Shown here in pieces: positions 1-64,000 of a stretch of 64,000 nt of DNA. Source of the DNA: Phycisphaerae bacterium (GTDB taxonomy: Bacteria; Planctomycetota; Phycisphaerae; Sedimentisphaerales; Anaerobacaceae). The stretch is taken from NCBI GenBank assembly GCA_028714855.1, contig JAQTLP010000008.1:62001-126000 (forward strand), in the 5' to 3' direction. Position numbers and translations under genes: made by a program. The notes under the pieces are model-generated. The model was not told the DNA's origin, did no database searches, and saw only the letters and a list, made by a program, of their open reading frames with translations. Within the stretch, counting starts at the first letter, position 1, and the number at the start of each line of letters is the position of its first letter.

Positions 1-480
1 TTTTTTTGCGTGTTCAACCGGCTCAAGCTGTGTCTTTTTCTTGCCGCTGTTAATATACACCTTGTTTTTCTTCCAGATATCTTTTTTAACATCAATAGAT
101 ACAATAATACTCTGATTCCCAAAATTATCCGATGCTTCCCTGATTAAATTTGGATTTGTAACTGATGAAGTATTAATAATAACTTTTTCAGCGCCTATTT
201 TTAATATCTGTCTTATTTCATCTAAATTTTTAATCCCTCCCCCTACGGCAAACGGCATAAATGCCTCCTCAGCAATTTTCTCAACCAGGTCAAGCGGCAA
301 AAGCCTGTTCTCATTAGTTGCGGTAATATCTAAAAAGACCAACTCGTCCGCCTCCAGATCATTGAAAATCTTTATTGCGTTCATAGGGTCCCCTATATAA
401 GTGGGACTTTTGAACTTGACCGTTTTAACTAATCCTTTATTCTTCAGTAATAAACAGGGAATCACTCGCGGACGGAACAT
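1..480 (-). CDS. wbuZ: HisF-like cyclase subunit of sugar amidation (WbuZ type), partial
   Basis: This is the first 160 codons of a HisF-family TIM barrel; the 3' end runs off the window start. The start is an ATG at 480. Readable family motifs are VIPCLLL near the N-terminus, a DPMNA segment, DELVFLDITAT and the phosphate-binding AVGGGIKN loop. In histidine synthesis HisF uses ammonia from HisH. Here it follows a HisH-like amidase and an N-acetyl sugar amidotransferase in one operon. I therefore infer that it works in amidination of a surface sugar, as in the WbpG/HisH2/HisF2 sets of O-antigen loci. No other his gene is nearby. The fold is certain; the pathway is inferred from context. Confidence 0.85.
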   Translation of the reverse strand, partial: MFRPRVIPCLLLKNKGLVKTVKFKSPTYIGDPMNAIKIFNDLEADELVFLDITATNENRLLPLDLVEKIAEEAFMPFAVGGGIKNLDEIRQILKIGAEKVIINTSSVTNPNLIREASDNFGNQSIIVSIDVKKDIWKKNKVYINSGKKKTQLEPVEHAKK

Positions 481-508
481 AAAATAAAATCTCTAAAAGG
501 TTATAAAT

Positions 509-1126
509 CTATGTTTTTTCAACAAAGTTTCCTAAAATCTTAAGGCCGTTTTTATGACTTTTTTCCGGATGAAATTGCGTACCGTAAATATTATCCTTCT
601 GTATAGATGATACAAACCTGATACTATATTCTGTCGTGGAGCTTATATCATCTTTTTTATCGGCGCAAACATGAAAAGAATGGACAAAATAAAATAAAGC
701 ATCTTTTTCCAAACCGTCATATAAAATACACTCCTTTTCCGGTCTTATAGTATTCCAGCCCATGTGAGGTATTTTATAAATGGAATTGGATGTGTTAAAA
801 TCGAACCTTACTGTCCCGGCATCCAGCCATCCAAAACCTTCGCAATCTCCTTCCTCGCTATGTTTCGTAAACAATTGCATGCCAAGGCATATACCTAAAA
901 TCGGAGTTTTTTGTGAAAGAACCTTCTCATTCAAAATATCAATGAGGTTCCGCTTTTTCAGCTTGTCCATTCCGTTCCTGAAATGCCCCACGCCGGGCAG
1001 TATCAATTTACCGGCATTCTTTATGTCCTCTATTTTTGACGAAACTATGGCGTCGGCATTAATTCTTTTAAATGCTTTTAATACAGACCAAAGATTCCCC
1101 ATTTCATAGTCAACGATAACTATCAT
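509..1126 (-). CDS. hisH: HisH-like glutamine amidotransferase subunit (sugar amidation)
   Basis: A 205-residue class I glutamine amidotransferase, the usual HisH length. The nucleophile lies in GICLGMQLF (about Cys80), and the other triad residues are in QFHPEKS near the C-terminus (about His186 and Glu188). The N-terminal VDYEMGNLWSV is the HisH signature. It should hydrolyse glutamine and channel ammonia to the HisF-like partner. It starts one base after the stop of the upstream amidotransferase and ends 28 bases before the HisF start, so the three are co-transcribed. The neighbours point to amidation of a glycan sugar, not to histidine synthesis. Confidence 0.9.
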   Translation of the reverse strand: MIVIVDYEMGNLWSVLKAFKRINADAIVSSKIEDIKNAGKLILPGVGHFRNGMDKLKKRNLIDILNEKVLSQKTPILGICLGMQLFTKHSEEGDCEGFGWLDAGTVRFDFNTSNSIYKIPHMGWNTIRPEKECILYDGLEKDALFYFVHSFHVCADKKDDISSTTEYSIRFVSSIQKDNIYGTQFHPEKSHKNGLKILGNFVEKT

Positions 1127-1127
1127 T

Positions 1128-2261
1128 TTACTCGTTTTCTAAATATTTAAGATAAAGCAATTTGGGAATTAAACCCAGTTTGACGGAAATCTTAATCGGT
1201 ATTTTAAAAAATTTAATGATTTTATAATAATTAGGATAATCATTAAAACTTTTAACAGGCAGGTTCATAATATTATTGAATTCTTCTTTCGTGAGGCCCA
1301 GTTTACTGATGACATAATCTACAATCTCGGTTTTAACGTGATGCGGATTTCGCTCTATCTCTTTAATCGCGGTTTCTCTATCTGTTATCCCCTCTCTTAT
1401 CATCGCCGAATAATCGACTATTCTTTTATCAATATTGAACTTTTTTGGCAGCAGGTATGACTGGTAGAATTTAGTATAAACAGATTCATGATGATGGCCG
1501 CCATAATCCTGCCACCCTAACTCCTTCTGCAGGAAAGGTTTTATTTTGGCTTTCTCATATTTAAAATAATTAAGGATTGGTATCACTTTAATACCAAGAA
1601 TAATATTATAATACAAAACATCCATTAGTTTAAAATTAGGAAACGTCTTCAATTTTACACTTCCGAACTTTTTATGGACATAGTCAATATATTTGCCATC
1701 CATATAAGTCCATCCGATTGGCATTAGACCTTCGGCCCTGAATGAGTGTCCGTTAAAAACATACTTAACGCCTTCTTTTGCCGCCATTTTTACTAATATC
1801 GAATGAATCCCGACATCTGTAGGAATTTCGGTATCAGGAGTCGAAGCTCTTAAAAACGATATTTGTAAATCTTTAAACTCTTCCCATTCCACCACGTACG
1901 TATAAAGATCAACATTCAGCATGGAACAGGCATTCTTGATATTCCTTACTGCAATATCCGAATCCCATCCATTATCAAAATGTACAGCTAAGGGACGTAT
2001 CCCAAGTTGTACCAACTGGTATAATACATAAGTACTATCTGTTCCGCCACTTACACCAATTATACAATCGTATTTTTCCCCTTTGCCTTTCCTTCTTGCT
2101 TTTTTAATTAAATTGTCAAGATTCTCCTGACCCTTATTGTCAAGCGGGTAGATTCTTTTTAGTTCATCATGTATCTTGCAATACTGGCATACCCCATTTT
2201 CGTCAAAAATAATGCCCGGTATCCTGTCGTCTAAAATGCATCTTGAACAAACTTTATCCAT
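1128..2261 (-). CDS. N-acetyl sugar amidotransferase (WbuX/WbpG/PseA family)
   Basis: A 377-residue ATP-dependent amidotransferase. The N-terminus carries two CxxC pairs (Cys5/8 and Cys25/28), a likely zinc ribbon. An ATP pyrophosphatase PP-loop, SGGTDS, follows at about residues 71-76. Members convert an acetamido group on a UDP- or CMP-sugar to an acetamidino or amidine group, using ammonia from HisH/HisF-like partners. Those two genes follow directly. I chose the ATG at 2261 because AGGA lies about 8 bases upstream; an in-frame TTG at 2279 is less likely. The exact sugar cannot be read from sequence. Confidence 0.88.
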   Translation of the reverse strand: MDKVCSRCILDDRIPGIIFDENGVCQYCKIHDELKRIYPLDNKGQENLDNLIKKARRKGKGEKYDCIIGVSGGTDSTYVLYQLVQLGIRPLAVHFDNGWDSDIAVRNIKNACSMLNVDLYTYVVEWEEFKDLQISFLRASTPDTEIPTDVGIHSILVKMAAKEGVKYVFNGHSFRAEGLMPIGWTYMDGKYIDYVHKKFGSVKLKTFPNFKLMDVLYYNIILGIKVIPILNYFKYEKAKIKPFLQKELGWQDYGGHHHESVYTKFYQSYLLPKKFNIDKRIVDYSAMIREGITDRETAIKEIERNPHHVKTEIVDYVISKLGLTKEEFNNIMNLPVKSFNDYPNYYKIIKFFKIPIKISVKLGLIPKLLYLKYLENE

Positions 2262-2289
2262 ATCAGATTCCTGCTGCAAAATTTACTTA

Positions 2290-2403
2290 TTAGCTTCCAT
2301 AAATATCGTGTATTCTAATGGCGTTTAATGCTTCACTGGAGATAGCAGTAAATTTGGTTTGTGTATCGGAAATATGCCAATAACCTGAAACCGCCTTTGC
2401 AGG
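2290..2403 (-). pseudogene. Remnant of a second GT2 glycosyltransferase
   Basis: Read on the minus strand in one frame, this gap encodes AKAVSGYWHISDTQTKFTA, then SSEALNAIRIHDIYGS and a stop. It matches the internal SGYWHIADSQTGYT...DIDKIY segment of the intact glycosyltransferase just upstream (stop at 2422). Nothing recognisable of the N-terminal catalytic half precedes it. It looks like the left-over core of a paralogous GT2 that was largely deleted, and it is too short to work. Confidence 0.6.
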
Positions 2404-2421
2404 CAGCTAAGGTAAAATCTC

Positions 2422-3372
2422 TCATTTCAAATCCTTATTACTTTCCATATCGAACCACATCGCAAAGAGCGTAAACTGTATGGCGGTAATACACGAAAAC
2501 ATCGCCGCAAGAGCATTTATCGGCGGGATATGCCCCTGGAAAATCCATATATAAAACACTCTGATAAAAAGAAGCACTGTAGCGACATCAAACAAAAAAG
2601 CGAACACGTAGAAGAAAATCAGCGGATGAAAATCCCTGATAACATATTTCTCCTTCATCCTGTATAAAAAACACTTCAGCAGCAGCCAGGAAAGTTTCGG
2701 CACGACGTGATGAATCCTTATGCCGCTCTTTCCGCCGACGTTATAAACCGGTTTGACCGGCACATCACGGACCCTTAGATTGTAAATATTGAGTTTAACC
2801 AGCAGGTCGTTGGGCATACCGTAACGTTTATAAATCTTGTCGATGTCGATAAGCTCAAGAGAGCGGAGATTTATCACGGTATAGCCGGTCTGGGAATCGG
2901 CAATATGCCAGTACCCGCTTGCTATTTTCGTCAAGAGCGAAAGGAATGAATTACCGAGGTATCTCACTTTCGGAATAATATTCCACGCATTGCCGGTGAA
3001 AAGCCGGTTGCCTTTGGCATAATCAATCTGACCTGTCACCACCGGCTCCAGAAGGTCTGGCAGATCCTCCGGGGCCATTTGAGCGTCACCAGCCATAACG
3101 GCGGTGGCTGACATCTTATTATCACGCGCCCATTTGTAACCGCTTGCGATAGCGCCTCCGACGCCCTGGTTTTCTTCGTGCTGAATCAGAATGACCCTGC
3201 CTTTAGATTTATCGGCTTCGTCGCGAACTATTTCCGCCGTCCTGTCTGTGCTCTTGTCGTCCACCACCACTATTTTGTCAACATACTCCGGCATAGTTTC
3301 AAGAACTTTGCCGATGAGTTGTTCTTCGTTATACGCCGGAACAACCACGCAAACCGTATGTTCTTTATACAT
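2422..3372 (-). CDS. GT2 family glycosyltransferase, polyprenyl-phosphate type
   Basis: A 316-residue family 2 glycosyltransferase. The GT-A fold shows VVPAYNEEQLIGKVL at the N-terminus, VVDDKSTDRT (about Asp38-Asp39) for nucleotide binding, and a GDAQM segment where the metal-binding DxD usually lies. Two hydrophobic helices close the C-terminus, so it is membrane-tethered. The type resembles dolichol/undecaprenyl-phosphate mannose synthases, which load one sugar onto a lipid carrier. The start has a strong ribosome site (AAGGAG) about 6 bases upstream. It lies 24 bases after the SHMT-like gene and upstream of the amidation trio, so it probably serves the same glycan. Donor and acceptor are unknown. 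Confidence 0.88.
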   Translation of the reverse strand: MYKEHTVCVVVPAYNEEQLIGKVLETMPEYVDKIVVVDDKSTDRTAEIVRDEADKSKGRVILIQHEENQGVGGAIASGYKWARDNKMSATAVMAGDAQMAPEDLPDLLEPVVTGQIDYAKGNRLFTGNAWNIIPKVRYLGNSFLSLLTKIASGYWHIADSQTGYTVINLRSLELIDIDKIYKRYGMPNDLLVKLNIYNLRVRDVPVKPVYNVGGKSGIRIHHVVPKLSWLLLKCFLYRMKEKYVIRDFHPLIFFYVFAFLFDVATVLLFIRVFYIWIFQGHIPPINALAAMFSCITAIQFTLFAMWFDMESNKDLK

Positions 3373-3396
3373 TACCGTCTCCTTATCAGCAATAAA

Positions 3397-4812
3397 CTAC
3401 CACATTGGAAACCTGTGGCACAATTCAGTTGCTTTAGCTCTGGCCTGCTGCCTGAATGAATTGTCTATTTTATATTCCGTCCCGCTTATTATCTCTACGC
3501 GTTTAAGCACTGCATCTATCATTTCCGCTATAGTCTGTATCTCTTCGCCCCCCATCCCGTTTCTCGTAACGATAGGCGTCCCCAATCTGATGCCGCTGGT
3601 AATCGCCGACGGCCTTTCGTCATACGGCAGCCGCATTCTGTCAACGGTTATGCCGCATTCCTCAAGACACTTCTGCGCTGTCACGCCCGTCAAATGCTCC
3701 CGTGAATTCGCTGCGTTTATCAGGACCATATGATTATCCGTCCCTTTCGTGAGCACGTCAAGCCCCAAACCGGCCAAATAGCCTGCCAGCTTCCCCGCAT
3801 TTCCCACGATTTTGAATTGTCTGCTCCTGTATTCATCGGTAAGCATTTCTTTGAAGAAGACCGCTTTGGCCGCTATATGGTTCAAATATGGCGTCCCCTG
3901 CACCCCCGGAAACGTTATGTCCTCAATTCGTTTCCACAGAGGTATGCTTTTACCCCGCACTTTTATCTTTTTCTCGTATTCTTTCCCCATCAGTATCAGC
4001 CCGCCTCTCGGTCCTCCCGGCTTATAAGTGCTCGTTGTCGTAAAATGCGCGTAATCCATCGGCGACGGATGGGCGCCTGCCGAGACTAATCCGGATATGT
4101 GCGATATGTCCGCCAGAAGATACGCACCGACCTCGTCCGCTATCTCCCTGAACTTTTTGAAATCTATTGTCCTGACGTAAAAAGAAGCGCCGCATATAAT
4201 CAGCTTGGGTTTTACCTTGAGCGCCTTGTCCTTAATGGCATCGTAATCCAGAAGAAATGTCTTCTTATCAACGTAATAACTCTCCGCTGCGAAAAACCTG
4301 CCGGTCAGGGAAACCTCGTCCCCATGCGAATAATGTCCCCCCTGCTCCGAGCCGAGACTTAATATTTTCTCTCCCGGCTCCAACGCCGCCGTTATAACAA
4401 TTTGGTTTGCGCCGGTGCCGGAATGCGGCTGAACGTTTGCATATTGTGCTCCGAACGCCTCTTTGGCCCTGGCGATTGCGAGTCTCTCCACATCGTCGAT
4501 AACTTCACAGCCGCCGTGACACCTCGCCCCCGGAAAACCCTCTGCCGTTTTATTCTGAACAACCGAACCGAGCGCCGCCAAAACAGCCCGCGAACACTGG
4601 TTCTCCGCGGCAAGAAGCTCTATATTATCCTGCAGGCGCCCATACTCTCTTTTTATCAGCTCATAAACACCGGCGTCCGTTTCTTTCAGGGTGCTGATTT
4701 GCCCTCTATGATATTCCTCAAAACTTGTCTTTCCCCGTCTGCTTATCTTGCCAACCCCGCGAAGTTTGTCCACGACGTAACGGGATTTCGATTGTTTTTT
4801 TGTTAAACGCAT
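3397..4812 (-). CDS. glyA: Serine hydroxymethyltransferase-like PLP enzyme (divergent)
   Basis: A 471-residue fold-type I PLP enzyme of the SHMT family, with about 45 extra basic N-terminal residues. Clear landmarks are IELLAAEN, the NVQPHSGTGAN loop, DISHISGLVSAG and TTTSTYKPGGPRGG, whose Lys264 should bind PLP. SHMT moves the C1 unit of serine to tetrahydrofolate. Several active-site positions differ from the standard enzyme: NKYAEGYPGKRYYGG reads NKTAEGFPGARCHGG, and the His before the PLP lysine is Tyr263. It is followed within 24 bases by a surface-glycan GT2. It may be the housekeeping glyA or a relative acting on another amino acid. No clear ribosome site is visible. Confidence 0.75.
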   Translation of the reverse strand: MRLTKKQSKSRYVVDKLRGVGKISRRGKTSFEEYHRGQISTLKETDAGVYELIKREYGRLQDNIELLAAENQCSRAVLAALGSVVQNKTAEGFPGARCHGGCEVIDDVERLAIARAKEAFGAQYANVQPHSGTGANQIVITAALEPGEKILSLGSEQGGHYSHGDEVSLTGRFFAAESYYVDKKTFLLDYDAIKDKALKVKPKLIICGASFYVRTIDFKKFREIADEVGAYLLADISHISGLVSAGAHPSPMDYAHFTTTSTYKPGGPRGGLILMGKEYEKKIKVRGKSIPLWKRIEDITFPGVQGTPYLNHIAAKAVFFKEMLTDEYRSRQFKIVGNAGKLAGYLAGLGLDVLTKGTDNHMVLINAANSREHLTGVTAQKCLEECGITVDRMRLPYDERPSAITSGIRLGTPIVTRNGMGGEEIQTIAEMIDAVLKRVEIISGTEYKIDNSFRQQARAKATELCHRFPMW

Positions 4813-4833
4813 TGCAAGTTTTGTTATAAACTC

Positions 4834-6993
4834 CTAGCTGAAAAAGCTCCTGATAATATCATTAAACGTCACGTAAAGAATAAGTGCAATCACAAGCATC
4901 CAGCCGACAGAAGCGATTTTCTCCTGAACACGCACACTGACAGGAGTTCCTTTGATTTTCTCAATCAGCAAAAACACAATAAAGCCTCCGTCAAAAGGCA
5001 GCAGAGGCAAAATATTAAACACCGCGATAGATGCGCTTATCAAACCAAGAAAGTAGGCATAATCTATCAACGGCCGTTCAGCGACGATTTTGTAACTCAG
5101 GCTGATGATGCCGACAGGCCCCATAAGACTCTTCGGGCTGACAAGTCCGCCCACAAGACCTTTCAGCGTTATGTACGCCTGGGCGATAAACATAACGGTC
5201 TTCCTGTATCCAATACCGATTGCCTCGACCGGACCGCTTGCCTTGTAAAGTCTCTCTAACGGCTTGAACGGAACCAAATCAGCGAAAACCGATTTGACAG
5301 CCGCAAAATTCTCATCCGCCTTAACATCCAATTTAACGCTGCCGGTTTCCTTTTCACCTGCACGATAAGCTATCTCGATGCGCTTGCCGGCTTTCTGTCT
5401 TATTTCACGGACTACATCGTAAAAGCTTGAAACCTTGACCTTGTCAACGGCGGTTATCACCGCGCCGCGAGGAATGTCCAGTTCGGGATAATCTTTGGTG
5501 GAAATAGTCTTGGCGACTACCGGATGCTCAGCATCAAACACTGTTCCAACGCCAATTAACACAGGCCCGTCTTTCTTCGAACGTTTCGGCGTAACCGTAA
5601 CGGTAAGCTCATTTTCCGTCCCGTCAACTTTACGCAATACCTTTATCGGCATTTCCTTGTCTTCGTACTTTGTGGTGACATCGCGAAGCTCTTTATAAGT
5701 TGGATTTTCAACCTCCCCCGCCGCAAGAACAATATCGCCGCTTTGCAGTTCCTCCTTAGTCCCGATTTCCTTCCGTTCCTCCTTGCTGCCGAACAGCGCC
5801 TTGAGCTTTTTTGCAGTTGGCGGCGGTTCTTTCGAAACATCTTCCAATCGCATACGCGGAACCATCGAACATATATTGCCGGTTTCGGATTCAGCCTCAT
5901 TTTTTATGTCTGCCGCAATCAAACTCAGTTTAATTTTTGCTTCAACCTCTCCGCTCTCGCCGCCCGCCCAGATGCGCTCTGCCTTAACCGTCGCCGCCGG
6001 TGCTATGGAATCTTGAGCTGTTTTTTCAAACTCCCAGTAGTTCTGCACACTCCTGCCGTCAACAGATACAATCCGGTCGCCCGGACGCAGCCCCGTCCTT
6101 TCGAACAGTTCATTAACGTCATTGGCGTCGGAAATCTTTGCGACAATCAGACTCTGCGGCAGAACGATGCCGAACTTTTTCATTTCATCCCCGGGCTCCT
6201 TTTCAGCCACAAGTGTATAATCTCCGATACTGCCGTCTTCGTGCCTGACTTTTAACGCGACCTTTTTCTCCTTGCCCGACAAAGCCGCCTCTACCGCGAT
6301 ATCATAATAATCGAGGTTTTTGTTTCTGCCTGCTATCTCAATTACCTCGTCACCTGCCGTTAGTCCCGCTTGGGCCGCAGGCGACCCCGGCACCACGCCG
6401 CCGACTACCGCAGGCACCCGGTTTATGCCAATCAGAAAAACAACCATAAATACGATAAGTGCGCTGATAGCGTTAAAAACCACCCCTGCCGCTATAACAG
6501 CCATACGGGCGCTGACCGGCTTATTGGCAAACGAACGCGGGTCATCGCATTCTTTTATCTGGCCGACGTCTTCCTGACCGAGCATCTTGACAAAACCGCC
6601 GAACGGAATAGCTCCGATGCGATATTCGGTCTCGCCCGGCTGGTGCTCTTTCTTGCCTACGGTAAAACTTAACCTGCCGTCGTCAGAGCCGTCTCCTTTG
6701 GGAAAAAACTGCGGCAGAATGCGGATACGCATGCCCTTCTCGGTTCGCAAAATGCCAACCAACGTAGGCGGAAAACCGATTGAAAAGGCTTCTACCTTTA
6801 TCCCGCAGAGCTTGGCTAAAAGAAAATGCCCGAATTCGTGGACCAGAACAAATGCGCCAAAACCAAGCGCAACTAAAAGTACATTGCCGAAAACACCGAT
6901 GTTTCGGACTGCAAAATTAATAACCGCGGCAAAAACAGCAACCCACAAAACCGCGTAAATATACTGCTCAATTGCTCCCTTAGCTTTAGACAT
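4834..6993 (-). CDS. rseP: Site-2 (M50) intramembrane metalloprotease with four PDZ-like regions
   Basis: A 719-residue RseP/RIP zinc protease; typical members have about 450 residues. The catalytic HEFGH (about 52-56) sits in the first membrane helices, and the second metal motif NILPLLPFDGG is in the C-terminal membrane part. Between them are four PDZ-like segments: GSPAAQAGLTAGDEVIEIAG, GLRPGDRIVSVDG, LQSGDIVLAAG and IPRGAVITAVDKVKV. It should cut membrane regulators such as anti-sigma factors after site-1 cleavage. ATG at 6993 (AAAGGG about 8 bases upstream) is preferred over an adjacent TTG. It follows dxr with an 11-base gap, a common bacterial pairing. Confidence 0.9.
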   Translation of the reverse strand: MSKAKGAIEQYIYAVLWVAVFAAVINFAVRNIGVFGNVLLVALGFGAFVLVHEFGHFLLAKLCGIKVEAFSIGFPPTLVGILRTEKGMRIRILPQFFPKGDGSDDGRLSFTVGKKEHQPGETEYRIGAIPFGGFVKMLGQEDVGQIKECDDPRSFANKPVSARMAVIAAGVVFNAISALIVFMVVFLIGINRVPAVVGGVVPGSPAAQAGLTAGDEVIEIAGRNKNLDYYDIAVEAALSGKEKKVALKVRHEDGSIGDYTLVAEKEPGDEMKKFGIVLPQSLIVAKISDANDVNELFERTGLRPGDRIVSVDGRSVQNYWEFEKTAQDSIAPAATVKAERIWAGGESGEVEAKIKLSLIAADIKNEAESETGNICSMVPRMRLEDVSKEPPPTAKKLKALFGSKEERKEIGTKEELQSGDIVLAAGEVENPTYKELRDVTTKYEDKEMPIKVLRKVDGTENELTVTVTPKRSKKDGPVLIGVGTVFDAEHPVVAKTISTKDYPELDIPRGAVITAVDKVKVSSFYDVVREIRQKAGKRIEIAYRAGEKETGSVKLDVKADENFAAVKSVFADLVPFKPLERLYKASGPVEAIGIGYRKTVMFIAQAYITLKGLVGGLVSPKSLMGPVGIISLSYKIVAERPLIDYAYFLGLISASIAVFNILPLLPFDGGFIVFLLIEKIKGTPVSVRVQEKIASVGWMLVIALILYVTFNDIIRSFFS

Positions 6994-7004
6994 CAAACAA
7001 CCCT

Positions 7005-8204
7005 TTAACTAATTACGCTCTTATGTTCCTGTGCTCTTCGTTCGACTTCTTTTCTCGCCCAGCTGTCCGCCTCAAAAAGTTCTTCGAGCGACACCCGTCT
7101 CTTAACATCGTGTTTATTCAGGCAATGCTCGATAAGCTCGACTATACGGGCAAATTTAATTCTGCCCGCGAGGAACTCCCCCACCGCTGCCTCATTCGCA
7201 GCGTTAAAAACAACCGCCGCCGTCCCGCCCGTTCGCGCAACCTCGAAACCCAGAGACAGCGCTCTAAACGTCTCCATATTCGGCTTCTCGAATGTAAGCC
7301 TGCCCAATTCGTCAAGCTGCAGATGCTCTGCAATCCCAGCTACTCGCGCCGGGTACGTCAAAGCATACTGAATCGGAAGACACATATCGGGCTTGCCTAA
7401 CTGCGCCATCATTGAGCCGTCCACAAATTCAACGAGCGAATGAACTATCGACTCCGGATGAATCAAAACTTCTATCTTATCGACCGGCATATCGAAAAGC
7501 CAGTGCGCCTCGATGACCTCGAGCGCCTTGTTCATCATAGTCGCCGAGTCAACGGTGATTTTCGGCCCCATGTCCCAGACAGGATGCGAAAGCGCCTGCT
7601 CCAGCGTTACATTTTCGATTTCCTCGGGGCTGCTCTTCCTGAACGGCCCGCCCGAAGACGTCAAAATGATTTTACTTACCTCTCCGTGCTTGCCCGCCTG
7701 CATCGCCTGGAAAATCGCCGAATGTTCGCTATCGACAGGCAAAATAAGCCCCCCGCTCGCCTTTACAGTCTGCATAAGCAGTTCGCCTGCGATAACCAAC
7801 GGCTCTTTATTGGCGATTGCGAGCGTCTTGCCCGCCTTTGCCGCCGAAAGCACCGCAGGCAGACCCGCCGCCCCGACAACCGCCGTTAGAACAATATCAA
7901 CTTCCTCAAGCTGCGCTATCTCCGCCAGCCCTTCCGGCCCAGCTAAAACCTCAACCCCGCCCTTCTGAAGGGCGGGGTCAACTTCCAAATCGCTGACCAG
8001 CCCCCGAAGCTCATCCGCAAAATCAGCGTTCGTAATCGCCGCAAACTTTGGCTTATACCTTCTGACTTGTTCAGCCAGCAGTTCCACTCGGCTGTGTGCG
8101 GATAGTGCTACAACCTCATAACCTGCCCCCAACGAATCAATTACTCGAAGCGCGTTTTTGCCTATCGAACCCGTCGAACCCAGAATCGCTATACGTTTCA
8201 CCAT
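7005..8204 (-). CDS. dxr: 1-deoxy-D-xylulose 5-phosphate reductoisomerase
   Basis: A 399-residue Dxr, the second step of the MEP isoprenoid pathway: DXP plus NADPH gives MEP. The NADPH-binding GSTGSIG is at residues 9-15. The central AVVGAAGLPA...ANKEPLV, the metal-site segment LPVDSEHSAIFQ and SSGGPFR are all present, and length is normal. Residues 75-83 (V-D-P-A-L-Q-K-G-G) look inserted between the usual ..SDLE and VEVLAG and are encoded by a 25-bp perfect GC palindrome (see 7954-7978). The gene is followed by rseP. Cytosolic. Confidence 0.95.
   Translation of the reverse strand: MVKRIAILGSTGSIGKNALRVIDSLGAGYEVVALSAHSRVELLAEQVRRYKPKFAAITNADFADELRGLVSDLEVDPALQKGGVEVLAGPEGLAEIAQLEEVDIVLTAVVGAAGLPAVLSAAKAGKTLAIANKEPLVIAGELLMQTVKASGGLILPVDSEHSAIFQAMQAGKHGEVSKIILTSSGGPFRKSSPEEIENVTLEQALSHPVWDMGPKITVDSATMMNKALEVIEAHWLFDMPVDKIEVLIHPESIVHSLVEFVDGSMMAQLGKPDMCLPIQYALTYPARVAGIAEHLQLDELGRLTFEKPNMETFRALSLGFEVARTGGTAAVVFNAANEAAVGEFLAGRIKFARIVELIEHCLNKHDVKRRVSLEELFEADSWARKEVERRAQEHKSVIS
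7954..7978. repeat. GC-rich palindrome inserted in frame in dxr
   Basis: A perfect inverted repeat with 12-base arms around one base: ACCCCGCCCTTC, T, GAAGGGCGGGGT. It lies inside the dxr coding region and adds about nine residues relative to the usual family spacing. Similar palindromes occur in mrdA and mreC and in several gaps of this window. Confidence 0.75.
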
Positions 8205-8387
8205 AACCTAAATACTATGCCCGAAAACCCCCAATGTCAAGGATTTCGCTTAGCCCCGGCATTTTAATAACGGGGGTTGTTTCTCCCACGCCTCGCAAAT
8301 CGACCAGCGACTAATTTCTTGTTGCTCTTACACGAACACCGGCATAAAATCTGTAAATAGTTTTATATATTATTATGTTATCTGCTT

Positions 8388-8699
8388 ATGAACAATCTTA
8401 GGCATGTCATCAGCATAGTATCTTTTTTGCTCTTTGCGCTAGTCGCAATAGGCAACTGGTCTCTTATCATTGATTACTATTGGAAGCGTTTTAAAAAGGT
8501 TGAGGTTCATCATTCACTCATTTATTTCATAGGCCCCATCTGTTTTACCCTTGGCTTTTTCCTTCTCCCGTTAAAGATGAGCCCTTACTTGTTCTTATTA
8601 ATCCTACTTGATCCAGGTACGGTTCTCTCTGTTATTGGCCTTCCTTGGTTGATTATAGTCTTCATAGCTGACTCTAAACCCAAGAATAAGAGAGATTAG
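8388..8699 (+). CDS. Small three-helix membrane protein, unknown
   Basis: A 103-residue protein that I do not recognise. It has about three hydrophobic segments: residues 6-27, 44-61 and 68-92. A basic stretch (WKRFKKVE) follows the first, and a charged tail (SKPKNKRD) ends the protein. It stands alone, divergent from dxr, with an AT-rich upstream stretch and no clear ribosome site. The hydrophobic pattern and fitting tail charge make it a plausible real gene, but nothing indicates its role. Confidence 0.55.
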   Translation: MNNLRHVISIVSFLLFALVAIGNWSLIIDYYWKRFKKVEVHHSLIYFIGPICFTLGFFLLPLKMSPYLFLLILLDPGTVLSVIGLPWLIIVFIADSKPKNKRD

Positions 8700-9302
8700 C
8701 TCAAAATCTGAGTCTTATCGCCAATTTTCCAAACATCGAGAACCCCGAAGCAATTGGCAAAAGATTTAATTGTCAATTGCGACTGCCTCGCCAGCATGCG
8801 TTTGGCGACACCCCCTTGGCCGTAGCTTAATGCGAGAGAGTTATAGCACCTGCTTGTGCCGCCGTAGGTTTTGATAAAACTTCAATCAAAAGCGCAGGTA
8901 GTTGTGTACCTAAAACCCATTTTTCTAAAAATTTTTTACTCCTTCTCTCACATCGAGTTACGAGAGACGAGCGACAAGCGACAATTAATTTTTTCGCATC
9001 AATCGCGCAAGTTTCTCCAACAGTAGAGAAACAGTCTATTTTGAAAGGAATTACTAATGAGTGGTTACAAATAATCAATTAATATTGTTTATAATTTACT
9101 TCTCTTCTTTCTCTGTGGCTGAAATTTCGGCAGCGGAGATTTTCTGTTTATAGCGGAAAAATCAATCAAAATGAATAAATTATGCAAAACAAACCCAATT
9201 TCCAAAACCCCCAAAATGAGTATAACTTTAGCAATAACAATGACTAACAACTACGAACCACGAACAATGAACTATCAAAAACAAACCCAAACAAAGCCAA
9301 TT
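8700..9302. other. 603-base gap with decayed and repetitive sequence
   Basis: No convincing gene is seen. On the minus strand two frames give protein-like stretches (one ending AAQAGAITLSH, the next frame reading VAKRMLARQSQLTIKSFANC), which suggests a frameshifted remnant of an unknown gene. Around 8950-8990 is a run of near-repeated words (ACGAGAGACGAGCGACAAGC). The right end holds the low-complexity repeat listed separately. Confidence 0.4.
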
Positions 9303-9310
9303 TTAAAGCG
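9169..9310 (+). repeat. Low-complexity KTNPI/KQTQ-type dispersed repeat
   Basis: An A- and C-rich stretch, read in frame, gives CKTNPISKTPKMSITLA and, further on, NYEPRTMNYQKQTQTKPI. I recall this wording as a dispersed degenerate repeat scattered through Phycisphaerae-type genomes, where it inflates spurious ORFs. It ends near the 3' end of the AraC gene. Its reading frame continues antisense through real genes, so it is not a gene. Confidence 0.5.
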
Positions 9311-10598
9311 GTATCGACATCTTCTCTCTTCGCAGGTTCTTGACCCTGAACTGTCTCGGCGTCGCGCCTACCAGCCGTTTGAATGTTCGCGTGAAATAAC
9401 TTTGATTATTAAAGCCCGCCTGGAAGCAGATTTCCGTGCAGTTTTGCGTCGTCGCCAGCAGCAGTTGCTTCGCCCGCTCTATCCGGACGCTGGTCAGGTA
9501 ATCTATGAGCGTAATCCCCATCTGTTCTTTGAATACGTGCGCGAGGCGCGAAACGCTCATATGCGAAGCCTTGGCGACATCGGCAAGTCCTATCGGCTTA
9601 TCGTAATTGGCGTCGATATAGTTTATCGCGGGCCTGATTTGCGTTACCTTTTTGGCGTCCTGCGACGAATACACCAGCTCGATAAACTCGTTCAGTGCGG
9701 TGCTTATCCACGCGCACAAATCGCCCTGCTCGTTGATTTGCATAACCTTATTGACATACGTCAGGTTCTTTTGAAGCATAACGTCGATGCCAACCCCGCC
9801 TTCAACAGCCGACCGGCTCAGGATGCTCAGCAGTTCCAGCAGTCTCGCCTTAAGAACACCGATGTCGCCGGGATTATGAAACAATATCGTCCCGAATATG
9901 GAATTGAGAATCTCCTTTGCGCCCGTCCTGTCGCCGATTTTAACCTTGCCCATCAGCTCGCGCTCGCTCTCCAGCGGATATTCCCACGTTGCCCCAATCC
10001 TCTTTTTTTCCTGTATGAATTCGCCGATTTTGGATTGCTGCTCCGACCGCTGCTGCCTCCATCGCACAACGCGCGGGTCGAACCCGCCGATTTCATACAG
10101 CAGGTCGAACAAAAACTCCGCTTCCCTGTGGATTTGTGTCCCCTGTATAACAGGCAGGGCTTTTATCGCCGCCGTCAGCTTCTTGCTGTCAACACGAATT
10201 CCTTTCAGCCGTTTCTTGATGTCCTCGACCAGCGTAGGCGTTACCGGCTCCCAGAGGCATTTGCCGAAAAACATCCCGCCCAAAGCTTTGTCTTTATCCA
10301 TAACCGGCACACAGACCAGAACTATACCCGCGTGACAAAGCGAAATATAAGATTGCCCCGTCTCAATCGCAATCTTCAGGCTCTGCCTTCGCTCCTTACT
10401 GCATCTCCTTGCGCCGGCTGCGCTGCCGCGGACGACCTGGCAAAATTCCGGATAGCAGTCTTCGCTGCACATCTTTTTTATCTCTTTGCCGTCTATGTCC
10501 GCCGTTTCGAGACCGAGCTGGAAATGCATGCGAAAAATCCGCTCGATTTCCTCGAACTTTTCCTGAGCAAAATCTGTTTTAAGTGCCTTTTTACCCAT
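9303..10598 (-). CDS. PocR-domain AraC-family transcription regulator
   Basis: A 431-residue regulator. The first ~170 residues form a PocR-type sensory domain with a Cys-rich part (CSEDCYPEFC, then CSKERR and SLCHAG) and the GGMFFGKCL segment. The last ~100 residues are an AraC double helix-turn-helix (IGLADVAKASHMSVSRLAHVFKEQ, then TEICFQAGFNNQSYFTRTFKR). PocR domains sense small ligands such as diols or hydrocarbon derivatives. The gene lies 125 bases downstream of the MacAB-like operon on the same strand, so it may control it. The ligand is unknown. Confidence 0.9.
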   Translation of the reverse strand: MGKKALKTDFAQEKFEEIERIFRMHFQLGLETADIDGKEIKKMCSEDCYPEFCQVVRGSAAGARRCSKERRQSLKIAIETGQSYISLCHAGIVLVCVPVMDKDKALGGMFFGKCLWEPVTPTLVEDIKKRLKGIRVDSKKLTAAIKALPVIQGTQIHREAEFLFDLLYEIGGFDPRVVRWRQQRSEQQSKIGEFIQEKKRIGATWEYPLESERELMGKVKIGDRTGAKEILNSIFGTILFHNPGDIGVLKARLLELLSILSRSAVEGGVGIDVMLQKNLTYVNKVMQINEQGDLCAWISTALNEFIELVYSSQDAKKVTQIRPAINYIDANYDKPIGLADVAKASHMSVSRLAHVFKEQMGITLIDYLTSVRIERAKQLLLATTQNCTEICFQAGFNNQSYFTRTFKRLVGATPRQFRVKNLRREKMSIPL

Positions 10599-10723
10599 CT
10601 GAAACGCCTGAAAAACGCTAATTTCTGCCCCTTCCGTAGCAAGATAGTGTTATTATACCAATTCAGGGAAAAAGGCCAAGATAAATTTAACGAAGGCGAA
10701 AAACACAATGCAAAGCACGCTCG

Positions 10724-11992
10724 CTATTCGTGCCGAAGTGCGACTATGGGGTCAACTTTAGCGGCCCGCACCGCAGGATACAAACCGAAGATAATCCCGA
10801 CAGCGAAACTAATCACCAATGGCAGCACGATGCTTCCCACCGTAATGACCGTCGGCATATCGGAAAAATATGTTATCAAAAACGGCACCAGCACCCCGAG
10901 TCCGATACCGATAAGGCCCCCGATTATCGAAAGCACGACCGTCTCTATCAGAAACTGGCTGATAATCTGTCTCCTCTTGGCGCCGATGGCCCGCCGGATA
11001 CCTATCTCCCGCGTGCGCTCGGTTACCGAGGCCAGCATAATATTCATAATCCCTATCCCGCCAACCAGCAGACTAATGCCGGCTATCGAACCCAGCACAA
11101 TATTAAACCTGCGCTTGGTTGCTTCCGCCTCACGCAGCAATGCCAACGGCACGCTTACCATATAATCTTTCTTCTTGTGGAAACGGCTCAGCATATCCTC
11201 TATCCCTTTTGAGGTAGGCTCGACATCCTCAATCGAATCGACCTGCACAATCATCTGATGCAGCTCAACCAATTCCCGTTCGAATGTGCCGGATGTCATT
11301 CTCGCTGTTATGTCACCGAAATATGTACGCGCAACATCGATGGGAATATAAACGTCAACTTCCTGGTCGGGTATCTGAATATTGCCGGCCTGTCCGCTTT
11401 CGCTTTTGACAATCCCGACGACTTCAAACCGGTCACCGCCTATCTTAAGAGATTGACCGATTGTATTTTCAGCAGCCAGAAGTTTTCTGGCGCCATGTTC
11501 CGTCAGGACCGCAGCCGGAGCTCGCTCATTATCGTCGGAAGCTATCAGCACCCGCCCTGCCACAATAGGTCTCTGCACCAAGTCGAACCACACCGGTGAT
11601 GTTCCTACTACACGCAGCTCCAGCGTCCTCTCGCCCAAACGGCCTTCCTTGCGTATCAGCTTCACTGGTGCCGTTTTTCTTATGACCTTAAAAGTTTCTG
11701 TTACCCTCGCATAATCTTCATATGTCAACCCATAAATGGCCAAATGGGAATGTGTCGTACTCGTCGATTCTTCTTCTACCGATTTAACTGAACTGATAAT
11801 TATATTATTGCTGCCAAGTTTGCGAATCCGATCCATAGCTTCTTTGCTCGCGCCTTCTCCTACCGAAAGCATCGCCACCACGCTGCCGACCCCGAATACA
11901 ATCCCCAGCGTCGTAAGAAAAGCACGCAGCTTGTGTAAAAGCAGGTCTTCCATACCAAGCAGAATGTTACGGACAAGCTTGATTTGTCTCAT
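10724..11992 (-). CDS. macB: MacB-like ABC transporter permease
   Basis: A 422-residue permease of the MacB/FtsX type. The first membrane helix is near residues 20-45, a large periplasmic MacB_PCD domain follows, and three helices sit at the C-terminus. The FtsX-like signature TERTREIGIRRAIGAKRRQI lies before the last helices. Such permeases do not carry the substrate through the membrane; they drive a periplasmic adaptor mechanically. The start overlaps the stop of the ATPase gene by four bases, so translation is coupled. In this operon permease and ATPase are separate polypeptides, unlike E. coli MacB. The substrate is unknown. Confidence 0.9.
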   Translation of the reverse strand: MRQIKLVRNILLGMEDLLLHKLRAFLTTLGIVFGVGSVVAMLSVGEGASKEAMDRIRKLGSNNIIISSVKSVEEESTSTTHSHLAIYGLTYEDYARVTETFKVIRKTAPVKLIRKEGRLGERTLELRVVGTSPVWFDLVQRPIVAGRVLIASDDNERAPAAVLTEHGARKLLAAENTIGQSLKIGGDRFEVVGIVKSESGQAGNIQIPDQEVDVYIPIDVARTYFGDITARMTSGTFERELVELHQMIVQVDSIEDVEPTSKGIEDMLSRFHKKKDYMVSVPLALLREAEATKRRFNIVLGSIAGISLLVGGIGIMNIMLASVTERTREIGIRRAIGAKRRQIISQFLIETVVLSIIGGLIGIGLGVLVPFLITYFSDMPTVITVGSIVLPLVISFAVGIIFGLYPAVRAAKVDPIVALRHE

Positions 11993-12705
11993 TGCTCTTC
12001 CCCCTCGATGCGGTCTACCACACCATCCAGCATATGAAGCCGCTGCCTTGAGTATGCAGCAACATCCGCCTCATGCGTAACCATAATTATCGTCTTGCCC
12101 TGCTCATTAAGCTCGGTCAGCAGCGCAAGAATCTCTTTTCCGGTCGCCGTATCAAGATTGCCTGTTGGTTCATCCGCAAAAATAATCTGTGGGTCGTTCG
12201 CCAGAGCCCTCGCTACCGCTACCCGCTGCATCTGACCGCCCGATAGCTCCGAAGGACGATGATTCAGCCGTTCTCCCAGCCCGACTTTCCCGGCAAGTTC
12301 TCTCGCTCGCTCGGCGCTGTGGTGTGCCTCCCATCCCAAATAATAAAGGGGAAGCTCGATATTTCTCTGCACCGACAGCTGCGGTATGAGATTGAAACTC
12401 TGAAAAATAAAGCCAAGATGCCGAAGCCGCATCTCGCTGAGCGAATCATCTTCAAGAGTGCTTACGTCATGTCCTTCGAGGATATATCGACCCGAGCTTA
12501 AACGGTCTAAGCAGCCAAGTATGTTCATCATCGTGCTTTTGCCTGAGCCGCTCGGCCCCATTATAGCCCAGAAACTGCCTCTCTTGAACGACAGCGTCAC
12601 ACCAGCAAGGGCCTTTACTTCGCTGCTGCCCATCTGATAAATCTTCCGGGCATCTTCCAGCTTGATTATCTGATTATCAGAATTAGACTGCGCCTGACTT
12701 ATCAT
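11989..12705 (-). CDS. ABC transporter ATPase, MacB/LolD type
   Basis: A 238-residue ATPase. Walker A is GPSGSGKST, the Q-loop is in FIFQSFNLIPQL, the signature is LSGGQMQRVAVARAL, Walker B is IIFADEPTGNLD and the switch His is in MVTHE. This is the LolD/MacB/FtsE subfamily that energises mechanotransducing permeases. It overlaps the adaptor gene upstream and the permease gene downstream by four bases each, so the three form one tightly coupled operon. Confidence 0.93.
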   Translation of the reverse strand: MISQAQSNSDNQIIKLEDARKIYQMGSSEVKALAGVTLSFKRGSFWAIMGPSGSGKSTMMNILGCLDRLSSGRYILEGHDVSTLEDDSLSEMRLRHLGFIFQSFNLIPQLSVQRNIELPLYYLGWEAHHSAERARELAGKVGLGERLNHRPSELSGGQMQRVAVARALANDPQIIFADEPTGNLDTATGKEILALLTELNEQGKTIIMVTHEADVAAYSRQRLHMLDGVVDRIEGEEQ

Positions 12706-14471
12706 TCGCCTTCCCCGGATTGCTTTTGGCGACGTCCCTCCCGTTGTTTACGCATATTTTCCTTCTCTTCGTCGGACATATTCTCAAACTTCTCTCGCAT
12801 CTTCTGCCGCTGCTCGGGCGATGGCTCCCCCTCCAGCTTCGGACTTTTCTGCTCAACTTTCTCTATCCCCGCCTCTTTCACGCCTTCCCCTCCGGTCGTC
12901 CGCGCCCTCTGTTCTGTGCCAACTTCTGCGGCAGGCGTTTCGCCGGCCCTATCTCCACCTTGCTCAACAGTAGATGGGGCCAAAGGCGGCGTCAGCAGCA
13001 CAACCTCACCCTCCTTTAAACCTTCAAGGATTCTCATCATCCGGTTGTTATCTAATCCAATTTTAATCTTGCGAGGCTCAAATTCCCCGCCTTTCTGCAC
13101 ATAAACGGTCGGCTCCCCGCCGACACGAAGGACCGCCTGAACAGGTATGTACATTACATCGTCATACTCTTCTATAATTATTTCCGCCTTGCAGCTCATT
13201 CCCGTCCGAAGATAATCCCCTTCGCCATCAAGATAAACCTCAGTATTATAGACCTTCAGGTCAGGGTTCATCCAAATCATTTGACCATCTGGCAATGGCG
13301 CTATCTTCTCAACTCGGCCGGTAAATGTCTTCCCAGGCAAAGCATCCACCGTAACCACTACAGGCAAACCAGGCTTGACCTTCTGCAGACTGGTTTCATG
13401 GACTTTTACCACCGCCTTCACCGCTGTTGCCGTCGGCAGATAAATAAGTTCTTCCTGTTCACGAACCTCCCGACCTTCAATCAGCGGCTCTTGATTGCCT
13501 CGCCAGCCCTGCGTCTTGGCGCTGGTCGCATAAATCACCAATCCGTCGGCTGGTGCGTATATCTTCGTCTTGGCTATCTGCTCCTCGTTCTTCTTCAGTT
13601 TGTCTTTCTGCCGCTGGAATTCAGACTCTTTTGCCTTAAGGTCAGCTTCGGCCTGAACAACATCTGCTTTGGCCTTGCGGCTTGTTCGCTCCAAAGCCAT
13701 CTCCGCCTGGTTAACGTCGCTTTCAAGTTTCGCCAGGTTCCTCGGATGGGTAAAATCCTCCAGCAAACGCAAATTGTTTTCTGCCAGCTCAAGGTTCAAT
13801 TCGCCCTTGTGCGCAGACAGCTCGTCAATTTGTAATTCTGTTTGTGAAATATATTCCTTCTCTTTAAGTTTCTGTGACCATTTTAACTTCTCCTCCGCCG
13901 TCTGAAGCTCTTCCTTCGCTAATGTAATCTCCGACTCCATCTCCTTGCGCTGATTCAGATATTCACCTTCAACATACTTTCTCAAATCCTGTTTGGCGAA
14001 ATCAAACGCCAGCGCCGCCTTATCAATGTCGCTCTTCGCCTGGTTTTCCGCCACAGCCAAATTCTCACGCGCCCCGACAAAAGCTGCCTCGGTGTTCTGG
14101 ACTCGAATTTCATGGTCAACTCTTTCATCTAACAACGCACTCGAGTCTAATTCAACCAGCAGGTCACCCTTCTTCACGCGCGTCCCTTCCTCCACTAAAG
14201 TAAGAATTGTGGTTTTCCCTTCGACCTCGCACTTGAGAATTATTTGCTCACGCGCCTGTATCGTCCCAGATTCGGTTGCACTTATCCTCAATGGCCCCTG
14301 CTTGACTGCAAAAGTTGGCATATCTCCTGCCAAAATAGTCTTCGAGCCGGAATGATTAAAAGCTACAACCGCAACTACTATCAGCAGAATCACGACCGCC
14401 CCCGCCAAAGCCAAAATCTTAGGCTGTAAAAAACGCCTTTTTTCTGTAACTGAACCGGAATTATTTTCCAT
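12702..14471 (-). CDS. macA: MacA/HlyD-like periplasmic adaptor protein
   Basis: A 589-residue membrane-fusion protein with one N-terminal helix (about 20-42), a split lipoyl/barrel-sandwich domain, and a long coiled-coil hairpin (roughly residues 130-300). After the second lipoyl half (KIYAPADGLVIYA) come beta-barrel and membrane-proximal parts. It is longer than E. coli MacA (about 370) because of the hairpin and a charged E/K/R/Q-rich tail of about 80 residues. It should link the inner-membrane ABC pump to an outer-membrane channel, but no TolC homologue is in the window. ATG at 14471 with AGGAAAT upstream is preferred to 14510. Confidence 0.88.
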   Translation of the reverse strand: MENNSGSVTEKRRFLQPKILALAGAVVILLIVVAVVAFNHSGSKTILAGDMPTFAVKQGPLRISATESGTIQAREQIILKCEVEGKTTILTLVEEGTRVKKGDLLVELDSSALLDERVDHEIRVQNTEAAFVGARENLAVAENQAKSDIDKAALAFDFAKQDLRKYVEGEYLNQRKEMESEITLAKEELQTAEEKLKWSQKLKEKEYISQTELQIDELSAHKGELNLELAENNLRLLEDFTHPRNLAKLESDVNQAEMALERTSRKAKADVVQAEADLKAKESEFQRQKDKLKKNEEQIAKTKIYAPADGLVIYATSAKTQGWRGNQEPLIEGREVREQEELIYLPTATAVKAVVKVHETSLQKVKPGLPVVVTVDALPGKTFTGRVEKIAPLPDGQMIWMNPDLKVYNTEVYLDGEGDYLRTGMSCKAEIIIEEYDDVMYIPVQAVLRVGGEPTVYVQKGGEFEPRKIKIGLDNNRMMRILEGLKEGEVVLLTPPLAPSTVEQGGDRAGETPAAEVGTEQRARTTGGEGVKEAGIEKVEQKSPKLEGEPSPEQRQKMREKFENMSDEEKENMRKQREGRRQKQSGEGE

Positions 14472-14616
14472 TATCAATTTCCTGCAGGCAATACTCGCAA
14501 CTGATGCCATGGCCGCTAATGTCTTTTCATCGGCCTTTTAGCAACCCCGCTCCTATTTTTGGGCAAGTTTTCCCATCTTTCCCCTGTTTTGAAGCGAAAA
14601 AAAGCTCTATTGCCGT

Positions 14617-14646
14617 ATTATATCAAAAAATCACCCTATAAATCAA
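14617..14646 (-). promoter_or_regulatory. Predicted sigma-70 promoter of the macA operon
   Basis: On the minus strand TTGATT (14641-14646) and a perfect TATAAT (14617-14622) are 18 bases apart, about 150 bases upstream of the adaptor start. No operator is evident. Confidence 0.5.
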
Positions 14647-14758
14647 GGTTTAATCATATTATAGACGCACCGCTACCCCCATTTATTGCATAAAAATCAC
14701 AATTTTATCCGCCCTCTGCCGTCCTCCGCTTGCCCCGGCGTAGCCAAGTCGTCCGGCA

Positions 14759-14962
14759 TTACAATCCAGCCGGCTCGCACAAATTATTCGCACTATGAGC
14801 TACGCGTCCGCAATGCCGACATTTAAACTTCGGGTCTTTGACAATGGCATTGTATTCTTCCGCATCGCTGAGATGAAACCCCTGGGAAACAATGTAGCAC
14901 AAGTGCTTATCGTGCGATTCGCTTTTGCACTCTGTATTATGTGTTATATTTTCTTCCGCCAT
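14759..14962 (-). CDS. Small zinc-finger-like protein, unknown
   Basis: A 67-residue soluble protein with a C-terminal CRHCGRVAHSANNLC knuckle that could bind one zinc, and two further Cys near the N-terminus (positions 13 and 22). The pattern GFHLSDAEEYNAIVKDPKFKC before the CxxC looks like a family I have seen in many anaerobic bacteria, with no known function. It stands alone between the export operon and the oxidoreductase gene, on the opposite strand to the latter. The protein character is good despite the short length. Confidence 0.65.
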   Translation of the reverse strand: MAEENITHNTECKSESHDKHLCYIVSQGFHLSDAEEYNAIVKDPKFKCRHCGRVAHSANNLCEPAGL

Positions 14963-15151
14963 ATTTATCTACCTCATATTAACCAACCCAAATCACCTAA
15001 TCTACGCCCCCTATTGTAACAGTAAATCACGAATTGTAAATAACCTTGACTGAAAAACCAAGGAACGGTAAACCCGCCAGCGACTGATTGACCGCCCGGC
15101 AAGAACTTCTTATACTGGCAGAAACAGCAAAAACGTTAAGGAAATACTGCC

Positions 15152-15754
15152 GTGACGAAAATATCAGTTATACTTGCTCACCCTAATAAGGAAAGTTTCA
15201 ACCACGCTATAGCAGCCGCTGTTGTTGAAACGCTCAATGAAAATGGCCACAAGGTTTATTTCCACGATTTATACAAGGAAAATTTCGACCCGGTATTACC
15301 ATTTGAAGAATTCCCCAAAGATACTCCCCTGCCGGCTAAGATTGAAAAGCACTGTAAGGAAATCTCCCAAGCCGATGGCATTATCATCATTCATCCCAAT
15401 TGGTGGGGCCAGCCACCAGCCATTTTAAAAGGTTGGGTAGACAGGGTCATTCGCCCCGGTGTCGCCTACGAATTCCGCGAAGGCGACAAAGGCGAAGGCG
15501 TGCCTGTCGGCTTGTTAAAGGCAAAATCAGCGATTGTATTCAATACTTCCAATACCGAAACTGGAAGAGAAAAGAAAGTCTTTGGCGACCCTCTACAAAC
15601 CCTGTGGAAGAATTGTATTTTCAACTTATGCGGAATACCAGATTTCTACCGAAGAACTTTCGGCGTCATAGTTACCAGTTCCGCGCAGCAGAGAAAAAAC
15701 TGGTTGAGAGAAATCAGACAAACCATCGATAAATATTATCAAAAAAACAAATAA
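15152..15754 (+). CDS. NAD(P)H oxidoreductase, flavodoxin-like fold (KefF/MdaB type)
   Basis: A 200-residue flavodoxin-fold quinone reductase. ILAHPNKESFNHAIA at the N-terminus is the phosphate-binding loop, and HPNWWGQPPAILKGWVDRV is the family's conserved FMN/quinone loop. GTG start with AAGGAAAT about 7 bases upstream. It should pass two electrons from NAD(P)H to quinones or nitro compounds through FMN. The following acetyltransferase starts nine bases after the stop, so the two are probably co-transcribed. Confidence 0.87.
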   Translation: MTKISVILAHPNKESFNHAIAAAVVETLNENGHKVYFHDLYKENFDPVLPFEEFPKDTPLPAKIEKHCKEISQADGIIIIHPNWWGQPPAILKGWVDRVIRPGVAYEFREGDKGEGVPVGLLKAKSAIVFNTSNTETGREKKVFGDPLQTLWKNCIFNLCGIPDFYRRTFGVIVTSSAQQRKNWLREIRQTIDKYYQKNK

Positions 15755-15763
15755 ACCAGAGCC

Positions 15764-16267
15764 GTGGAAACACCAAAAATAGTCAAAGTCTCGAATGATA
15801 ACCTTGTTTCCGTCGTTGAAGCCCTTGCGCATAGTATCTGGCGCGAGTATTTTGTTCCCCTCATAGGCAGTCCCCAAGTAGAGTATATGCTCGAAAAGTT
15901 TCAATCGCGCCAGGCCCTTTTAAATCAAATAGAAAAACAAGGCTGCCTTTATTATTTACTTGAAGATAAAAATGGCAATCGGGTGGGATACTTTGCAATT
16001 GTTCCCCATCTGAAGGAATTATTCTTAAGCAAATTATATGTCACCGCTAAAAACCGCCGCAAAGGTTACGGCAGAGGTGCCCTGGAATTTATTGAAACAC
16101 TCGCAAAAAACAACGGCTTTTCTAAAGTAATCCTTACGGTAAATAAGAATAATGCCAGTTCGATTAACGCTTACAAAAAACTCGGGTTTGTTATCACGAA
16201 TTCTCTCGTTACCGACATCGGGGATGGCTTTGCAATGGACGACTACAAAATGGAAAAAGTTATTTAA
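15764..16267 (+). CDS. GNAT family N-acetyltransferase
   Basis: A 167-residue GNAT protein with a GTG start. The acetyl-CoA loop is in LYVTAKNRRKGYGRGALEF (R/Q-x-x-G-x-G/A type). The C-terminal VNKNNASSINAYKKLGFV is the typical last strand and helix of the fold. The substrate cannot be told; the DDYKMEK ending is common in members acting on small amines or peptides. It lies directly behind the oxidoreductase gene. Confidence 0.85.
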   Translation: METPKIVKVSNDNLVSVVEALAHSIWREYFVPLIGSPQVEYMLEKFQSRQALLNQIEKQGCLYYLLEDKNGNRVGYFAIVPHLKELFLSKLYVTAKNRRKGYGRGALEFIETLAKNNGFSKVILTVNKNNASSINAYKKLGFVITNSLVTDIGDGFAMDDYKMEKVI

Positions 16268-16291
16268 CCCCTTCCGCCTTCGGCCTAATGC

Positions 16292-16564
16292 TTATCCGAA
16301 GTTGTAGTGTTTTGACACTGCTTCAGTTATGGTCCAGGTGCATTCGAGGCCATCGGGGAAAACGACAAAGTCGCCGGGGCCAAAACTTACCGAATTTGTG
16401 CCGTCTGTTATCGTTGCCCTGCCTTGAAGAATAAGGCAGGTCTCTTTTTCCGTGTATTCCCATTTGAACGTGCTCGGCCCGCACTTCCAGATAGGCCAAG
16501 CCTTGCAGGTTGCTTCTTCGGTCGCCGAGGGCTTTTTAACAATGATATCTTTAACGGTAGGCAT
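16292..16564 (-). CDS. Small cupin-domain protein
   Basis: A 90-residue single cupin. The beta-barrel motifs are GPSTFKWEYTEKETCLILQGRATI and SFGPGDFVVFPDGLECTWTI. This is the short Cupin_3/EutQ-like group, usually of unknown ligand. The usual metal-binding His residues of motif 1 are replaced here (KWEYTEKE), so metal binding is doubtful. It stands alone and convergent with the acetyltransferase gene. Confidence 0.8.
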   Translation of the reverse strand: MPTVKDIIVKKPSATEEATCKAWPIWKCGPSTFKWEYTEKETCLILQGRATITDGTNSVSFGPGDFVVFPDGLECTWTITEAVSKHYNFG

Positions 16565-16654
16565 ATTATTCTCCTTATGCTTTCAATTCTATCGTTAATC
16601 AGTATAATAACGGCTCGGAAAAACGAAAGAGAAAAAGAGAAAACGGACTTTTTA

Positions 16655-16838
16655 GACAGGATAACAGGATTTACAAATACGATGCAGAGTTTTAGTCAGC
16701 TTTGTGTTCTCGGCAAACTTTGCTCCCAAAGCAAGCTTTGTCGCAAAGATTTGCCTTCGTCCACAAGGCCATCAAGACGGCCTTATCCTGAAGCTGCCTA
16801 AAACTATCGACTCGATTCCGACGCATAGGATTAACAGG
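16655..16838 (+). repeat. Split ACAGGAT-type repeat upstream of the GxxExxY gene
   Basis: GACAGGATAACAGGATTTAC at 16655-16674 and AGGATTAACAGG at 16827-16838 are two parts of an ACAGGATTWAC-type motif. From memory, such motifs often lie just before GxxExxY genes. About 150 bases with short inverted repeats (for example AAGGCC...GGCCTT) separate the two. Confidence 0.45.
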
Positions 16839-16851
16839 TAAGAAATTTATA

Positions 16852-17256
16852 ATGGAATATGAAGAGCTAACAAAAAAAATTATCGGCTGTGCATATTGCG
16901 TATATAATAAAATGGGATTTGGTTTTCTGGAATCCGTATACGAAAAGTGTTTACTGATAGAGCTCAAAAAAGAAGGGCTTAAAGCCGAATCACAAAAGGA
17001 CATTACTGTAAATTACGAAGGCGAAGTAGTCGGAGAATTTAAGGCCGATATCTTAGTCGAAGATACCATCATATTAGAATTGAAATCAATTAAACAAATT
17101 ACTAAGGCACATGAGGTGCAACTAGTAAATTACCTGGCTGCTACCGGCAAGCCAGTCGGATTGATATTAAACTTTGCAGAGCAGAAAGTTGAGGTCAAAA
17201 GAAAAGTAAAGGACTATGGAACAAGAGCAGTTGAAAAAACTCAAGGCATGGTTTGA
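16852..17256 (+). CDS. GxxExxY family protein (nuclease-like fold, unknown role)
   Basis: A 134-residue protein of the GxxExxY family; the name motif is GFLESVY (about residues 24-30). FKADILVEDTIILELKSI resembles the D...ExK core of PD-(D/E)xK nucleases, so a nuclease-like fold is likely, but no activity is established. The C-terminus (…DYGTRAVEKTQGMV) overlaps the next gene by 41 bases in another frame; the tail may be extended beyond the usual family end. The genes are scattered and appear horizontally mobile. Confidence 0.85.
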   Translation: MEYEELTKKIIGCAYCVYNKMGFGFLESVYEKCLLIELKKEGLKAESQKDITVNYEGEVVGEFKADILVEDTIILELKSIKQITKAHEVQLVNYLAATGKPVGLILNFAEQKVEVKRKVKDYGTRAVEKTQGMV

Positions 17257-18010
17257 TGATTACGCGGCCGGCTTTTACGGCAGCGATAAGGTTGTAAACG
17301 CCAATTTGAAACTGAAAGAAGAGCACAGCCGGCGGGTCTGTGAAGAGATGTCGTATTTGACGGACGAGCTGGGGCTTTCGAGCAATCAAAAGCGGATAGC
17401 TGATGCGATAGCGATTCTTCACGATGTCGGACGGTTCAAGCAGTTTGTCAAGCACCGGACATACAGCGATTTCAAAAGTTTGAACCATTGCCTTTTGGCA
17501 GTGGAGGTCATTCGCCAGGAGAAGGTGCTCGAGCAGGCAGACAAAAGAGAAAAGGAATTGATTGAAAAAGCTATTGAGTATCACGGGCTGATAGAGATGC
17601 CGGCGGGTCTGGAAGAAGAGACTTTGCTGTTTGCGAGATTGATACGTGACGCCGACAAGCTGGATATATTTTATGTGGTGATGGAATACAGCGAACAATA
17701 CAGAAATGACCCGCAGAAGTTTACGCTGGAGCTGGAATTCCCGGATAACTCGGGGTATTCCGCCGAGGTGATTGAAGCAATTTTATGCGGCCGGCGGATA
17801 GAATACAAGAAGCTGCAAACGCTGAACGATATGATGCTTTGCCAGCTCGGATGGGTTTATGACGTGAATTTCCCGGCGACGCTGAAACGGATAAAACATC
17901 GCAGGTTTCTGGAAAAAATATTTGATTTTCTGCCGAAGACCGAAGATATTGGCAAGGTGACGGAAACAATACTTAAGTATGTCGATTCGAGAATAGAACA
18001 AGATAAGTAA
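17216..18010 (+). CDS. HD-domain metal-dependent phosphohydrolase
   Basis: A 264-residue HD protein. The metal ligands are visible as H in EEHSRRVC, HD in AILHDVGRF, a later H in IEYHGL and D in IRDADKLD. Such proteins hydrolyse phosphomonoesters or phosphodiesters of nucleotides; the substrate is not readable here. The ATG at 17216 has AAAGGA directly upstream, and this start lies inside the 3' end of the GxxExxY gene. purC follows 37 bases downstream. Confidence 0.85.
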   Translation: MEQEQLKKLKAWFDDYAAGFYGSDKVVNANLKLKEEHSRRVCEEMSYLTDELGLSSNQKRIADAIAILHDVGRFKQFVKHRTYSDFKSLNHCLLAVEVIRQEKVLEQADKREKELIEKAIEYHGLIEMPAGLEEETLLFARLIRDADKLDIFYVVMEYSEQYRNDPQKFTLELEFPDNSGYSAEVIEAILCGRRIEYKKLQTLNDMMLCQLGWVYDVNFPATLKRIKHRRFLEKIFDFLPKTEDIGKVTETILKYVDSRIEQDK

Positions 18011-18047
18011 AGAATAGTAATTGGTAAGCATTTATAGAGGGGTAGTT

Positions 18048-18944
18048 ATGGAAACAATTTTGCAAACAAATATAGCTGGATTGGAACCGATAAGAGGCAA
18101 GGTCCGCGACATATACGATTTGGGCGATAAGCTGCTGATAGTTGCGACCGACAGGATAAGTGCATTCGACGTGGTTATGGCCAACGGCATACCTTATAAA
18201 GGAACTATCCTGACGCAGATTTCAAAATTCTGGTTCGATTTTCTCAGCGATGTTGTTGAGCACCATTTGATTAGCGACAAAGTGAGCAATTTCCCGGCGC
18301 CCTTCTGCAACTTCGAGAAGCAATTAGCCGGGCGGAGCATGCTGGTTAAAAAAGTCGAAGTTTTACCGATTGAGTGCGTTGTGCGAGGGTATCTGGCAGG
18401 CTCGGGCTGGAAAGAATACAAAGACAGTCAGACCGTTTGCGGACAAGCTCTGCCGGCCGGCCTGCGCCAGTGCGAAAAGCTGCCGGAACCTGTTTTTACG
18501 CCTTCGACCAAGGCCGAGAGAGGAACGCACGATGAGAATATCAGCTTCGAGAAGTGCATGGAAATTCTCGGCGCCGAGCAGGCGGAATTCGTGCACGATA
18601 ACAGCATAATGATTTTTGAAAGGGCAAGCGAGTACGCCGAGAGGAAGGGCATAATCCTGGCTGACACGAAGTTTGAGTGGGGAACTGTCGGCGGCAAGAT
18701 TATTCTGATTGACGAGGTTTTGACGCCGGACTCTTCGCGTTTTTGGCCGGCCGACAAATACAAGCCGGGCAGGGACCAGGAAAGCTTCGACAAGCAGTTT
18801 GTCCGTAACTACCTTGAGAGTATAAATTTTGACAAGTCCGGGCCGGGCGTCGAGCTGCCTGATAATATTTGCAAAAAGACGAGCCAGAAATACATCGATG
18901 CTTATGATAAACTGACTGGTAAAAAGTTCACATTCGGCAGTTAA
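18048..18944 (+). CDS. purC: Phosphoribosylaminoimidazole-succinocarboxamide synthase (SAICAR synthetase)
   Basis: A 298-residue PurC that joins CAIR and aspartate with ATP in purine synthesis. Motifs are GKVRDIYDLGDKLLIVATDRISAFDVV at the N-terminus, VECVVRGYLAGSGWKEY in the middle and LIDEVLTPDSSRFWP near the C-terminus. It is the longer bacterial/yeast-like form. I chose ATG 18048, which has AGAGGGG about 6 bases upstream, over an in-frame TTG at 18021. A strong terminator follows. Confidence 0.95.
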   Translation: METILQTNIAGLEPIRGKVRDIYDLGDKLLIVATDRISAFDVVMANGIPYKGTILTQISKFWFDFLSDVVEHHLISDKVSNFPAPFCNFEKQLAGRSMLVKKVEVLPIECVVRGYLAGSGWKEYKDSQTVCGQALPAGLRQCEKLPEPVFTPSTKAERGTHDENISFEKCMEILGAEQAEFVHDNSIMIFERASEYAERKGIILADTKFEWGTVGGKIILIDEVLTPDSSRFWPADKYKPGRDQESFDKQFVRNYLESINFDKSGPGVELPDNICKKTSQKYIDAYDKLTGKKFTFGS

Positions 18945-18980
18945 CTTCTGAACCAATACCTTTAACAATAAACAATTACA

Positions 18981-19011
18981 ACGGCCGCCGTCTCCGGCGG
19001 CCGTTTTTTTT
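18981..19011 (+). terminator. Rho-independent terminator after purC
   Basis: A 10-base GC-rich stem (ACGGCCGCCG pairs with CGGCGGCCGT) with a short loop, followed by a T run. It ends the purC transcript before the sigma-factor operon. Confidence 0.9.
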
Positions 19012-19097
19012 AGAAAAGCTTTACACGCAATTTGCCTTTGGCGGTTATTATTATGTGGAAATATAACTTTCCGGCGATTGGCTAAAGGACCTTTGGA

Positions 19098-19607
19098 ATG
19101 AAATATTCAAAGCGACTGGAGCTCTTTGAAAAATTAAGAAGCGAGTACGCCGGCTATCTTACCTCCACCCTCTGGAAACTCACCGGCGACACCGAGATTT
19201 TCACCGAGGCATTCCAGTATGCTCTCCTGCAAATCTGGCTGAATCTCGAAAAGCTCACAAGCCCACAAGCCGGCGCATACATCTATCGAATCGCACTGTC
19301 TGCCAACTCGAAGGCGTGGCGAAACAGAATCGGCAGGGATGGCCAAATCCCAAAAGAATACGTGCTTAAAAACCCAACAGCCCCCGGCCCCGCCGATGAA
19401 GAAACAATCAATCTGGTTAGAAAGGAAATTGCAGAACTACCAGAAAAACAGGCCCAGGCGGTTGTGATGCGATACATCGACCAGCGAGATTACCGCTCAG
19501 TCGCCGACAAACTAAACTGCACCGAAGATACCGCTCGCTCCCACGTCTCAAAGGCAATCGCTGTGCTGAGAGAAAAATTTGCTCGTTTTAATATATCGGA
19601 GTCCTGA
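19098..19607 (+). CDS. ECF-type RNA polymerase sigma factor
   Basis: A 169-residue sigma-70 family protein of the ECF size. Region 2 is about residues 25-80 (…EAFQYALLQIWLNLEKL…AYIYRIALSANSKAWRN). Region 4 spans about 110-165 (LPEKQAQAVVMRYIDQRDYRSVADKLNCTEDTARSHVSKAI). It directs polymerase to a small regulon, probably in response to an envelope signal. The next gene begins one base after its stop and encodes a single-span membrane protein, the typical anti-sigma arrangement. A ribosome site AGGA is upstream. Confidence 0.88.
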   Translation: MKYSKRLELFEKLRSEYAGYLTSTLWKLTGDTEIFTEAFQYALLQIWLNLEKLTSPQAGAYIYRIALSANSKAWRNRIGRDGQIPKEYVLKNPTAPGPADEETINLVRKEIAELPEKQAQAVVMRYIDQRDYRSVADKLNCTEDTARSHVSKAIAVLREKFARFNISES

Positions 19608-19608
19608 A

Positions 19609-20049
19609 ATGAACGAAGAAAAACTGATAGAAATCCTGAAAAACATCGGCCAGACCGAAGTCCCCACGGATATCACCGGTATCGCTGAACAAACCTCGCA
19701 GAGGTTTGCCTCTGCCCTCAACATTCTGCAGGCCCAGCGACCGGAGCGAACCAGATTCGTCATCGGCCTGCGGCTGCTCGCAGCCGCGGCGGTCGTCATT
19801 TTCGCATTCGCTATTGGTCTATCCGTCGGCAGACGGTCCGCACTGCCTCAGACACAGACGGCATCGCTTAACCTCCCCGGCTATGCCTCGCCTATGCCGG
19901 CACATCCGACTGTCCAACAGGCCAAAGGAAGTTTCTGGCGACAGAAAGCCCTCGCTGCAATGCAGCCCAGACCTTATGCACAAAGCCGGTTTGACAAAAT
20001 GAGTCTGCTTAATGCCTACAAACAATATCTTAAAGGAGAAATACTATGA
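19609..20049 (+). CDS. Single-span membrane protein, probable anti-sigma factor
   Basis: A 146-residue protein. An N-terminal soluble part of about 55 residues (…KNIGQTEVPTDITGIAEQTSQRF…) is followed by one membrane helix (about 64-86, rich in Leu/Ala/Val) and an outer tail of about 60 residues ending near YKQYLKGEIL. There is no zinc-binding HxxxCxxC motif. Position right behind the ECF sigma gene suggests it holds the sigma factor at the membrane; this is inferred from context only. Its stop overlaps the start of the next gene by four bases. Confidence 0.65.
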   Translation: MNEEKLIEILKNIGQTEVPTDITGIAEQTSQRFASALNILQAQRPERTRFVIGLRLLAAAAVVIFAFAIGLSVGRRSALPQTQTASLNLPGYASPMPAHPTVQQAKGSFWRQKALAAMQPRPYAQSRFDKMSLLNAYKQYLKGEIL

Positions 20050-21515
20050 CTAAGAAAAACATCATCAACTTTTTACTTATCGCTTCATACGCTGCCATTA
20101 CTTTTTTTATCGGCTGCATACCCGAAGATTCACTGCAATGGTCAACAGACGGCTCTAAAGGCATTTATAGCAAAAATGGTGCGTTGTTTCTTGTCGACGG
20201 CAATACAGGTGCTCTGACCTCAATCGCCCCCAGGGAAACCACCACGCACTGGCCCGCTATATCGCCCGACAGTTCTTTGTTCGCATACGGCCAAATCGTC
20301 AAAGTAAACGATTTCAACAAATCATTTGAGCTTCTCCCGCCTGTCGAGGTTAAAAAAATCAAAGCCCACGCCGACACTCTCGGACAAAAAATCATTGCCG
20401 AGGGAATAAAAGACGGGAACCTTCCCGCCCTCGAAAACTACTCCAATGAGCAGCATACTGCATGGGTCAACCGATATTTAATTGAAAAGGCTGATAGGCA
20501 GCTCGCACAGAAAATCGGACCGGCAATAATCAAAAAAATCAAAGAAAAAGAACTTCCTTATTACCAGCTTGTTCTTGCTGCTACGGCTGACCCGAACAAC
20601 AAAAAAATCCTCGCGACAAGCTCTCGACAACTCTGGAGACCCCGGTTCTCGCCCGATGCCAAACTTGTCGCGTGGGTCATTGATAACGTTGCGGGTAAAA
20701 CATTCGAAGCTGGCTTCGACCTTTACGTCGCGGTGATATCTGAAAAAAATCCGCCCATTTTCGTTGCGCCGGCGACAACCATTGGTTATGACTTCCGACC
20801 AGATTCTCACGCGATAGCATATATGAAGCCGGAAGTTGAAAACTTCGACAAAGATAAATCTGTCCTCGGCTCACTTGTCGAGCAAACAATCATCGACCCC
20901 AACGGAAAACTTCTTGCCTCGCCAGCTAATCCCGACGGAAACACAACTCCGGCGCCACATATCTGCACCGGTCCTGCAAAAGAGTTCGCCGGCATCCTGT
21001 ATTGTTCCTGGATGTACATCTCATACGCATGTGACGGCCGCATCTTTTTCTCCTCCTCAAAAATGACGCTGCCCTCCAGCAAACTCGATGCGGAAAAACA
21101 GACCATCTTCTGCTTTGATACGCTTACCGGAACTGTTAGTGAAATTCTTCCGCAAATTGTCGTCGATTTCACGCAGGGCAATTCTAATCTCTTTGCCCTT
21201 TCTCACGATTCCCGAAAAATCCTCCTGCATGGAAAGAAAAACACGCTCGGCATCTATGCCATCGGCGGCGACCTTAATCTTTCAAAACCCCTCATCGAAG
21301 AAAACGAATCGTTCGGAGATGAATCACCGCCAAAGCTCGTCGCACAATGGAAAGGCAGAGACCAGATTTCCTGCCTCGTCTCGGAAAAATCCCATTTCCT
21401 AACCACCGACCCGAACACCCCGGCCCGTCGAAAGGAAATCCTCATCCTCGACACCAATGGAAACCTGCAGCAAATTTTAAGCAAAGACTGGCCCGATGAA
21501 CTGCTTGATTACTGA
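20046..21515 (+). CDS. PD40/WD40-like beta-propeller lipoprotein
   Basis: A 489-residue exported protein. The signal peptide ends in FFIGC, a lipobox, so Cys23 is probably lipidated. The body has several TolB/PD40-like blades: LQWSTDGSKGIYS, WPAISPDSSLFAYG, RPRFSPDAKLVAWV, FRPDSHAIAYM and FALSHDSRKILLHG. Between blades 2 and 3 an inserted helical region (about 95-175) is not typical. Translationally coupled to the anti-sigma-like gene, it may be the sensor or the main target of the sigma factor. Its role is unknown. Confidence 0.75.
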   Translation: MTKKNIINFLLIASYAAITFFIGCIPEDSLQWSTDGSKGIYSKNGALFLVDGNTGALTSIAPRETTTHWPAISPDSSLFAYGQIVKVNDFNKSFELLPPVEVKKIKAHADTLGQKIIAEGIKDGNLPALENYSNEQHTAWVNRYLIEKADRQLAQKIGPAIIKKIKEKELPYYQLVLAATADPNNKKILATSSRQLWRPRFSPDAKLVAWVIDNVAGKTFEAGFDLYVAVISEKNPPIFVAPATTIGYDFRPDSHAIAYMKPEVENFDKDKSVLGSLVEQTIIDPNGKLLASPANPDGNTTPAPHICTGPAKEFAGILYCSWMYISYACDGRIFFSSSKMTLPSSKLDAEKQTIFCFDTLTGTVSEILPQIVVDFTQGNSNLFALSHDSRKILLHGKKNTLGIYAIGGDLNLSKPLIEENESFGDESPPKLVAQWKGRDQISCLVSEKSHFLTTDPNTPARRKEILILDTNGNLQQILSKDWPDELLDY

Positions 21516-21540
21516 TTGCCAATACCCATTCTGCACTCAT

Positions 21541-21577
21541 ACAAAAGGCCGAGTGTCCTCATCACCCGGCCTTTTGT
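21541..21577. terminator. Bidirectional terminator hairpin
   Basis: An inverted repeat with arms ACAAAAGGCCG and CGGCCTTTTGT and an inner GTG/CAC pair. With A-rich and T-rich flanks it can end both the lipoprotein transcript and, on the other strand, the small Cys-rich gene at 21589. Confidence 0.85.
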
Positions 21578-21588
21578 CTTTTACCTTG

Positions 21589-21783
21589 TCAAAGCTTCCA
21601 CGCTTTTGCGAAGGCCCTGAAGCTGCGATCGTAAGTTTTTTCGACGTTATCAGGGAAACAGCAGCCGGGCAATTCTCTGGATGATAAATGATAGCTCAAA
21701 CATTCGCAGCATATACCTTTTCTGCTGCAGCCAGGATATGAACAGTTGCAGTCTTTGAGATTTTTTTCTTTTTTGCATTCCAT
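21589..21783 (-). CDS. Small Cys-rich protein (DUF6485-like)
   Basis: A 64-residue protein with eight cysteines in a conserved array: MECKKEKNLKDCNCSYPGC, then RKGICCECLSYH, then ELPGCCFPDNVEKTYDRS. I recognise the pattern as a small family of unknown function, common in anaerobes (DUF6485-like). The cysteines could bind zinc or an Fe-S centre. AAGGAG lies upstream of the ATG. It lies just outside the left 30-bp direct repeat at 21838. Confidence 0.8.
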   Translation of the reverse strand: MECKKEKNLKDCNCSYPGCSRKGICCECLSYHLSSRELPGCCFPDNVEKTYDRSFRAFAKAWKL

Positions 21784-21837
21784 ATTAAACCCAGTCTCCT
21801 TTTAAAAAAATGCTTTATCTTAGCGGCTACTGGAAAT

Positions 21838-21867
21838 ATTGTAGTTAAAAATCAGACGAAATGCAAT
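21838..21867. repeat. Left copy of 30-bp direct repeat bounding a membrane cassette
   Basis: It matches 23285-23314 at 28 of 30 positions; both differences are A/G. It starts ATTGTAGTTAAAA and ends CGAAATGCAAT. The right copy covers the 3' end of the GTPase gene. Confidence 0.8.
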
Positions 21868-22009
21868 ACTTGCCGGGATTACATTTGTTATTTAAGTTTG
21901 ACTCAACTCTTTACAGAATGTAATATCTCTTGGTTATTATGGGCAAGCATTTGAAATCGGAGATTTGAACTCCAAGGTGTGGTTATTTACATTTTTTAAG
22001 GAATGAGTT

Positions 22010-22453
22010 ATGCGATTATGGCTTTTATGTGGTTTGCTGGCATCTTTGTGCTGGGGAACTTATGTAGTCTTAAACAAGATAGTTACCAGTCCAAAGTATT
22101 GTGGAATCCCGAGTTCTACAAGTGCTTTGTTGATGGGAATAGGAGCCCTTACTACCTTGATTATTTACTTCTTCCTCGCAAACGGGACATTCCAGCACTG
22201 TAAACCAAGTCTTTGTATACTTGCTATTCTTCCCGGTTGTATTTGGGCCCTTGGAATGTGTGCCGTACTTTTCGCAATCAGCAAGGAAGCCCCTATCTCA
22301 AAGCTGGCGATTGTTTACAACACGAACACCTTGGTGGCAGTGGTTTTAGGGGTTGTTTTTCTTAAAGAGGCACTATGCGGCGCCGAATTGTTCAGGGTAG
22401 TAATCGGTGGCTTGCTTGTGACAGTTGGCATAATATTAGCAAGCTGGAATTAG
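22010..22453 (+). CDS. Half-size EamA/DMT-type transporter protein
   Basis: A 147-residue membrane protein with about five helices, one EamA repeat instead of the usual two (about 300 residues). The N-terminal LCGLLASLCWGTYVVLNKI and the C-terminal TLVAVVLGVVFLKEALCG…VIGGLLVTVGIIL are typical of the fold. It may work as a dimer exporting small molecules; the substrate is unknown. AAGGAATG is upstream of the ATG. Its stop overlaps the stop of the opposite-strand gene by four bases. Both genes lie between 30-bp direct repeats. Confidence 0.8.
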   Translation: MRLWLLCGLLASLCWGTYVVLNKIVTSPKYCGIPSSTSALLMGIGALTTLIIYFFLANGTFQHCKPSLCILAILPGCIWALGMCAVLFAISKEAPISKLAIVYNTNTLVAVVLGVVFLKEALCGAELFRVVIGGLLVTVGIILASWN

Positions 22454-23235
22454 AAAGGCCAGTCTGTAATACGGTGGCGTTTTTGAGGAATTCGCAGTTT
22501 AATTGGATCAGCCTCATCCCATAGATTCTCATAATATTGAACGTTTACGTTATATCCATCTGTAGTGCGCCCTTGCTTAATTAGGGGATACATTTGTCCA
22601 TCCATCCCGCGGCTTCCATTACTACTTGGATAAGGATTAGCAAGTATTACCCCATCTTTGTCCCTGTGGTTCAACATCAGCAAACTTCTATCAGGATATT
22701 TTTCATGCAAACGTATCTCAATGTTTCCTCCGAAAATACCAGCCTTCAAGGTGATATCCATCAGGATGTACAGAGACGCATATAATTCAGCTGCGATTCT
22801 TCCCACGGTGTCGTCCTCACGGTTACAGCGTTCCTCAAAAACAGGTTTTCTTGGATCCAACAGCAATACTCGCAATCTCCCTTCTTTTACGAGAAGATTC
22901 ACTAGTAGTTCTCGACCCTGATGTAGTGGTCCTGTTGCATTAATCCCAAGTATTGATACCTCTGCCTTGTGTCCTGATTCTTGGATTTTACTTATCTCAT
23001 CATCCAAAATCTGAAGTTGGTAGGAAATTTTACGGGGCGCCTGTTCAACCTTTAAGTCAAGAATCTCTCTAATTTGCTTCTGCAATCCAATAATTGTTGT
23101 ATCCTTTTGTTGTATTGCCTCTTTATTTTTTCGTATCTCACGAAGATTCAAGATGTACTTTATAACTGCGCCTACTACTGTACCAACGCATAAAGCAGCA
23201 GCAGCTATTATGGAACTAAGTGCTTGGTCACTCAT
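22450..23235 (-). CDS. Membrane-anchored coiled-coil protein with possible degenerate PLD-like domain (DUF5919-like)
   Basis: A 261-residue protein. One N-terminal membrane helix (about 8-28) is followed by a charged coiled coil (about 30-65). A globular domain covers about residues 85-240. That domain has ILGINATGPL, LRVLLLDPRKPVFEERC and EIRLHEKYPDRSLLML…GVILANPYPS. This resembles the strand pattern of phospholipase-D-like folds, but no HxK motif is visible, so catalysis is unlikely. The assignment to DUF5919 is from memory. It is tail-to-tail with the EamA-like gene inside the repeat-bounded cassette. Function unknown. Confidence 0.6.
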   Translation of the reverse strand: MSDQALSSIIAAAALCVGTVVGAVIKYILNLREIRKNKEAIQQKDTTIIGLQKQIREILDLKVEQAPRKISYQLQILDDEISKIQESGHKAEVSILGINATGPLHQGRELLVNLLVKEGRLRVLLLDPRKPVFEERCNREDDTVGRIAAELYASLYILMDITLKAGIFGGNIEIRLHEKYPDRSLLMLNHRDKDGVILANPYPSSNGSRGMDGQMYPLIKQGRTTDGYNVNVQYYENLWDEADPIKLRIPQKRHRITDWPF

Positions 23236-23284
23236 TTTTGTCTCCTTTCTCTACTCCTATCTGGGAAATTCACACAGCTATCTA

Positions 23285-23314
23285 ATTGTAGTTAAAAGTC
23301 AGGCGAAATGCAAT
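23285..23314. repeat. Right copy of 30-bp direct repeat, overlapping the GTPase 3' end
   Basis: It matches 21838-21867 at 28 of 30 positions. The last five codons and stop of the GTPase gene (ELHFA-stop) lie within and just beside it. Confidence 0.8.
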
Positions 23315-24282
23315 TCGATAATGTCTTTGTCGCTGAGGATGTGGTTTTTCTGGACGTTTTGGCCTTGATAGACGTCCGTGCCCCAGATTTTTGCGAATTT
23401 CAATTTATCCGCCAACTCTCTGTGGATGGCAGTAGCCAGGTCTGAAACGTTCGAGCCAACCGGCAGTGTGAATGGATCTGCCATATCAGGTTTTTTGCCC
23501 GGCGGCTTGGCATAGATGCGGATGATGCCTAATAAATGGAATAATAAAGCGGGGAGCTTGTCGAGCCCCTTGGCGGTCTCGGTAGAAATTTCCACAAATT
23601 CGAACTGGTATTTGCAGGCTTGCTTGAGGGCTTCAAGCGAGCCTGGTTTGGCGATATCGCACTTTGTGCAGATGCAGAGGGCCTTTTTGCCGAGGACGTT
23701 GCCGAGACCATCTGCGGCGGGCGTCTGTTCATCAATAAGCAGGTTTTTTGATTCGAGGAAATCCAGGCAGATTCGCATTTGCTCGGTCACGTCGGCGGAC
23801 AGGTCAATGACGATAGCAATCAAATCACAGTTGCGGTATGTCCCCACCTGGCCGGGGGCAATGTGGTCGGCGGTGATAGGCGGCATATCGACGAGCTGAA
23901 TCTGGACGTCCTCGAACATCATCATTCCTGGGACGGGCATTGCTGTCGCAAACGGAAACTCGGCTATATGGACCTTCGCATTAGTCAAAGCGGCAACGAT
24001 GGAGCTTTTGCCGCAGTTAGGCGTCCCTATGAGAACGATTTGGCCCACGCCGTTTCTCTGGACGTGGAAGATATCGACGTGTTTGCCTTTTGCTTTGCCG
24101 ACGGGGGCTTCTTTTAAGGCGCTGAGTTTCCTGCGAAGATCAGCTTTGAGGTGGTCGGTACCCTTGTGCTTGGGCATAACCGCCAGCATCTGCTCCAGCG
24201 CAATGATTTTCTCCTCATTGGTAGTCGCTTCGCGGTACCATTGCTCAGCCTTGTAATAATCTGGCGTCAGGTTCGCTGGCAT
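23299..24282 (-). CDS. TGS-domain GTPase (Obg/DRG-like)
   Basis: A 327-residue GTPase. The N-terminal ~75 residues are helical. G1 is GTPNCGKSS, followed by FPFATAMPVPGMM, which is the DRG-type switch I. The G3 position reads DMPP where DxPG is usual, G4 is TKCD, and a C-terminal TGS domain ends in VQKNHILSDKDIIELHFA. Such GTPases act in ribosome-related control or stress. It begins three bases after leuB and is probably the last gene of the leu operon. Its 3' end is shared with the right 30-bp repeat. Confidence 0.87.
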   Translation of the reverse strand: MPANLTPDYYKAEQWYREATTNEEKIIALEQMLAVMPKHKGTDHLKADLRRKLSALKEAPVGKAKGKHVDIFHVQRNGVGQIVLIGTPNCGKSSIVAALTNAKVHIAEFPFATAMPVPGMMMFEDVQIQLVDMPPITADHIAPGQVGTYRNCDLIAIVIDLSADVTEQMRICLDFLESKNLLIDEQTPAADGLGNVLGKKALCICTKCDIAKPGSLEALKQACKYQFEFVEISTETAKGLDKLPALLFHLLGIIRIYAKPPGKKPDMADPFTLPVGSNVSDLATAIHRELADKLKFAKIWGTDVYQGQNVQKNHILSDKDIIELHFA

Positions 24283-24285
24283 TTT

Positions 24286-25374
24286 CTATTCAGCTACTTT
24301 TTCTGCAACTATATCTCCGACCTGGCTGGTTGAGTATCCCATTTTCCCAGCCGCGAGCGATTTGAGCTTGTTGGCGGTTGTGAACATTACAGCCTTTTCT
24401 ATTCTTTCGGCTGCCTTTTCTTCGCCGAGGGAGGCGAGGAGCATTTGTCCCGCACAGATGGCAGCTAACGGATTAATTACGCCTTTGCCGGTATATTTTG
24501 GCGCACTGCCGCCGATAGGCTCGAACATACTGACGCCTTCAGGGTTAAGATTGCCGCCTGCGGCGATACCCATCCCGCCCTGAATCATCGCACCTAAGTC
24601 GGTAATGATATCGCCGAACATATTGCCTGTAACAATCACGTCGAACCATTCGGGATTTTTCACAAACCACATACAGGTGGCGTCCACGTGATAGTATTCT
24701 CTTTTGATATCCGGATATTCTTTTTGGCCCATTTCGTGGAAGGCCCTTTCCCACAGGTCGTAGATATACGTTAAGACGTTTGTTTTTCCACAGAGAGCGA
24801 GGGTATTGTTTTCACCTCTGCCGGTCGCTTTCTTGCCGTACTTGCGGGCGTATTCGAACGCATATTTCAGGCAGCGGTCAACCTGAAAGCGGGAATAGAC
24901 CGCCGACTGCACCGCCACTTCCTGCGGCGTTCCCTTCATTGTGAAGCCGCCCGTGCCGGTGTATGCATCGCCGGTGTTTTCGCGGACAACGACAAAGTTT
25001 ATGTCGTCCGGGCCTTTATCTTTTAACGGCGTCTCGACGCCGGGATAGAGCTTCACTGGGCGCAGATTGATATACTGGTCAAGTTCGAAACGGGCCTTGA
25101 GTAAAATTCCCTTTTCCAGAATTCCAGGCGCAACGTCGGGATGGCCGATAGCGCCGAGCAGAATCGCATCGAATTTACGAAGCTCTTTTATGGCGCTGTC
25201 GGGCAGGGTCTCGCCTGTCCTTTTGTATCTTTCGCCGCCGAAATCAAAACTGGTCAAATCAACTTTGAATTTGAATTTATCCGCGGCAGCTTTTAATACC
25301 TTTACCGCTTCCGCAGTCACTTCCGGCCCAGTTCCGTCACCAGGCATCACCGCAATTTTGTAACTCTTCGCCAC
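24286..25374 (-). CDS. leuB: 3-isopropylmalate dehydrogenase
   Basis: The NAD-dependent oxidative decarboxylase of leucine synthesis, about 362 residues. The N-terminal [13 protein letters not shown], the central [14 protein letters not shown] and [18 protein letters not shown] (metal-binding Asp) and the C-terminal [13 protein letters not shown] fit the family. The ENTGD and YTGTGGF spacing is the LeuB/IDH-like variant. GTG at 25374 has AAGGAG eight bases upstream; a TTG at 25380 is in frame but too close to it. Fourth gene of the leuA-C-D-B operon. Confidence 0.93.
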
Positions 25375-25398
25375 TTTCAAATCTCCTTAGTCGTTATT

Positions 25399-25884
25399 TT
25401 ACTTATGCGTTTTGGTTATATGTTCCAGCAGTCCGCCATCGCTGATTATTTCTAAAGCGAAGTCGGGCAGCGGATTAAACTTAATATCAACGCCTGTTGT
25501 CTCATTTCTTATCAGGCCGGCTTTGAAATCTATTTTCAATTCATCGCCATCGCTGATTTTCTCAAGCGCGTCCGGCAATTCAATCACATAGAAGCCATTG
25601 TCGATAGCATTGCGATAGAAGATTCTCGCGAAGGATTTTGCGATTACGGTCTGCACGCCTGCGCCGCAAATAGACCAGACGGCATGCTCTCTCGATGAGC
25701 CGCAGCCGAAATCCTCGCCGACAACTATACAATCGCCCTTCTTGACTTTTTTGACAAAGCCTGGGTCTAAATCTTCGAGACAATGCTTTGCAAGCTCAAC
25801 CCTGTCATCGGTATTCAAATACCGGGCCGGTATAATCTCATCCGTATTAATGTGATCTCTATTATATAAGTGTGCTGCACCCAT
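25399..25884 (-). CDS. leuD: 3-isopropylmalate dehydratase small subunit
   Basis: A 161-residue swivel subunit that pairs with LeuC. HINTDEIIPARYL near the N-terminus and GEDFGCGSSREHAVWSI with IAKSFARIFYRNAIDNGF in the middle are the family hallmarks. The complex isomerises 2- to 3-isopropylmalate. It lies 100 bases behind leuC and 18 ahead of leuB. A clear GAGGT ribosome site precedes the ATG. Confidence 0.95.
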   Translation of the reverse strand: MGAAHLYNRDHINTDEIIPARYLNTDDRVELAKHCLEDLDPGFVKKVKKGDCIVVGEDFGCGSSREHAVWSICGAGVQTVIAKSFARIFYRNAIDNGFYVIELPDALEKISDGDELKIDFKAGLIRNETTGVDIKFNPLPDFALEIISDGGLLEHITKTHK

Positions 25885-25935
25885 CTTTATAACCTCAGAT
25901 AAAAATCGAATCTCTCTATTTTAATATTTATGTGC

Positions 25936-25977
25936 CTAAAGGCACTGGTCGCATTTGTAAACATAAGCTTTTGACAT
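25936..25977 (-). CDS. 13-codon mini-ORF between leuC and leuD
   Basis: Seven bases after the leuC stop, a GAGGT ribosome site precedes ATG and the peptide MSKAYVYKCDQCL, then TAG. It carries a CxxC and looks like the start of a rubredoxin-like or zinc-ribbon protein cut short. The stop overlaps a GTGCC-TAAA-GGCAC palindrome (25932-25945). It has no leucine run, so it is not an ordinary attenuator peptide. It may be a truncated gene or a coupling peptide; whether it is expressed is unknown. Confidence 0.3.
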   Translation of the reverse strand: MSKAYVYKCDQCL

Positions 25978-25984
25978 TTTTACC

Positions 25985-27247
25985 TCACATATACTTTCTT
26001 GGGTCGGTTAGTTTCCCTTCAACCGCACTTGCTGCAGCGGTGGCGGGCGAAGCTAAATAGACTTCGCTCTTTGGATGCCCCATTCTGCCGACGAAATTTC
26101 TATTGGTTGTGCTGACGCACTTCTCGCCTTCGGCTAACACACCCATAAAGCCGCCGAGACACGCACCACAAGTGGGCGCAGCGATTACGCAACCGGCCGC
26201 GTAGAATATATCGAACAGCTTTTCATCCATCGCCTGTTTCCAGATTTCAGGCGTTGCAGGGACAACGATGGTCCTTATGGCAACTTTTTTGCCTTTTATA
26301 ATTTTGGCCGCTATTCTTAAATCTTCGATTCTGCCGTTGGTGCAGCTTCCGATATACGCCTGGTCCATTACCTTGCCGGCGCATTTGCCGATAGGCACAC
26401 CATTGCTGGGCAGGTGCGGCATCGCTACCATTGGTTCTAATTTGGCGCAGTCGAATTCTTCAACGCTTGCATATTCAGCATCTTCGTCGGATTCGTACAC
26501 GGTGTAATCGGTTTTCCCTTTCAGATGTTCGTCGAGATACTGTTTTGTGACATTGTCAAAACCGATGACGCCGTTTTTTGCACCTGCTTCGATGGCCATA
26601 TTCGTTATGGTCATTCTCGCTTCCATTGACATTTTCGCAATCGCAGGGCCGGTGAATTCCATCGCCTTATAGAGCGCACCATCGACGCCTATTCGTGTAA
26701 TCACAGCAATAATTACGTCCTTGCTGTAAGCGCCTTTGGGCAGCGTCCCTTTGAGCACAAACTTTATTGACGCAGGGACTTTGAACCAAAGCTGACCTGT
26801 CGAAATGGCCGCTGCCAAATCAGTCGAGCCGATACCAGTGCTGAAACACGCAAACGCACCGTATGTGCACGTATGCGAATCGCCGCCGACGATTACCTCA
26901 CCAGGCCTGATATGTCCCTGTTCCGGCAGCAGCGCGTGACAGACGCCCATCCTGCCGAGCTTATAATAATGTTTTATGTTATGGCGATTTGCCCATTCGT
27001 CAAGACGCTTGTGGAGTTCGGCACTCTTGATGTCTTTAGCAGGCTGAAAGTGGTCGGGCGTTACGACTATTCTTTCGGAGTCGAATACCTTGTCTATACC
27101 TTTTTCGATCAGCATTGAAATAGCCGCCGGTGTTGTTACATCGTGGCACATAATGATGTCAATCTTCGCGTTTATTATATCGCCAGGCGAGACTTTCTTT
27201 TGGCCCGCTGCTTTCGCTAAAATTTTTTCAGTTATTGTCATTCCCAT
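25985..27247 (-). CDS. leuC: 3-isopropylmalate dehydratase large subunit
   Basis: A 420-residue aconitase-family enzyme, the archaeal/bacterial-type LeuC. Fe-S cluster Cys are in [14 protein letters not shown] and in [32 protein letters not shown] is the substrate-binding loop. With LeuD it carries out the stereospecific isomerisation of isopropylmalate. It follows leuA by 16 bases in the same operon. Confidence 0.95.
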
Positions 27248-27263
27248 AGGTTTTACCCTGAAT

Positions 27264-28829
27264 TTACAGTTCTACTTTTACTTCCGGCTCTTCGCCGGTG
27301 TCTTTTCTCGCGACCATTCTGTTGATGGCGTCAACGTAGGCCTTTGCACTTGCCTCAATAATATCAGTTGAGACGCCTCTGCCTATGCAGGTTCGGCTAT
27401 CCTGCCTGATTCTGACTGTTGCTTCACCGAGAGCTTCTTTACCGCTGGTTACCGCTCGAATCGAGTAATTTTCCAGCGTCGGCGAGAAACCGGTTGCCTC
27501 GCGAATCGCCTCGTAAGCTGCATCGACGGGGCCGTCGCCTTCGGCCTGCGCTTCTTTCAATTTGCCTTTGCTGCGGATTTTAACCGTTGCCGTCGGATTC
27601 ATTCCCGTTTCTATCAGCACCCGCAGATACTCCAGCTCAAAGGTATGCTCGACTACACGCACCTCATCATCGATAATCACAACAACGTCTTCATCGAACA
27701 CTTCTTTTTTCTTGTCCGCCACCTGCAAAAACCGCTGGTAGGCCTGTTCAAGCTCCTCTTTAGAGAGTTTGTAACCCAGCTTTTTGCAGCGGTCGACAAA
27801 CCCGTGCCTGCCTGTGTGTCTGCCTAACACCATACGAGAGCTGCCTAAGCCGATACTTTCCGGCGTCATAATCTCGTACGTGCTTCGCTCCTTGAGGACG
27901 CCATCCACGTGGACGCCGCTCTCATGTGCGAATGCATTGGCTCCGACAATCGCTTTATTCGGCTGCACGACAAATCCGGTAAGACGAGACACAAGCTGGC
28001 TTGTCTTGTAAATCTGCTTTGTATTTATATTTGTCGTTAACGGCTTGGTTCTGTCTTTGCCGAAGAAGTCGGGCCTCGTATGCACAGCCATCACGACCTC
28101 TTCGAGCGCAGCGTTACCAGCTCGTTCGCCGAGACCATTGACCGAGCACTCGACTTGACGGGCGCCGTTTCGCACGCCTGTAACTGAATTCGCCACCGCC
28201 ATACCGAGGTCGTTGTGGCAATGGGTGCTTATTATACATTTGTCTATACCCGGAACGTCTGATTTAAGCTGAGCAATGATTCGGCCATACTCATACGGCA
28301 GGACGTAGCCGACGGTGTCGGGTATATTTAATGTCGTCGCACCGGCTTCGATGACCGCGGTCAGGATTTCAACGAGAAACGACATTTCGCTCCTGCAGGC
28401 ATCCTCAGGTGAAAATTCGACGTCGCCGGTGAAAGTTTTTGCCAGTTTTACCGCAGCGACGGCCATTTTCAAGACCTCGGCGGGCGTCTTATTCAGCTTG
28501 TGCTTCATATGAATCAGCGAGGTTGCGACAAAAGTGTGAATCCGCCGTTTTTTTGCCGGCGCAAGAGCCTTGCCAGCTGATTCGATGTCTTCCTTGGTCG
28601 AACGGGCGAGGCCGCAAATTGTCGGCCCTTTGACCTGCTCGGCTATCTGTTTTGTCGCTTCGAACTGGGCAGGCGAGGAAACCGGAAAGCCCGCTTCTAT
28701 TACATCGACGCCCAAAACCGCTAATTGCTGGGCTATTTCGAGCTTTTCAGCGATTGAAAGAGAGGCACCGGGTGCCTGCTCGCCGTCGCGTAAGGTGGTA
28801 TCGAAAATTAAGATTTTTTCTTCAGCCAT
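27264..28829 (-). CDS. leuA: 2-isopropylmalate synthase
   Basis: A 521-residue LeuA that condenses acetyl-CoA and 2-oxoisovalerate, the first step of leucine synthesis. The HMGL-like barrel shows [15 protein letters not shown] and the metal site in [30 protein letters not shown] follows. The last ~130 residues are the LeuA regulatory domain that binds leucine, so feedback inhibition is expected. GGAG lies seven bases before the ATG. It is the first gene of leuA-C-D-B-GTPase. Confidence 0.95.
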
Positions 28830-29381
28830 TTGTTTTCTCCAAAACTAACGCTGTTCGGGGCAAATTTACCCCAAACGCCGTTAAATTGCTACAAATTTAT
28901 CAAAAGCAAGGGTTTACAAATATAGATTTTTTGTGGAAAAAAGGGTTTATTGCGCCTAACGGCGCAAAAGGAGGGCGCTAAGGCACAGAATTGCCTTTTG
29001 CGGAGAATGAATTGTGTAAGTTCTACTCATAAGCCCAGTATTATACAGAAGAAGAGAAACTTTTGCAACAACTATTAAATATTTTTGCGGAATTTAGGAG
29101 GTTTGGGCAATGTGGGATAGCACCAAACGCGCAAGTTCGCGTTTTGGAATGGTAGAAAATGGTAAAAAGTTGTAAAAAATCGCTAAAAATGCGCGTAAAA
29201 GTGAGAGAAAATGCGCAAAAATGGTTGAAAATGTTGGATGATTTTTTACCCCCCTGCGCATTTGATCGCGCGGAGCGAAGAAGAATTTTTGTTGCTCGGA
29301 GACGCAGGTTTTGTATAATAAAGAGTCAGTTCCAGTTACCAAGATTTGGCCTATCAGGAGGTTTTGCAGGAGGGCAGAAAA
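28830..29381. other. Gap between leuA and the GLUG gene
   Basis: No gene is seen in 552 bases. It holds a perfect TTGCGCC-TAAC-GGCGCAA palindrome (28950-28967), a low-complexity stretch with repeated ATGG(T)(A/T)GAAAATGG words (about 29150-29245), and the promoter of the GLUG gene. I could not fix a leuA promoter or leader on the minus strand. Confidence 0.5.
29292..29319 (+). promoter_or_regulatory. Predicted promoter of the GLUG-protein gene
   Basis: TTGCTC (29292-29297) and a perfect TATAAT (29314-29319) are 16 bases apart, about 60 bases upstream of the chosen start codon. Confidence 0.6.
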
Positions 29382-30908
29382 ATGGGTCGAGTGTTTTTTG
29401 CGGCAATTGTTTTCGGGGGGTTGGTGTTGTCGTCTATTTGCTTCGGTTATTCCGGCGGCTCGGGGACAGAGGAAGACCCATATCAAATTGCCACAGCCGA
29501 GGATATGAACCAAATCGGGCTCAATTACCAAGACTGGGACAAGCACTTTAAACTGACGGCTGATATAAACCTCTCTGCCTATACAGGCACACAGTTCAGC
29601 CGTATCGGCACCGACGACAAACACGCTTTCAGCGGTGTCTTTGACGGCAATAGGCACACAATTTCCAATTTCACATACACGGCAGAAAGTGGCGACTATA
29701 TCGGCATTTTCGGTAATGTCAGCAATACAGGAAAAATCGAAAATGTCTCTCTTGTCGATGTAAACATAACCGGACACAATTATGTCGGCGGTCTGGTGGG
29801 AATCAACAACGGCAGTATCAGCAATTGCTATTCGACAGGTACAGTCAGCGGTGGTTCTAATTCTTGGATTGTTGGCGGTCTGGTGGGATACAACCAAGGC
29901 ACTATAGCAAATTGCCATTCGACAGGAACTGTCAGCGACTCTTCCTACTCTGATATGTTAGGCGGGCTGGTGGGATACAATAAAGGCACTATCGACAATT
30001 GCAATGCAAAAGGAGATGTCTCCGGTGGGTACAACTCGGTTTGTCTCGGCGGGCTGGTGGGGTGGAATGAAGGCGGCATAAGAAACTGCAATTCGACAGC
30101 TACCGTCACCAGCGACGGAGATTATTCATACTACCTCGGCGGGCTGGTGGGATATACCTATGGAGGAGGTATCCGTGAATGCAGTTCGACAGGCAATGTT
30201 ACCGGCGGAGATTATTCATACTACCTCGGCGGGTTAATTGGAGGTAATGAACGGGCCGTCTTTATCATGTATTGTTATTCGACAGGAAATGTCCGTGGCG
30301 GATATGAATCAGATTATGTCGGCGGGCTGGTAGGGGAGAATGCAAATGACAGCTATGTCATAGATTGCTATGCTACGGGTGAGGTTGCCGGGGACTATGA
30401 TGTGGGCGGCTTAGTGGGTATAAACGACAATAGCTACATTGAAGAGTGTTACTCATCAGGCAGCGTGTCTGGGTATATGTATGTCGGCGGATTATTAGGC
30501 TGGAATAATGGAGGGACAACTACAGATTCATTTTGGGACATTGAAACCAGCGGCCAATCATGGAGCGCCGGCGGGACGGGCAAAACCACCGCCGAAATGA
30601 AATTGAAAAGCACATTTACCGCAGCCAACTGGAGTTTTGCGGGCGATACGGCCAACAGCACGGATTATGTCTGGCGGATGTGTATAGACGGAGTGAACTA
30701 TCCGCTTTTGTGGTGGCAGTTTAATATGGCAGATTTTACCTGTCCTGACGGCGTCAGTTTCATAGACTTTGCGATTCTGGCCAACGTCTGGCTAAGCGAC
30801 CCTACTCAGGTCAACTGGAACGAGCGCTGTGACATTGCTGAACCGCAGGACAGTGTCATTGATATCTTAGACCTTGCGGTATTCACACAATACTGGCTTG
30901 AGGATTAA
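29382..30908 (+). CDS. Secreted GLUG-repeat protein with dockerin-like C-terminus
   Basis: A 508-residue exported protein. After a signal peptide (about 1-22) comes a beta-helix-like region. It has about nine repeats of roughly 28 residues built on xGGLVGxNxGxIxNCxSTGxVSG (GLUG type). The last ~60 residues contain two D-x-D/N-rich loops (DFTCPDGVSFIDFAIL and DSVIDILDLAVFTQYWLED), the dockerin-like end found on many Phycisphaerae exported proteins. It is likely a surface or secreted adhesin or polysaccharide-related protein. ATG 29382 follows AGGAGGG; an upstream TTG is less likely. Confidence 0.85.
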   Translation: MGRVFFAAIVFGGLVLSSICFGYSGGSGTEEDPYQIATAEDMNQIGLNYQDWDKHFKLTADINLSAYTGTQFSRIGTDDKHAFSGVFDGNRHTISNFTYTAESGDYIGIFGNVSNTGKIENVSLVDVNITGHNYVGGLVGINNGSISNCYSTGTVSGGSNSWIVGGLVGYNQGTIANCHSTGTVSDSSYSDMLGGLVGYNKGTIDNCNAKGDVSGGYNSVCLGGLVGWNEGGIRNCNSTATVTSDGDYSYYLGGLVGYTYGGGIRECSSTGNVTGGDYSYYLGGLIGGNERAVFIMYCYSTGNVRGGYESDYVGGLVGENANDSYVIDCYATGEVAGDYDVGGLVGINDNSYIEECYSSGSVSGYMYVGGLLGWNNGGTTTDSFWDIETSGQSWSAGGTGKTTAEMKLKSTFTAANWSFAGDTANSTDYVWRMCIDGVNYPLLWWQFNMADFTCPDGVSFIDFAILANVWLSDPTQVNWNERCDIAEPQDSVIDILDLAVFTQYWLED

Positions 30909-30957
30909 AACTCAAAATAGTGTATCGCGTCGCCGTGAGCAGCGAGGGGTAAACAAA

Positions 30958-30972
30958 TCCGCCTGGGGCGGA
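30958..30972. repeat. GC palindrome TCCGCC-N3-GGCGGA
   Basis: A perfect 6+3+6 palindrome in the gap after the GLUG gene. The same arms occur at 39644-39658. Confidence 0.6.
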
Positions 30973-30981
30973 CAAGTCCTT

Positions 30982-31015
30982 CTTGCAATTCGACAATTGT
31001 GCGCTAAAATTGGGG
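30982..31015. repeat. 34-bp direct repeat, left copy (before S41 gene)
   Basis: It matches 32409-32442 at 32 of 34 positions, with core CGACAATTGTGCGCTAAAAT. It contains TTGCAA and TAAAAT 15 bases apart and ends two bases before the S41 start codon, so it may be the promoter of a nearly leaderless mRNA. Confidence 0.75.
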
Positions 31016-31016
31016 T

Positions 31017-32384
31017 ATGGAAAAACCACTCAATAAAATCATTGCGGTGATTATACTTTTATTTTCTTTGGAGGCAGGGGTATCGGGCGCGCCACCGAAA
31101 ATCATCAATACGGTGCCTGAAAATGGTTCACAGGATGTGAACTCCAATCTGCGACAGATTCGCATTGTCTTCGACCAAGATATGGACCAAAACGGCTATT
31201 CGATATGCGGAGGCGGAGAGAATTATCCTAAAACAATCGGAAACCCGCGATGGGTTAACAAACGCACGATTGTAATGCGGGTGAAGCTTATTCCAAACCA
31301 TGATTATCAGCTAAGCATCAACTGCCCAAACTTCAAGAATTTCAAGAATACCAAAGGTGAATCGGCCGAGCCGTATCCGATTGAATTTAAGACCAGCTCA
31401 GATAAAGCAGGAGCCAAAGCTGAGAATCTCAGCGTCGCAGAAAACGCAGAGGCGACAGAAGAGCTGCGCAAAGCTATCGATGAGAAGTACTCGTATCGCG
31501 ACCTTCGTAAGTTTGATTGGGACAGGCTGTTCGACAGGTACAGCCGGGCAATGAAGGTCGCCAAAACGCCGGAAGCATTTGCGGAGGCAGCAGCGGAGAT
31601 GCTTGCCAATGCGGGAGATGCGCACATCTGGGTTAAGATTGGCGAAAAAAATGCTAAGGGGAAATTCAGGAGGAGTGTTACTGAAAATTACAATCTAAAA
31701 ATTTTGGAAAAAACAGTTCGCGGGTGGCGGAAGCGCAGCGATGCGGTATTTACCGGGCAATTCAACGACGGGATCGGTTATATTCTTATTGACAGCTGGT
31801 CCCGTGAACGTAAGGAGGCGCTCGAGGAGGCCTATAAGGCGATAGAGAAGTTTGCCGATGCACCGGGACTTATAATCGATGTTCGCAGCAACAGCGGTGG
31901 TGCTGAGCCGCTTGCGGAGGAATTTGCGGGCTGTTTTATCGACGAGCCGAAGGTTTATGCCCGGCATGTGTATCGTAATGTTCGTGAGCCGGGAGGATTT
32001 ACCAAGCCGAATAATCGCATTCTGGAGCCGAGCGAGGGGCGGCCGAAGTATCGCGGCAAGATAGCCGTGCTTACGGGGCCGGTGAATATGAGCAGCTGCG
32101 AGGCGTTTCTTTTGATGATGAAGCAGGTTTCTGGCTGTAAACTTATTGGCGAGAAATCTTACGGCAGTTCGGGTAATCCCAAGCCGACCGAACTGGGCAA
32201 CGGTGTGACGGTATTTTTGCCATCGTGGAAAGCTATGCGGCCTGACGGGACGTGCTTTGAGGGCGAGGGTATTGCTCCGGATATTCTTATTAAAACGACG
32301 AAGACAGAACTTAACAGCCGGGATGCTGTTCTCGAAGCTGCGTTGAAGTGGCTGCGTGAGTCCCAAATGACCCCTGCGAGGTGA
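31017..32384 (+). CDS. Exported S41-family peptidase with Ig-like N-terminal domain
   Basis: A 455-residue protein with a signal peptide (about 1-25). A Big_5-type Ig-like domain spans about 26-125 (INTVPENGSQDVNSNLRQI…FDQDMD). A helical region follows, then an S41 tail-specific peptidase domain from about 245. Domain motifs are GYILIDSWSRE, LIIDVRSNSGGAEPLAEEF, TGPVNMSSCEAFLLMM with the likely nucleophile Ser, and IGEKSYGSSGNP. There is no obvious PDZ domain. It likely acts in the periplasm or on the surface. No ribosome site is visible, and a possible promoter abuts the ATG. It is flanked by 34-bp direct repeats. Confidence 0.85.
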   Translation: MEKPLNKIIAVIILLFSLEAGVSGAPPKIINTVPENGSQDVNSNLRQIRIVFDQDMDQNGYSICGGGENYPKTIGNPRWVNKRTIVMRVKLIPNHDYQLSINCPNFKNFKNTKGESAEPYPIEFKTSSDKAGAKAENLSVAENAEATEELRKAIDEKYSYRDLRKFDWDRLFDRYSRAMKVAKTPEAFAEAAAEMLANAGDAHIWVKIGEKNAKGKFRRSVTENYNLKILEKTVRGWRKRSDAVFTGQFNDGIGYILIDSWSRERKEALEEAYKAIEKFADAPGLIIDVRSNSGGAEPLAEEFAGCFIDEPKVYARHVYRNVREPGGFTKPNNRILEPSEGRPKYRGKIAVLTGPVNMSSCEAFLLMMKQVSGCKLIGEKSYGSSGNPKPTELGNGVTVFLPSWKAMRPDGTCFEGEGIAPDILIKTTKTELNSRDAVLEAALKWLRESQMTPAR

Positions 32385-32408
32385 TGGCGAGGCTAACCAT
32401 AAATCCCA

Positions 32409-32442
32409 CTTGCAATCCGACAATTGTGCGCTAAAATGGGGG
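32409..32442. repeat. 34-bp direct repeat, right copy (after S41 gene)
   Basis: Second copy of the repeat at 30982-31015 (32/34). It is followed by low-complexity TTAGTTATTAGTG-like words and a CCCTGCCATT/AATGGCAGGG hairpin (32507-32528) before the methyltransferase gene. Confidence 0.75.
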
Positions 32443-32550
32443 AAAATCATTAGTTATTAGTGCTTAGTCGTGAGTGGTTAGTTATTGGTATTTAGTGAAT
32501 AAAACCCTGCCATTAAAATGGCAGGGCTAACCAAGTAAAAAATATTCAAT

Positions 32551-33498
32551 ATGAACGCACTGCTTAACAAGATTATCTGCGGGGATTGTATAGAGATACT
32601 CGGCGAGGTCGGCGAGCCGTTTGCGGATTTGATATTCGCGGATCCGCCTTTTAATATCGGGTATAAATACGACAAATACTACGACAAGGTCAAAAGCAAA
32701 AATTACATCGCATGGACGAAAGAGTGGCTGGGCGTTTGCAAAAAGGTCCTGAAGCCATCTGGCTCGTTTTATATAGCCATCGGCGATGAATATGCGGCAA
32801 ACGTGAAGGTGATAGCGGATGAGCTTGGGCTTTTTATGCGGAACTGGATAATATGGCATTACACATTCGGCCAGCAGACGAAGATGAAATTTGCCCGCGC
32901 GCACACGCATATTTTTTACTTTGTAAACGATAAGAAGAATTTTACCTTTAACGAACACGCGGTTCGCGTGCCTTCGGACAGGCAACTAATTTACGGAGAC
33001 AAGCGCGCCAATCCGAAAGGCAAGATGCCGGACGATGTCTGGGGGGAATTCTCGCGCGTATGCGGGACATTCAAGGAACGGGAAGAATGGCATCCGTGCC
33101 AGATGCCGGAGAGTCTGCTGAAAAGAATCATAGCGGTAAGCAGCAATACAGGAGATTGCGTGCTGGACCCATTCAGCGGGTCAGGGACAACTTTGGCAGC
33201 GGCGAAACAATTAGGCAGAAATTACGCCGGCGTGGAAATATCCGAAGAGTATGTTGAAAAGACAAAAAAACGTTTAGCTCAATTAGGAAAGCAACATTGC
33301 GGGAATGAGTCTCTGAAACCAACGGAGATGGCTGAATTTAAACGGCTTGTCAGTGAGACGACGATACCTGTCAGGGAGATTGCCGGCGACAAAAACCTTC
33401 TGGTTCTATTTACAAATCAATTTTCCGTGAGGATGAACAACGGCAGGCGCTATAAGACAGAAGAGATAGCGACGGTTTTAAGGGATTCGGCCGATTGA
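32551..33498 (+). CDS. Orphan DNA adenine methyltransferase (beta class)
   Basis: A 315-residue DNA methyltransferase. Motif IV, ADPPFNIGYKYD (about 30-40), comes before motif I, DPFSGSGTTLAAAKQLGRNYAGVEI (about 210-235). This is the beta-class order seen in CcrM and M.HinfI. DPPF indicates N6-adenine methylation. About 65 C-terminal residues after the domain are not recognised. No restriction gene is adjacent, so it is probably a solitary, perhaps regulatory, enzyme. The target site cannot be read from sequence. Confidence 0.85.
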   Translation: MNALLNKIICGDCIEILGEVGEPFADLIFADPPFNIGYKYDKYYDKVKSKNYIAWTKEWLGVCKKVLKPSGSFYIAIGDEYAANVKVIADELGLFMRNWIIWHYTFGQQTKMKFARAHTHIFYFVNDKKNFTFNEHAVRVPSDRQLIYGDKRANPKGKMPDDVWGEFSRVCGTFKEREEWHPCQMPESLLKRIIAVSSNTGDCVLDPFSGSGTTLAAAKQLGRNYAGVEISEEYVEKTKKRLAQLGKQHCGNESLKPTEMAEFKRLVSETTIPVREIAGDKNLLVLFTNQFSVRMNNGRRYKTEEIATVLRDSAD

Positions 33499-33509
33499 AG
33501 AATACAGGG

Positions 33510-35207
33510 ATGAAGAAAAATTTGCTGATTTTACTGGTGATTGCCAGCAGTGCGGCGATGCTGACGGTGATACAGGCACCGTTTAGCTTGTCGTTTCTGG
33601 CGTGGTTTGCGCTGGTGCCGTTTATTATGGCGTGCTCGCCTGAGGTAAAAGCTTGGCGGTTATTTCTTACGGCTTACTTAGTTGCGCTTTGCTATTGGCT
33701 TGGGAACATTTACTGGATGTACCAGGTAACGCCGGGGGGGTGGATTGCGTTTTGTATGTACACAGGGCTACTTTGGCCTATAATGGCGGTTTGCCTGCGG
33801 TATTGCCGGGGAAAAAAGATACCGTTATTTTTAGCTGTGCCGGTTTTGATTGTCGGGGCTGAGCATTTTCAGGGGTTTTTATTAGGGGGCTTTTTCTGGC
33901 GGTTTTTGGCACACAGCCAATACGCCAATATCACGCTCATTCAAATAGCTGACATATTCGGCGCAGCGGGCGTTTCGTTTCTGATAGCAATGGTCAACGG
34001 GTTAGCGGCAGAACTGATAATCGCCGCCGAAGAGAAAAAGATTTTTAAAATCGGTAATCTCCTGAAAGCCGCTTTGGTAGGCGGTGCGTTGGCCGGCGCT
34101 GTTATCTACGGGCGATACAGAATAAACGAATCGGACAAATACATCAAAGCGGGACCTCTGGTCGCGGCGGTGCAGACAACCGTTCCGCAATCTGTCAAGA
34201 AATCGCATCAGTCGTCGGAGGAAATACTCGACGGGCTGCTGAAAAACAGCAGGGCAAGTATCGAAGCAGGCACGGAACTAGTGGTCTGGCCTGAGACAAT
34301 GGTGCAGGCAACGCTGGACAAGAGGATACTAAATCGTATAACCGATGAATACGACTGTAAAACGGTCGATAAAATTTTGAGAGAACATTCGAAGGGAAAA
34401 GTTTTTGTGCTCGCAGGGGCATACGGGGGCACATTAAAAATTGGGGACGATTTCACCTTTGATTTAGCTGAAAGGTATAACTCGGCATTTCTGTATAAAC
34501 CCGACGGCACGGCGGCGGATGAACAATACAGCAAGATTCATTTAGTCGCCTTCGGGGAGTATATACCCTTCAAGAAAAGTTTTCCGCCGCTTTATAATCT
34601 GCTGATGAAATTTACGCCGTACGACTACGATTATACGCTGGACGCAGGGAGCGAATACACTGTTTTCGAAATGACCGGCAAAGAAAAGCAGGTGTATAAA
34701 TTCAGCGTGATGATTTGTTATGAGGATGCGGTGCCTGCGATTGCGAGGAGATTTGCAATAGACGAAAAAGGCGGAAAGAACATCGACTGGCTCGTCAATA
34801 TAAGCAACGACGGGTGGTTCGTGCGATTTGCAAATGGTAAAATTTCTCCGAGCACCGAATTGGGCCAGCACGCAGCCATTTGCGTATTCAGGGCCGTTGA
34901 AAACAGACTTGCGGTGGTGCGGAGTGTTAATACAGGGATAAGCTGTTTAATCGATACGGTCGGCCGTATACGAAATGGTTATATCGCAGGGACTTTGCCG
35001 CATCAGGCGATGGCGAGGACAGGTATGGCAGGCTGGTTTGCCGATAGAGTGCCGATAGATAAAAGAAGCACATTTTTCAGCCGATACGGGCAATGGCTGG
35101 ATTTTTGTTGCGCGGTCTGCTTTGTTTTGCTAATGATAATGCCGTCTTTGGGACGATTTCTTTTTAGAGAAGGACAAAAAAACAAGAATAGAAAGGCAAA
35201 AGGATGA
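33510..35207 (+). CDS. lnt: Apolipoprotein N-acyltransferase
   Basis: A 565-residue Lnt: about six to eight membrane helices, then a nitrilase domain. The Glu-Lys-Cys triad lies in VVWPETMVQ, YSKIHLVAFGEYIP and MICYEDAVP. It adds the third acyl chain to lipoproteins at the inner membrane. A last helix near the C-terminus (FCCAVCFVLLMIMPSLG) anchors it. ATG 33510 is chosen; a TTG at 33495 overlapping the methyltransferase stop is possible. Its stop overlaps the start of a lipoprotein gene by four bases. Confidence 0.9.
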   Translation: MKKNLLILLVIASSAAMLTVIQAPFSLSFLAWFALVPFIMACSPEVKAWRLFLTAYLVALCYWLGNIYWMYQVTPGGWIAFCMYTGLLWPIMAVCLRYCRGKKIPLFLAVPVLIVGAEHFQGFLLGGFFWRFLAHSQYANITLIQIADIFGAAGVSFLIAMVNGLAAELIIAAEEKKIFKIGNLLKAALVGGALAGAVIYGRYRINESDKYIKAGPLVAAVQTTVPQSVKKSHQSSEEILDGLLKNSRASIEAGTELVVWPETMVQATLDKRILNRITDEYDCKTVDKILREHSKGKVFVLAGAYGGTLKIGDDFTFDLAERYNSAFLYKPDGTAADEQYSKIHLVAFGEYIPFKKSFPPLYNLLMKFTPYDYDYTLDAGSEYTVFEMTGKEKQVYKFSVMICYEDAVPAIARRFAIDEKGGKNIDWLVNISNDGWFVRFANGKISPSTELGQHAAICVFRAVENRLAVVRSVNTGISCLIDTVGRIRNGYIAGTLPHQAMARTGMAGWFADRVPIDKRSTFFSRYGQWLDFCCAVCFVLLMIMPSLGRFLFREGQKNKNRKAKG

Positions 35208-36232
35208 AAATCGCAAGAACACTTACGGCTTATGCAGTTATAACTTTCGCAGTATTTACCTTGGGCTGTAATGAATCCTTACGGAAGGAAACATACCCCC
35301 CTGCCGGCGGCTCGATAAGCGAGCTTTTGCCTGAAGCAAACAAAATTATCCAGGAAAGTTTAAGCGACAGTGATCCGCTAATCAGGGCCAATACCATTGA
35401 AATTATCGCAGATACCAAACAAAGCAAACTGATGCCCAGGGTGCAGCGGCTGTTAGAAGACGATTTTGTGCCGGTCAGATTTGCAGCGGCCTTGGCCGTA
35501 GGAGATTTACAATACTCTCTTGCGGAAAACTCAGTAAAACGATTGCTGAAAGATAACGATGAAAACGTCAGGATTGCGGCCGACTATGCGACGAGCAAAC
35601 TTGGGACAGGCAGCGGTTTTAGTCTTGTTCGCCAAACGGTAGCCAGCAGCGACCAAACAGTCAGAGCCAACGCCGCTCTTTTATTGGGCAAAAGCGGCGA
35701 CAAGAACTCGCTGAAATGGCTGTGGTGGACGCTGCAAAACAAAGATTCCGATTACAAAGCGAGATTTAATGCGGCAGAAGCCATAGCAAGACTCGGCGAC
35801 GAACGGATAGACGAGAAGTTATTGGCGATGCTTATAAGCACTTATGCCGACGACAGAGTTATGGGTATCAAGGCAATGGGTGCGCTTGGGACTGAAAAAG
35901 CCAAAAATTTTCTGATAACCAAACTCGACGACGATGTGCTTGAGGTCCGGCTCGCCGCAGCCGAGCAGCTCGGTATGCTCGGGGAAACCATAGGGGAGGC
36001 CGAGGTTCTCAAAGTTTTTACGAAAGATCTCACAGCCGGGATGAATGAAGAGGAGCTCGAACGCGTCAATATGTTGACAGCCCTGGCGATAGGGCAAATC
36101 CGGACGGCATCTGTGACAAAATTTTTACCTCAACTTTTGAAAGATGAGTCGAAACTTGTCCGTATTGCTGCAGCCAAAGCCGTTATTCAATGCACAATAA
36201 AGGACCGAAACGCCAAAAAGGCCTCCTATTAA
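35204..36232 (+). CDS. HEAT-repeat lipoprotein
   Basis: A 342-residue exported protein. The signal peptide ends in FTLGC, so Cys22 is likely lipidated. The rest is helical HEAT/PBS-like repeats of about 31 residues (for example DDFVPVRFAAALAVGDLQYS, DNDENVRIAADYATSKLG, DDVLEVRLAAAEQLGMLGE and DESKLVRIAAAKAVIQ). These are protein-binding solenoids of unknown partner. It is translationally coupled to lnt, which would complete its acylation. Confidence 0.82.
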   Translation: MKIARTLTAYAVITFAVFTLGCNESLRKETYPPAGGSISELLPEANKIIQESLSDSDPLIRANTIEIIADTKQSKLMPRVQRLLEDDFVPVRFAAALAVGDLQYSLAENSVKRLLKDNDENVRIAADYATSKLGTGSGFSLVRQTVASSDQTVRANAALLLGKSGDKNSLKWLWWTLQNKDSDYKARFNAAEAIARLGDERIDEKLLAMLISTYADDRVMGIKAMGALGTEKAKNFLITKLDDDVLEVRLAAAEQLGMLGETIGEAEVLKVFTKDLTAGMNEEELERVNMLTALAIGQIRTASVTKFLPQLLKDESKLVRIAAAKAVIQCTIKDRNAKKASY

Positions 36233-36321
36233 TTACCCGTATTAATCCCCTATTGCCCTATTTTAACCGCCTACAGAGGGCTAATTTGTGCTATTTACCA
36301 ATAAGGGAATGCAAAAATAGC

Positions 36322-36350
36322 TTGACTTTTTCGGACCTGAAACGTAAAAT
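36322..36350 (+). promoter_or_regulatory. Predicted sigma-70 promoter before the coiled-coil gene
   Basis: TTGACT (36322-36327) and TAAAAT (36345-36350) with exact 17-base spacing. It is about 85 bases upstream of the start at 36436 and probably drives that gene and the small membrane gene. Confidence 0.6.
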
Positions 36351-36435
36351 TATTCAACTGCAGGGTATATCAGCACGATATACAATCTGTGGCTGCAACA
36401 CGTAATTTTAAGAAGAATAGTGAAAGGGTTTAATC

Positions 36436-37314
36436 TTGAGTACGCTCACTAAGATTTTGATAGTTTTGTTGACGTTATCTTCCATTTTCCTTTGCGGTAT
36501 TGTTGTAACTTATGTAGCCAATGCTGACAATTACAGGCAAAAATACGACGCCATAAAGACCGATAAGGACAGCTTAAGCAAAAAGGTCGAAGACTTGACC
36601 AAACAGGTCAACGAAAGCATCGAGCAGAAAAAGCAAACGGAAAGCAGACTTGGTGACGAAATCGCTTCACTGACTGCAAAAAAGGATGAATTGCAAACCA
36701 GCCTCGACAACGCTGAAAGAGAGAAAGCAGCCCTGCTTCAAAAAGTAAACAGCTGGACAAGCATCACAAAAGATTTCTACGAAACCAACGATAAACAGGG
36801 ACAGTTACTGAAAAACACCCTCGAGGAGCTGAGTAAAACTCAAACAGAACAAGTCCGTCAGCGCAAAGAGCTGGATGAAACCACGAAGGTTCTTCAGGAA
36901 AAGATGGCGATAATAGAAACGCTGCAGGCAGAAAATAAACGCATAGTGGAAGAAAAGACGGGGTTACAAAACAAGGTAAACCAGTTCTTACAGCCTGTCG
37001 GCAAAACCGCCGCGTCCACTATGCCGGTTACACCAAGAACCGAGGCGGCCCGACCTGTTGAGATTGAAACTGAAGCAAGGGACATCGCCCTGCAGGGATT
37101 GGTAACGGCGGTGGATTTAAGAAATTCTATGGCGACCATATCCATAGGAACAGCAGACGGGGTCAAAGAAGGTATGAGATTCCACGTGACCCGCGGCAAT
37201 ATGTTTCTCTGTGATCTGCTTATTGTGGATGCAGACGTAAAAGCAGCCGTCGGGGTAATGGAGCTTGTACAGCAGCAGCCAAATGTCGGCGATACCGTAT
37301 CTACTAATTTATAA
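36436..37314 (+). CDS. Membrane-anchored coiled-coil protein, unknown
   Basis: A 292-residue protein starting at TTG with GAAAGGG upstream. One N-terminal membrane helix (about 7-29) is followed by a long coiled coil (about 30-185). A spacer then leads to a small C-terminal beta domain (about 215-292: LQGLVTAVDLRNSMATISIG…VKEGMRFHVTRG). This domain layout resembles proteins placed next to mreB in related genomes. It could be a periplasmic scaffold linked to the elongation machinery. I do not recognise a named family. Confidence 0.75.
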   Translation: MSTLTKILIVLLTLSSIFLCGIVVTYVANADNYRQKYDAIKTDKDSLSKKVEDLTKQVNESIEQKKQTESRLGDEIASLTAKKDELQTSLDNAEREKAALLQKVNSWTSITKDFYETNDKQGQLLKNTLEELSKTQTEQVRQRKELDETTKVLQEKMAIIETLQAENKRIVEEKTGLQNKVNQFLQPVGKTAASTMPVTPRTEAARPVEIETEARDIALQGLVTAVDLRNSMATISIGTADGVKEGMRFHVTRGNMFLCDLLIVDADVKAAVGVMELVQQQPNVGDTVSTNL

Positions 37315-37366
37315 ACTTACCTGTAATCTGTAAGGGAAAACCCTTCATACTATATGAGGTTAAGAT

Positions 37367-37525
37367 ATGAGTCCTGATGGGCAAAGCGGTGGTGGAAAAG
37401 CAGTAACGTCCAATAATCTCTACACTATTATCCTCGCCTTAGCATTTTGTGCAGTTTTGGCCACTGCGATACTGGTTACCTACAAATGCTACTTCCAATA
37501 CGGCACATTTTTTAAAATTCCGTAG
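37367..37525 (+). CDS. 52-aa single-span membrane protein upstream of mreB
   Basis: A short gene encoding MSPDGQSGGGKAVTSNNLYT, then one hydrophobic helix (about residues 20-40: IILALAFCAVLATAILV) and a short cytosolic or periplasmic tail ending FFKIP. GAGG lies seven to eleven bases upstream of the ATG. It sits 52 bases after the coiled-coil gene and 72 before mreB. Its position suggests a small partner of the cell-shape system; no family is recognised. Confidence 0.6.
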   Translation: MSPDGQSGGGKAVTSNNLYTIILALAFCAVLATAILVTYKCYFQYGTFFKIP

Positions 37526-37531
37526 CCGAGA

Positions 37532-37560
37532 TTGACTATTGACAAACCGGCCTTTAGTAT
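37532..37560 (+). promoter_or_regulatory. Predicted sigma-70 promoter of mreB
   Basis: TTGACT (37532-37537) and TAGTAT (37555-37560), 17 bases apart, about 37 bases before the GTG start of mreB. A second TTGACA overlaps it. Confidence 0.5.
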
Positions 37561-37596
37561 ATACAAATAGTCTATCTATTAAGAAGGGACTCGAAA

Positions 37597-38646
37597 GTGC
37601 TACTGGACACAATCTTAGGCTGGTTTAGCATGGATATGGGCATTGACCTGGGCACATGCACTACCCTGGTCTGTGTCCGCGATAAAGGTATTGTCCTCAA
37701 TGAACCCTCCGTAGTAGCCGTCCGCAAAGGCACCAATATCGTTCTAAATAACGGCGAAGCCGTCGGTTTGGTTGCGCGCGAAATGCTGGGCAAAACACCC
37801 GGCTCAATCAGCGCAATAAGACCTCTGAAAGACGGAGTAATCAGCGATTTCGAAATCACCGAGGCAATGCTGAGTTATTTTATCAGGAAAGTTCACGGCA
37901 GAGGCGGCCTAATCAGACCCCGAGTTGTGATAGCCGTGCCAAGCGGGATAACAGCGGTAGAACGGCGGGCTGTCATAGACAGCGCCGAACGTGCAGGCGC
38001 CCGAAAGGTTTATCTGGTTAAGGAGCCGATGGCAGCAGCCATCGGAGCCGGGCTTCCCATTACCGACCCGACGGCCTCTATGATAGTCGACACCGGCGGC
38101 GGGACAACGGAAGTTGCCATAATAAGCCTGGCGGACATCGCAACCTGCGAATCAATCCGCGTCGGCGGCGACGATATGGACGAAGCGGTGATTAATCATC
38201 TCAAAAAGACCTACAACCTGCTCATCGGCGAACCAAGGGCAGAAAAAGTGAAGATACAAATCGGTTCTGCTGCTCCGCTGGAAGAGGAACTGACAATGGA
38301 GGTAGCAGGCAGAGACACAATTTCGGGGCTGCCGAGAAAAATCGTCGTAACAAGCGAGGAAATCCGCGAGGCTCTTCGGGAACCCATCGCTGCAATCATA
38401 GACGCAGTTACGACGACGTTAGAGAAGGTCGAGCCGGAACTGGCTGCCGATTTGATAGAAAACGGCGTGCATCTCTGTGGAGGCGGGTCACTGCTGCGGG
38501 GAATGGATACCATCCTGGCAAATGCGACCGGCCTGAAGGTTGAAAGAGTCGAGGACCCACTAAGCTGTGTGGCCCGCGGTACCAGCGTATACCTGGAAAA
38601 CCTGGAATTGTGGAAGGATACGATGGACCATAACGAGTACAGGTAA
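37597..38646 (+). CDS. mreB: Rod-shape actin homologue MreB
   Basis: A 349-residue MreB. The phosphate-1 loop is MGIDLGTCTTLVCV, the phosphate-2 loop is MIVDTGGGTTEVAIISLADI and the adenosine motif is GVHLCGGGSLLRGMD. It forms membrane-bound filaments that guide peptidoglycan elongation with MreC, MreD and PBP2, all encoded next. GTG start with AAGAAGGGA upstream. First gene of the mreBCD-mrdA run. Confidence 0.96.
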   Translation: MLLDTILGWFSMDMGIDLGTCTTLVCVRDKGIVLNEPSVVAVRKGTNIVLNNGEAVGLVAREMLGKTPGSISAIRPLKDGVISDFEITEAMLSYFIRKVHGRGGLIRPRVVIAVPSGITAVERRAVIDSAERAGARKVYLVKEPMAAAIGAGLPITDPTASMIVDTGGGTTEVAIISLADIATCESIRVGGDDMDEAVINHLKKTYNLLIGEPRAEKVKIQIGSAAPLEEELTMEVAGRDTISGLPRKIVVTSEEIREALREPIAAIIDAVTTTLEKVEPELAADLIENGVHLCGGGSLLRGMDTILANATGLKVERVEDPLSCVARGTSVYLENLELWKDTMDHNEYR

Positions 38647-38673
38647 GGATGCCTGTGCTGCGCAGTATAAGCA

Positions 38674-38689
38674 GCCCGCTGAGGCGGGC
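38674..38689. repeat. GC palindrome between mreB and mreC
   Basis: GCCCGC-TGAG-GCGGGC, a perfect 6+4+6 palindrome in the mreB-mreC gap. It is too close to the coding flow, and lacks a T run, to be a terminator. Confidence 0.55.
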
Positions 38690-38748
38690 GGAGGAAGGTC
38701 GGCGGAGCGAGCAACATCTGATATCGCAGAAACAACCGACCAATAAAT

Positions 38749-39603
38749 ATGGCAAGGCGGCAAATCAGAATCTGGGTTCCCAAATATAATAAAAGGCATT
38801 TGGAGTACCCCTCCAGAGGAATGTTATTCACATGGTTTATGTTAGCAGGATTTATCTTTCTGCTGGGGCCGCAGAACCTGACAAATAAATTTCAGTTCGC
38901 TTTTGCTCACCTTTTCCGCTGGCCTTTAAGCATCGGCAGAACCATGACCCTTTCGGCACGTACGCAGCCGCAGCTCACAGACGTTGTCAACCGCAGAACA
39001 TACGACCAGCTCCAAAATCATCTTGCTAACCTTACAGAGGAGCTGAATCAGGAACACCAAAAGGTCGAGGAGCTGTCGAGGATGCGCAACAGGCATCCAT
39101 TGGAAGGCGCCGCCCTGGTGCTCGCCGATGTAATCACAGCCTCTGCCGAGGGGCTTATTATCAACCGCGGCCAGGACGACGGCCTGCAAAAAGGCCAATT
39201 TGTGCTTGGCGACAACAGTATCATCGGGACCATATCCGATGTTTCATCGCGCACCGCCAAGGTTGAGCTGATTACAGAAACCACATCCAATATGGCGGCA
39301 GAGATAAACGGATTAAAAACGGTAATCCGGGGCAACGGCAAGAACTCGGCCAAGGTCCAACTGGTTTCGATAAAGCACAAAATCAAAATCGGAGACAATG
39401 TTTACGCCTGTAAAAAGCCGGGACTGCTGGACGCCCCGATGATTATAGGAACGGTGGCTCAATGTAAAGCGGCCGATGAAAATCCGATGCTGTGGGACAT
39501 AACGGTAAAACCTTCCTGTGATATACGGAAACTTACCGAGGCAGCAGTGATTATAATGAATCCCGCCCCTGCCGCAGGGGCGAGGATGAATCCGCAAAAG
39601 TAA
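38749..39603 (+). CDS. mreC: Rod-shape-determining protein MreC
   Basis: A 284-residue MreC: one N-terminal helix (about 25-45), a coiled coil (about 85-110) and the two-beta-barrel periplasmic core (from ALVLADVITASAEGLIINRG). It bridges MreB and the periplasmic synthases. Near the C-terminus, residues 272-278 (PAPAAGA) are encoded by a 19-bp perfect palindrome like the one in dxr. mreD follows 73 bases later. Confidence 0.9.
   Translation: MARRQIRIWVPKYNKRHLEYPSRGMLFTWFMLAGFIFLLGPQNLTNKFQFAFAHLFRWPLSIGRTMTLSARTQPQLTDVVNRRTYDQLQNHLANLTEELNQEHQKVEELSRMRNRHPLEGAALVLADVITASAEGLIINRGQDDGLQKGQFVLGDNSIIGTISDVSSRTAKVELITETTSNMAAEINGLKTVIRGNGKNSAKVQLVSIKHKIKIGDNVYACKKPGLLDAPMIIGTVAQCKAADENPMLWDITVKPSCDIRKLTEAAVIIMNPAPAAGARMNPQK
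39564..39582. repeat. GC palindrome in the mreC 3' end
   Basis: Perfect CGCCCCTGC-C-GCAGGGGCG (9+1+9). It is in frame, encoding part of MNPAPAAGARMNP in the MreC tail. Confidence 0.65.
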
Positions 39604-39643
39604 CCTATGGTTTCATTCTGCAATACACTGCGAAATAAGGATT

Positions 39644-39658
39644 TCCGCCCAAGGCGGA
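39644..39658. repeat. GC palindrome before mreD
   Basis: TCCGCC-CAA-GGCGGA, with the same arms as 30958-30972, in the mreC-mreD gap. Confidence 0.6.
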
Positions 39659-39676
39659 TAAAAGTGAGGACATAAA

Positions 39677-40174
39677 ATGCGTTGGCTTCGGTTTGCAGCT
39701 TTTATCTGTTTAGTCACCGTGCTGCAAGCAGGTCTGGTCAATATAATTGCCATCAGCCGTTTGGGTATCAAACCTGATTTGCTGTTAATCCTTATGGTTT
39801 TCTTTTCCCTCTACTGTAATCAGCAGGAGGCAATTATAACATCCTTCACAATAGGTTTCGCCGCTGATATTATTGGTTCTGCAATGGGTCCTCAAATAAT
39901 CAGCTTTGGTCTTTTCGGGACGCTGCTGTCATACCTGCACGGTGTTGTCATTATTAAAAAAATGCCTTATCAGTCGCTCGTGATATTCATCAGCAGTATT
40001 CTGACCGGTGTGATAGCTTATTTTTTAACGCTTCTTAAGGGCCAGCCGGCAACGGCCAATGCATTTACGGTTATTTTCGGGACGTCCGTGTATTCGAGCA
40101 TTGTGGGGCCATTTTTGTTCTTGCCAGCAGCGTGGCTGATGCGTATAAAGACACATCGCACCGGGCAGCATTAA
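39677..40174 (+). CDS. mreD: Rod-shape-determining protein MreD
   Basis: A 165-residue, very hydrophobic protein with about five membrane helices. It has the MreD pattern: GIKPDLLLILMVFFSLY, then the glycine-rich GFAADIIGSAMGPQIISFGLFGTLLSYL. A GAGG ribosome site lies before the ATG. It works with MreC and PBP2 in the elongasome. Its 3' end may overlap the mrdA start. Confidence 0.9.
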   Translation: MRWLRFAAFICLVTVLQAGLVNIIAISRLGIKPDLLLILMVFFSLYCNQQEAIITSFTIGFAADIIGSAMGPQIISFGLFGTLLSYLHGVVIIKKMPYQSLVIFISSILTGVIAYFLTLLKGQPATANAFTVIFGTSVYSSIVGPFLFLPAAWLMRIKTHRTGQH

Positions 40175-42366
40175 ATTCGTATCCGGTGGACCGTAAAGCG
40201 TATCTCGAAAAGATACGAGATGCGAAAGGCAAGATGCAAAATACTACTTACAACAAGCAAATTAAAATCTTTATAATATTAGTCGCATTTTGTCTGTTTG
40301 TCCTGCTGCTTCGGCTGGTACAAATGCAGCTGGTGTCCAAATCGTTTTATCTTGATAAAATCACAAAACTAAGGCTTCAAAAAAGCCGCAGCCGGCAATT
40401 TAAAACTGTCAGAGGCACAATACTCGACAGGAACGGCAAAGTATTGGCCGTCGACGAACCGCAATTTCAACTGTATGTAAATTACGGCCTTACCTGTTTT
40501 ATGGATGACCGCGTCAGGGAAGGTTACCTGTTAAACAAAAAAGACGATGCAGACGCCTCGGCCAAAATACGGAAAAAGCTGGACGACGGTCTGGCGGATT
40601 TGGACCTGATAATCAGCAAATGTGCTCAGCTCGGAGGGGTCAAACCAACAGAAGTAGAAACTCAAATACAAAAAATAAATGATTTTGTCTGGAAGCGGCG
40701 CGCGTTTCAGGCATGGCGGAACAATTTTCCGAACTCGGAAGTCTTCGAAAGATATGAAAATATAATCAGCATCCCGGATTATATCGCGGCAGCCGATTTC
40801 GAGAAAAAGGAGCCAAACTCAGCCGAACGGCTTCGACTTATCAGCAAAGTTGATATTGCCGAGATGCACAAGAGCTGGCCGTTAGTGAAGTTAAAAACCG
40901 ACGACGATATCTTTACCGCGCAGCTGGAGTTTTCAGATATTGACGGCGTTCAAATTCTGGCAAAAGGAGAAAGAGTATACCCCTTCGGCTCAGTCGCCGC
41001 CCAAACAATAGGCTGGGTAGGCCCTGCGACACAACAGGAAGACAGGCAGCTCTTCTCAGATGATAACCTGTCGAGATATCTTGAAGGTGAAGTTTGCGGA
41101 CGAGAGGACGGCGTCGAGTACGTCTGCGAACCTGTTCTCCGCGGCAGACGCGGTAAAGCCGTCTATGACATAGACCGCGAGCTGATAGATGAAACCAAAG
41201 CACAGCTCGGCGAGGATGTTTCATTAACATTAGACATAGAGCTTCAGCAAAAAATAGAAAAACTCATAACCAACTGCAATAGCAACAAAAATTGCCTGGC
41301 GCCGACAGCGGCCGTCGTAATCGATGTCGCAAGCGGAGAAATCTTAGCACTTGTTTCAACACCCGTTTTTGACCTGAACCGCATCAGGCCAGACTATACC
41401 CGCATGGCCAACGACCCCAACGGGCCGCTGCGAAACCGGGCAATAAACAAGCAGTACCCGCCCGGCTCAGCAGTAAAGCCTGTGATTCTGATAGCTGGTC
41501 TCGAATCCGGCAGAATCACCCCTGACGAGGTCATACACTGCCGGGCCGAGAAAGCACCGAGAGGCTGGCCGAACTGCTTGATATACAATAGATACCGTTC
41601 CGGCCACGACGATATGTGGCAGAACAAAGCTCGCAACGCCATCAAAGGCAGCTGCAACGTCTATTTTTCCCGGCTCGCAGACAGAATCGAGCCGGAGGTT
41701 TTGCAGCAATGGCTGTCGGCATTCGGGTACGGCCGCGTCTCGCCGCTCGTCCTCGCCCCTCCCAGAGGGGCGGGACTCGCGCAGACTGGTGATGGGGACG
41801 AAGCGCGAGATTTAAGACAGGTATCGGGCCAAATATCGACAATCCCGGTAGAAGGCACAAACCCCGCTTTCGAGCAGTTACTGCCGATTGCAAAAAGCGA
41901 AAGAAGATACTTCGGCATAGGACAGGGAAATCTGCGAGTCACGCCGCTGCAGGCGGCAAACGCAATGGCGGCTATCGCCCGAGGCGGAATCTTCAAACAG
42001 CCGAGACTGTTTATGGATATTCGAAATTCGGATGAAATTAATCTCAGAATTTCAGCGGAGACCTTATATACCGTTTATGATGGTATGTATGCCGTGGTTA
42101 ACGAACCCCATGGAACAGCTTATAAAGAATTCGTCTACGCCGGCCTTGCCGAGCAGGATGCGAAAGTTTACGGCAAGACCGGCTCAACACAGGCCCCGGA
42201 AACTGCCTGGTTCTCCGGTTTCGCCGTAGATGGAAAGGGAAGGAAATTAGCGGTCGCGGTATTAGTCGAAGGCGGCCAGCACGGCTCAAGCGACGCTGCG
42301 CCGCTGGCGCGTGACATCATCCAGTTCTGCATCGAAGCCGGATATCTCGGCCAAACTTCAAATTAG
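40132..42366 (+). CDS. mrdA: Penicillin-binding protein 2 (elongation transpeptidase)
   Basis: A class B PBP of about 744 residues. The membrane helix is at about 45-62 and a pedestal domain follows. The transpeptidase has SxxK in PPGSAVKPV, SxN in KGSCNVYF and KTG in YGKTGSTQ. It cross-links peptidoglycan during side-wall growth. About 60-80 residues around 130-210 and 240-280 are extra compared with E. coli PBP2. The start is uncertain: GTG 40132 overlaps mreD by 43 bases, while GTG 40186 or ATG 40234 are alternatives. Residues ~541-547 (APPRGA) are encoded by a perfect palindrome. Confidence 0.93.
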   Translation: MADAYKDTSHRAALNSYPVDRKAYLEKIRDAKGKMQNTTYNKQIKIFIILVAFCLFVLLLRLVQMQLVSKSFYLDKITKLRLQKSRSRQFKTVRGTILDRNGKVLAVDEPQFQLYVNYGLTCFMDDRVREGYLLNKKDDADASAKIRKKLDDGLADLDLIISKCAQLGGVKPTEVETQIQKINDFVWKRRAFQAWRNNFPNSEVFERYENIISIPDYIAAADFEKKEPNSAERLRLISKVDIAEMHKSWPLVKLKTDDDIFTAQLEFSDIDGVQILAKGERVYPFGSVAAQTIGWVGPATQQEDRQLFSDDNLSRYLEGEVCGREDGVEYVCEPVLRGRRGKAVYDIDRELIDETKAQLGEDVSLTLDIELQQKIEKLITNCNSNKNCLAPTAAVVIDVASGEILALVSTPVFDLNRIRPDYTRMANDPNGPLRNRAINKQYPPGSAVKPVILIAGLESGRITPDEVIHCRAEKAPRGWPNCLIYNRYRSGHDDMWQNKARNAIKGSCNVYFSRLADRIEPEVLQQWLSAFGYGRVSPLVLAPPRGAGLAQTGDGDEARDLRQVSGQISTIPVEGTNPAFEQLLPIAKSERRYFGIGQGNLRVTPLQAANAMAAIARGGIFKQPRLFMDIRNSDEINLRISAETLYTVYDGMYAVVNEPHGTAYKEFVYAGLAEQDAKVYGKTGSTQAPETAWFSGFAVDGKGRKLAVAVLVEGGQHGSSDAAPLARDIIQFCIEAGYLGQTSN
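41754..41772. repeat. GC palindrome inside mrdA
   Basis: Perfect CGCCCCTC-CCA-GAGGGGCG (8+3+8). It encodes part of LVLAPPRGAGLA, at a point where PBP2 proteins usually read GIDLPGE. Confidence 0.7.
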
Positions 42367-44060
42367 AGCGGATGTTTTTCGAGGTAAGTGAGGGTTTTTT
42401 CAAGTATCCTGCCGACGACGGGCGAGGCAACGGCCCCGCCGGTATAACCTTTGCCGAGCGAAATTTTAGGCTTTCGCACCGAAACTAAAACGAGCACTTT
42501 CGGGTCCTCGGCCGGTGCTCCGCCTATGAATGAAGCGATATAATCGGTCTTCGAATATCCCCGCCGATTGCTGTTGGCGATGTTGGCGGTTCCGCTCTTG
42601 CCGAATACCTGCCATTTTTCGAGTCTGGCGGGCTTACCTGTCCCCTGGTTAACCACGCCGACCATAGCATCGGTAACGACCCACTTTGCGACCTCGGGCT
42701 TAATGACGACCCCCGCGGACGGCTCCGGCTGTTTGTTCTCAATAATTTTGCCGTCGTTATCCACCATTGCCAGGACAAGGAACGGCCGAACCGAATGTCC
42801 GCCGTTGGAAAGTATGCAGAAAGCCTGAATCAGCTGAAGCGCAGTTACTGAAATTTCCTGACCGAAAGGTATTCGAGTTACACTATATCCGGTCCAGCCC
42901 GAAAGCGGCGGCAGGAATCCCGGCGCCTCGCCCGGCAACTCGATGCCTGTTTCCTGCCCGAAGCCGAAACGTTTCATTCCGCTGTGGAGCCCGATTTTGC
43001 CGAGTTTTTGTCCGATTTTGGCCATTCCTATATTGCTGGAAACAGTCAGAATCTCGCTTACCGTCAGGCTGCCATACCTGTGCCCGCCGTATTCGCCGAT
43101 TTTTCCGAAGCCCTTGCCGTGATAGTTTCCCTCCTCGCAGTATATTTTTTCATTCTGATTAACAACACCTGCATCGACCGCCATCGCAGCAACAATCGGC
43201 TTTAAGATACTGCCGGGTTCGAACTGGTCGGTTATGGCGCGGTTGCGGAAATGGTCAACAGGAGTTGACCCAATGTTATTAGGGTCAAAATCAGGCAGCG
43301 AAACAAGCGCCAGAATCGCCCCCGTTTTTGCATCAGCCACAACCGCTATAGCCGCTTCGGCCTGGTAGGCGTGGTATTGCTTTATCAATTCGGCACGTGC
43401 AAACTGCTGAATGGTGGCATCGATGGTCAAAATAATGCCGACGCCGTCACTGACAACGCTATCCTGCTGTTTCAGCCGGATAGGTCTGCGGGCCGCATCG
43501 GCAAAAAAAATGTTCTGTCCCGGCGAACCGCCGAGCTCTTTGTTGTATTGTAACTCGATGCCGCCTAATCCCTGATTGTCAGCGCTTGTAAAACCGACAA
43601 CATGTGCGGCCAGGGAACCGACCGGATACTGCCTTCGCCAATCCGACTGAACACCGATACCATAAATTTTAGCGGCCGCTTTACACTGGTCTGCGTCGGC
43701 GCCAACTCTGATTTTCGCAAAGCCCGGATTTTTACTGTCGGTGATAAGCCTGCAGATTTCGTGTGCGCCCACATCAAGTATCGGAGCGAGTCTGACGGAG
43801 GCATCCTTTGGGTCTTTTATAACTCTCGGCTCAGCAAAAACGGTCTGGACTCTGTTGCTCGCGGCAAGCATCCTTCCCCGGCAATCGAGAATCACGCCTC
43901 GCTGAGGCATTTGGACTATGCGCCCCTGCTGCTGCCTAGTGCAGGCGGCAATATAATCGCCGCTTTTGAAATACTGCAGATAAAAGCACCGCCCCGCAAG
44001 TGACAAAAATGCCACTATCAAAAAAATAAAGAAGAAAATGATGATTCGGACATTTTTCAA
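42363..44060 (-). CDS. ftsI: Septal penicillin-binding protein (FtsI/PBP3)
   Basis: A 565-residue class B PBP. It has one N-terminal helix (about 5-28), the pedestal (RGVILDCRGRMLAAS), SxxK in EPGSILKPI, SxN in VSSNIGMAK and KSG in FGKSGTAN. It cross-links septal peptidoglycan with FtsW, which is not in the window. The start is TTG at 44060, right behind the FtsL-like gene. The stop overlaps the mrdA stop by four bases on the opposite strand. Confidence 0.93.
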   Translation of the reverse strand: MKNVRIIIFFFIFLIVAFLSLAGRCFYLQYFKSGDYIAACTRQQQGRIVQMPQRGVILDCRGRMLAASNRVQTVFAEPRVIKDPKDASVRLAPILDVGAHEICRLITDSKNPGFAKIRVGADADQCKAAAKIYGIGVQSDWRRQYPVGSLAAHVVGFTSADNQGLGGIELQYNKELGGSPGQNIFFADAARRPIRLKQQDSVVSDGVGIILTIDATIQQFARAELIKQYHAYQAEAAIAVVADAKTGAILALVSLPDFDPNNIGSTPVDHFRNRAITDQFEPGSILKPIVAAMAVDAGVVNQNEKIYCEEGNYHGKGFGKIGEYGGHRYGSLTVSEILTVSSNIGMAKIGQKLGKIGLHSGMKRFGFGQETGIELPGEAPGFLPPLSGWTGYSVTRIPFGQEISVTALQLIQAFCILSNGGHSVRPFLVLAMVDNDGKIIENKQPEPSAGVVIKPEVAKWVVTDAMVGVVNQGTGKPARLEKWQVFGKSGTANIANSNRRGYSKTDYIASFIGGAPAEDPKVLVLVSVRKPKISLGKGYTGGAVASPVVGRILEKTLTYLEKHPL

Positions 44061-44064
44061 TTTT

Positions 44065-44295
44065 TCAATTGCCTGATTTATTGGCGTCGAGACGGTGCGA
44101 AACAGCGGCGGGACTTATTAAATTTTCCAGCCGAAGCTGCTTTTGCCAAAGCTGCTGTTTCAGCCGATTCTGTTCGGCTGTGCACACACAAATTTTATAG
44201 AAAGTGCGGTTGTCAGCGTTACGGAGATAAATGGTAAGAATTAAGGCAGCCGTAAAACAAAAAACAACAAAAACAAAGCAAAACCAAGACCTCAT
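44065..44295 (-). CDS. ftsL: FtsL-like division protein
   Basis: A 76-residue bitopic protein with one membrane helix (about 4-24) and a short charged helical tail with a leucine-heptad feel (…QNRLKQQLWQKQLRLENLI…). Sequence alone would not name it. Its place between rsmH and ftsI, where ftsL lies in most dcw clusters, and its size and topology make FtsL the best call. FtsL links FtsI/FtsW to the divisome. Confidence 0.65.
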   Translation of the reverse strand: MRSWFCFVFVVFCFTAALILTIYLRNADNRTFYKICVCTAEQNRLKQQLWQKQLRLENLISPAAVSHRLDANKSGN

Positions 44296-44304
44296 TGCGT
44301 AACC

Positions 44305-45147
44305 TTACCGAGCCGGCAATTTCAAATTCATCCCAACGAAAAGATTATCCTCGCTGTCTAAAACACCGGCGTTCAGCTCTGCTATCTCGCTGCAGCGGCT
44401 TCCACTGCCAAGCTGGTCGGCGGCAATCTGCCATAAACTGTCGCCTTCACGCACAACGTAGCTGCTGTTTTGTTCCGCCGGGCTGCTATTAGCCAAAAGA
44501 TGTCTATCACCGATGGATTCGACCTTAGTAAATTCCGTCCCGGAAAGGACGTTCACAATCCTGTCTTTATCCGGCGCCGAAGCCACCAGCGGCGGTATGA
44601 CAAGCTTTTGCCCGACACTGAGTTCGTCGGGTGATTTCAATTGTTTGCGATTGGCCTTGAATATCCTGGTGATGTTTATTAGTTTGTTGCCTTGTCTGGA
44701 ACCGTAAAATTTTCTGGCTATGCTGGCGAGGCTGTCGCCTTTACTGACGACATAGATTTTTGAAAGCAGTGTTTCATCCGATTCGGCCTTCGGACTTTCG
44801 TCTATTGCCGCCACTGCCTGCGCCGCAACAGCAATCGCCTGCTCCGCCGCGGTCTCTTTTATGATTGAGGTGTTTTCCGCCGCCGTCATTGCAGGAATAA
44901 TATCCTGATTGCCTGCGGAAGGCAGTTCAACCTGCGCCGGCTTTTGTTCTACCGATTCTCTCATATTAATGACCCCGCGCTCCTTGGCTGCGATGGCAGG
45001 CAGATTGTTCTGCGACCTAACCATTTTGGTGGTCAGCTCATTATTATTTCCGCTTTCGTGAAAGCTCGGCAGCCCGTTAATTACAAGTGCGATTATGAAT
45101 ATAAAAACCAAACCTAACAGCAACCCAATCTTGGCGTCGGAAGCCAT
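44305..45147 (-). CDS. LysM-domain membrane protein in the dcw cluster
   Basis: A 280-residue protein with one N-terminal helix (about 8-25), a low-complexity linker, and two LysM domains. The first is about 130-180 (YVVSKGDSLASIARKFYGSRQG…LSVGQKLVIPP). The second is about 228-278 (YVVREGDSLWQIAADQLGSGSRC…LFVGMNLKLP). LysM domains bind peptidoglycan. It sits between rsmH and ftsL, where most bacteria have no such gene, and so may be a septal peptidoglycan sensor or anchor. AAGGAG precedes the start. Confidence 0.85.
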   Translation of the reverse strand: MASDAKIGLLLGLVFIFIIALVINGLPSFHESGNNNELTTKMVRSQNNLPAIAAKERGVINMRESVEQKPAQVELPSAGNQDIIPAMTAAENTSIIKETAAEQAIAVAAQAVAAIDESPKAESDETLLSKIYVVSKGDSLASIARKFYGSRQGNKLINITRIFKANRKQLKSPDELSVGQKLVIPPLVASAPDKDRIVNVLSGTEFTKVESIGDRHLLANSSPAEQNSSYVVREGDSLWQIAADQLGSGSRCSEIAELNAGVLDSEDNLFVGMNLKLPAR

Positions 45148-45177
45148 AATGAAACTCCTTTTTCCTTTTTTAGTATC

Positions 45178-46122
45178 TTACGACTTTTGGGCAATTCTTA
45201 ACTTTGCGCTTCTTGCTCTCGCGTTTTCTGATATTTCCTGCCGCGACGGCACAATCGGCTTTTTTGTGACGTCGGAGTAAATATTATCCTTTTTATTCTG
45301 CTTAAAACTATTCTTAACTAATCTGTCTTCCAAACTATGATAACTAATGACAGCTACCTGTCCATCTTTCTTTAACAGTCCCGGCACCGAACCAAGCAGC
45401 TTCTCCAGGTTTCCCAGCTCATTGTTTACTGCTATTCGCAGGGCCTGAAAGGTTCTGGTTGCCGGATGTATTTTTGTCTTTCCTTTCCCCGCCGGCCTGT
45501 TAAGCGCCTTGCAAATTACCGCTGCCAGCTGGCCGGTTGTAGTTATCGGCCGGCCCTGACGATGATTTACGATAAACCGCGCTATCCGCCTTGAGGCCCT
45601 GTCCTGGCCAAACCCGTAAATCAAATCGGCCAAGTCTTTTTCATCCGTCTTATTAACTATATCGGCAGCGGTGGTCTTTAATCTTTCGTCGATTCTCATA
45701 TCAAGGGGCGAATCTATCTGGAAACTCAGCCCCATCCTGGCGCCAGCCAGCTGCGACGAGCAGAGACCCAAATCAGCCAATATAAAATCGATCTTTTCTA
45801 TACCCTGTTCGGAAAGCTGCTCACCAATCTGGGAAAAATTAGCGCGAATCAAAATAACCCTGCAAACAAGGTTCTTTAATCTTAAATGGGCCCTTCGGAT
45901 AGAATCTTTATCGACATCCAGGCCAATGAGAACTCCCTCAGGGCCCAATCTTGAGCCGAACAGAAGACTATGACCTCCTTGTCCTATGGTCGCATCGACC
46001 ATCACTCCATCCGTGGGCAAATGTATCCGTTCGGCCAACGTTCCTGCAAGAACCGGAATATGCGAAACTACCGAACTATTCACTTCTAAATCTGCAAACC
46101 CCATATAGGGTCTGGCTTCCAT
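45178..46122 (-). CDS. rsmH: 16S rRNA m4C1402 methyltransferase
   Basis: A 314-residue RsmH/MraW. The N-terminal HIPVLAGTLAERI, the SAM-binding VDATIGQGGHSLL, DFILADLGLCSSQLAGARMGLSF and the C-terminal AVISYHSLEDRLVKNSFK fit the family. It methylates the ribosomal P site and is the standard second gene of dcw clusters. Here a 69-codon gene separates it from mraZ. Confidence 0.95.
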   Translation of the reverse strand: MEARPYMGFADLEVNSSVVSHIPVLAGTLAERIHLPTDGVMVDATIGQGGHSLLFGSRLGPEGVLIGLDVDKDSIRRAHLRLKNLVCRVILIRANFSQIGEQLSEQGIEKIDFILADLGLCSSQLAGARMGLSFQIDSPLDMRIDERLKTTAADIVNKTDEKDLADLIYGFGQDRASRRIARFIVNHRQGRPITTTGQLAAVICKALNRPAGKGKTKIHPATRTFQALRIAVNNELGNLEKLLGSVPGLLKKDGQVAVISYHSLEDRLVKNSFKQNKKDNIYSDVTKKPIVPSRQEISENARARSAKLRIAQKS

Positions 46123-46134
46123 TATTTGTTGATT

Positions 46135-46344
46135 TCAACCTACGGCCACGGCATTTCTGCAGGTCTTAAGCTTCTTAACTGCCGACGAAAATTTAATACA
46201 GGAAAAGGCCTTATCGAGCTTCTTCAGCCGTTCCAGCCGTTCGGAAAGAATTTCCAGCGAGGCAAGGGTTTGTTCGTCAACCGCCCTTTCACCGGTAAGC
46301 CCCTGTTCAACAATCTGACAATGATTCAAATCCATTCCAATCAT
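46135..46344 (-). CDS. 69-aa helical protein between mraZ and rsmH
   Basis: A short protein, almost all helix, with an internal heptad-like part (QTLASLEILSERLERLKKLDKAF) and two later Cys. GGAGG lies five bases before ATG 46344. It ends 13 bases before rsmH and starts 21 after the mraZ stop, so it is part of the dcw operon. No family is recognised. Confidence 0.6.
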   Translation of the reverse strand: MIGMDLNHCQIVEQGLTGERAVDEQTLASLEILSERLERLKKLDKAFSCIKFSSAVKKLKTCRNAVAVG

Positions 46345-46364
46345 TTTTGCCTCCACCTAATAAG

Positions 46365-46838
46365 TTAAAGTTCCTTGCTTTCTTTCTGCAAGACAACCTG
46401 CCTTGCCTGCGACATCTGTTTCTGATATTGAGCCATATTGTCCGTAAGATATTGCTCCCAGTTTTCGCTGTTCCATAGCTCGATGTGGTCTCTGACGCCA
46501 ACGAGCGTTACCTGGTCTTTCAGGCCCGCCCTTTTTCTCAATCTTTCGTTCAAAAGCAAACGTCCCTGATTATCGAGCTCTACCTTGCTGGCCAATGCGA
46601 AACTTATCCGCTCGAACGCCACAGTTTCATCAGGTGCAGCAGTGCCGGGCGCAATCGCAAGGGCAATCCGCTCGAAATATCTCTCTGGATATAAACAAAG
46701 TATGCCGTTGGCGCCGAGGACGAGATAAAAATTGCTGCCGTGCTCATCGGCATCAATCTGGCTTCTGAGCTTGTTGGATATGAGCACTCTGCTCTTGCCG
46801 TCGATTACGTGTTCATATTCGCCTGTTAACAAAAGCAT
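46365..46838 (-). CDS. mraZ: Transcription regulator MraZ
   Basis: A 157-residue MraZ with the twin SpoVT/AbrB-type halves: LTGEYEHVIDGKSRVLISNKLR at the start and FALASKVELDNQGRLLLNERLRKRAGL in the second. It represses dcw clusters by binding repeated boxes in its own promoter. ATG 46838 matches the family start (…GEYEH…); the longer frame to 46883 would include the promoter boxes. It is the first gene of the division cluster. Confidence 0.93.
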   Translation of the reverse strand: MLLLTGEYEHVIDGKSRVLISNKLRSQIDADEHGSNFYLVLGANGILCLYPERYFERIALAIAPGTAAPDETVAFERISFALASKVELDNQGRLLLNERLRKRAGLKDQVTLVGVRDHIELWNSENWEQYLTDNMAQYQKQMSQARQVVLQKESKEL

Positions 46839-47139
46839 GGCATTTATCCCACTGAGACAATTAACAATGGGAAATGCTACCACTTCTTACCACTTTGTCA
46901 ACACGTAAAATTATTTTTCCTGGAATTTTTGTGAAATTTTATTATAGGACTATACTTGAAAAACTCGTAATTCCTTTATTAAAATGCGTTTAGGAAAAAA
47001 ATCGGCCCTGTGTTTGAACTAAATGTTATTTAAGCGTTTTTCACAGGTTTCTCTGTGACTTTATTGCTCTGGTTCACAAAGCCAAAAACTGCGGAATTAT
47101 TAAGGTGCCGAATACTTGGGAAAAAGTAGGTATAAAAAA
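46839..47139. other. mraZ upstream region up to tRNA-Gly
   Basis: AT-rich gap with the mraZ promoter and boxes at its left end. No gene or further hairpin is seen to the right; a T run (minus strand) follows the tRNA-Gly. Confidence 0.5.
46878..46901 (-). promoter_or_regulatory. mraZ promoter with MraZ-like boxes
   Basis: On the minus strand TTGACA (46896-46901) is followed by two GTGGTA boxes with a 10-base period (46888-46893 and 46878-46883). A third similar AGTGGGA lies nearer the start. The spacing is that of known MraZ operator boxes (TGGGN with 5-base gaps). The -10 is weak (TAGCAT). Confidence 0.55.
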
Positions 47140-47210
47140 AGCGGGTGATGGGAATCGAACCCACATGACCAGCTTGGAAGGCTGGAGCTTTACCACTAAG
47201 CTACACCCGC
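47140..47210 (-). tRNA. tRNA-Gly (TCC)
   Basis: A 71-base cloverleaf. The acceptor GCGGGTG pairs with CACCCGC, the D-loop is AGTGGTA, the anticodon loop CTTCCAA gives anticodon TCC, and the T-loop is TTCGATTC. The discriminator is U, normal for glycine. CCA is not encoded. A T run follows. Confidence 0.97.
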
Positions 47211-47298
47211 ATGTTTTATTTACTATTTACTATTTTCTGTTTATTATTTAATATCCGTCTATAAATTGTAAATAATCAATAACCAATAGTCAATCATT

Positions 47299-48591
47299 AT
47301 GAGTATAGCAGATATAGCAAAACAGGCCAAGAAAGCCTCAATTCAATTAGCAGCGGTCAAAAGCAGCGTTAAAAATGCCGCATTAGCAGAGATTGCCAGG
47401 GCTCTGAAGCAAAACACCGATGAAATCATCTCCGCCAACAAGATAGACTTATCTGACGCTGAGAAAAATAAGCTCTCCCCTGCCCTGTTGAAACGATTGA
47501 AGTTCGACGAAAATAAAATAGCTGACGTCATCGCCGGGATTGAGAGCCTGATTAAGTTAGATGACCCGGTCAGCAAAACCTTATCAGCCACCGAGCTTGA
47601 TAAAGGGCTGGAGCTTTACAAAGTCAGCTGTCCGATTGGAGTCATCGGAGTTATCTTCGAATCCCGGCCCGATGCGCTTGTGCAAATCTCCACGCTCTGC
47701 CTGAAAAGCGGCAATGCAGTCCTGCTCAAAGGCGGAAGCGAGGCAGCCAATACAAATAAGATTCTGGCGAAAGTTATCGCCGAAGCTACATCGGTTCTGC
47801 CAAATGGCTGGATTCAGCTGCTTGAAACCCGGCAAGATGTAGCCGAGATGCTCAAGATGGATGAGGACATCGACCTGATTATACCTCGCGGCTCGAACGA
47901 ATTCGTCCGCTACATAATGGACAACACCAATATCCCTGTTCTCGGCCACGCCGATGGTATCTGTCACGTCTATGTCGATGGTGATGCCGATTCGGATATG
48001 GCTGTTAATATCGTCATTGACTCAAAGTGTCAGTACATCGCTGTCTGCAATGCCGCTGAGACCCTGCTGGTCGATGGTAAGATTGCTAAAGAGTTTCTGC
48101 CAAAAGTAAAAACTGCTTTAGAAGAAAAAGGCGTTGAGCTTCGCGGCTGTGAAAAAACACGTTCAATCATCAAGGTCAAAGCCGCCGCGGAGAAGGACTG
48201 GTCAACAGAGTACCTCGATTATATTATCTCGATAAAAGTTGTGGATGGCGTCGATGAGGCGATCGAGCATATAAATCGTTATAGCTCACGCCATACCGAT
48301 ACCATAGTTACCGCCGATGAGGAAAATGCCAAAAAATTTATGGACTTAGTCGATTCCGCAAATGTGTTCTGGAACGCCAGCACGAGATTCAGTGACGGCT
48401 ACCGCTACGGCTTAGGCGCCGAGGTAGGCATAAGCACCAACAAAATCCACGCCCGCGGCCCCGTCGGCCTCGAAGGACTTGTGATTTACAAATGGAAACT
48501 CCTCGGCTCAGGCCAGATTGTCGCAGATTACTCAGGCAGCAAAGAAAAGAAATTTACGCATAAAAACCTTAACAAAAACTGCGAGCTATAA
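47299..48591 (+). CDS. proA: Gamma-glutamyl phosphate reductase
   Basis: A 430-residue ProA, second step of proline synthesis: glutamyl-5-phosphate to the semialdehyde with NADPH. Motifs include CPIGVIGVIFESRPDALVQI, LLKGGSEAANTN, the catalytic Cys in DSKCQYIAVCNAAETLLV, and ASTRFSDGYRYGLGAEVGISTNK near the C-terminus. proB follows eight bases later; the pair in this order forms one unit. Confidence 0.96.
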   Translation: MSIADIAKQAKKASIQLAAVKSSVKNAALAEIARALKQNTDEIISANKIDLSDAEKNKLSPALLKRLKFDENKIADVIAGIESLIKLDDPVSKTLSATELDKGLELYKVSCPIGVIGVIFESRPDALVQISTLCLKSGNAVLLKGGSEAANTNKILAKVIAEATSVLPNGWIQLLETRQDVAEMLKMDEDIDLIIPRGSNEFVRYIMDNTNIPVLGHADGICHVYVDGDADSDMAVNIVIDSKCQYIAVCNAAETLLVDGKIAKEFLPKVKTALEEKGVELRGCEKTRSIIKVKAAAEKDWSTEYLDYIISIKVVDGVDEAIEHINRYSSRHTDTIVTADEENAKKFMDLVDSANVFWNASTRFSDGYRYGLGAEVGISTNKIHARGPVGLEGLVIYKWKLLGSGQIVADYSGSKEKKFTHKNLNKNCEL

Positions 48592-48598
48592 TAATTAG

Positions 48599-49699
48599 AT
48601 GAGAGACTTCAGCAAAACAAAACGGGTAGTCATAAAAATCGGGACAAATACCCTGACCAAAGACAGCGGCATCGACGCCGATTATGTCGGCCGGGTCGCC
48701 GAGCAGGTCGATGCGCTGTTGAAGACGGGGAAACAGGTAGTTGTTATCACTTCCGGGGCTATCGGGATGGGAGCGGGACAACTGAAACTGACCGACAGGG
48801 TAAAAGACATAAAGCTGCGCCAGGCCTGTGCTGCCATAGGACAACCCCTGCTGATGGCCGAATACCGAAAGGCTTTTGAAGAGTTCCACATTACCGTCGC
48901 CCAGGTCTTGCTCACCGCAGACGTGCTCGACAACAGAAAGACATATCTGAATCTTCGCCATTCCATCGAGACACTGCTGAAACTGGGAGTAGTACCTATT
49001 CTGAATGAAAACGACAGCATAAGCACCGACGAAATCGGCTCTGCCTTCGGCGACAATGACAAATTATGCGCACTTGTCGCAAGCAAGCTCGACGCCGATG
49101 TGCTGATTATGCTCAGTGACATCGATGCCCTTTACGACAAGGACCCACGCAAGTTCGACGATGCAAAACCCGTCAAGGCGGTCTTCGAAATTACAGACCA
49201 GATTATAAAAAGCGCCGGCAGCCGCGGCAGCAAATTCGCCACCGGCGGAATGAAAAGCAAGATTGAAGCCGCGAAAATCGCCGCAAACGCCGGCTGCAGG
49301 ATAGTTTTAGCCGACGGCAGAACCGAAAATGTCATCAGCCGAATTATCACCGGCGAGGAAATCGGCACGGTCTTTATGCCTAAAAGAAAATTGAGCAACC
49401 GCGCAAGATGGATTCTAAACAGCTCCGCCGCAGGCGTAATCAACATCGACGAAGGGGCAATGAAAGCTGTTAAGAACCGTAAGAGCTTATTGCCAAGCGG
49501 AGTAACATCCATTGAAGGCTCATTCGAAGCCGGGGACGTTATTATGCTTAACGACAAAGCCAAAGCAGTGACAAATTTGAGCAGCGCCCAGCTAAAATCC
49601 CTTGCGGGCAAACACAGTTCCGAGATTCGCAAAATCCTCGGCCCGAAACACAGGGACGTGGTAGCAATTCCGGAAGACATTGTGTTCGTGGATTATTAA
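48599..49699 (+). CDS. proB: Glutamate 5-kinase with PUA domain
   Basis: A 366-residue ProB. The amino-acid kinase domain (VVIKIGTNTLTKDSG, VVITSGAIGMGAGQL, NENDSISTDEIGSAFGDNDKLCALVA, SRGSKFATGGMKSKIEAAKIA) is followed by a C-terminal PUA domain (from about 280). It phosphorylates glutamate, the first step of proline synthesis, and is usually feedback-inhibited by proline. Confidence 0.96.
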   Translation: MRDFSKTKRVVIKIGTNTLTKDSGIDADYVGRVAEQVDALLKTGKQVVVITSGAIGMGAGQLKLTDRVKDIKLRQACAAIGQPLLMAEYRKAFEEFHITVAQVLLTADVLDNRKTYLNLRHSIETLLKLGVVPILNENDSISTDEIGSAFGDNDKLCALVASKLDADVLIMLSDIDALYDKDPRKFDDAKPVKAVFEITDQIIKSAGSRGSKFATGGMKSKIEAAKIAANAGCRIVLADGRTENVISRIITGEEIGTVFMPKRKLSNRARWILNSSAAGVINIDEGAMKAVKNRKSLLPSGVTSIEGSFEAGDVIMLNDKAKAVTNLSSAQLKSLAGKHSSEIRKILGPKHRDVVAIPEDIVFVDY

Positions 49700-49754
49700 T
49701 TTACCGCGGAGTTAACCGGGCAAGGCGATTATTTGCGGGAGGCCAGGCCAAATC

Positions 49755-50600
49755 GTGATAAGGTTTAAGTGTATATATTGCGGGCAAAGGATGCTGGCGC
49801 AAGAGGATGGACGCGGCAAGAAAGGCAAATGCCCCAAGTGTAATCATCTGGTGGTTGTCCCCCAGACAACCAAAGGCAGGCCGGCTATCAGCTCCGACAT
49901 TCCGGAGCCGCTGCAGCAGGTAATGGAGTCGGTTGCCACATTAAGCACTGCACAGGGTTCGCCCGATGATATAGCTGAGGTCTACAGGGAAAAAGCCGGA
50001 TGGTTTATTCCCACATACGATGAGTTGTCGCTGTTTCTGATGGCGGTGACGTTCATCCTGCTTGGCGCCGCCAACGCCACAATGCGAGAGCAGATATATA
50101 AATGGATAAAAGGAATTCATGACTTCCGGGTGTATCTTTTATCTGCGGTTTTTCTGGGAGGCTTAGTTCTCAGTCTATACCACGTTTTCACTGCAAAGGA
50201 AAAAACTGATCATGAAAAGATGGTTATGCTGTTCTTCGCAGTGGTGGCAAATGCGGGCACGGGCATCATATCCGGATGGTATGTGTTAAAAAACAACGAC
50301 GTTAACAACTGGCAGCTTGTCTTCCCGATATGGAACATAATCAACGGTGCTCTGCTGCTGTTGATGCTGCGCCTCAGGATTATCGATGAAAAGTGTATCA
50401 GCGACCGTGATGCCACAGCCGTTCAGATTATTCTCGGCCTGATAGCAGTCCTTATTATTTTCATACTCTGCAACTACGTCTTCAAACTGTATTGGGCCAT
50501 CACTTTTTCAATATGCCTCATCTATGCAACCAGCTTCGACAGGGCGCTTCAAAGCGTCTTTCCCGGTTTATCGAGCCAAAGCAGCGAACCAATATCCTGA
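49755..50600 (+). CDS. Zinc-ribbon membrane protein, unknown
   Basis: A 281-residue protein. It begins with a four-Cys ribbon (IRFKCIYCGQRM, GKKGKCPKCNHLVVVP; Cys at about 6, 9, 27 and 30), the small ribbon typical of Planctomycetes proteins. A linker leads to about six membrane helices (roughly 90-270). GTG start. Position between proB and tRNA-Leu gives no clue. Function unknown. Confidence 0.75.
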   Translation: MIRFKCIYCGQRMLAQEDGRGKKGKCPKCNHLVVVPQTTKGRPAISSDIPEPLQQVMESVATLSTAQGSPDDIAEVYREKAGWFIPTYDELSLFLMAVTFILLGAANATMREQIYKWIKGIHDFRVYLLSAVFLGGLVLSLYHVFTAKEKTDHEKMVMLFFAVVANAGTGIISGWYVLKNNDVNNWQLVFPIWNIINGALLLLMLRLRIIDEKCISDRDATAVQIILGLIAVLIIFILCNYVFKLYWAITFSICLIYATSFDRALQSVFPGLSSQSSEPIS

Positions 50601-50610
50601 TGTTTTACAA

Positions 50611-50639
50611 TTGACGATTCCCTTCGAATAATCGATAAT
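50611..50639 (+). promoter_or_regulatory. Predicted promoter of tRNA-Leu
   Basis: TTGACG (50611-50616) and GATAAT (50634-50639) with 17-base spacing, ending 17 bases before the mature tRNA. Confidence 0.6.
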
Positions 50640-50656
50640 AAACAGGCAATTTACGG

Positions 50657-50740
50657 GCCGAAGTGGCGGAACTGGCAGACGCGCAGGATTCAAAATCCTG
50701 TCCTGGCAACAGGGTGAGGGTTCAATTCCCTCCTTCGGCA
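50657..50740 (+). tRNA. tRNA-Leu (CAA)
   Basis: An 84-base class II tRNA with a long variable arm. The acceptor GCCGAAG pairs with CTTCGGC, the anticodon loop TTCAAAA gives CAA, and the T-loop is TTCAATT. The discriminator is A, a leucine identity base. CCA is not encoded. Confidence 0.96.
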
Positions 50741-50849
50741 GTGCAATTTAATGTACAGCGTTTAGCGTATAGTGTATAAGGATTAAAAAACAAAAACGTA
50801 TGCCGGTAACACATTGACAGTTCGCCGACACGTATCGGAAAAATATTTG

Positions 50850-51587
50850 ATGCTTCTGAAAGAAAAATTAGAATCCACTGGGAATTTTTTATTCAAGTGG
50901 AGAAGTTTCCTGCCGCTGCTTACGATAGGCCTCTTCCTGATTGTGATGAGACAGTCTTCACACCATAGAAATGAACATTATCCGGACATGCTGTGGGACG
51001 GCATCTGCTTTGGTGTTTCACTATTTGGGTTGGCAATCCGGGTCTTTACCGTAGGTTTCGTCCCCAAAGGAACATCCGGCAGGACAACAGGCAATCCAAA
51101 AGCGAGCACCCTGAATACTACGGGGATGTATTCGGTAATCAGACATCCATTGTACTTAGGCAATTTCTTCGTATGGCTCGGCGTTTCGATGTTCCCTCAT
51201 TCACTGGTTCTTGTTATATCGCTTATTTTACTCTTTTCTTTATACTATTGGCTGATAACCCTCGCAGAGGAAAAAATTCTTCGCGAAAAGTTCGGCAATA
51301 CATTCGCTGAATGGGCACACAGAACGCCATTATTGTTCCCCCGATTCAGAAACTGGCAGAAAGCAGCTTTGCCGTTTTCGCTGAAGACTGTGCTCAAAAG
51401 AGAATACACTACACTCTTTGCTATAATAACTATATTTACTTGCCTGGAAATAGGAAAAGATTTTTTCTATTCAGACAAACTGGTATTTGACCCGGTTTGG
51501 GTATCGTTATTTTTGACAGGATTGTGCTTATACATAATAGTTCGGACACTGAAAAAGAAAGGTGTCCTTAACGTGGAAGGAAGATAA
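50850..51587 (+). CDS. Isoprenylcysteine methyltransferase-like membrane protein (copy 1)
   Basis: A membrane protein of about 245 residues with about six helices. The ICMT/PEMT-type catalytic part reads YSVIRHPLYLGNFFVWLGVSM and later EEKILREKFGNTFAEW. These enzymes use SAM to methylate lipids or small hydrophobic acceptors; the substrate here is unknown. Two extra helices follow the catalytic part. A longer frame from TTG 50814 is possible; no good ribosome site helps decide. A related gene follows 57 bases later. Confidence 0.78.
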   Translation: MLLKEKLESTGNFLFKWRSFLPLLTIGLFLIVMRQSSHHRNEHYPDMLWDGICFGVSLFGLAIRVFTVGFVPKGTSGRTTGNPKASTLNTTGMYSVIRHPLYLGNFFVWLGVSMFPHSLVLVISLILLFSLYYWLITLAEEKILREKFGNTFAEWAHRTPLLFPRFRNWQKAALPFSLKTVLKREYTTLFAIITIFTCLEIGKDFFYSDKLVFDPVWVSLFLTGLCLYIIVRTLKKKGVLNVEGR

Positions 51588-51644
51588 CGCGTAACCTTAT
51601 TTGAAAGGTTCTCGGAGGAGAGGGTCAGTTCCAAGGATTGGTAT

Positions 51645-52271
51645 ATGGGCATACAGAAAAACGGCTTGCTATTCAAGATTGCACGCCAGCGAATAACAGT
51701 TTCCCGCATCTTCGCTGTTCTGGTTCTGCTGCTGATACTTTTTACGGCAAGCTCATTCAGCCAGGACAGCTTGACAGATACGCTCCTTGAAATGTCTGGT
51801 TTATTCCTGCTCACGATTTGCAGCATCGGCAGATTGTGGGCATTATTGTACATAAGCGGCTACAAAAAACTTGAGCTTATCACGGAAGGCCCTTACTCGA
51901 TTGTGCGGCACCCCTTGTATGTTTTCAGTCTCATAGGAGCAATCGGCATCGGATTAGCATCGGAAAACATCCTTGTCCTTGCGGTGCTGATTATTTTCTA
52001 TCTGCTGTATTATCCTCTGACAATTATTGTAGAGGAAAAGAAACTGGTGGACAAATTCGATCAGGGGTATCTCGATTACATAAAACGCACACCGCGGTTC
52101 ATACCTAAATTTTCGCTGTATAAGGGCAGCGTGCAATATCAAATAAACACGGATGTTTTCGTAAGGAAACTGGTGTTTGGAATGTGGTTTATCTGGATTT
52201 TTATTATTCTGCACATTATAGAAATGCTCCAGCAAAGCGGCCACATACCAGTGATTCTGAAGGTGCCGTAG
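51645..52271 (+). CDS. Isoprenylcysteine methyltransferase-like membrane protein (copy 2)
   Basis: A 208-residue protein with the same core as its upstream neighbour: YSIVRHPLYVFSLIGAIGIGL and EEKKLVDKFDQGYLDYIKRTPRF. It has about five helices and one at the C-terminus. AAGGA lies before the ATG. The two are divergent tandem paralogues, possibly acting on the same lipid or as a heteromer. It ends convergent with the nifS operon. Confidence 0.8.
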   Translation: MGIQKNGLLFKIARQRITVSRIFAVLVLLLILFTASSFSQDSLTDTLLEMSGLFLLTICSIGRLWALLYISGYKKLELITEGPYSIVRHPLYVFSLIGAIGIGLASENILVLAVLIIFYLLYYPLTIIVEEKKLVDKFDQGYLDYIKRTPRFIPKFSLYKGSVQYQINTDVFVRKLVFGMWFIWIFIILHIIEMLQQSGHIPVILKVP

Positions 52272-52292
52272 GCAGAGTTTTTTTGCCGACAT

Positions 52293-53453
52293 TTATTTTT
52301 TGACCACAAAAGGCGACAACTCGCGCAGACGTTTGACTATTTCGGGCATTTTTTCGATTGTGTAGTCAACTTCTTCTTCGGTGTTGTATCGGCTTAAGCT
52401 AAAACGGATTGAGCCGTGGGCCGCGGTGAAGGGAACGCCCATAGCACGCAAAACGTGTGAAGGCTCGAGCGAGCCGGATGTGCAGGCCGAGCCGCTGGAT
52501 GCGCAAATGCCGAATTTATCGAGCATAAGCAAAATCGCTTCGCCTTCGATAAATTCGAAACTGATATTACTCGTGTTCGGCAGACGATTTTCGGTATCGC
52601 CGTTGACCATACAATCGGGACATTTCTTGAGAATTTCCTTTTCGAGCTTATCTCGCAGCTTCTTAACCTTTTTATTTTCCTCATCGAAATTCTGCATAGC
52701 CAGTTCGCAGGCCTTGCCCAATCCGATTATGCCGGGGACGTTCTCGGTGCCGGCCCTTCGACCGCCCTCCTGATGGCCGCCCAACATAAAAGGCGCAAGC
52801 CGCGTCCCTTTTCTGACATAGAGTATTCCGACCCCCTTGGGTGCGTGCAGCTTATGACCCGATATGCTGAGCAAATCGATGCTGCTTTTTGCAAGGTTAA
52901 TTGGAATCTTGCCGACCGCCTGAACAGCATCGGTGTGAAAGACGATGCCCTTGCTCTTTACCATCTCGGCGATTTTCTCAATAGGAAATATCTCGCCAGT
53001 TTCATTATTGGCATACATAATCGTTACGATAGCAGTGTCTTCGGTAAGCTGCTCTTCCAATTGTTCGATGTTGAGCCTGCCTTTCCTATCGACAGGTATC
53101 TCCACAACAGTATAGCCGTGGTTCTCAAGCTCGCGGCAGACCTGAAGAACGGCTGGATGTTCGACGCGGGTGGTTATTACCTTGCGCTTATCGGGATAGG
53201 CGGCAAGTGTTCCCTTGATTGCGGTGTTGTCGCTTTCGGTGCCGCAGCCGGTGAATATAATTTCAGACGGGTCGCAACCGAGAAGTGCCGCCGTCTTTTC
53301 GCGCGCCTCGCGGATTTTAATGCCGACCTGCCCGCCGAAGGTATGCATGCTCGAAGGATTGCCGTAAAGTTCGCAGAAATACGGCTTAATCTCTTCCAAT
53401 ACCTCATCAGCAACTTTTGTCGTGGCATTGTTGTCAAAATATATAGTCTTCAT
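52293..53453 (-). CDS. nifS: Cysteine desulfurase (NifS/IscS type)
   Basis: A 386-residue PLP enzyme that takes sulfur from cysteine for Fe-S assembly. The N-terminal YFDNNATTKV, the PLP Lys in SISGHKLHAPKG and the catalytic Cys in SSGSACTSGSLEPSHVL are present. The short SSGSACTS loop is the group I (NifS/IscS) type. It follows nifU by three bases and is the last gene of the Rrf2-cysK-cysE-nadA-metY-nifU-nifS operon. Confidence 0.95.
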   Translation of the reverse strand: MKTIYFDNNATTKVADEVLEEIKPYFCELYGNPSSMHTFGGQVGIKIREAREKTAALLGCDPSEIIFTGCGTESDNTAIKGTLAAYPDKRKVITTRVEHPAVLQVCRELENHGYTVVEIPVDRKGRLNIEQLEEQLTEDTAIVTIMYANNETGEIFPIEKIAEMVKSKGIVFHTDAVQAVGKIPINLAKSSIDLLSISGHKLHAPKGVGILYVRKGTRLAPFMLGGHQEGGRRAGTENVPGIIGLGKACELAMQNFDEENKKVKKLRDKLEKEILKKCPDCMVNGDTENRLPNTSNISFEFIEGEAILLMLDKFGICASSGSACTSGSLEPSHVLRAMGVPFTAAHGSIRFSLSRYNTEEEVDYTIEKMPEIVKRLRELSPFVVKK

Positions 53454-53456
53454 TGC

Positions 53457-54338
53457 TTAACCCCTGTGATTGTGCGGCTGTTGCGTCGAATCCTTGTCTT
53501 CCTCGACAAAAAGGTCTTTGGAAACAAATTCTCTTAATTTAGCTTCGACCACATCCTTCATTGTAAATTCCGTTAGCTTACATTGGGCGCACATACCTCG
53601 AAATCCGACTATTACCTTATTTCCTTCAACGTCTATCAGCTCGATATCACCGCCGTCTGCACGCAAGGTGGGCCGGATTTGCTCATTGATTGTCTGCTGA
53701 ATCATTTGTATCTTCTGGATATTCGTCAACCTGCCGGCCCATTTCGGCGGTGCTTCGATGACACGCCCTGCTTTATCGCCCTGGATGCGCTCGATGATTT
53801 TTTCTATTTCGCCCTTGCACCCGCCGCAGCCGCCGCCTGCTTTGCAGTAATTTGTTACCTGTTCAACCGTCGTCAGGTCATTGTCGCGTATGACCCTTTC
53901 GATTTCATTTTCGGTAACGCCAAAACAGGTGCAGACAACTCTTCCTTCAAGCTCGTGTTTCTTTTTGCTGCCGCCCCGGTAGTTTTCAATGGCAGCTTCG
54001 AGTGCTTCTCTGCCCATAACCGAGCAGTGCATCTTCTGCTCAGGAAGCCCGCCTAAATAATCTGCGATATCTTTATTGGTGATTTTAGCGGCTTCTTCCA
54101 GAGTCAATCCTTTCATCATATCGGTCAATACCGACGACGTTGCAATTGCGCTTGCGCAGCCGAAGGTCTTGAACTTTGCTTCAGCGATTCTGCCGTTTTT
54201 ATCGAGCTTGAACGTTAGCTTCAGTGCGTCTCCGCAGGCCAGTGACCCAACCTCGCCGACGCCGTCGGGATTTTCCACTTCTCCGACATTGTGCGGATTG
54301 AAAAAATGGTCTTTAACCTTGTCCGTATATTCCCACAT
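53457..54338 (-). CDS. nifU: NifU-type Fe-S scaffold, three domains
   Basis: A 293-residue full-length NifU. Residues 1-125 are the IscU-like scaffold with Cys in LACGD, FGCASA and MHCSVMG. About 130-180 is a [2Fe-2S] BFD-like domain (VVCTCFGVTENEIE…CKAGGGCGGCKGE). About 215-280 is the Nfu domain with FRGMCAQCKLTEFT. It assembles clusters with sulfur from the neighbouring NifS and hands them to targets. No nitrogenase gene is nearby, so it is probably the general system. Confidence 0.95.
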   Translation of the reverse strand: MWEYTDKVKDHFFNPHNVGEVENPDGVGEVGSLACGDALKLTFKLDKNGRIAEAKFKTFGCASAIATSSVLTDMMKGLTLEEAAKITNKDIADYLGGLPEQKMHCSVMGREALEAAIENYRGGSKKKHELEGRVVCTCFGVTENEIERVIRDNDLTTVEQVTNYCKAGGGCGGCKGEIEKIIERIQGDKAGRVIEAPPKWAGRLTNIQKIQMIQQTINEQIRPTLRADGGDIELIDVEGNKVIVGFRGMCAQCKLTEFTMKDVVEAKLREFVSKDLFVEEDKDSTQQPHNHRG

Positions 54339-54343
54339 AATTT

Positions 54344-55633
54344 TTACCCTTGGCTTAATTTCAGAGCATTTTCGAAATCGGCAATTATATCATCGATGTG
54401 CTCGGTTCCGACCGAAACACGAATATAATCTTCAGTTACCCCGGCCGCAAGCTGCTCGGCCTCTGTCAACTGCTGATGCGTCGTGCTGGCCGGGTGAATC
54501 ACAAGCGTTTTGCTGTCGCCGATATTGGCGAGGTGGCTGGCAAGTTTTACACTATTGATGAACTTAATGCCGGCCTTCTTGCCGCCTTTAATACCAAAAC
54601 CCAGTATCGCGCTCTGACCATTGGGCATATATTTTTTCGCAAGCGCGTAATCCGGGTGCGATTGGAGGCCGGGATAATTGACCCAACTCACCGATTTATG
54701 CTTTTCGAGCCATTGTGCAAGTTTAAGCGCATTTTCAGAATGCCGCGGCATACGAAGATGCAGCGTTTCCAAGCCCTGCAAAAACAAAAACGCGTTGAAC
54801 GGCGACATGCAACTGCCCATATCTCGCAAGAACTGAACTCTGGCCTTGATTATATAAGCCAGTTCACCTAACGATTCGACATATTTTATGCCGTGATAAC
54901 TCGGGTCCGGCTCGGTAAGCTCCGGATATCTGCCGTTTGCCCAATTGAATTTACCCGAATCGACAATTGCCCCGCCGATGCTCGTGCCGTGTCCGCCGAT
55001 AAATTTCGTGCAGCTGTGAACAACAATATCAATGCCGTACTCAATCGGCCTGAACAGCATCGGAGTCGCAACGGTATTGTCGCAAATCACCGGCATACCG
55101 TTATCGTGCGCAATTTCAGCTATTTTTTCGTACTGCAGAATATCATTTTTAGGATTGCCGATACTCTCTATGTAAATCAGTCTCGTGTTTTTTCTGACCG
55201 CCTTTGCAAAGTTCTCCGGTTTTTTAGGGTCAACAAATGTTACATCAATACCCAGCTTTTTAAATGTCTGGCCAAAAAGCGTAACTGTTCCGCCGTAGAG
55301 CGAGCTCGAAGCTGCGATATGCCCGCCCGCGCCGCAGATATTAAATATGCTCACGTAGATTGCCGACTGGCCCGAGCTTAACGCCAAACCACCCACTCCC
55401 CCTTCCAGCGCAGCCAGACGTTTCTCCAATACATCCGTCGTAGGATTCATCAGGCGCGTATAGATATTTCCGAACTCTTTGAGCGAAAACAGGTTCGCCG
55501 CGTGAGAACTGTCTTTGAATACGTAGCTGGACGTCTGATAAATCGGCACCGCCCGGCTGAGCGTATCCGAATCGACCTTCTGACCTGCGTGCAAAGCGAG
55601 GGTTTCAAGGTGATATTTAGTTTCTTTGTTCAT
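54344..55633 (-). CDS. metY: O-acetylhomoserine sulfhydrylase
   Basis: A 429-residue member of the Cys/Met PLP family. Motifs are TLALHAGQ at the N-terminus, [14 protein letters not shown], the PLP Lys in [18 protein letters not shown], and [27 protein letters not shown] near the C-terminus. It makes homocysteine from O-acetylhomoserine and sulfide. ATG 55633 is preferred to a TTG at 55651. It is in the same operon as cysK and cysE, so the operon directs sulfide to both cysteine and methionine. Confidence 0.93.
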
Positions 55634-55637
55634 CTGT

Positions 55638-56567
55638 TCAATCTTTCCCAACTTTTAAAGGTAAAATTTCTACCATTTTATCGAGCGCCTTCTTTGCTTT
55701 TATCCTTATTTCTTCCGGCACCGTAATTTTATACTGCATATCCTCAAGCGACCATGCCACTTTTTCCAAAGTAATCTTTTTCATATTAGGGCAAATCGCC
55801 CTGTCACTGGCCGCAATAAATTCAGCTTTTGGATTCTGCTTTTTCAAAGGATGTATCATCCCTGTCTCGGTGGCTACTATAAAATATTTTGCAGGGCTCT
55901 TCTTGACAAATTCGAGCATCTGACCGGTGCTGAACAATTCATCGGCAAGGTCTTTGACTGCCTCCGAACATTCCGGGTGCACCATTACAATCGCATCGGG
56001 GTATCTCGCTTTCGCACTTTTAATATCCTCCTGGGTTATAAATACATGTGTTGTGCAATAGCCAGGCCATAACACAATATCCCTGCCGGTTCTTTCGGCA
56101 ACAAACCGGCCGAGATGCTGGTCAGGCACAAAAATAATTTGTTTTTCCTGCGGTATGGAATTAACCACCTCAACCGCATTAGAGCTGGTGCAGCAATAAT
56201 CGCTTTGAGCCTTGACCTCTGCGGAACTGTTCACATAACAAACAACCGCCGCATCATGATGCTTCTGTTTCAACTCGCTCAATTGCTCCGCGGTTATCAT
56301 ATCCGCCATAGGACAGCCGGCAAGCTTGTCCGGCAAAAGCACGGTTTTCCCCGGCGAAAGAATAGCGGCGGTCTCGGCCATAAACTTTACGCCGCAAAAT
56401 ACGATTACCTGCGCATCGGTCTGCGCCGCTTTTATACTCAGGCCCAGAGAATCGCCGCAAAAATCAGCTATATCCTGAATCTCTGCCGGCTGATAATTGT
56501 GTGCAAGTATCACGGCCTTGCGCTCGGCCTTTAACCGTTTGATTTTTTCAAGCAATTGCTCGCTCAT
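55638..56567 (-). CDS. nadA: Quinolinate synthase A
   Basis: A 309-residue NadA, a [4Fe-4S] enzyme joining iminoaspartate and DHAP in NAD synthesis. [26 protein letters not shown] is the N-terminal signature. Candidate cluster Cys are in [22 protein letters not shown] and AICPNMKK. It sits in the middle of the cysteine/Fe-S operon, without nadB or nadC. This suggests it was placed there as a cluster-dependent client. Confidence 0.95.
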
Positions 56568-56570
56568 ATT

Positions 56571-57488
56571 TTATGTCTTGTGTTTTGTATAAACCAGGTC
56601 CGCTTTCGGCGTCGTAACGGCAACACCGGCCGGCACCGACTCTTTTATCCAGACATTGCCGCCGATTACCGCATCCTTCCCGATGACCACGTCGCCGAGT
56701 ATCGTCGCCTCGGCATAAATTACCACGTTGTCCTCTATCGTCGGATGTCTCTTACCGCCCTTTATTATCCCCCCCCTCTCATCCTTGGGAAAACTCAGCG
56801 CCCCAAGCGTAACGCCCTGATAAATTTTCACATTCTTCCCTATTATCGTAGTTTCGCCTATTACGACGCCGGTACCGTGGTCGATAAAAAAGTTTTTGCC
56901 TATCTTCGCGCCTGGGTGTATATCGATGCCGGTCCTTGCGTGCGCGCATTCGGTCATTATGCGGGGAATCAGCGGAACGCCTTGCAGGTATAACTCGTGC
57001 GCAATGCGGTACGTCGCTATCGCTATAATGCACGGATAACTTATCACAATCTCCTCGTAAGACTTCGCGGCGGGGTCGCCGTCGTAGGCGGCGCCGACAT
57101 CGCCCTTGAGCATTTCTCTAATCTCCGGCAGCCGAGTTAATAAATGTTCGGCTGCGTCCTCTGCCGTCGCCCGGCAGTCGCCGGTGTCGCACTTCTCCAT
57201 TCTGCAGCGGTATTTATAAGCCCGCTCTATTTGCTCGGAAAGCTCCGTATAAACGTGATACAAAATATCGATGACAACGTAATTGACGTTAGATTTTGTA
57301 ATTGTTCTTTTGCCTGTGTAGCCGGGAAAGAGCAGCTCTGTAAATAAATCAAGAATCTCCACAATCTTGTCCCGCACGGGCAGATTAGAGGCCTCGATAA
57401 AATTTATGCCCGAATCGCCCTGGAACGTGCGGGTGATTTCACCGACTAAATTTTCTATTTTCTCGCTGTTAAACCTGTTCTTTCCCAT
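56571..57488 (-). CDS. cysE: Serine O-acetyltransferase
   Basis: A 305-residue CysE. The N-terminal ~170 residues are helical; the C-terminal left-handed beta-helix has hexapeptide repeats (IDIHPGAKIGKNFFIDHGTGVVIGETTIIGKNVKIYQGVTLG in overlapping blocks). The HGTGVVIGET catalytic His is present. It makes O-acetylserine for CysK, whose gene is 30 bases upstream. It is longer than E. coli CysE, with an EpsC-like arrangement. Confidence 0.94.
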   Translation of the reverse strand: MGKNRFNSEKIENLVGEITRTFQGDSGINFIEASNLPVRDKIVEILDLFTELLFPGYTGKRTITKSNVNYVVIDILYHVYTELSEQIERAYKYRCRMEKCDTGDCRATAEDAAEHLLTRLPEIREMLKGDVGAAYDGDPAAKSYEEIVISYPCIIAIATYRIAHELYLQGVPLIPRIMTECAHARTGIDIHPGAKIGKNFFIDHGTGVVIGETTIIGKNVKIYQGVTLGALSFPKDERGGIIKGGKRHPTIEDNVVIYAEATILGDVVIGKDAVIGGNVWIKESVPAGVAVTTPKADLVYTKHKT

Positions 57489-57518
57489 TGTCAGACCCTC
57501 TCGAAAAGCAAAAGCCTC

Positions 57519-58439
57519 TTACTTGAACATTTCTGTAGAAATATATCTTTCCCCGGTATCGGGCAAAATCACCACTATCGTCTTACCTTCATTTTCCGGT
57601 CTCTGTGAAACCTGGATTGCCGCCCACAACGCGGCCCCTGAGCTTATCCCGCCCAGTATTCCCTCTTTCACCGCCAGTTGGCGGGCCATTTCAATCGCGT
57701 CACCATTGGAAACCTGGATAATCTCATCGATTATCTTGACGTTCAATACCTCCGGTACAAAACCGGCCCCGATGCCTTGTATCTTATGCGGGCCCGGCTT
57801 GCCGCCGGAAAGCACTGGCGAATCTTTCGGCTCCACTGCAATGACCTTCAGGTCCTTGTTGTGCTTTTTTAATACCTCACCGCATCCGGTTACCGTACCT
57901 CCGGTCCCGACGCCGGCGACAAAAACATCAACCTTGCCGCCGGTATCCGCCCAAATCTCCTGGGCCGTCGTTTCCCTGTGAATCTGCGGATTTGCAGGGT
58001 TCTTAAATTGCTGCGGCATAAAAGCATTGGGATTTCCAGCAGCGAGCCGCTCAGCCTCCTGAATCGCGCCGGTCATTCCGCGCTCCGCGGGAGTCAGAAC
58101 AATCTCTGCGCCAAATACTTCTAACAGCTTCCTTCTCTCGATGCTCATAGACTCCGGCATAGTCAGTATCAAATGGTATCCCTTTGCAGCACAAATGAAA
58201 GCAAGCCCTATGCCGGTATTGCCGCTGGTCGGTTCAATTATAACGGTTTCCGCTTTTATCAGCCCTTTCTCTTCCGCCGCCTCTATCATCGCCAGGGCAA
58301 TCCTGTCTTTGATGCTTCCGCACGGATTAGATGATTCAAGCTTGGCCAAAATAGTAGCTTTACCCGAGCCGAGCTTATTGATTTGCACCAAAGGGGTAAA
58401 CCCGACAGTCGCGGTTATATCTTCGAATATAGCGCTCAT
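57519..58439 (-). CDS. cysK: Cysteine synthase (O-acetylserine sulfhydrylase)
   Basis: A 306-residue PLP enzyme. The PLP Lys is in [15 protein letters not shown], the substrate loop is [12 protein letters not shown], and the PLP-phosphate loop is [24 protein letters not shown] is in the C-terminal half. It makes cysteine from O-acetylserine and sulfide. It is the first structural gene after the Rrf2 regulator. Confidence 0.95.
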
Positions 58440-58457
58440 AATTTGTCCTTCATTTGT

Positions 58458-58892
58458 CTATATTTGATAACTTAAGGTCCTTTTGTCTTTTGTCCTGTCA
58501 ACCAAATCCTGCAAAGTCACCGATTGCAGGACGCTCGTAATTGCCTGCTGCACCTCTGCCCAGACCTGCCTTGCTACGCAATCAGCAACTCTCGTACAGT
58601 AATTTCCATTTTCAAGACATTCGACGGTGGTCACAGGGCCTTCGAGAACGTTAAAAATATCACTAAGTTTAACCTGATTTGCCGGCTTAGCAAGAATATA
58701 ACCGCCTTTGGCGCCCCTGATACTTCTTACAAATCCTGCCGATTTGAGTATGGCCATTAACTGTTCGAGATATTTAAGAGATATTCCCTGCCGACGTGCA
58801 ATCACCTTAATCTGCATAGGCCCCTTGTTCTGGTTCCCAGCCAGTTCTATTACAGCCCTTACTCCATATCTTGTCCGAGTCGAAAGTTTCAT
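58458..58892 (-). CDS. Rrf2-family transcription regulator (IscR/CymR-like)
   Basis: A 144-residue Rrf2 regulator. The N-terminal winged helix (KLSTRTRYGVRAVIELA…QGISLKYLEQLMAILKSAGFVRSIRGAKGGY) is followed by three Cys in ECLENGNYCTRVADC, with 6- and 5-residue spacings, close to the IscR [2Fe-2S] ligands. It may sense Fe-S or cysteine status and control the cysteine/Fe-S operon it leads. A palindrome overlaps its own promoter. Confidence 0.9.
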   Translation of the reverse strand: MKLSTRTRYGVRAVIELAGNQNKGPMQIKVIARRQGISLKYLEQLMAILKSAGFVRSIRGAKGGYILAKPANQVKLSDIFNVLEGPVTTVECLENGNYCTRVADCVARQVWAEVQQAITSVLQSVTLQDLVDRTKDKRTLSYQI

Positions 58893-58911
58893 AACCTATT
58901 CCCTATTATTC

Positions 58912-58947
58912 CTACCATATTAGTAGTATATTATGCGGAATTGTCAA
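58912..58947 (-). promoter_or_regulatory. Promoter and likely operator of the Rrf2-cys-nif operon
   Basis: Minus-strand TTGACA (58942-58947) and ACTAAT (58919-58924) are 17 bases apart. The inverted repeat CTAC-TAATATG-GTAG (58912-58926) covers the -10 and is a good candidate for Rrf2 self-repression. Confidence 0.55.
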
Positions 58948-59126
58948 GACTTGTTTGCAAAAAACCCGAAAAATTAGCAAAAATTCGAAAATTTCCGCCA
59001 ATTTGGCCCTATTTTTATGCATTTTCACCGCTTTTTAACCAATTTCCACACTCAAATTGGTTGACAGGCTGACAAATCAGGCAGAGAATAGCTCGTTATT
59101 TCGATTCTGGATGGGTAAAAAGATAT

Positions 59127-60185
59127 ATGGCTAAATCAAGTAGCAAGTTGCCCGAACCATCTCTGGAGCATTTGCACCGGCTGACCGATTACACAGGGTT
59201 GTACCAACACGCCAGAGGCACAACACCATATCTCGAAGAAGGTTATTGCACGGACGACAACGCAAGGGCCGTAATTGTAGCAGCCAGATATTATGCCGGA
59301 CACCCTGGACCACAAACACTTGAGCTTTTTAACACATATCTGTCTTTTATTCTGCATTCTCAAAACAGTAACGGCTCAGTCAAAAATCTTATGAACTCTG
59401 AAAAAATATGGTTAAAGGATGAACCTGGCAATGACGCTCTGGGCAGAGTATTATGGGCAATGGGGACGGTTTTGGCAGAACCGCCTTCGCCGGTTTATCT
59501 GACGACGGCTAAAGACTGTTTCGACAGTTCCATAAGATGCGTAGAGAAACAATATCAAAAAGGCAAGGCGTACTCGATACTCGGGATGAGTGATTATCTC
59601 AAGCGGTTCCCCGATGCTGCTGACATCAAAAGACAAATGGAAATGGCCGCAGATAGTCTCATAGCTGAATACGAAGAAAATAACTCTCCTGATTGGCAAT
59701 GGTTCGACGGCATTCTAACTTATGACAATGCCATTTTACCGTATGCCCTGTTTGTCGCTGGATTTGTCCTTGGGAATAAATACATTGAAGTCGCGGAAAA
59801 AACGTGTGAATTCCTGCTGGCAAATATCTTCAACGGCGACTATTTCAGCTTTATCGGCTGCCAGGGATGGTATGAGCGTGGAGGAGCCAGAGCTAAATTT
59901 GACCAGCAGCCGATAGAGGTCGCAAGCACAGTTATGATGCTAAAGGCCGCTTATGACGCAACAGAAAACGACAGATTCTTAATGCTCCAAAGAAAAGCAT
60001 TCGACTGGTTCCTCGGCGAAAATGATTTGCACATTCCGCTCTATGACTTTAGAAGTAAAGGATGCCATGACGGCCTTATGTCGAATGGCGCCAATCCCAA
60101 CCAGGGTGCGGAAAGCACACTAAGCTTCCTGCTGAGTTTGCTGACTATAATAGAAACAACGGTCGAAACCAAAACTAAAAAATGA
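59127..60185 (+). CDS. (alpha/alpha)6-barrel glycosidase-like protein
   Basis: A 352-residue soluble helical protein. HLHRLTDYTGLYQHARGTTPYLEEGYCTDDNARAVIVA at the N-terminus (in overlapping parts) and the repeated W/D-rich helices (WQWFDGILTYDNAILP, FDQQPIEVASTVMM, GCHDGLMSNGANPNQGAESTL) match a six-hairpin glycosidase-like domain. I know this domain mainly as the C-terminal part of GT4 glycosyltransferases. Here it stands alone. It may act on a mannose-type glycan; activity is unproven. Its stop overlaps the xth start by four bases. Confidence 0.7.
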   Translation: MAKSSSKLPEPSLEHLHRLTDYTGLYQHARGTTPYLEEGYCTDDNARAVIVAARYYAGHPGPQTLELFNTYLSFILHSQNSNGSVKNLMNSEKIWLKDEPGNDALGRVLWAMGTVLAEPPSPVYLTTAKDCFDSSIRCVEKQYQKGKAYSILGMSDYLKRFPDAADIKRQMEMAADSLIAEYEENNSPDWQWFDGILTYDNAILPYALFVAGFVLGNKYIEVAEKTCEFLLANIFNGDYFSFIGCQGWYERGGARAKFDQQPIEVASTVMMLKAAYDATENDRFLMLQRKAFDWFLGENDLHIPLYDFRSKGCHDGLMSNGANPNQGAESTLSFLLSLLTIIETTVETKTKK

Positions 60186-60952
60186 AAATCGGCAGCTTCA
60201 ACGTCAATTCCTTGCGCTCCCGTTTGCCCATAGTGATTCGGTGGCTCGCCGAGCATCAGCCGGACGTCCTCGCCGTCCAGGAAACAAAGGTTCAGGATGC
60301 CGATTTCCCGGCAGATGCGTTCGAGGCCGCCGGATACAAATACGTCTTCAAGGGACAAAAAAGTTATAACGGCGTAGCTGTTTTCAGTAAAACCGAAATT
60401 AAAAACGTAAACTTCGGCTTCGATGATGAACCTAAAGACGAAGCCCGCCTGATTGCGGCTGAAATCGCCGGCATTGTCATCGTCAATACTTATATCCCGC
60501 AGGGCGATTCGCCCCAATCCGAAAAGTTCTGGTACAAGCTCGAGTGGTTCGGGCGGCTGTTGAAATTTTTCAAAAAGAATTTCCACTCTTCGGACCCGTT
60601 CGTGTGGGTCGGCGACCTCAACGTGGCCCCCCTGCCAATCGACGTATATGACCCTAAAAACTTGCAGGGACACGTTTGCTTTTGTCCGGAGGTGACGCGG
60701 GCTTTGGATAAAGTCGTCAAGTGGGGATTCATCGATGTATTTAGAATGCACTGCAGCGAGGCAGGCCAATATACCTTCTGGGATTACAGATTGCCGAATG
60801 CGTTTAAGCGAAACCTCGGCTGGCGATTGGACCATATAATGACTACAAAACCACTGGCCGAAAAATGCACCGCCTGTTATATAGATAAAGAGCCCCGCTC
60901 AAAAGAAAAACCCAGCGACCACACCCCTATAGTCGCTGAGTTTACCTGGTAA
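60182..60952 (+). CDS. xth: Exodeoxyribonuclease III (AP endonuclease)
   Basis: A 256-residue Xth-type nuclease. MKIGSFNVNSLRSRLP, the metal Glu in VLAVQETKVQD, FVWVGDLNVAPLPIDV and the C-terminal RLDHIMTTKPLA and SDHTPIVAEF are all present. It repairs abasic sites. It is coupled by a four-base overlap to the glycosidase-like gene, an unrelated function. Confidence 0.93.
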   Translation: MKIGSFNVNSLRSRLPIVIRWLAEHQPDVLAVQETKVQDADFPADAFEAAGYKYVFKGQKSYNGVAVFSKTEIKNVNFGFDDEPKDEARLIAAEIAGIVIVNTYIPQGDSPQSEKFWYKLEWFGRLLKFFKKNFHSSDPFVWVGDLNVAPLPIDVYDPKNLQGHVCFCPEVTRALDKVVKWGFIDVFRMHCSEAGQYTFWDYRLPNAFKRNLGWRLDHIMTTKPLAEKCTACYIDKEPRSKEKPSDHTPIVAEFTW

Positions 60953-60976
60953 GAATTGAATCCGTTTATTTTAGAA

Positions 60977-61666
60977 TCAATTACCCGATATGCTCCTTAT
61001 TGCGTCGTCGGCTGCCCTGCGAACATCCGCACTGGGGTCTTCCACCCTCGCTTTTTCAAGAGCGGCACGGGCGTTTGCATTCTTTACCGTGCCGAACGCA
61101 TCAGCAGCTTCCGCCCGCAATTCAGGGTCTGGGTCTGAAAGCAGAATATTCTCAAGGGCCGCCCTGACGTTATCATCGAAAGAAAATCCCGCTAATTCCT
61201 TTATCGCTCCCCTGCGCAGTTCTTTGTTTGGAGCCTGCAGCTGTTTGAGAAGCTCGCTTTTCTTATATTGCAGGTCCATATTCATCTGCAGCGTGCTTTC
61301 ATCGAATTGCTGCGGCTGCACAACCTGTGGCGTGTTTGAATACACCACCGTTTGTCTTTCAATTACGACCGGCACTCTTTCAACTACCCTCGGCGGAGCA
61401 ACAACATAATAATTCGGCCTGCTGTCATACCAGCTGCCGCCAATAACAATGGTTTGCCGGCGAGGATGACTGCCTCGCCAGCCCCTGACCGGTGCAAAAT
61501 ACCGGGGACGATGACCAAATCGGAAATCGCCGCGATGGCCTCCGCGAAAACCCGGTCGGCCGCCAATATTAATATCTACCTTTACTTTGGGGCGAGCCAA
61601 AGCTGCATTCGATAATCCAATCAGTAAACCCGCCGCCGCTATTAATATGTATCTTGACGTCTTCAT
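60977..61666 (-). CDS. Exported HEAT-repeat protein
   Basis: A 229-residue protein with a signal peptide (about 1-24). A low-complexity Gly/Arg/Pro-rich part follows (GGRPGFRGGHRGDFRFGHRP). The last ~110 residues form HEAT-like repeats (LQAPNKELRRGAIKELAGF, SDPDPELRAEAADAFGT, EDPSADVRRAADDAI). AAGGAAGGG lies upstream of the ATG. It is likely periplasmic; partner unknown. Confidence 0.75.
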   Translation of the reverse strand: MKTSRYILIAAAGLLIGLSNAALARPKVKVDINIGGRPGFRGGHRGDFRFGHRPRYFAPVRGWRGSHPRRQTIVIGGSWYDSRPNYYVVAPPRVVERVPVVIERQTVVYSNTPQVVQPQQFDESTLQMNMDLQYKKSELLKQLQAPNKELRRGAIKELAGFSFDDNVRAALENILLSDPDPELRAEAADAFGTVKNANARAALEKARVEDPSADVRRAADDAIRSISGN

Positions 61667-61875
61667 TCTGTTACCCTTCCTTTCTTAATGTTTAATCATT
61701 CTTCACAGATTCAGACGTCCTTGACCGGTCCTTTATTGCAAATCATACTAAAAAATCATACCCCAAAAACACCGGCAATTCCCGACATGGGGCACATATC
61801 CGGCTATAAGACGGAAATATCCTCATCTTGCAAGAGAGTTCGCACGACACACATGGCCGTTGATTCCAGCAAAGT

Positions 61876-61892
61876 GTCAAGCAACTTGACAA
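61876..61892. promoter_or_regulatory. 17-bp perfect palindrome, possible operator
   Basis: TGTCAAG-CAA-CTTGACA lies in the gap before the exported HEAT gene. Both strands contain TTGACA. It could be an operator or an overlapping promoter pair; there is no T run for termination. Confidence 0.35.
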
Positions 61893-61919
61893 ATCAAAGT
61901 AAAGTCCTGCGATATGAAA

Positions 61920-62372
61920 CTACTCGGACTCCATGATGGCTTCGACCCTATTTTCTTTACGAAAGTCAAAGAAGTACTTGTAATTAGGGTCAAAGACCAA
62001 GTCGCCTTTTGTCACCTTGAAGATAATCGTAATATTTTGGTTGTAGAATACGCGAGGGTCGCCGCCGGCGAAACCTGGTTTGAAATCCGACCGGCATACA
62101 GTACCCTCTTCAACCTTACTCACATCATATTTGAAATATTCCTTCCCATCAGGCTGGATGACTACATATTCTAACTTCGCGTCCGGCTCTCTCGATGGGG
62201 CCTTCCAATGAAACGTCCAAGCATTGAAATCATCGGGAGCTTTCTCTGCGGTCTTAAACATAACCTGTTTTCCCGACGCTTTATCAGTTTGAGCGAACCC
62301 GAGACTATGGCCGAAAAGGATTATTCCAGCACTTAAAGCAACAAACAGCCCAAGAGTCATAGCTTTGTTCAT
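61920..62372 (-). CDS. Exported protein, unknown
   Basis: A 150-residue protein with a signal peptide ending near HSLGFAQ (about residue 28). The mature part is beta-rich (YVVIQPDGKEYFKYDVSKVE, VFDPNYKYFFDF). ATG 62372 has a strong AAAGGAGA ribosome site; the longer frame to 62618 is spurious. I do not recognise it. Confidence 0.65.
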   Translation of the reverse strand: MNKAMTLGLFVALSAGIILFGHSLGFAQTDKASGKQVMFKTAEKAPDDFNAWTFHWKAPSREPDAKLEYVVIQPDGKEYFKYDVSKVEEGTVCRSDFKPGFAGGDPRVFYNQNITIIFKVTKGDLVFDPNYKYFFDFRKENRVEAIMESE

Positions 62373-62548
62373 TTTGGTCTCCTTTCTTTCGCGGATTGAG
62401 TTTGTGAATAAACAAACGTCTGCCGCCGAACAATGAGTGGATAGTCTGTAAAAGCAATTGGTCTTTTTCCGTCGAAATCTGTGTCTTTTTGTCCGCCAAC
62501 ATCCTACCCTGCCTGTCGGAACAAGGTCAAACGAAATCTTCAGACTGC

Positions 62549-62941
62549 TTAGACCTTCCTCCACTTCGCCTGTGCACTTATAAACAAAACGGCCGACAGT
62601 ACGAACAATAATATGCATAGATAGTATTCAACCAGCAATCGATAAGCCAACCAGGTCATTGCTCCCCACGTGTGGCCAATTACCAATGCGAGAGACAGGA
62701 CTTGAGAAACAATATCCGGAACAACCACGATAAGAGCGGATAAAACAAGAACCCAAAGCAGGCACACAAGCAAGAAAACGATAGGCCCATGCCGCAGACC
62801 CCAAGCAAAGAGAGGAAGTATCTCATTCACCATATTGTGGTTTCCCTGCCAATAAGCTGGAGATTGCCCACGGAGGGTCAGACTAAAATCGATAACGGCT
62901 AATACCGCAAATGGCATGCAAAGCCAGAACTTCTTTTTCAT
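62549..62941 (-). CDS. Four-helix membrane protein, unknown
   Basis: A 130-residue protein with about four helices (residues 8-24, 52-74, 76-95 and 104-124) and a charged end (KWRKV). It begins immediately after the transporter stop, so the two are co-transcribed. No family is recognised; it may be a partner of the transporter. Confidence 0.6.
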   Translation of the reverse strand: MKKKFWLCMPFAVLAVIDFSLTLRGQSPAYWQGNHNMVNEILPLFAWGLRHGPIVFLLVCLLWVLVLSALIVVVPDIVSQVLSLALVIGHTWGAMTWLAYRLLVEYYLCILLFVLSAVLFISAQAKWRKV

Positions 62942-64000
62942 CTATTTGCTCCAGACGAACCAAACGAACAAATAAGCGGCGGTCACCGCAGCCAAAGTGA
63001 AAGGCAGGCCTATTTTCGTAAATTCCCCGAATTTTACGTGATAGCCTTCCTTTTTAAGAAGACTGCAGGCCACGATGTTGGCTGAGGCGCCTATGGGAGT
63101 AATGTTGCCGCCTAAACTCGCGCCTACAAGCAGACCAAAAAGCAAAAGCGACGGATTGATGCCGAGTTTGTTCGACATAGAAATTGTAACTGGAAGCATT
63201 GCCGCTAAAAAGGGAACATTATCGACGAATGCCGATAGAAAAACAGAGATAAATACAATCAATGTATAACCCCAGAATATACGCTGACCTATTAACCCCG
63301 ACAGGGAGTTGGAAATCGTGTCGACCCAGCCGGTTACAGTAATACCGCCTACGAGAATAAAAACACCCATTAGAAAAAACGTGGAATCCCAGTCCAGCGA
63401 CCTTATGCCTTTTACGATTGAGCCTTTATTTATAAGCTTTTCCCATAATATTGAAATAATGCCGAACACCACACAGATTGCGCCTGCCAAATACGAAAAG
63501 CTGACATCGAAAAACGATGAAGCAGCCAGCGTAATAATCAGCAGTATTAAAATAACCGAGGGCGTCCAGGATTTTACTTTCTCGACAGCTACGATTTGTG
63601 TCTTTGTCTTGTGTTTTCTGAAAATAAAATATAAAACCACCAACGAAGCCGCCGCACCAATTTGGACCGCGAAGAATATGCTGGGTCTGCCTTTATAAAT
63701 GAAGAAATCCCAGAAATTCATTTTAGCAAATCCGCCCAGTAGCATGCTCGGCGGGTCGCCTATCAAAGTAGCGGCGCCCTGAAGGTTGCTCGAAACAGCT
63801 ATTGCTATCATCATATTCACCGGACTTATTTTTAATTTTTTCGCCAGCGACAGGGCGATAGGAGCAACAATCAGGACGGTGGCTACATTTTCCACGAAGG
63901 CGGAGATAAAGCCGGTCAGCAGACAAATAAACAGTATCGCCCATGCGGTATTTTTCGCTTTATCAACAATGACTTCGGCAATATGCGCAGGCATCCGGCT
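62942..64000 (-). CDS. ArsB/NhaD-type ion transporter, N-terminus missing
   Basis: At least 350 residues with about ten membrane helices; the 5' end runs off the window. The family repeats are ISAFVENVATVLIVAPIALSLAKKL with SSNLQGAATLIGDPPSMLLG in the first half, and SAFVDNVPFLAAMLPV with GASLGGNITPIGASANIVA in the second. Such proteins move anions such as arsenite, or exchange Na+/H+. The paired Asp/Asn motifs favour the ArsB/NhaD superfamily, but the ion is not readable. Confidence 0.85.
   Translation of the reverse strand, partial: SRMPAHIAEVIVDKAKNTAWAILFICLLTGFISAFVENVATVLIVAPIALSLAKKLKISPVNMMIAIAVSSNLQGAATLIGDPPSMLLGGFAKMNFWDFFIYKGRPSIFFAVQIGAAASLVVLYFIFRKHKTKTQIVAVEKVKSWTPSVILILLIITLAASSFFDVSFSYLAGAICVVFGIISILWEKLINKGSIVKGIRSLDWDSTFFLMGVFILVGGITVTGWVDTISNSLSGLIGQRIFWGYTLIVFISVFLSAFVDNVPFLAAMLPVTISMSNKLGINPSLLLFGLLVGASLGGNITPIGASANIVACSLLKKEGYHVKFGEFTKIGLPFTLAAVTAAYLFVWFVWSK

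Follow-up and report, generated by a model that had tools for sequence, protein, structure and literature searches.

A 1,417-bp segment carrying two genes for predicted membrane proteins lies between a TGS GTPase gene and a DUF6485 gene in this genome, with a 30-bp direct repeat at either end. Our preferred reading, to which we give about two chances in three, is that it is a small additive insertion, that a resident promoter-like repeat was duplicated with it, and that the DNA was joined by illegitimate recombination without a recombinase.

The insert and its empty sites

The stretch analysed, hereafter the window, comprises 64,000 nucleotides (contig C8, 62001-126000). The features of the locus are, in window coordinates:

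21589-21783, minus strand: DUF6485 gene, 64 aa (PF20095, 36.8 bits against a cut-off of 24); resident, downstream of the insertion
21838-21867, minus strand: left repeat copy, promoter-like TTGCAT-17-TACAAT, with TACAAT approximately 54 nt upstream of the DUF6485 start
21868-23284, no strand: inserted segment, 1,417 bp, absent from the empty site of G002
22010-22453, plus strand: gene for an EamA/DMT-type membrane protein, single-domain, 147 aa (PF00892, 34.0 bits against a cut-off of 28.2)
22450-23235, minus strand: gene for a near-orphan 261-aa protein with an N-terminal membrane helix, a coiled coil and an alpha/beta C-terminal half
23285-23314, minus strand: right repeat copy, with the last codons of the TGS gene and the promoter-like sequence, approximately 50 nt upstream of the start of the 261-aa gene
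23299-24282, minus strand: MMR_HSR1+TGS GTPase gene (PF01926 and PF02824); resident, upstream of the insertion, with orthologues in relatives

The two repeat copies agree at 28 of 30 positions and are spaced 1,447 bp apart, a unit made up of the 1,417-bp insert and one repeat copy. An earlier note, made from the letters of the DNA, had described these repeats around approximately 1.4 kb with an EamA-like gene and a gene for a membrane-anchored coiled-coil protein, arranged tail to tail, and the ORFs and the PF00892 match confirm this arrangement. As the note had also seen, the right copy takes in the end of the TGS gene, covering its last codons (LHFA and the stop). The DUF6485 gene, which the note does not mention, sits beyond the left copy. 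With up to 3 mismatches allowed, the pair are the sole two matches in the 2.31-Mb assembly, and the reversed repeat pattern, used as a control on the same assembly, gave 0 matches. Block-shuffled controls (approximately 826 kb) likewise yielded 0 repeat pairs at an identity of at least 25/28 and a spacing of 400 to 5,000 bp. The repeat is thus not a common dispersed element, a possibility that the note had raised against its own reading. Searching the insert by ORF and by family detected no transposase or integrase, which bears out the note on the latter point, and no terminal inverted repeats were found. The G+C content of the insert is 41.2%, compared to a mean of 47.5% for 1,417-bp stretches, placing it at about the 5th percentile.

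The note had proposed looking in related genomes for an empty site with one repeat copy, and such a site is present in the congener G002, whose TGS protein is 91% identical. There, 71 bp lie between the TGS gene and DUF6485, and the DNA is approximately 93-95% identical to the window on both sides, up to the repeat. Adjacency of the TGS and DUF6485 genes is seen in G002, G005, G013, G036, G024, G016, G031, G033, and G043; empty sites span many genera of the family and order, and the cargo is found in one genome only. The G002 site, together with this widespread adjacency, indicates that the insert is additive and lineage-specific. It was gained in this lineage or, at the earliest, before G000 and G002 split, in which case G002 has since lost it. 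Conserved cargo at the locus, which the note had named as evidence against its view, can be rejected, since relatives lack the cargo genes at this place. An anchor-swap model with donor-derived flanks is not favoured, as the flanks do not become more divergent from G002 on approaching the repeat.

In G003, G018, G020, G034, and G017, a different gene occupies the TGS-DUF6485 junction; from the start of its protein, we take it to resemble GH51 arabinofuranosidase. No repeat of the TGS end is detectable at these five cargo-bearing junctions, and the junction is therefore variable, but not via one repeated event. Differing genes, often GH51-arabinofuranosidase-like, were seen at the TGS-DUF6485 junctions L038, L040, L041, L044, L045, and L050 of relatives. 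G003 has a degenerate TTCGGCTGGATTTTGCTACAAT ahead of DUF6485, and G031 carries a second fragment of the TGS C-terminus (residues 286-327; L047:755-880), approximately 10 kb from the full gene and on the opposite strand.

EamA is a large transporter clan. The closest relative of the 147-aa protein, at 38% identity, is encoded by a 146-aa ORF between leuA and leuC in G001, which is itself an insertion relative to the window and around which no direct repeat was detected. The G001 leu operon (L061:5500-9900) has several extra small genes around leuA, leuC, and leuD that are missing there in the window (EamA-type, 258-aa, and three short ORFs of 121-133 aa). For the 261-aa protein, no family match above cut-off was obtained in Pfam, NCBIfam, or PADLOC, and a link to defence was rejected on the last of these. 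It has a single distant relative, in G018 (26% identical), which has no adjoining EamA gene, and a two-sequence profile search found none in 392 genomes sampled from the phylum. The AF2 model of the protein (pLDDT 43.5) is of too low quality for use; the order of predicted strands and helices might, at a guess, recall half a phospholipase-D-like domain. In the genome, viral, phage, and plasmid collections searched, the cargo genes have no close relative and do not occur together elsewhere. The note had suggested an undescribed accessory module and a search for other genomes with both genes; as that search returned none, the module is not established. Our guess is that the cargo could be a small EamA/DMT-type transporter with a membrane-anchored accessory protein.

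A promoter-like sequence at the end of the TGS gene

The minus-strand reading of the repeat is A-TTGCAT-17 nt-TACAAT. The first hexamer at the same time encodes Leu-His within the conserved IELHF stretch with which the TGS protein closes, so that the -35 half of the repeat is also constrained by coding, and TACAAT lies just beyond the TGS stop codon, 50-54 nt upstream of the next start codon. The bases between the Leu-His codon pair and the -10 vary among relatives. Of 28 relatives, which are not independent of one another, 11 have a -10 hexamer, defined as a match of at least 5/6 to TATAAT, at a distance of 16-17 nt from TTGCAY, compared to 1.2% and 3.2% in controls. A consensus promoter scanner did not call the repeat a promoter because TTGCAT matches the sigma-70 -35 consensus TTGACA in only 3 of 6 positions. 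As these sequence data are best read, the repeat is a putative promoter that serves the downstream gene and overlaps the 3' end of the TGS gene.

The left copy has the same -10 as the single copy in G002. When both copies are compared with G002, each has kept the inferred ancestral base at one of the two variable sites and changed at the other, which fits a duplicated resident sequence and not an imported attachment site. Homology between the copies ends at the -10, and the leaders beyond are unrelated; a longer homology extending through the leader was tested and is not significant.

Further units on the same contig

The window holds a second case, flanked by repeats unrelated to those of the first:

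30974-31056, plus strand: left copy, comprising the promoter-like repeat (30974-31015) and approximately 13 codons; now the start of the S41 gene
31017-32384, plus strand: inserted S41 peptidase gene, 455 aa (PF03572)
32401-32442, plus strand: right copy, upstream of the N6/N4 DNA methyltransferase gene at 32551-33498 (PF01555)

Here, the 42-bp repeat (30974-31015 and 32401-32442) is 88% identical between copies, with a spacing of 1,427. In seven relatives, the 4-kb loci show no S41 gene beside the methyltransferase, and G001 has a single copy of the repeat, directly before the methyltransferase start. The 5' end of the S41 gene (approximately 13 codons) resembles that of the G001 methyltransferase with a score reached by 0 of 2,000 shuffles, and that of the methyltransferase in its own genome with p = 0.001. 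S41 relatives elsewhere align mostly only from about residue 5-15. It follows from the related first codons and this alignment start that the duplication took in the promoter, the start site, and the first codons, to which the S41 gene is now fused. Approximately 110 bp now separate the right copy from the methyltransferase, and these are partly dispersed repeat. The dispersed intergenic repeat runs from about 32440 to 32550 (approximately 30 bp matched) and is also present on contigs C6 and C2.

A third case lies outside the window, at C8 131026-131220 and 132571-132765, where a 195-bp repeat (94%; spacing 1,545) flanks an inverted gene of 411 aa with a CBM_4_9 domain. This repeat carries the promoter and 5' end of the downstream gene, presumably NAD(P)HX-dehydratase-like. 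G001 again has a single copy, and the left copy in the window's genome retains the ancestral upstream flank. The three loci thus share one layout, promoter-insert-promoter-gene, with repeats that are unrelated in sequence and length. In cases 2 and 3, the repeats (approximately 80 and 195 bp) extend into the 5' coding end of the downstream gene; the promoter duplication at the first locus is less complete.

Approximately 1.23 Mb of the 2.31 Mb were surveyed, with no other clear case, and all three lie on one contig, an unexpected clustering. A candidate for a fourth (C3 94278-94430/95336-95496) was rejected as the CheY-like gene between its repeats is present in relatives. The repeats themselves are an intergenic, structured-looking sequence of approximately 150 bp around that gene, conserved in relatives and with no Rfam match above the gathering score. 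C6 3289/4464 was rejected as a dispersed repeat; several ORFs share a dispersed, coding-like repeat (KVRENAQK...FLPPCAFD; 29159-29300 in the window, C6 3279-3344 and 4464-4530). Before pilus genes on C2 (PilM-like and a pilin-like operon), a leader of approximately 262 bp is repeated (8765-9027 and 12180-12441), which could be a further promoter duplication or the paralogous leader of a paralogous pilus cluster.

Routes of joining and what they imply

On the reading that we prefer, a foreign 1,417-bp segment with two convergent membrane-protein genes would have entered the short gap between the TGS and DUF6485 genes, and the 30-bp resident sequence, the downstream gene's promoter overlapping the TGS 3' end, would have ended up on both sides. 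We infer that the joining was recombinase-free with target duplication; a staggered break could, for example, have captured the DNA and been filled in, or the strand could have switched via short homology. Duplication of the promoter may have made the event tolerable, since the DUF6485 gene would keep its promoter, and the TGS-side copy, with TACAAT approximately 50 nt before the start and a good ribosome site, could express the 261-aa gene. Selection would then retain those events in which the downstream gene keeps its promoter. The repeats may later permit precise loss by slippage.

The earlier note had read the repeats as what site-specific integration at a gene end leaves behind. Insertion is upheld by the empty site in G002; the gene-end, site-specific part is not supported, the repeat behaving as a duplicated resident promoter. 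That part would survive if a recombinase had acted in trans at the end of the TGS gene on an element stripped to attL and attR, as in a cis-mobilizable element. The insertion geometry is indeed perfect for this, with one copy at a gene 3' end, an empty site in a congener, and 30 bp being a plausible core length. However, the only tyrosine recombinases found genome-wide were two XerC/XerD-like proteins (serine recombinases were outside the search), and the repeats of the first two cases match E. coli dif at best at 12-13 of 28 positions, which speaks, if weakly, against a Xer-dependent element (IMEX or pdif module), as the host's own dif may differ from this reference. The 30-bp repeat has no match in 2.9 million viral contigs and does not represent attL/attR of an identified integrase family. 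Neither it nor its core is shared with other elements: the repeats of the neighbouring insertions differ from it in length and are unrelated to it, and no ends are common to the inserts. The duplicated sequence is, moreover, a conserved resident promoter-like site, and the other relatives with cargo at the junction lack a TGS-end repeat. Cis-mobilizable elements and integrase-less islands have their origin in ICE/IME att sites, for which the integrase is known. The insert resembles them in having cargo between direct repeats, one of them at a gene 3' end, and no integrase; it differs in that there is no att family, no integrase-bearing relative, and unrelated repeats nearby. Given the unrelated repeats, the lack of shared ends or inverted repeats, and the XerC/XerD-like recombinases as the only ones found, a fixed site-specific recombinase is unlikely, and we consider integration in trans improbable.

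Slightly less probable again is a Campbell-type single crossover with circular DNA that already carried a diverged promoter copy, repeat length then being the length of the homology. This would yield the same promoter-insert-promoter-gene layout with variable repeat lengths and permit a divergence of 6-12% between copies from the outset. However, 30 bp is a very short homology, and the donor circle would need the same gene end, whereas no plasmid or phage in the collections searched has either cargo gene. At the first locus, each copy is also one site away from the inferred ancestor, which leaves no donor-like copy.

A bolder version of the preferred reading, which we regard as a long shot, is that the lineage acquires genes by a route directed at promoters or the 5' ends of genes, the three independent units of 1.4-1.5 kb being its products. 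DNA would land just downstream of a resident promoter, with or without the first codons, and this would be duplicated, so that old and new genes stay expressed.

Precise deletion is promoted by short direct repeats and is common at such loci (PMC2884548, PMC5426353), which would allow for an old segment lost by recombination between the repeats in G002 and the other relatives. This is very unlikely, as the empty sites would then be deletions in many genera of the family and order, with the cargo left in one genome, and parsimony favours one gain. An assembly artefact or chimera is barely credible: the judgement rests on an incomplete assembly of 19 contigs, but each junction falls within a 146-kb contig, the length of the repeats is below that of the words assemblers normally use, and neither resident flank is disrupted.

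As an additive insertion between duplicated resident sequences, the segment is fairly ordinary small genome variation, of a known kind with a promoter-duplication twist. Being absent from the locus in relatives and having short, non-dispersed direct repeats at both ends, it qualifies as a variable segment. Among the small variable segments of three bacterial species, 10-18% have direct repeats (mostly <30 bp) on either side (PMC2884548), and illegitimate recombination has been proposed for them (Touzain et al. 2010, PMC2884548). The insert shares with these the short presence/absence polymorphism, the direct repeat of approximately 30 bp, the lack of a recombinase, and the empty sites. It differs in that the repeat coincides with a resident promoter-like sequence, that two neighbouring cases reach 5' coding sequence, and that the variation is between species of a genus and not between strains. 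The recombinase-less H47 genomic island of Escherichia coli, whose repeats recombine independently of RecA (PMC5426353), is likewise flanked by direct repeats and encodes no recombinase. Unlike the insert, which is known from sequence, H47 measures 13 kb, has long imperfect repeats, and has had its excision shown experimentally.

The locus shows how a foreign gene pair can be added between conserved genes and the gene downstream still be spared silencing, by a probable duplication of its promoter along with the insertion. It also cautions against taking every pair of short direct repeats at a gene end for attachment sites. The S41 case cleanly illustrates how an acquired gene can come to lie behind a resident promoter, start codon, and first codons. 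Most worth following is that duplications of a promoter or 5' end recur on one contig. If the bias towards promoters is general, it would amount to a testable route of gene gain in a little-studied bacterial group.
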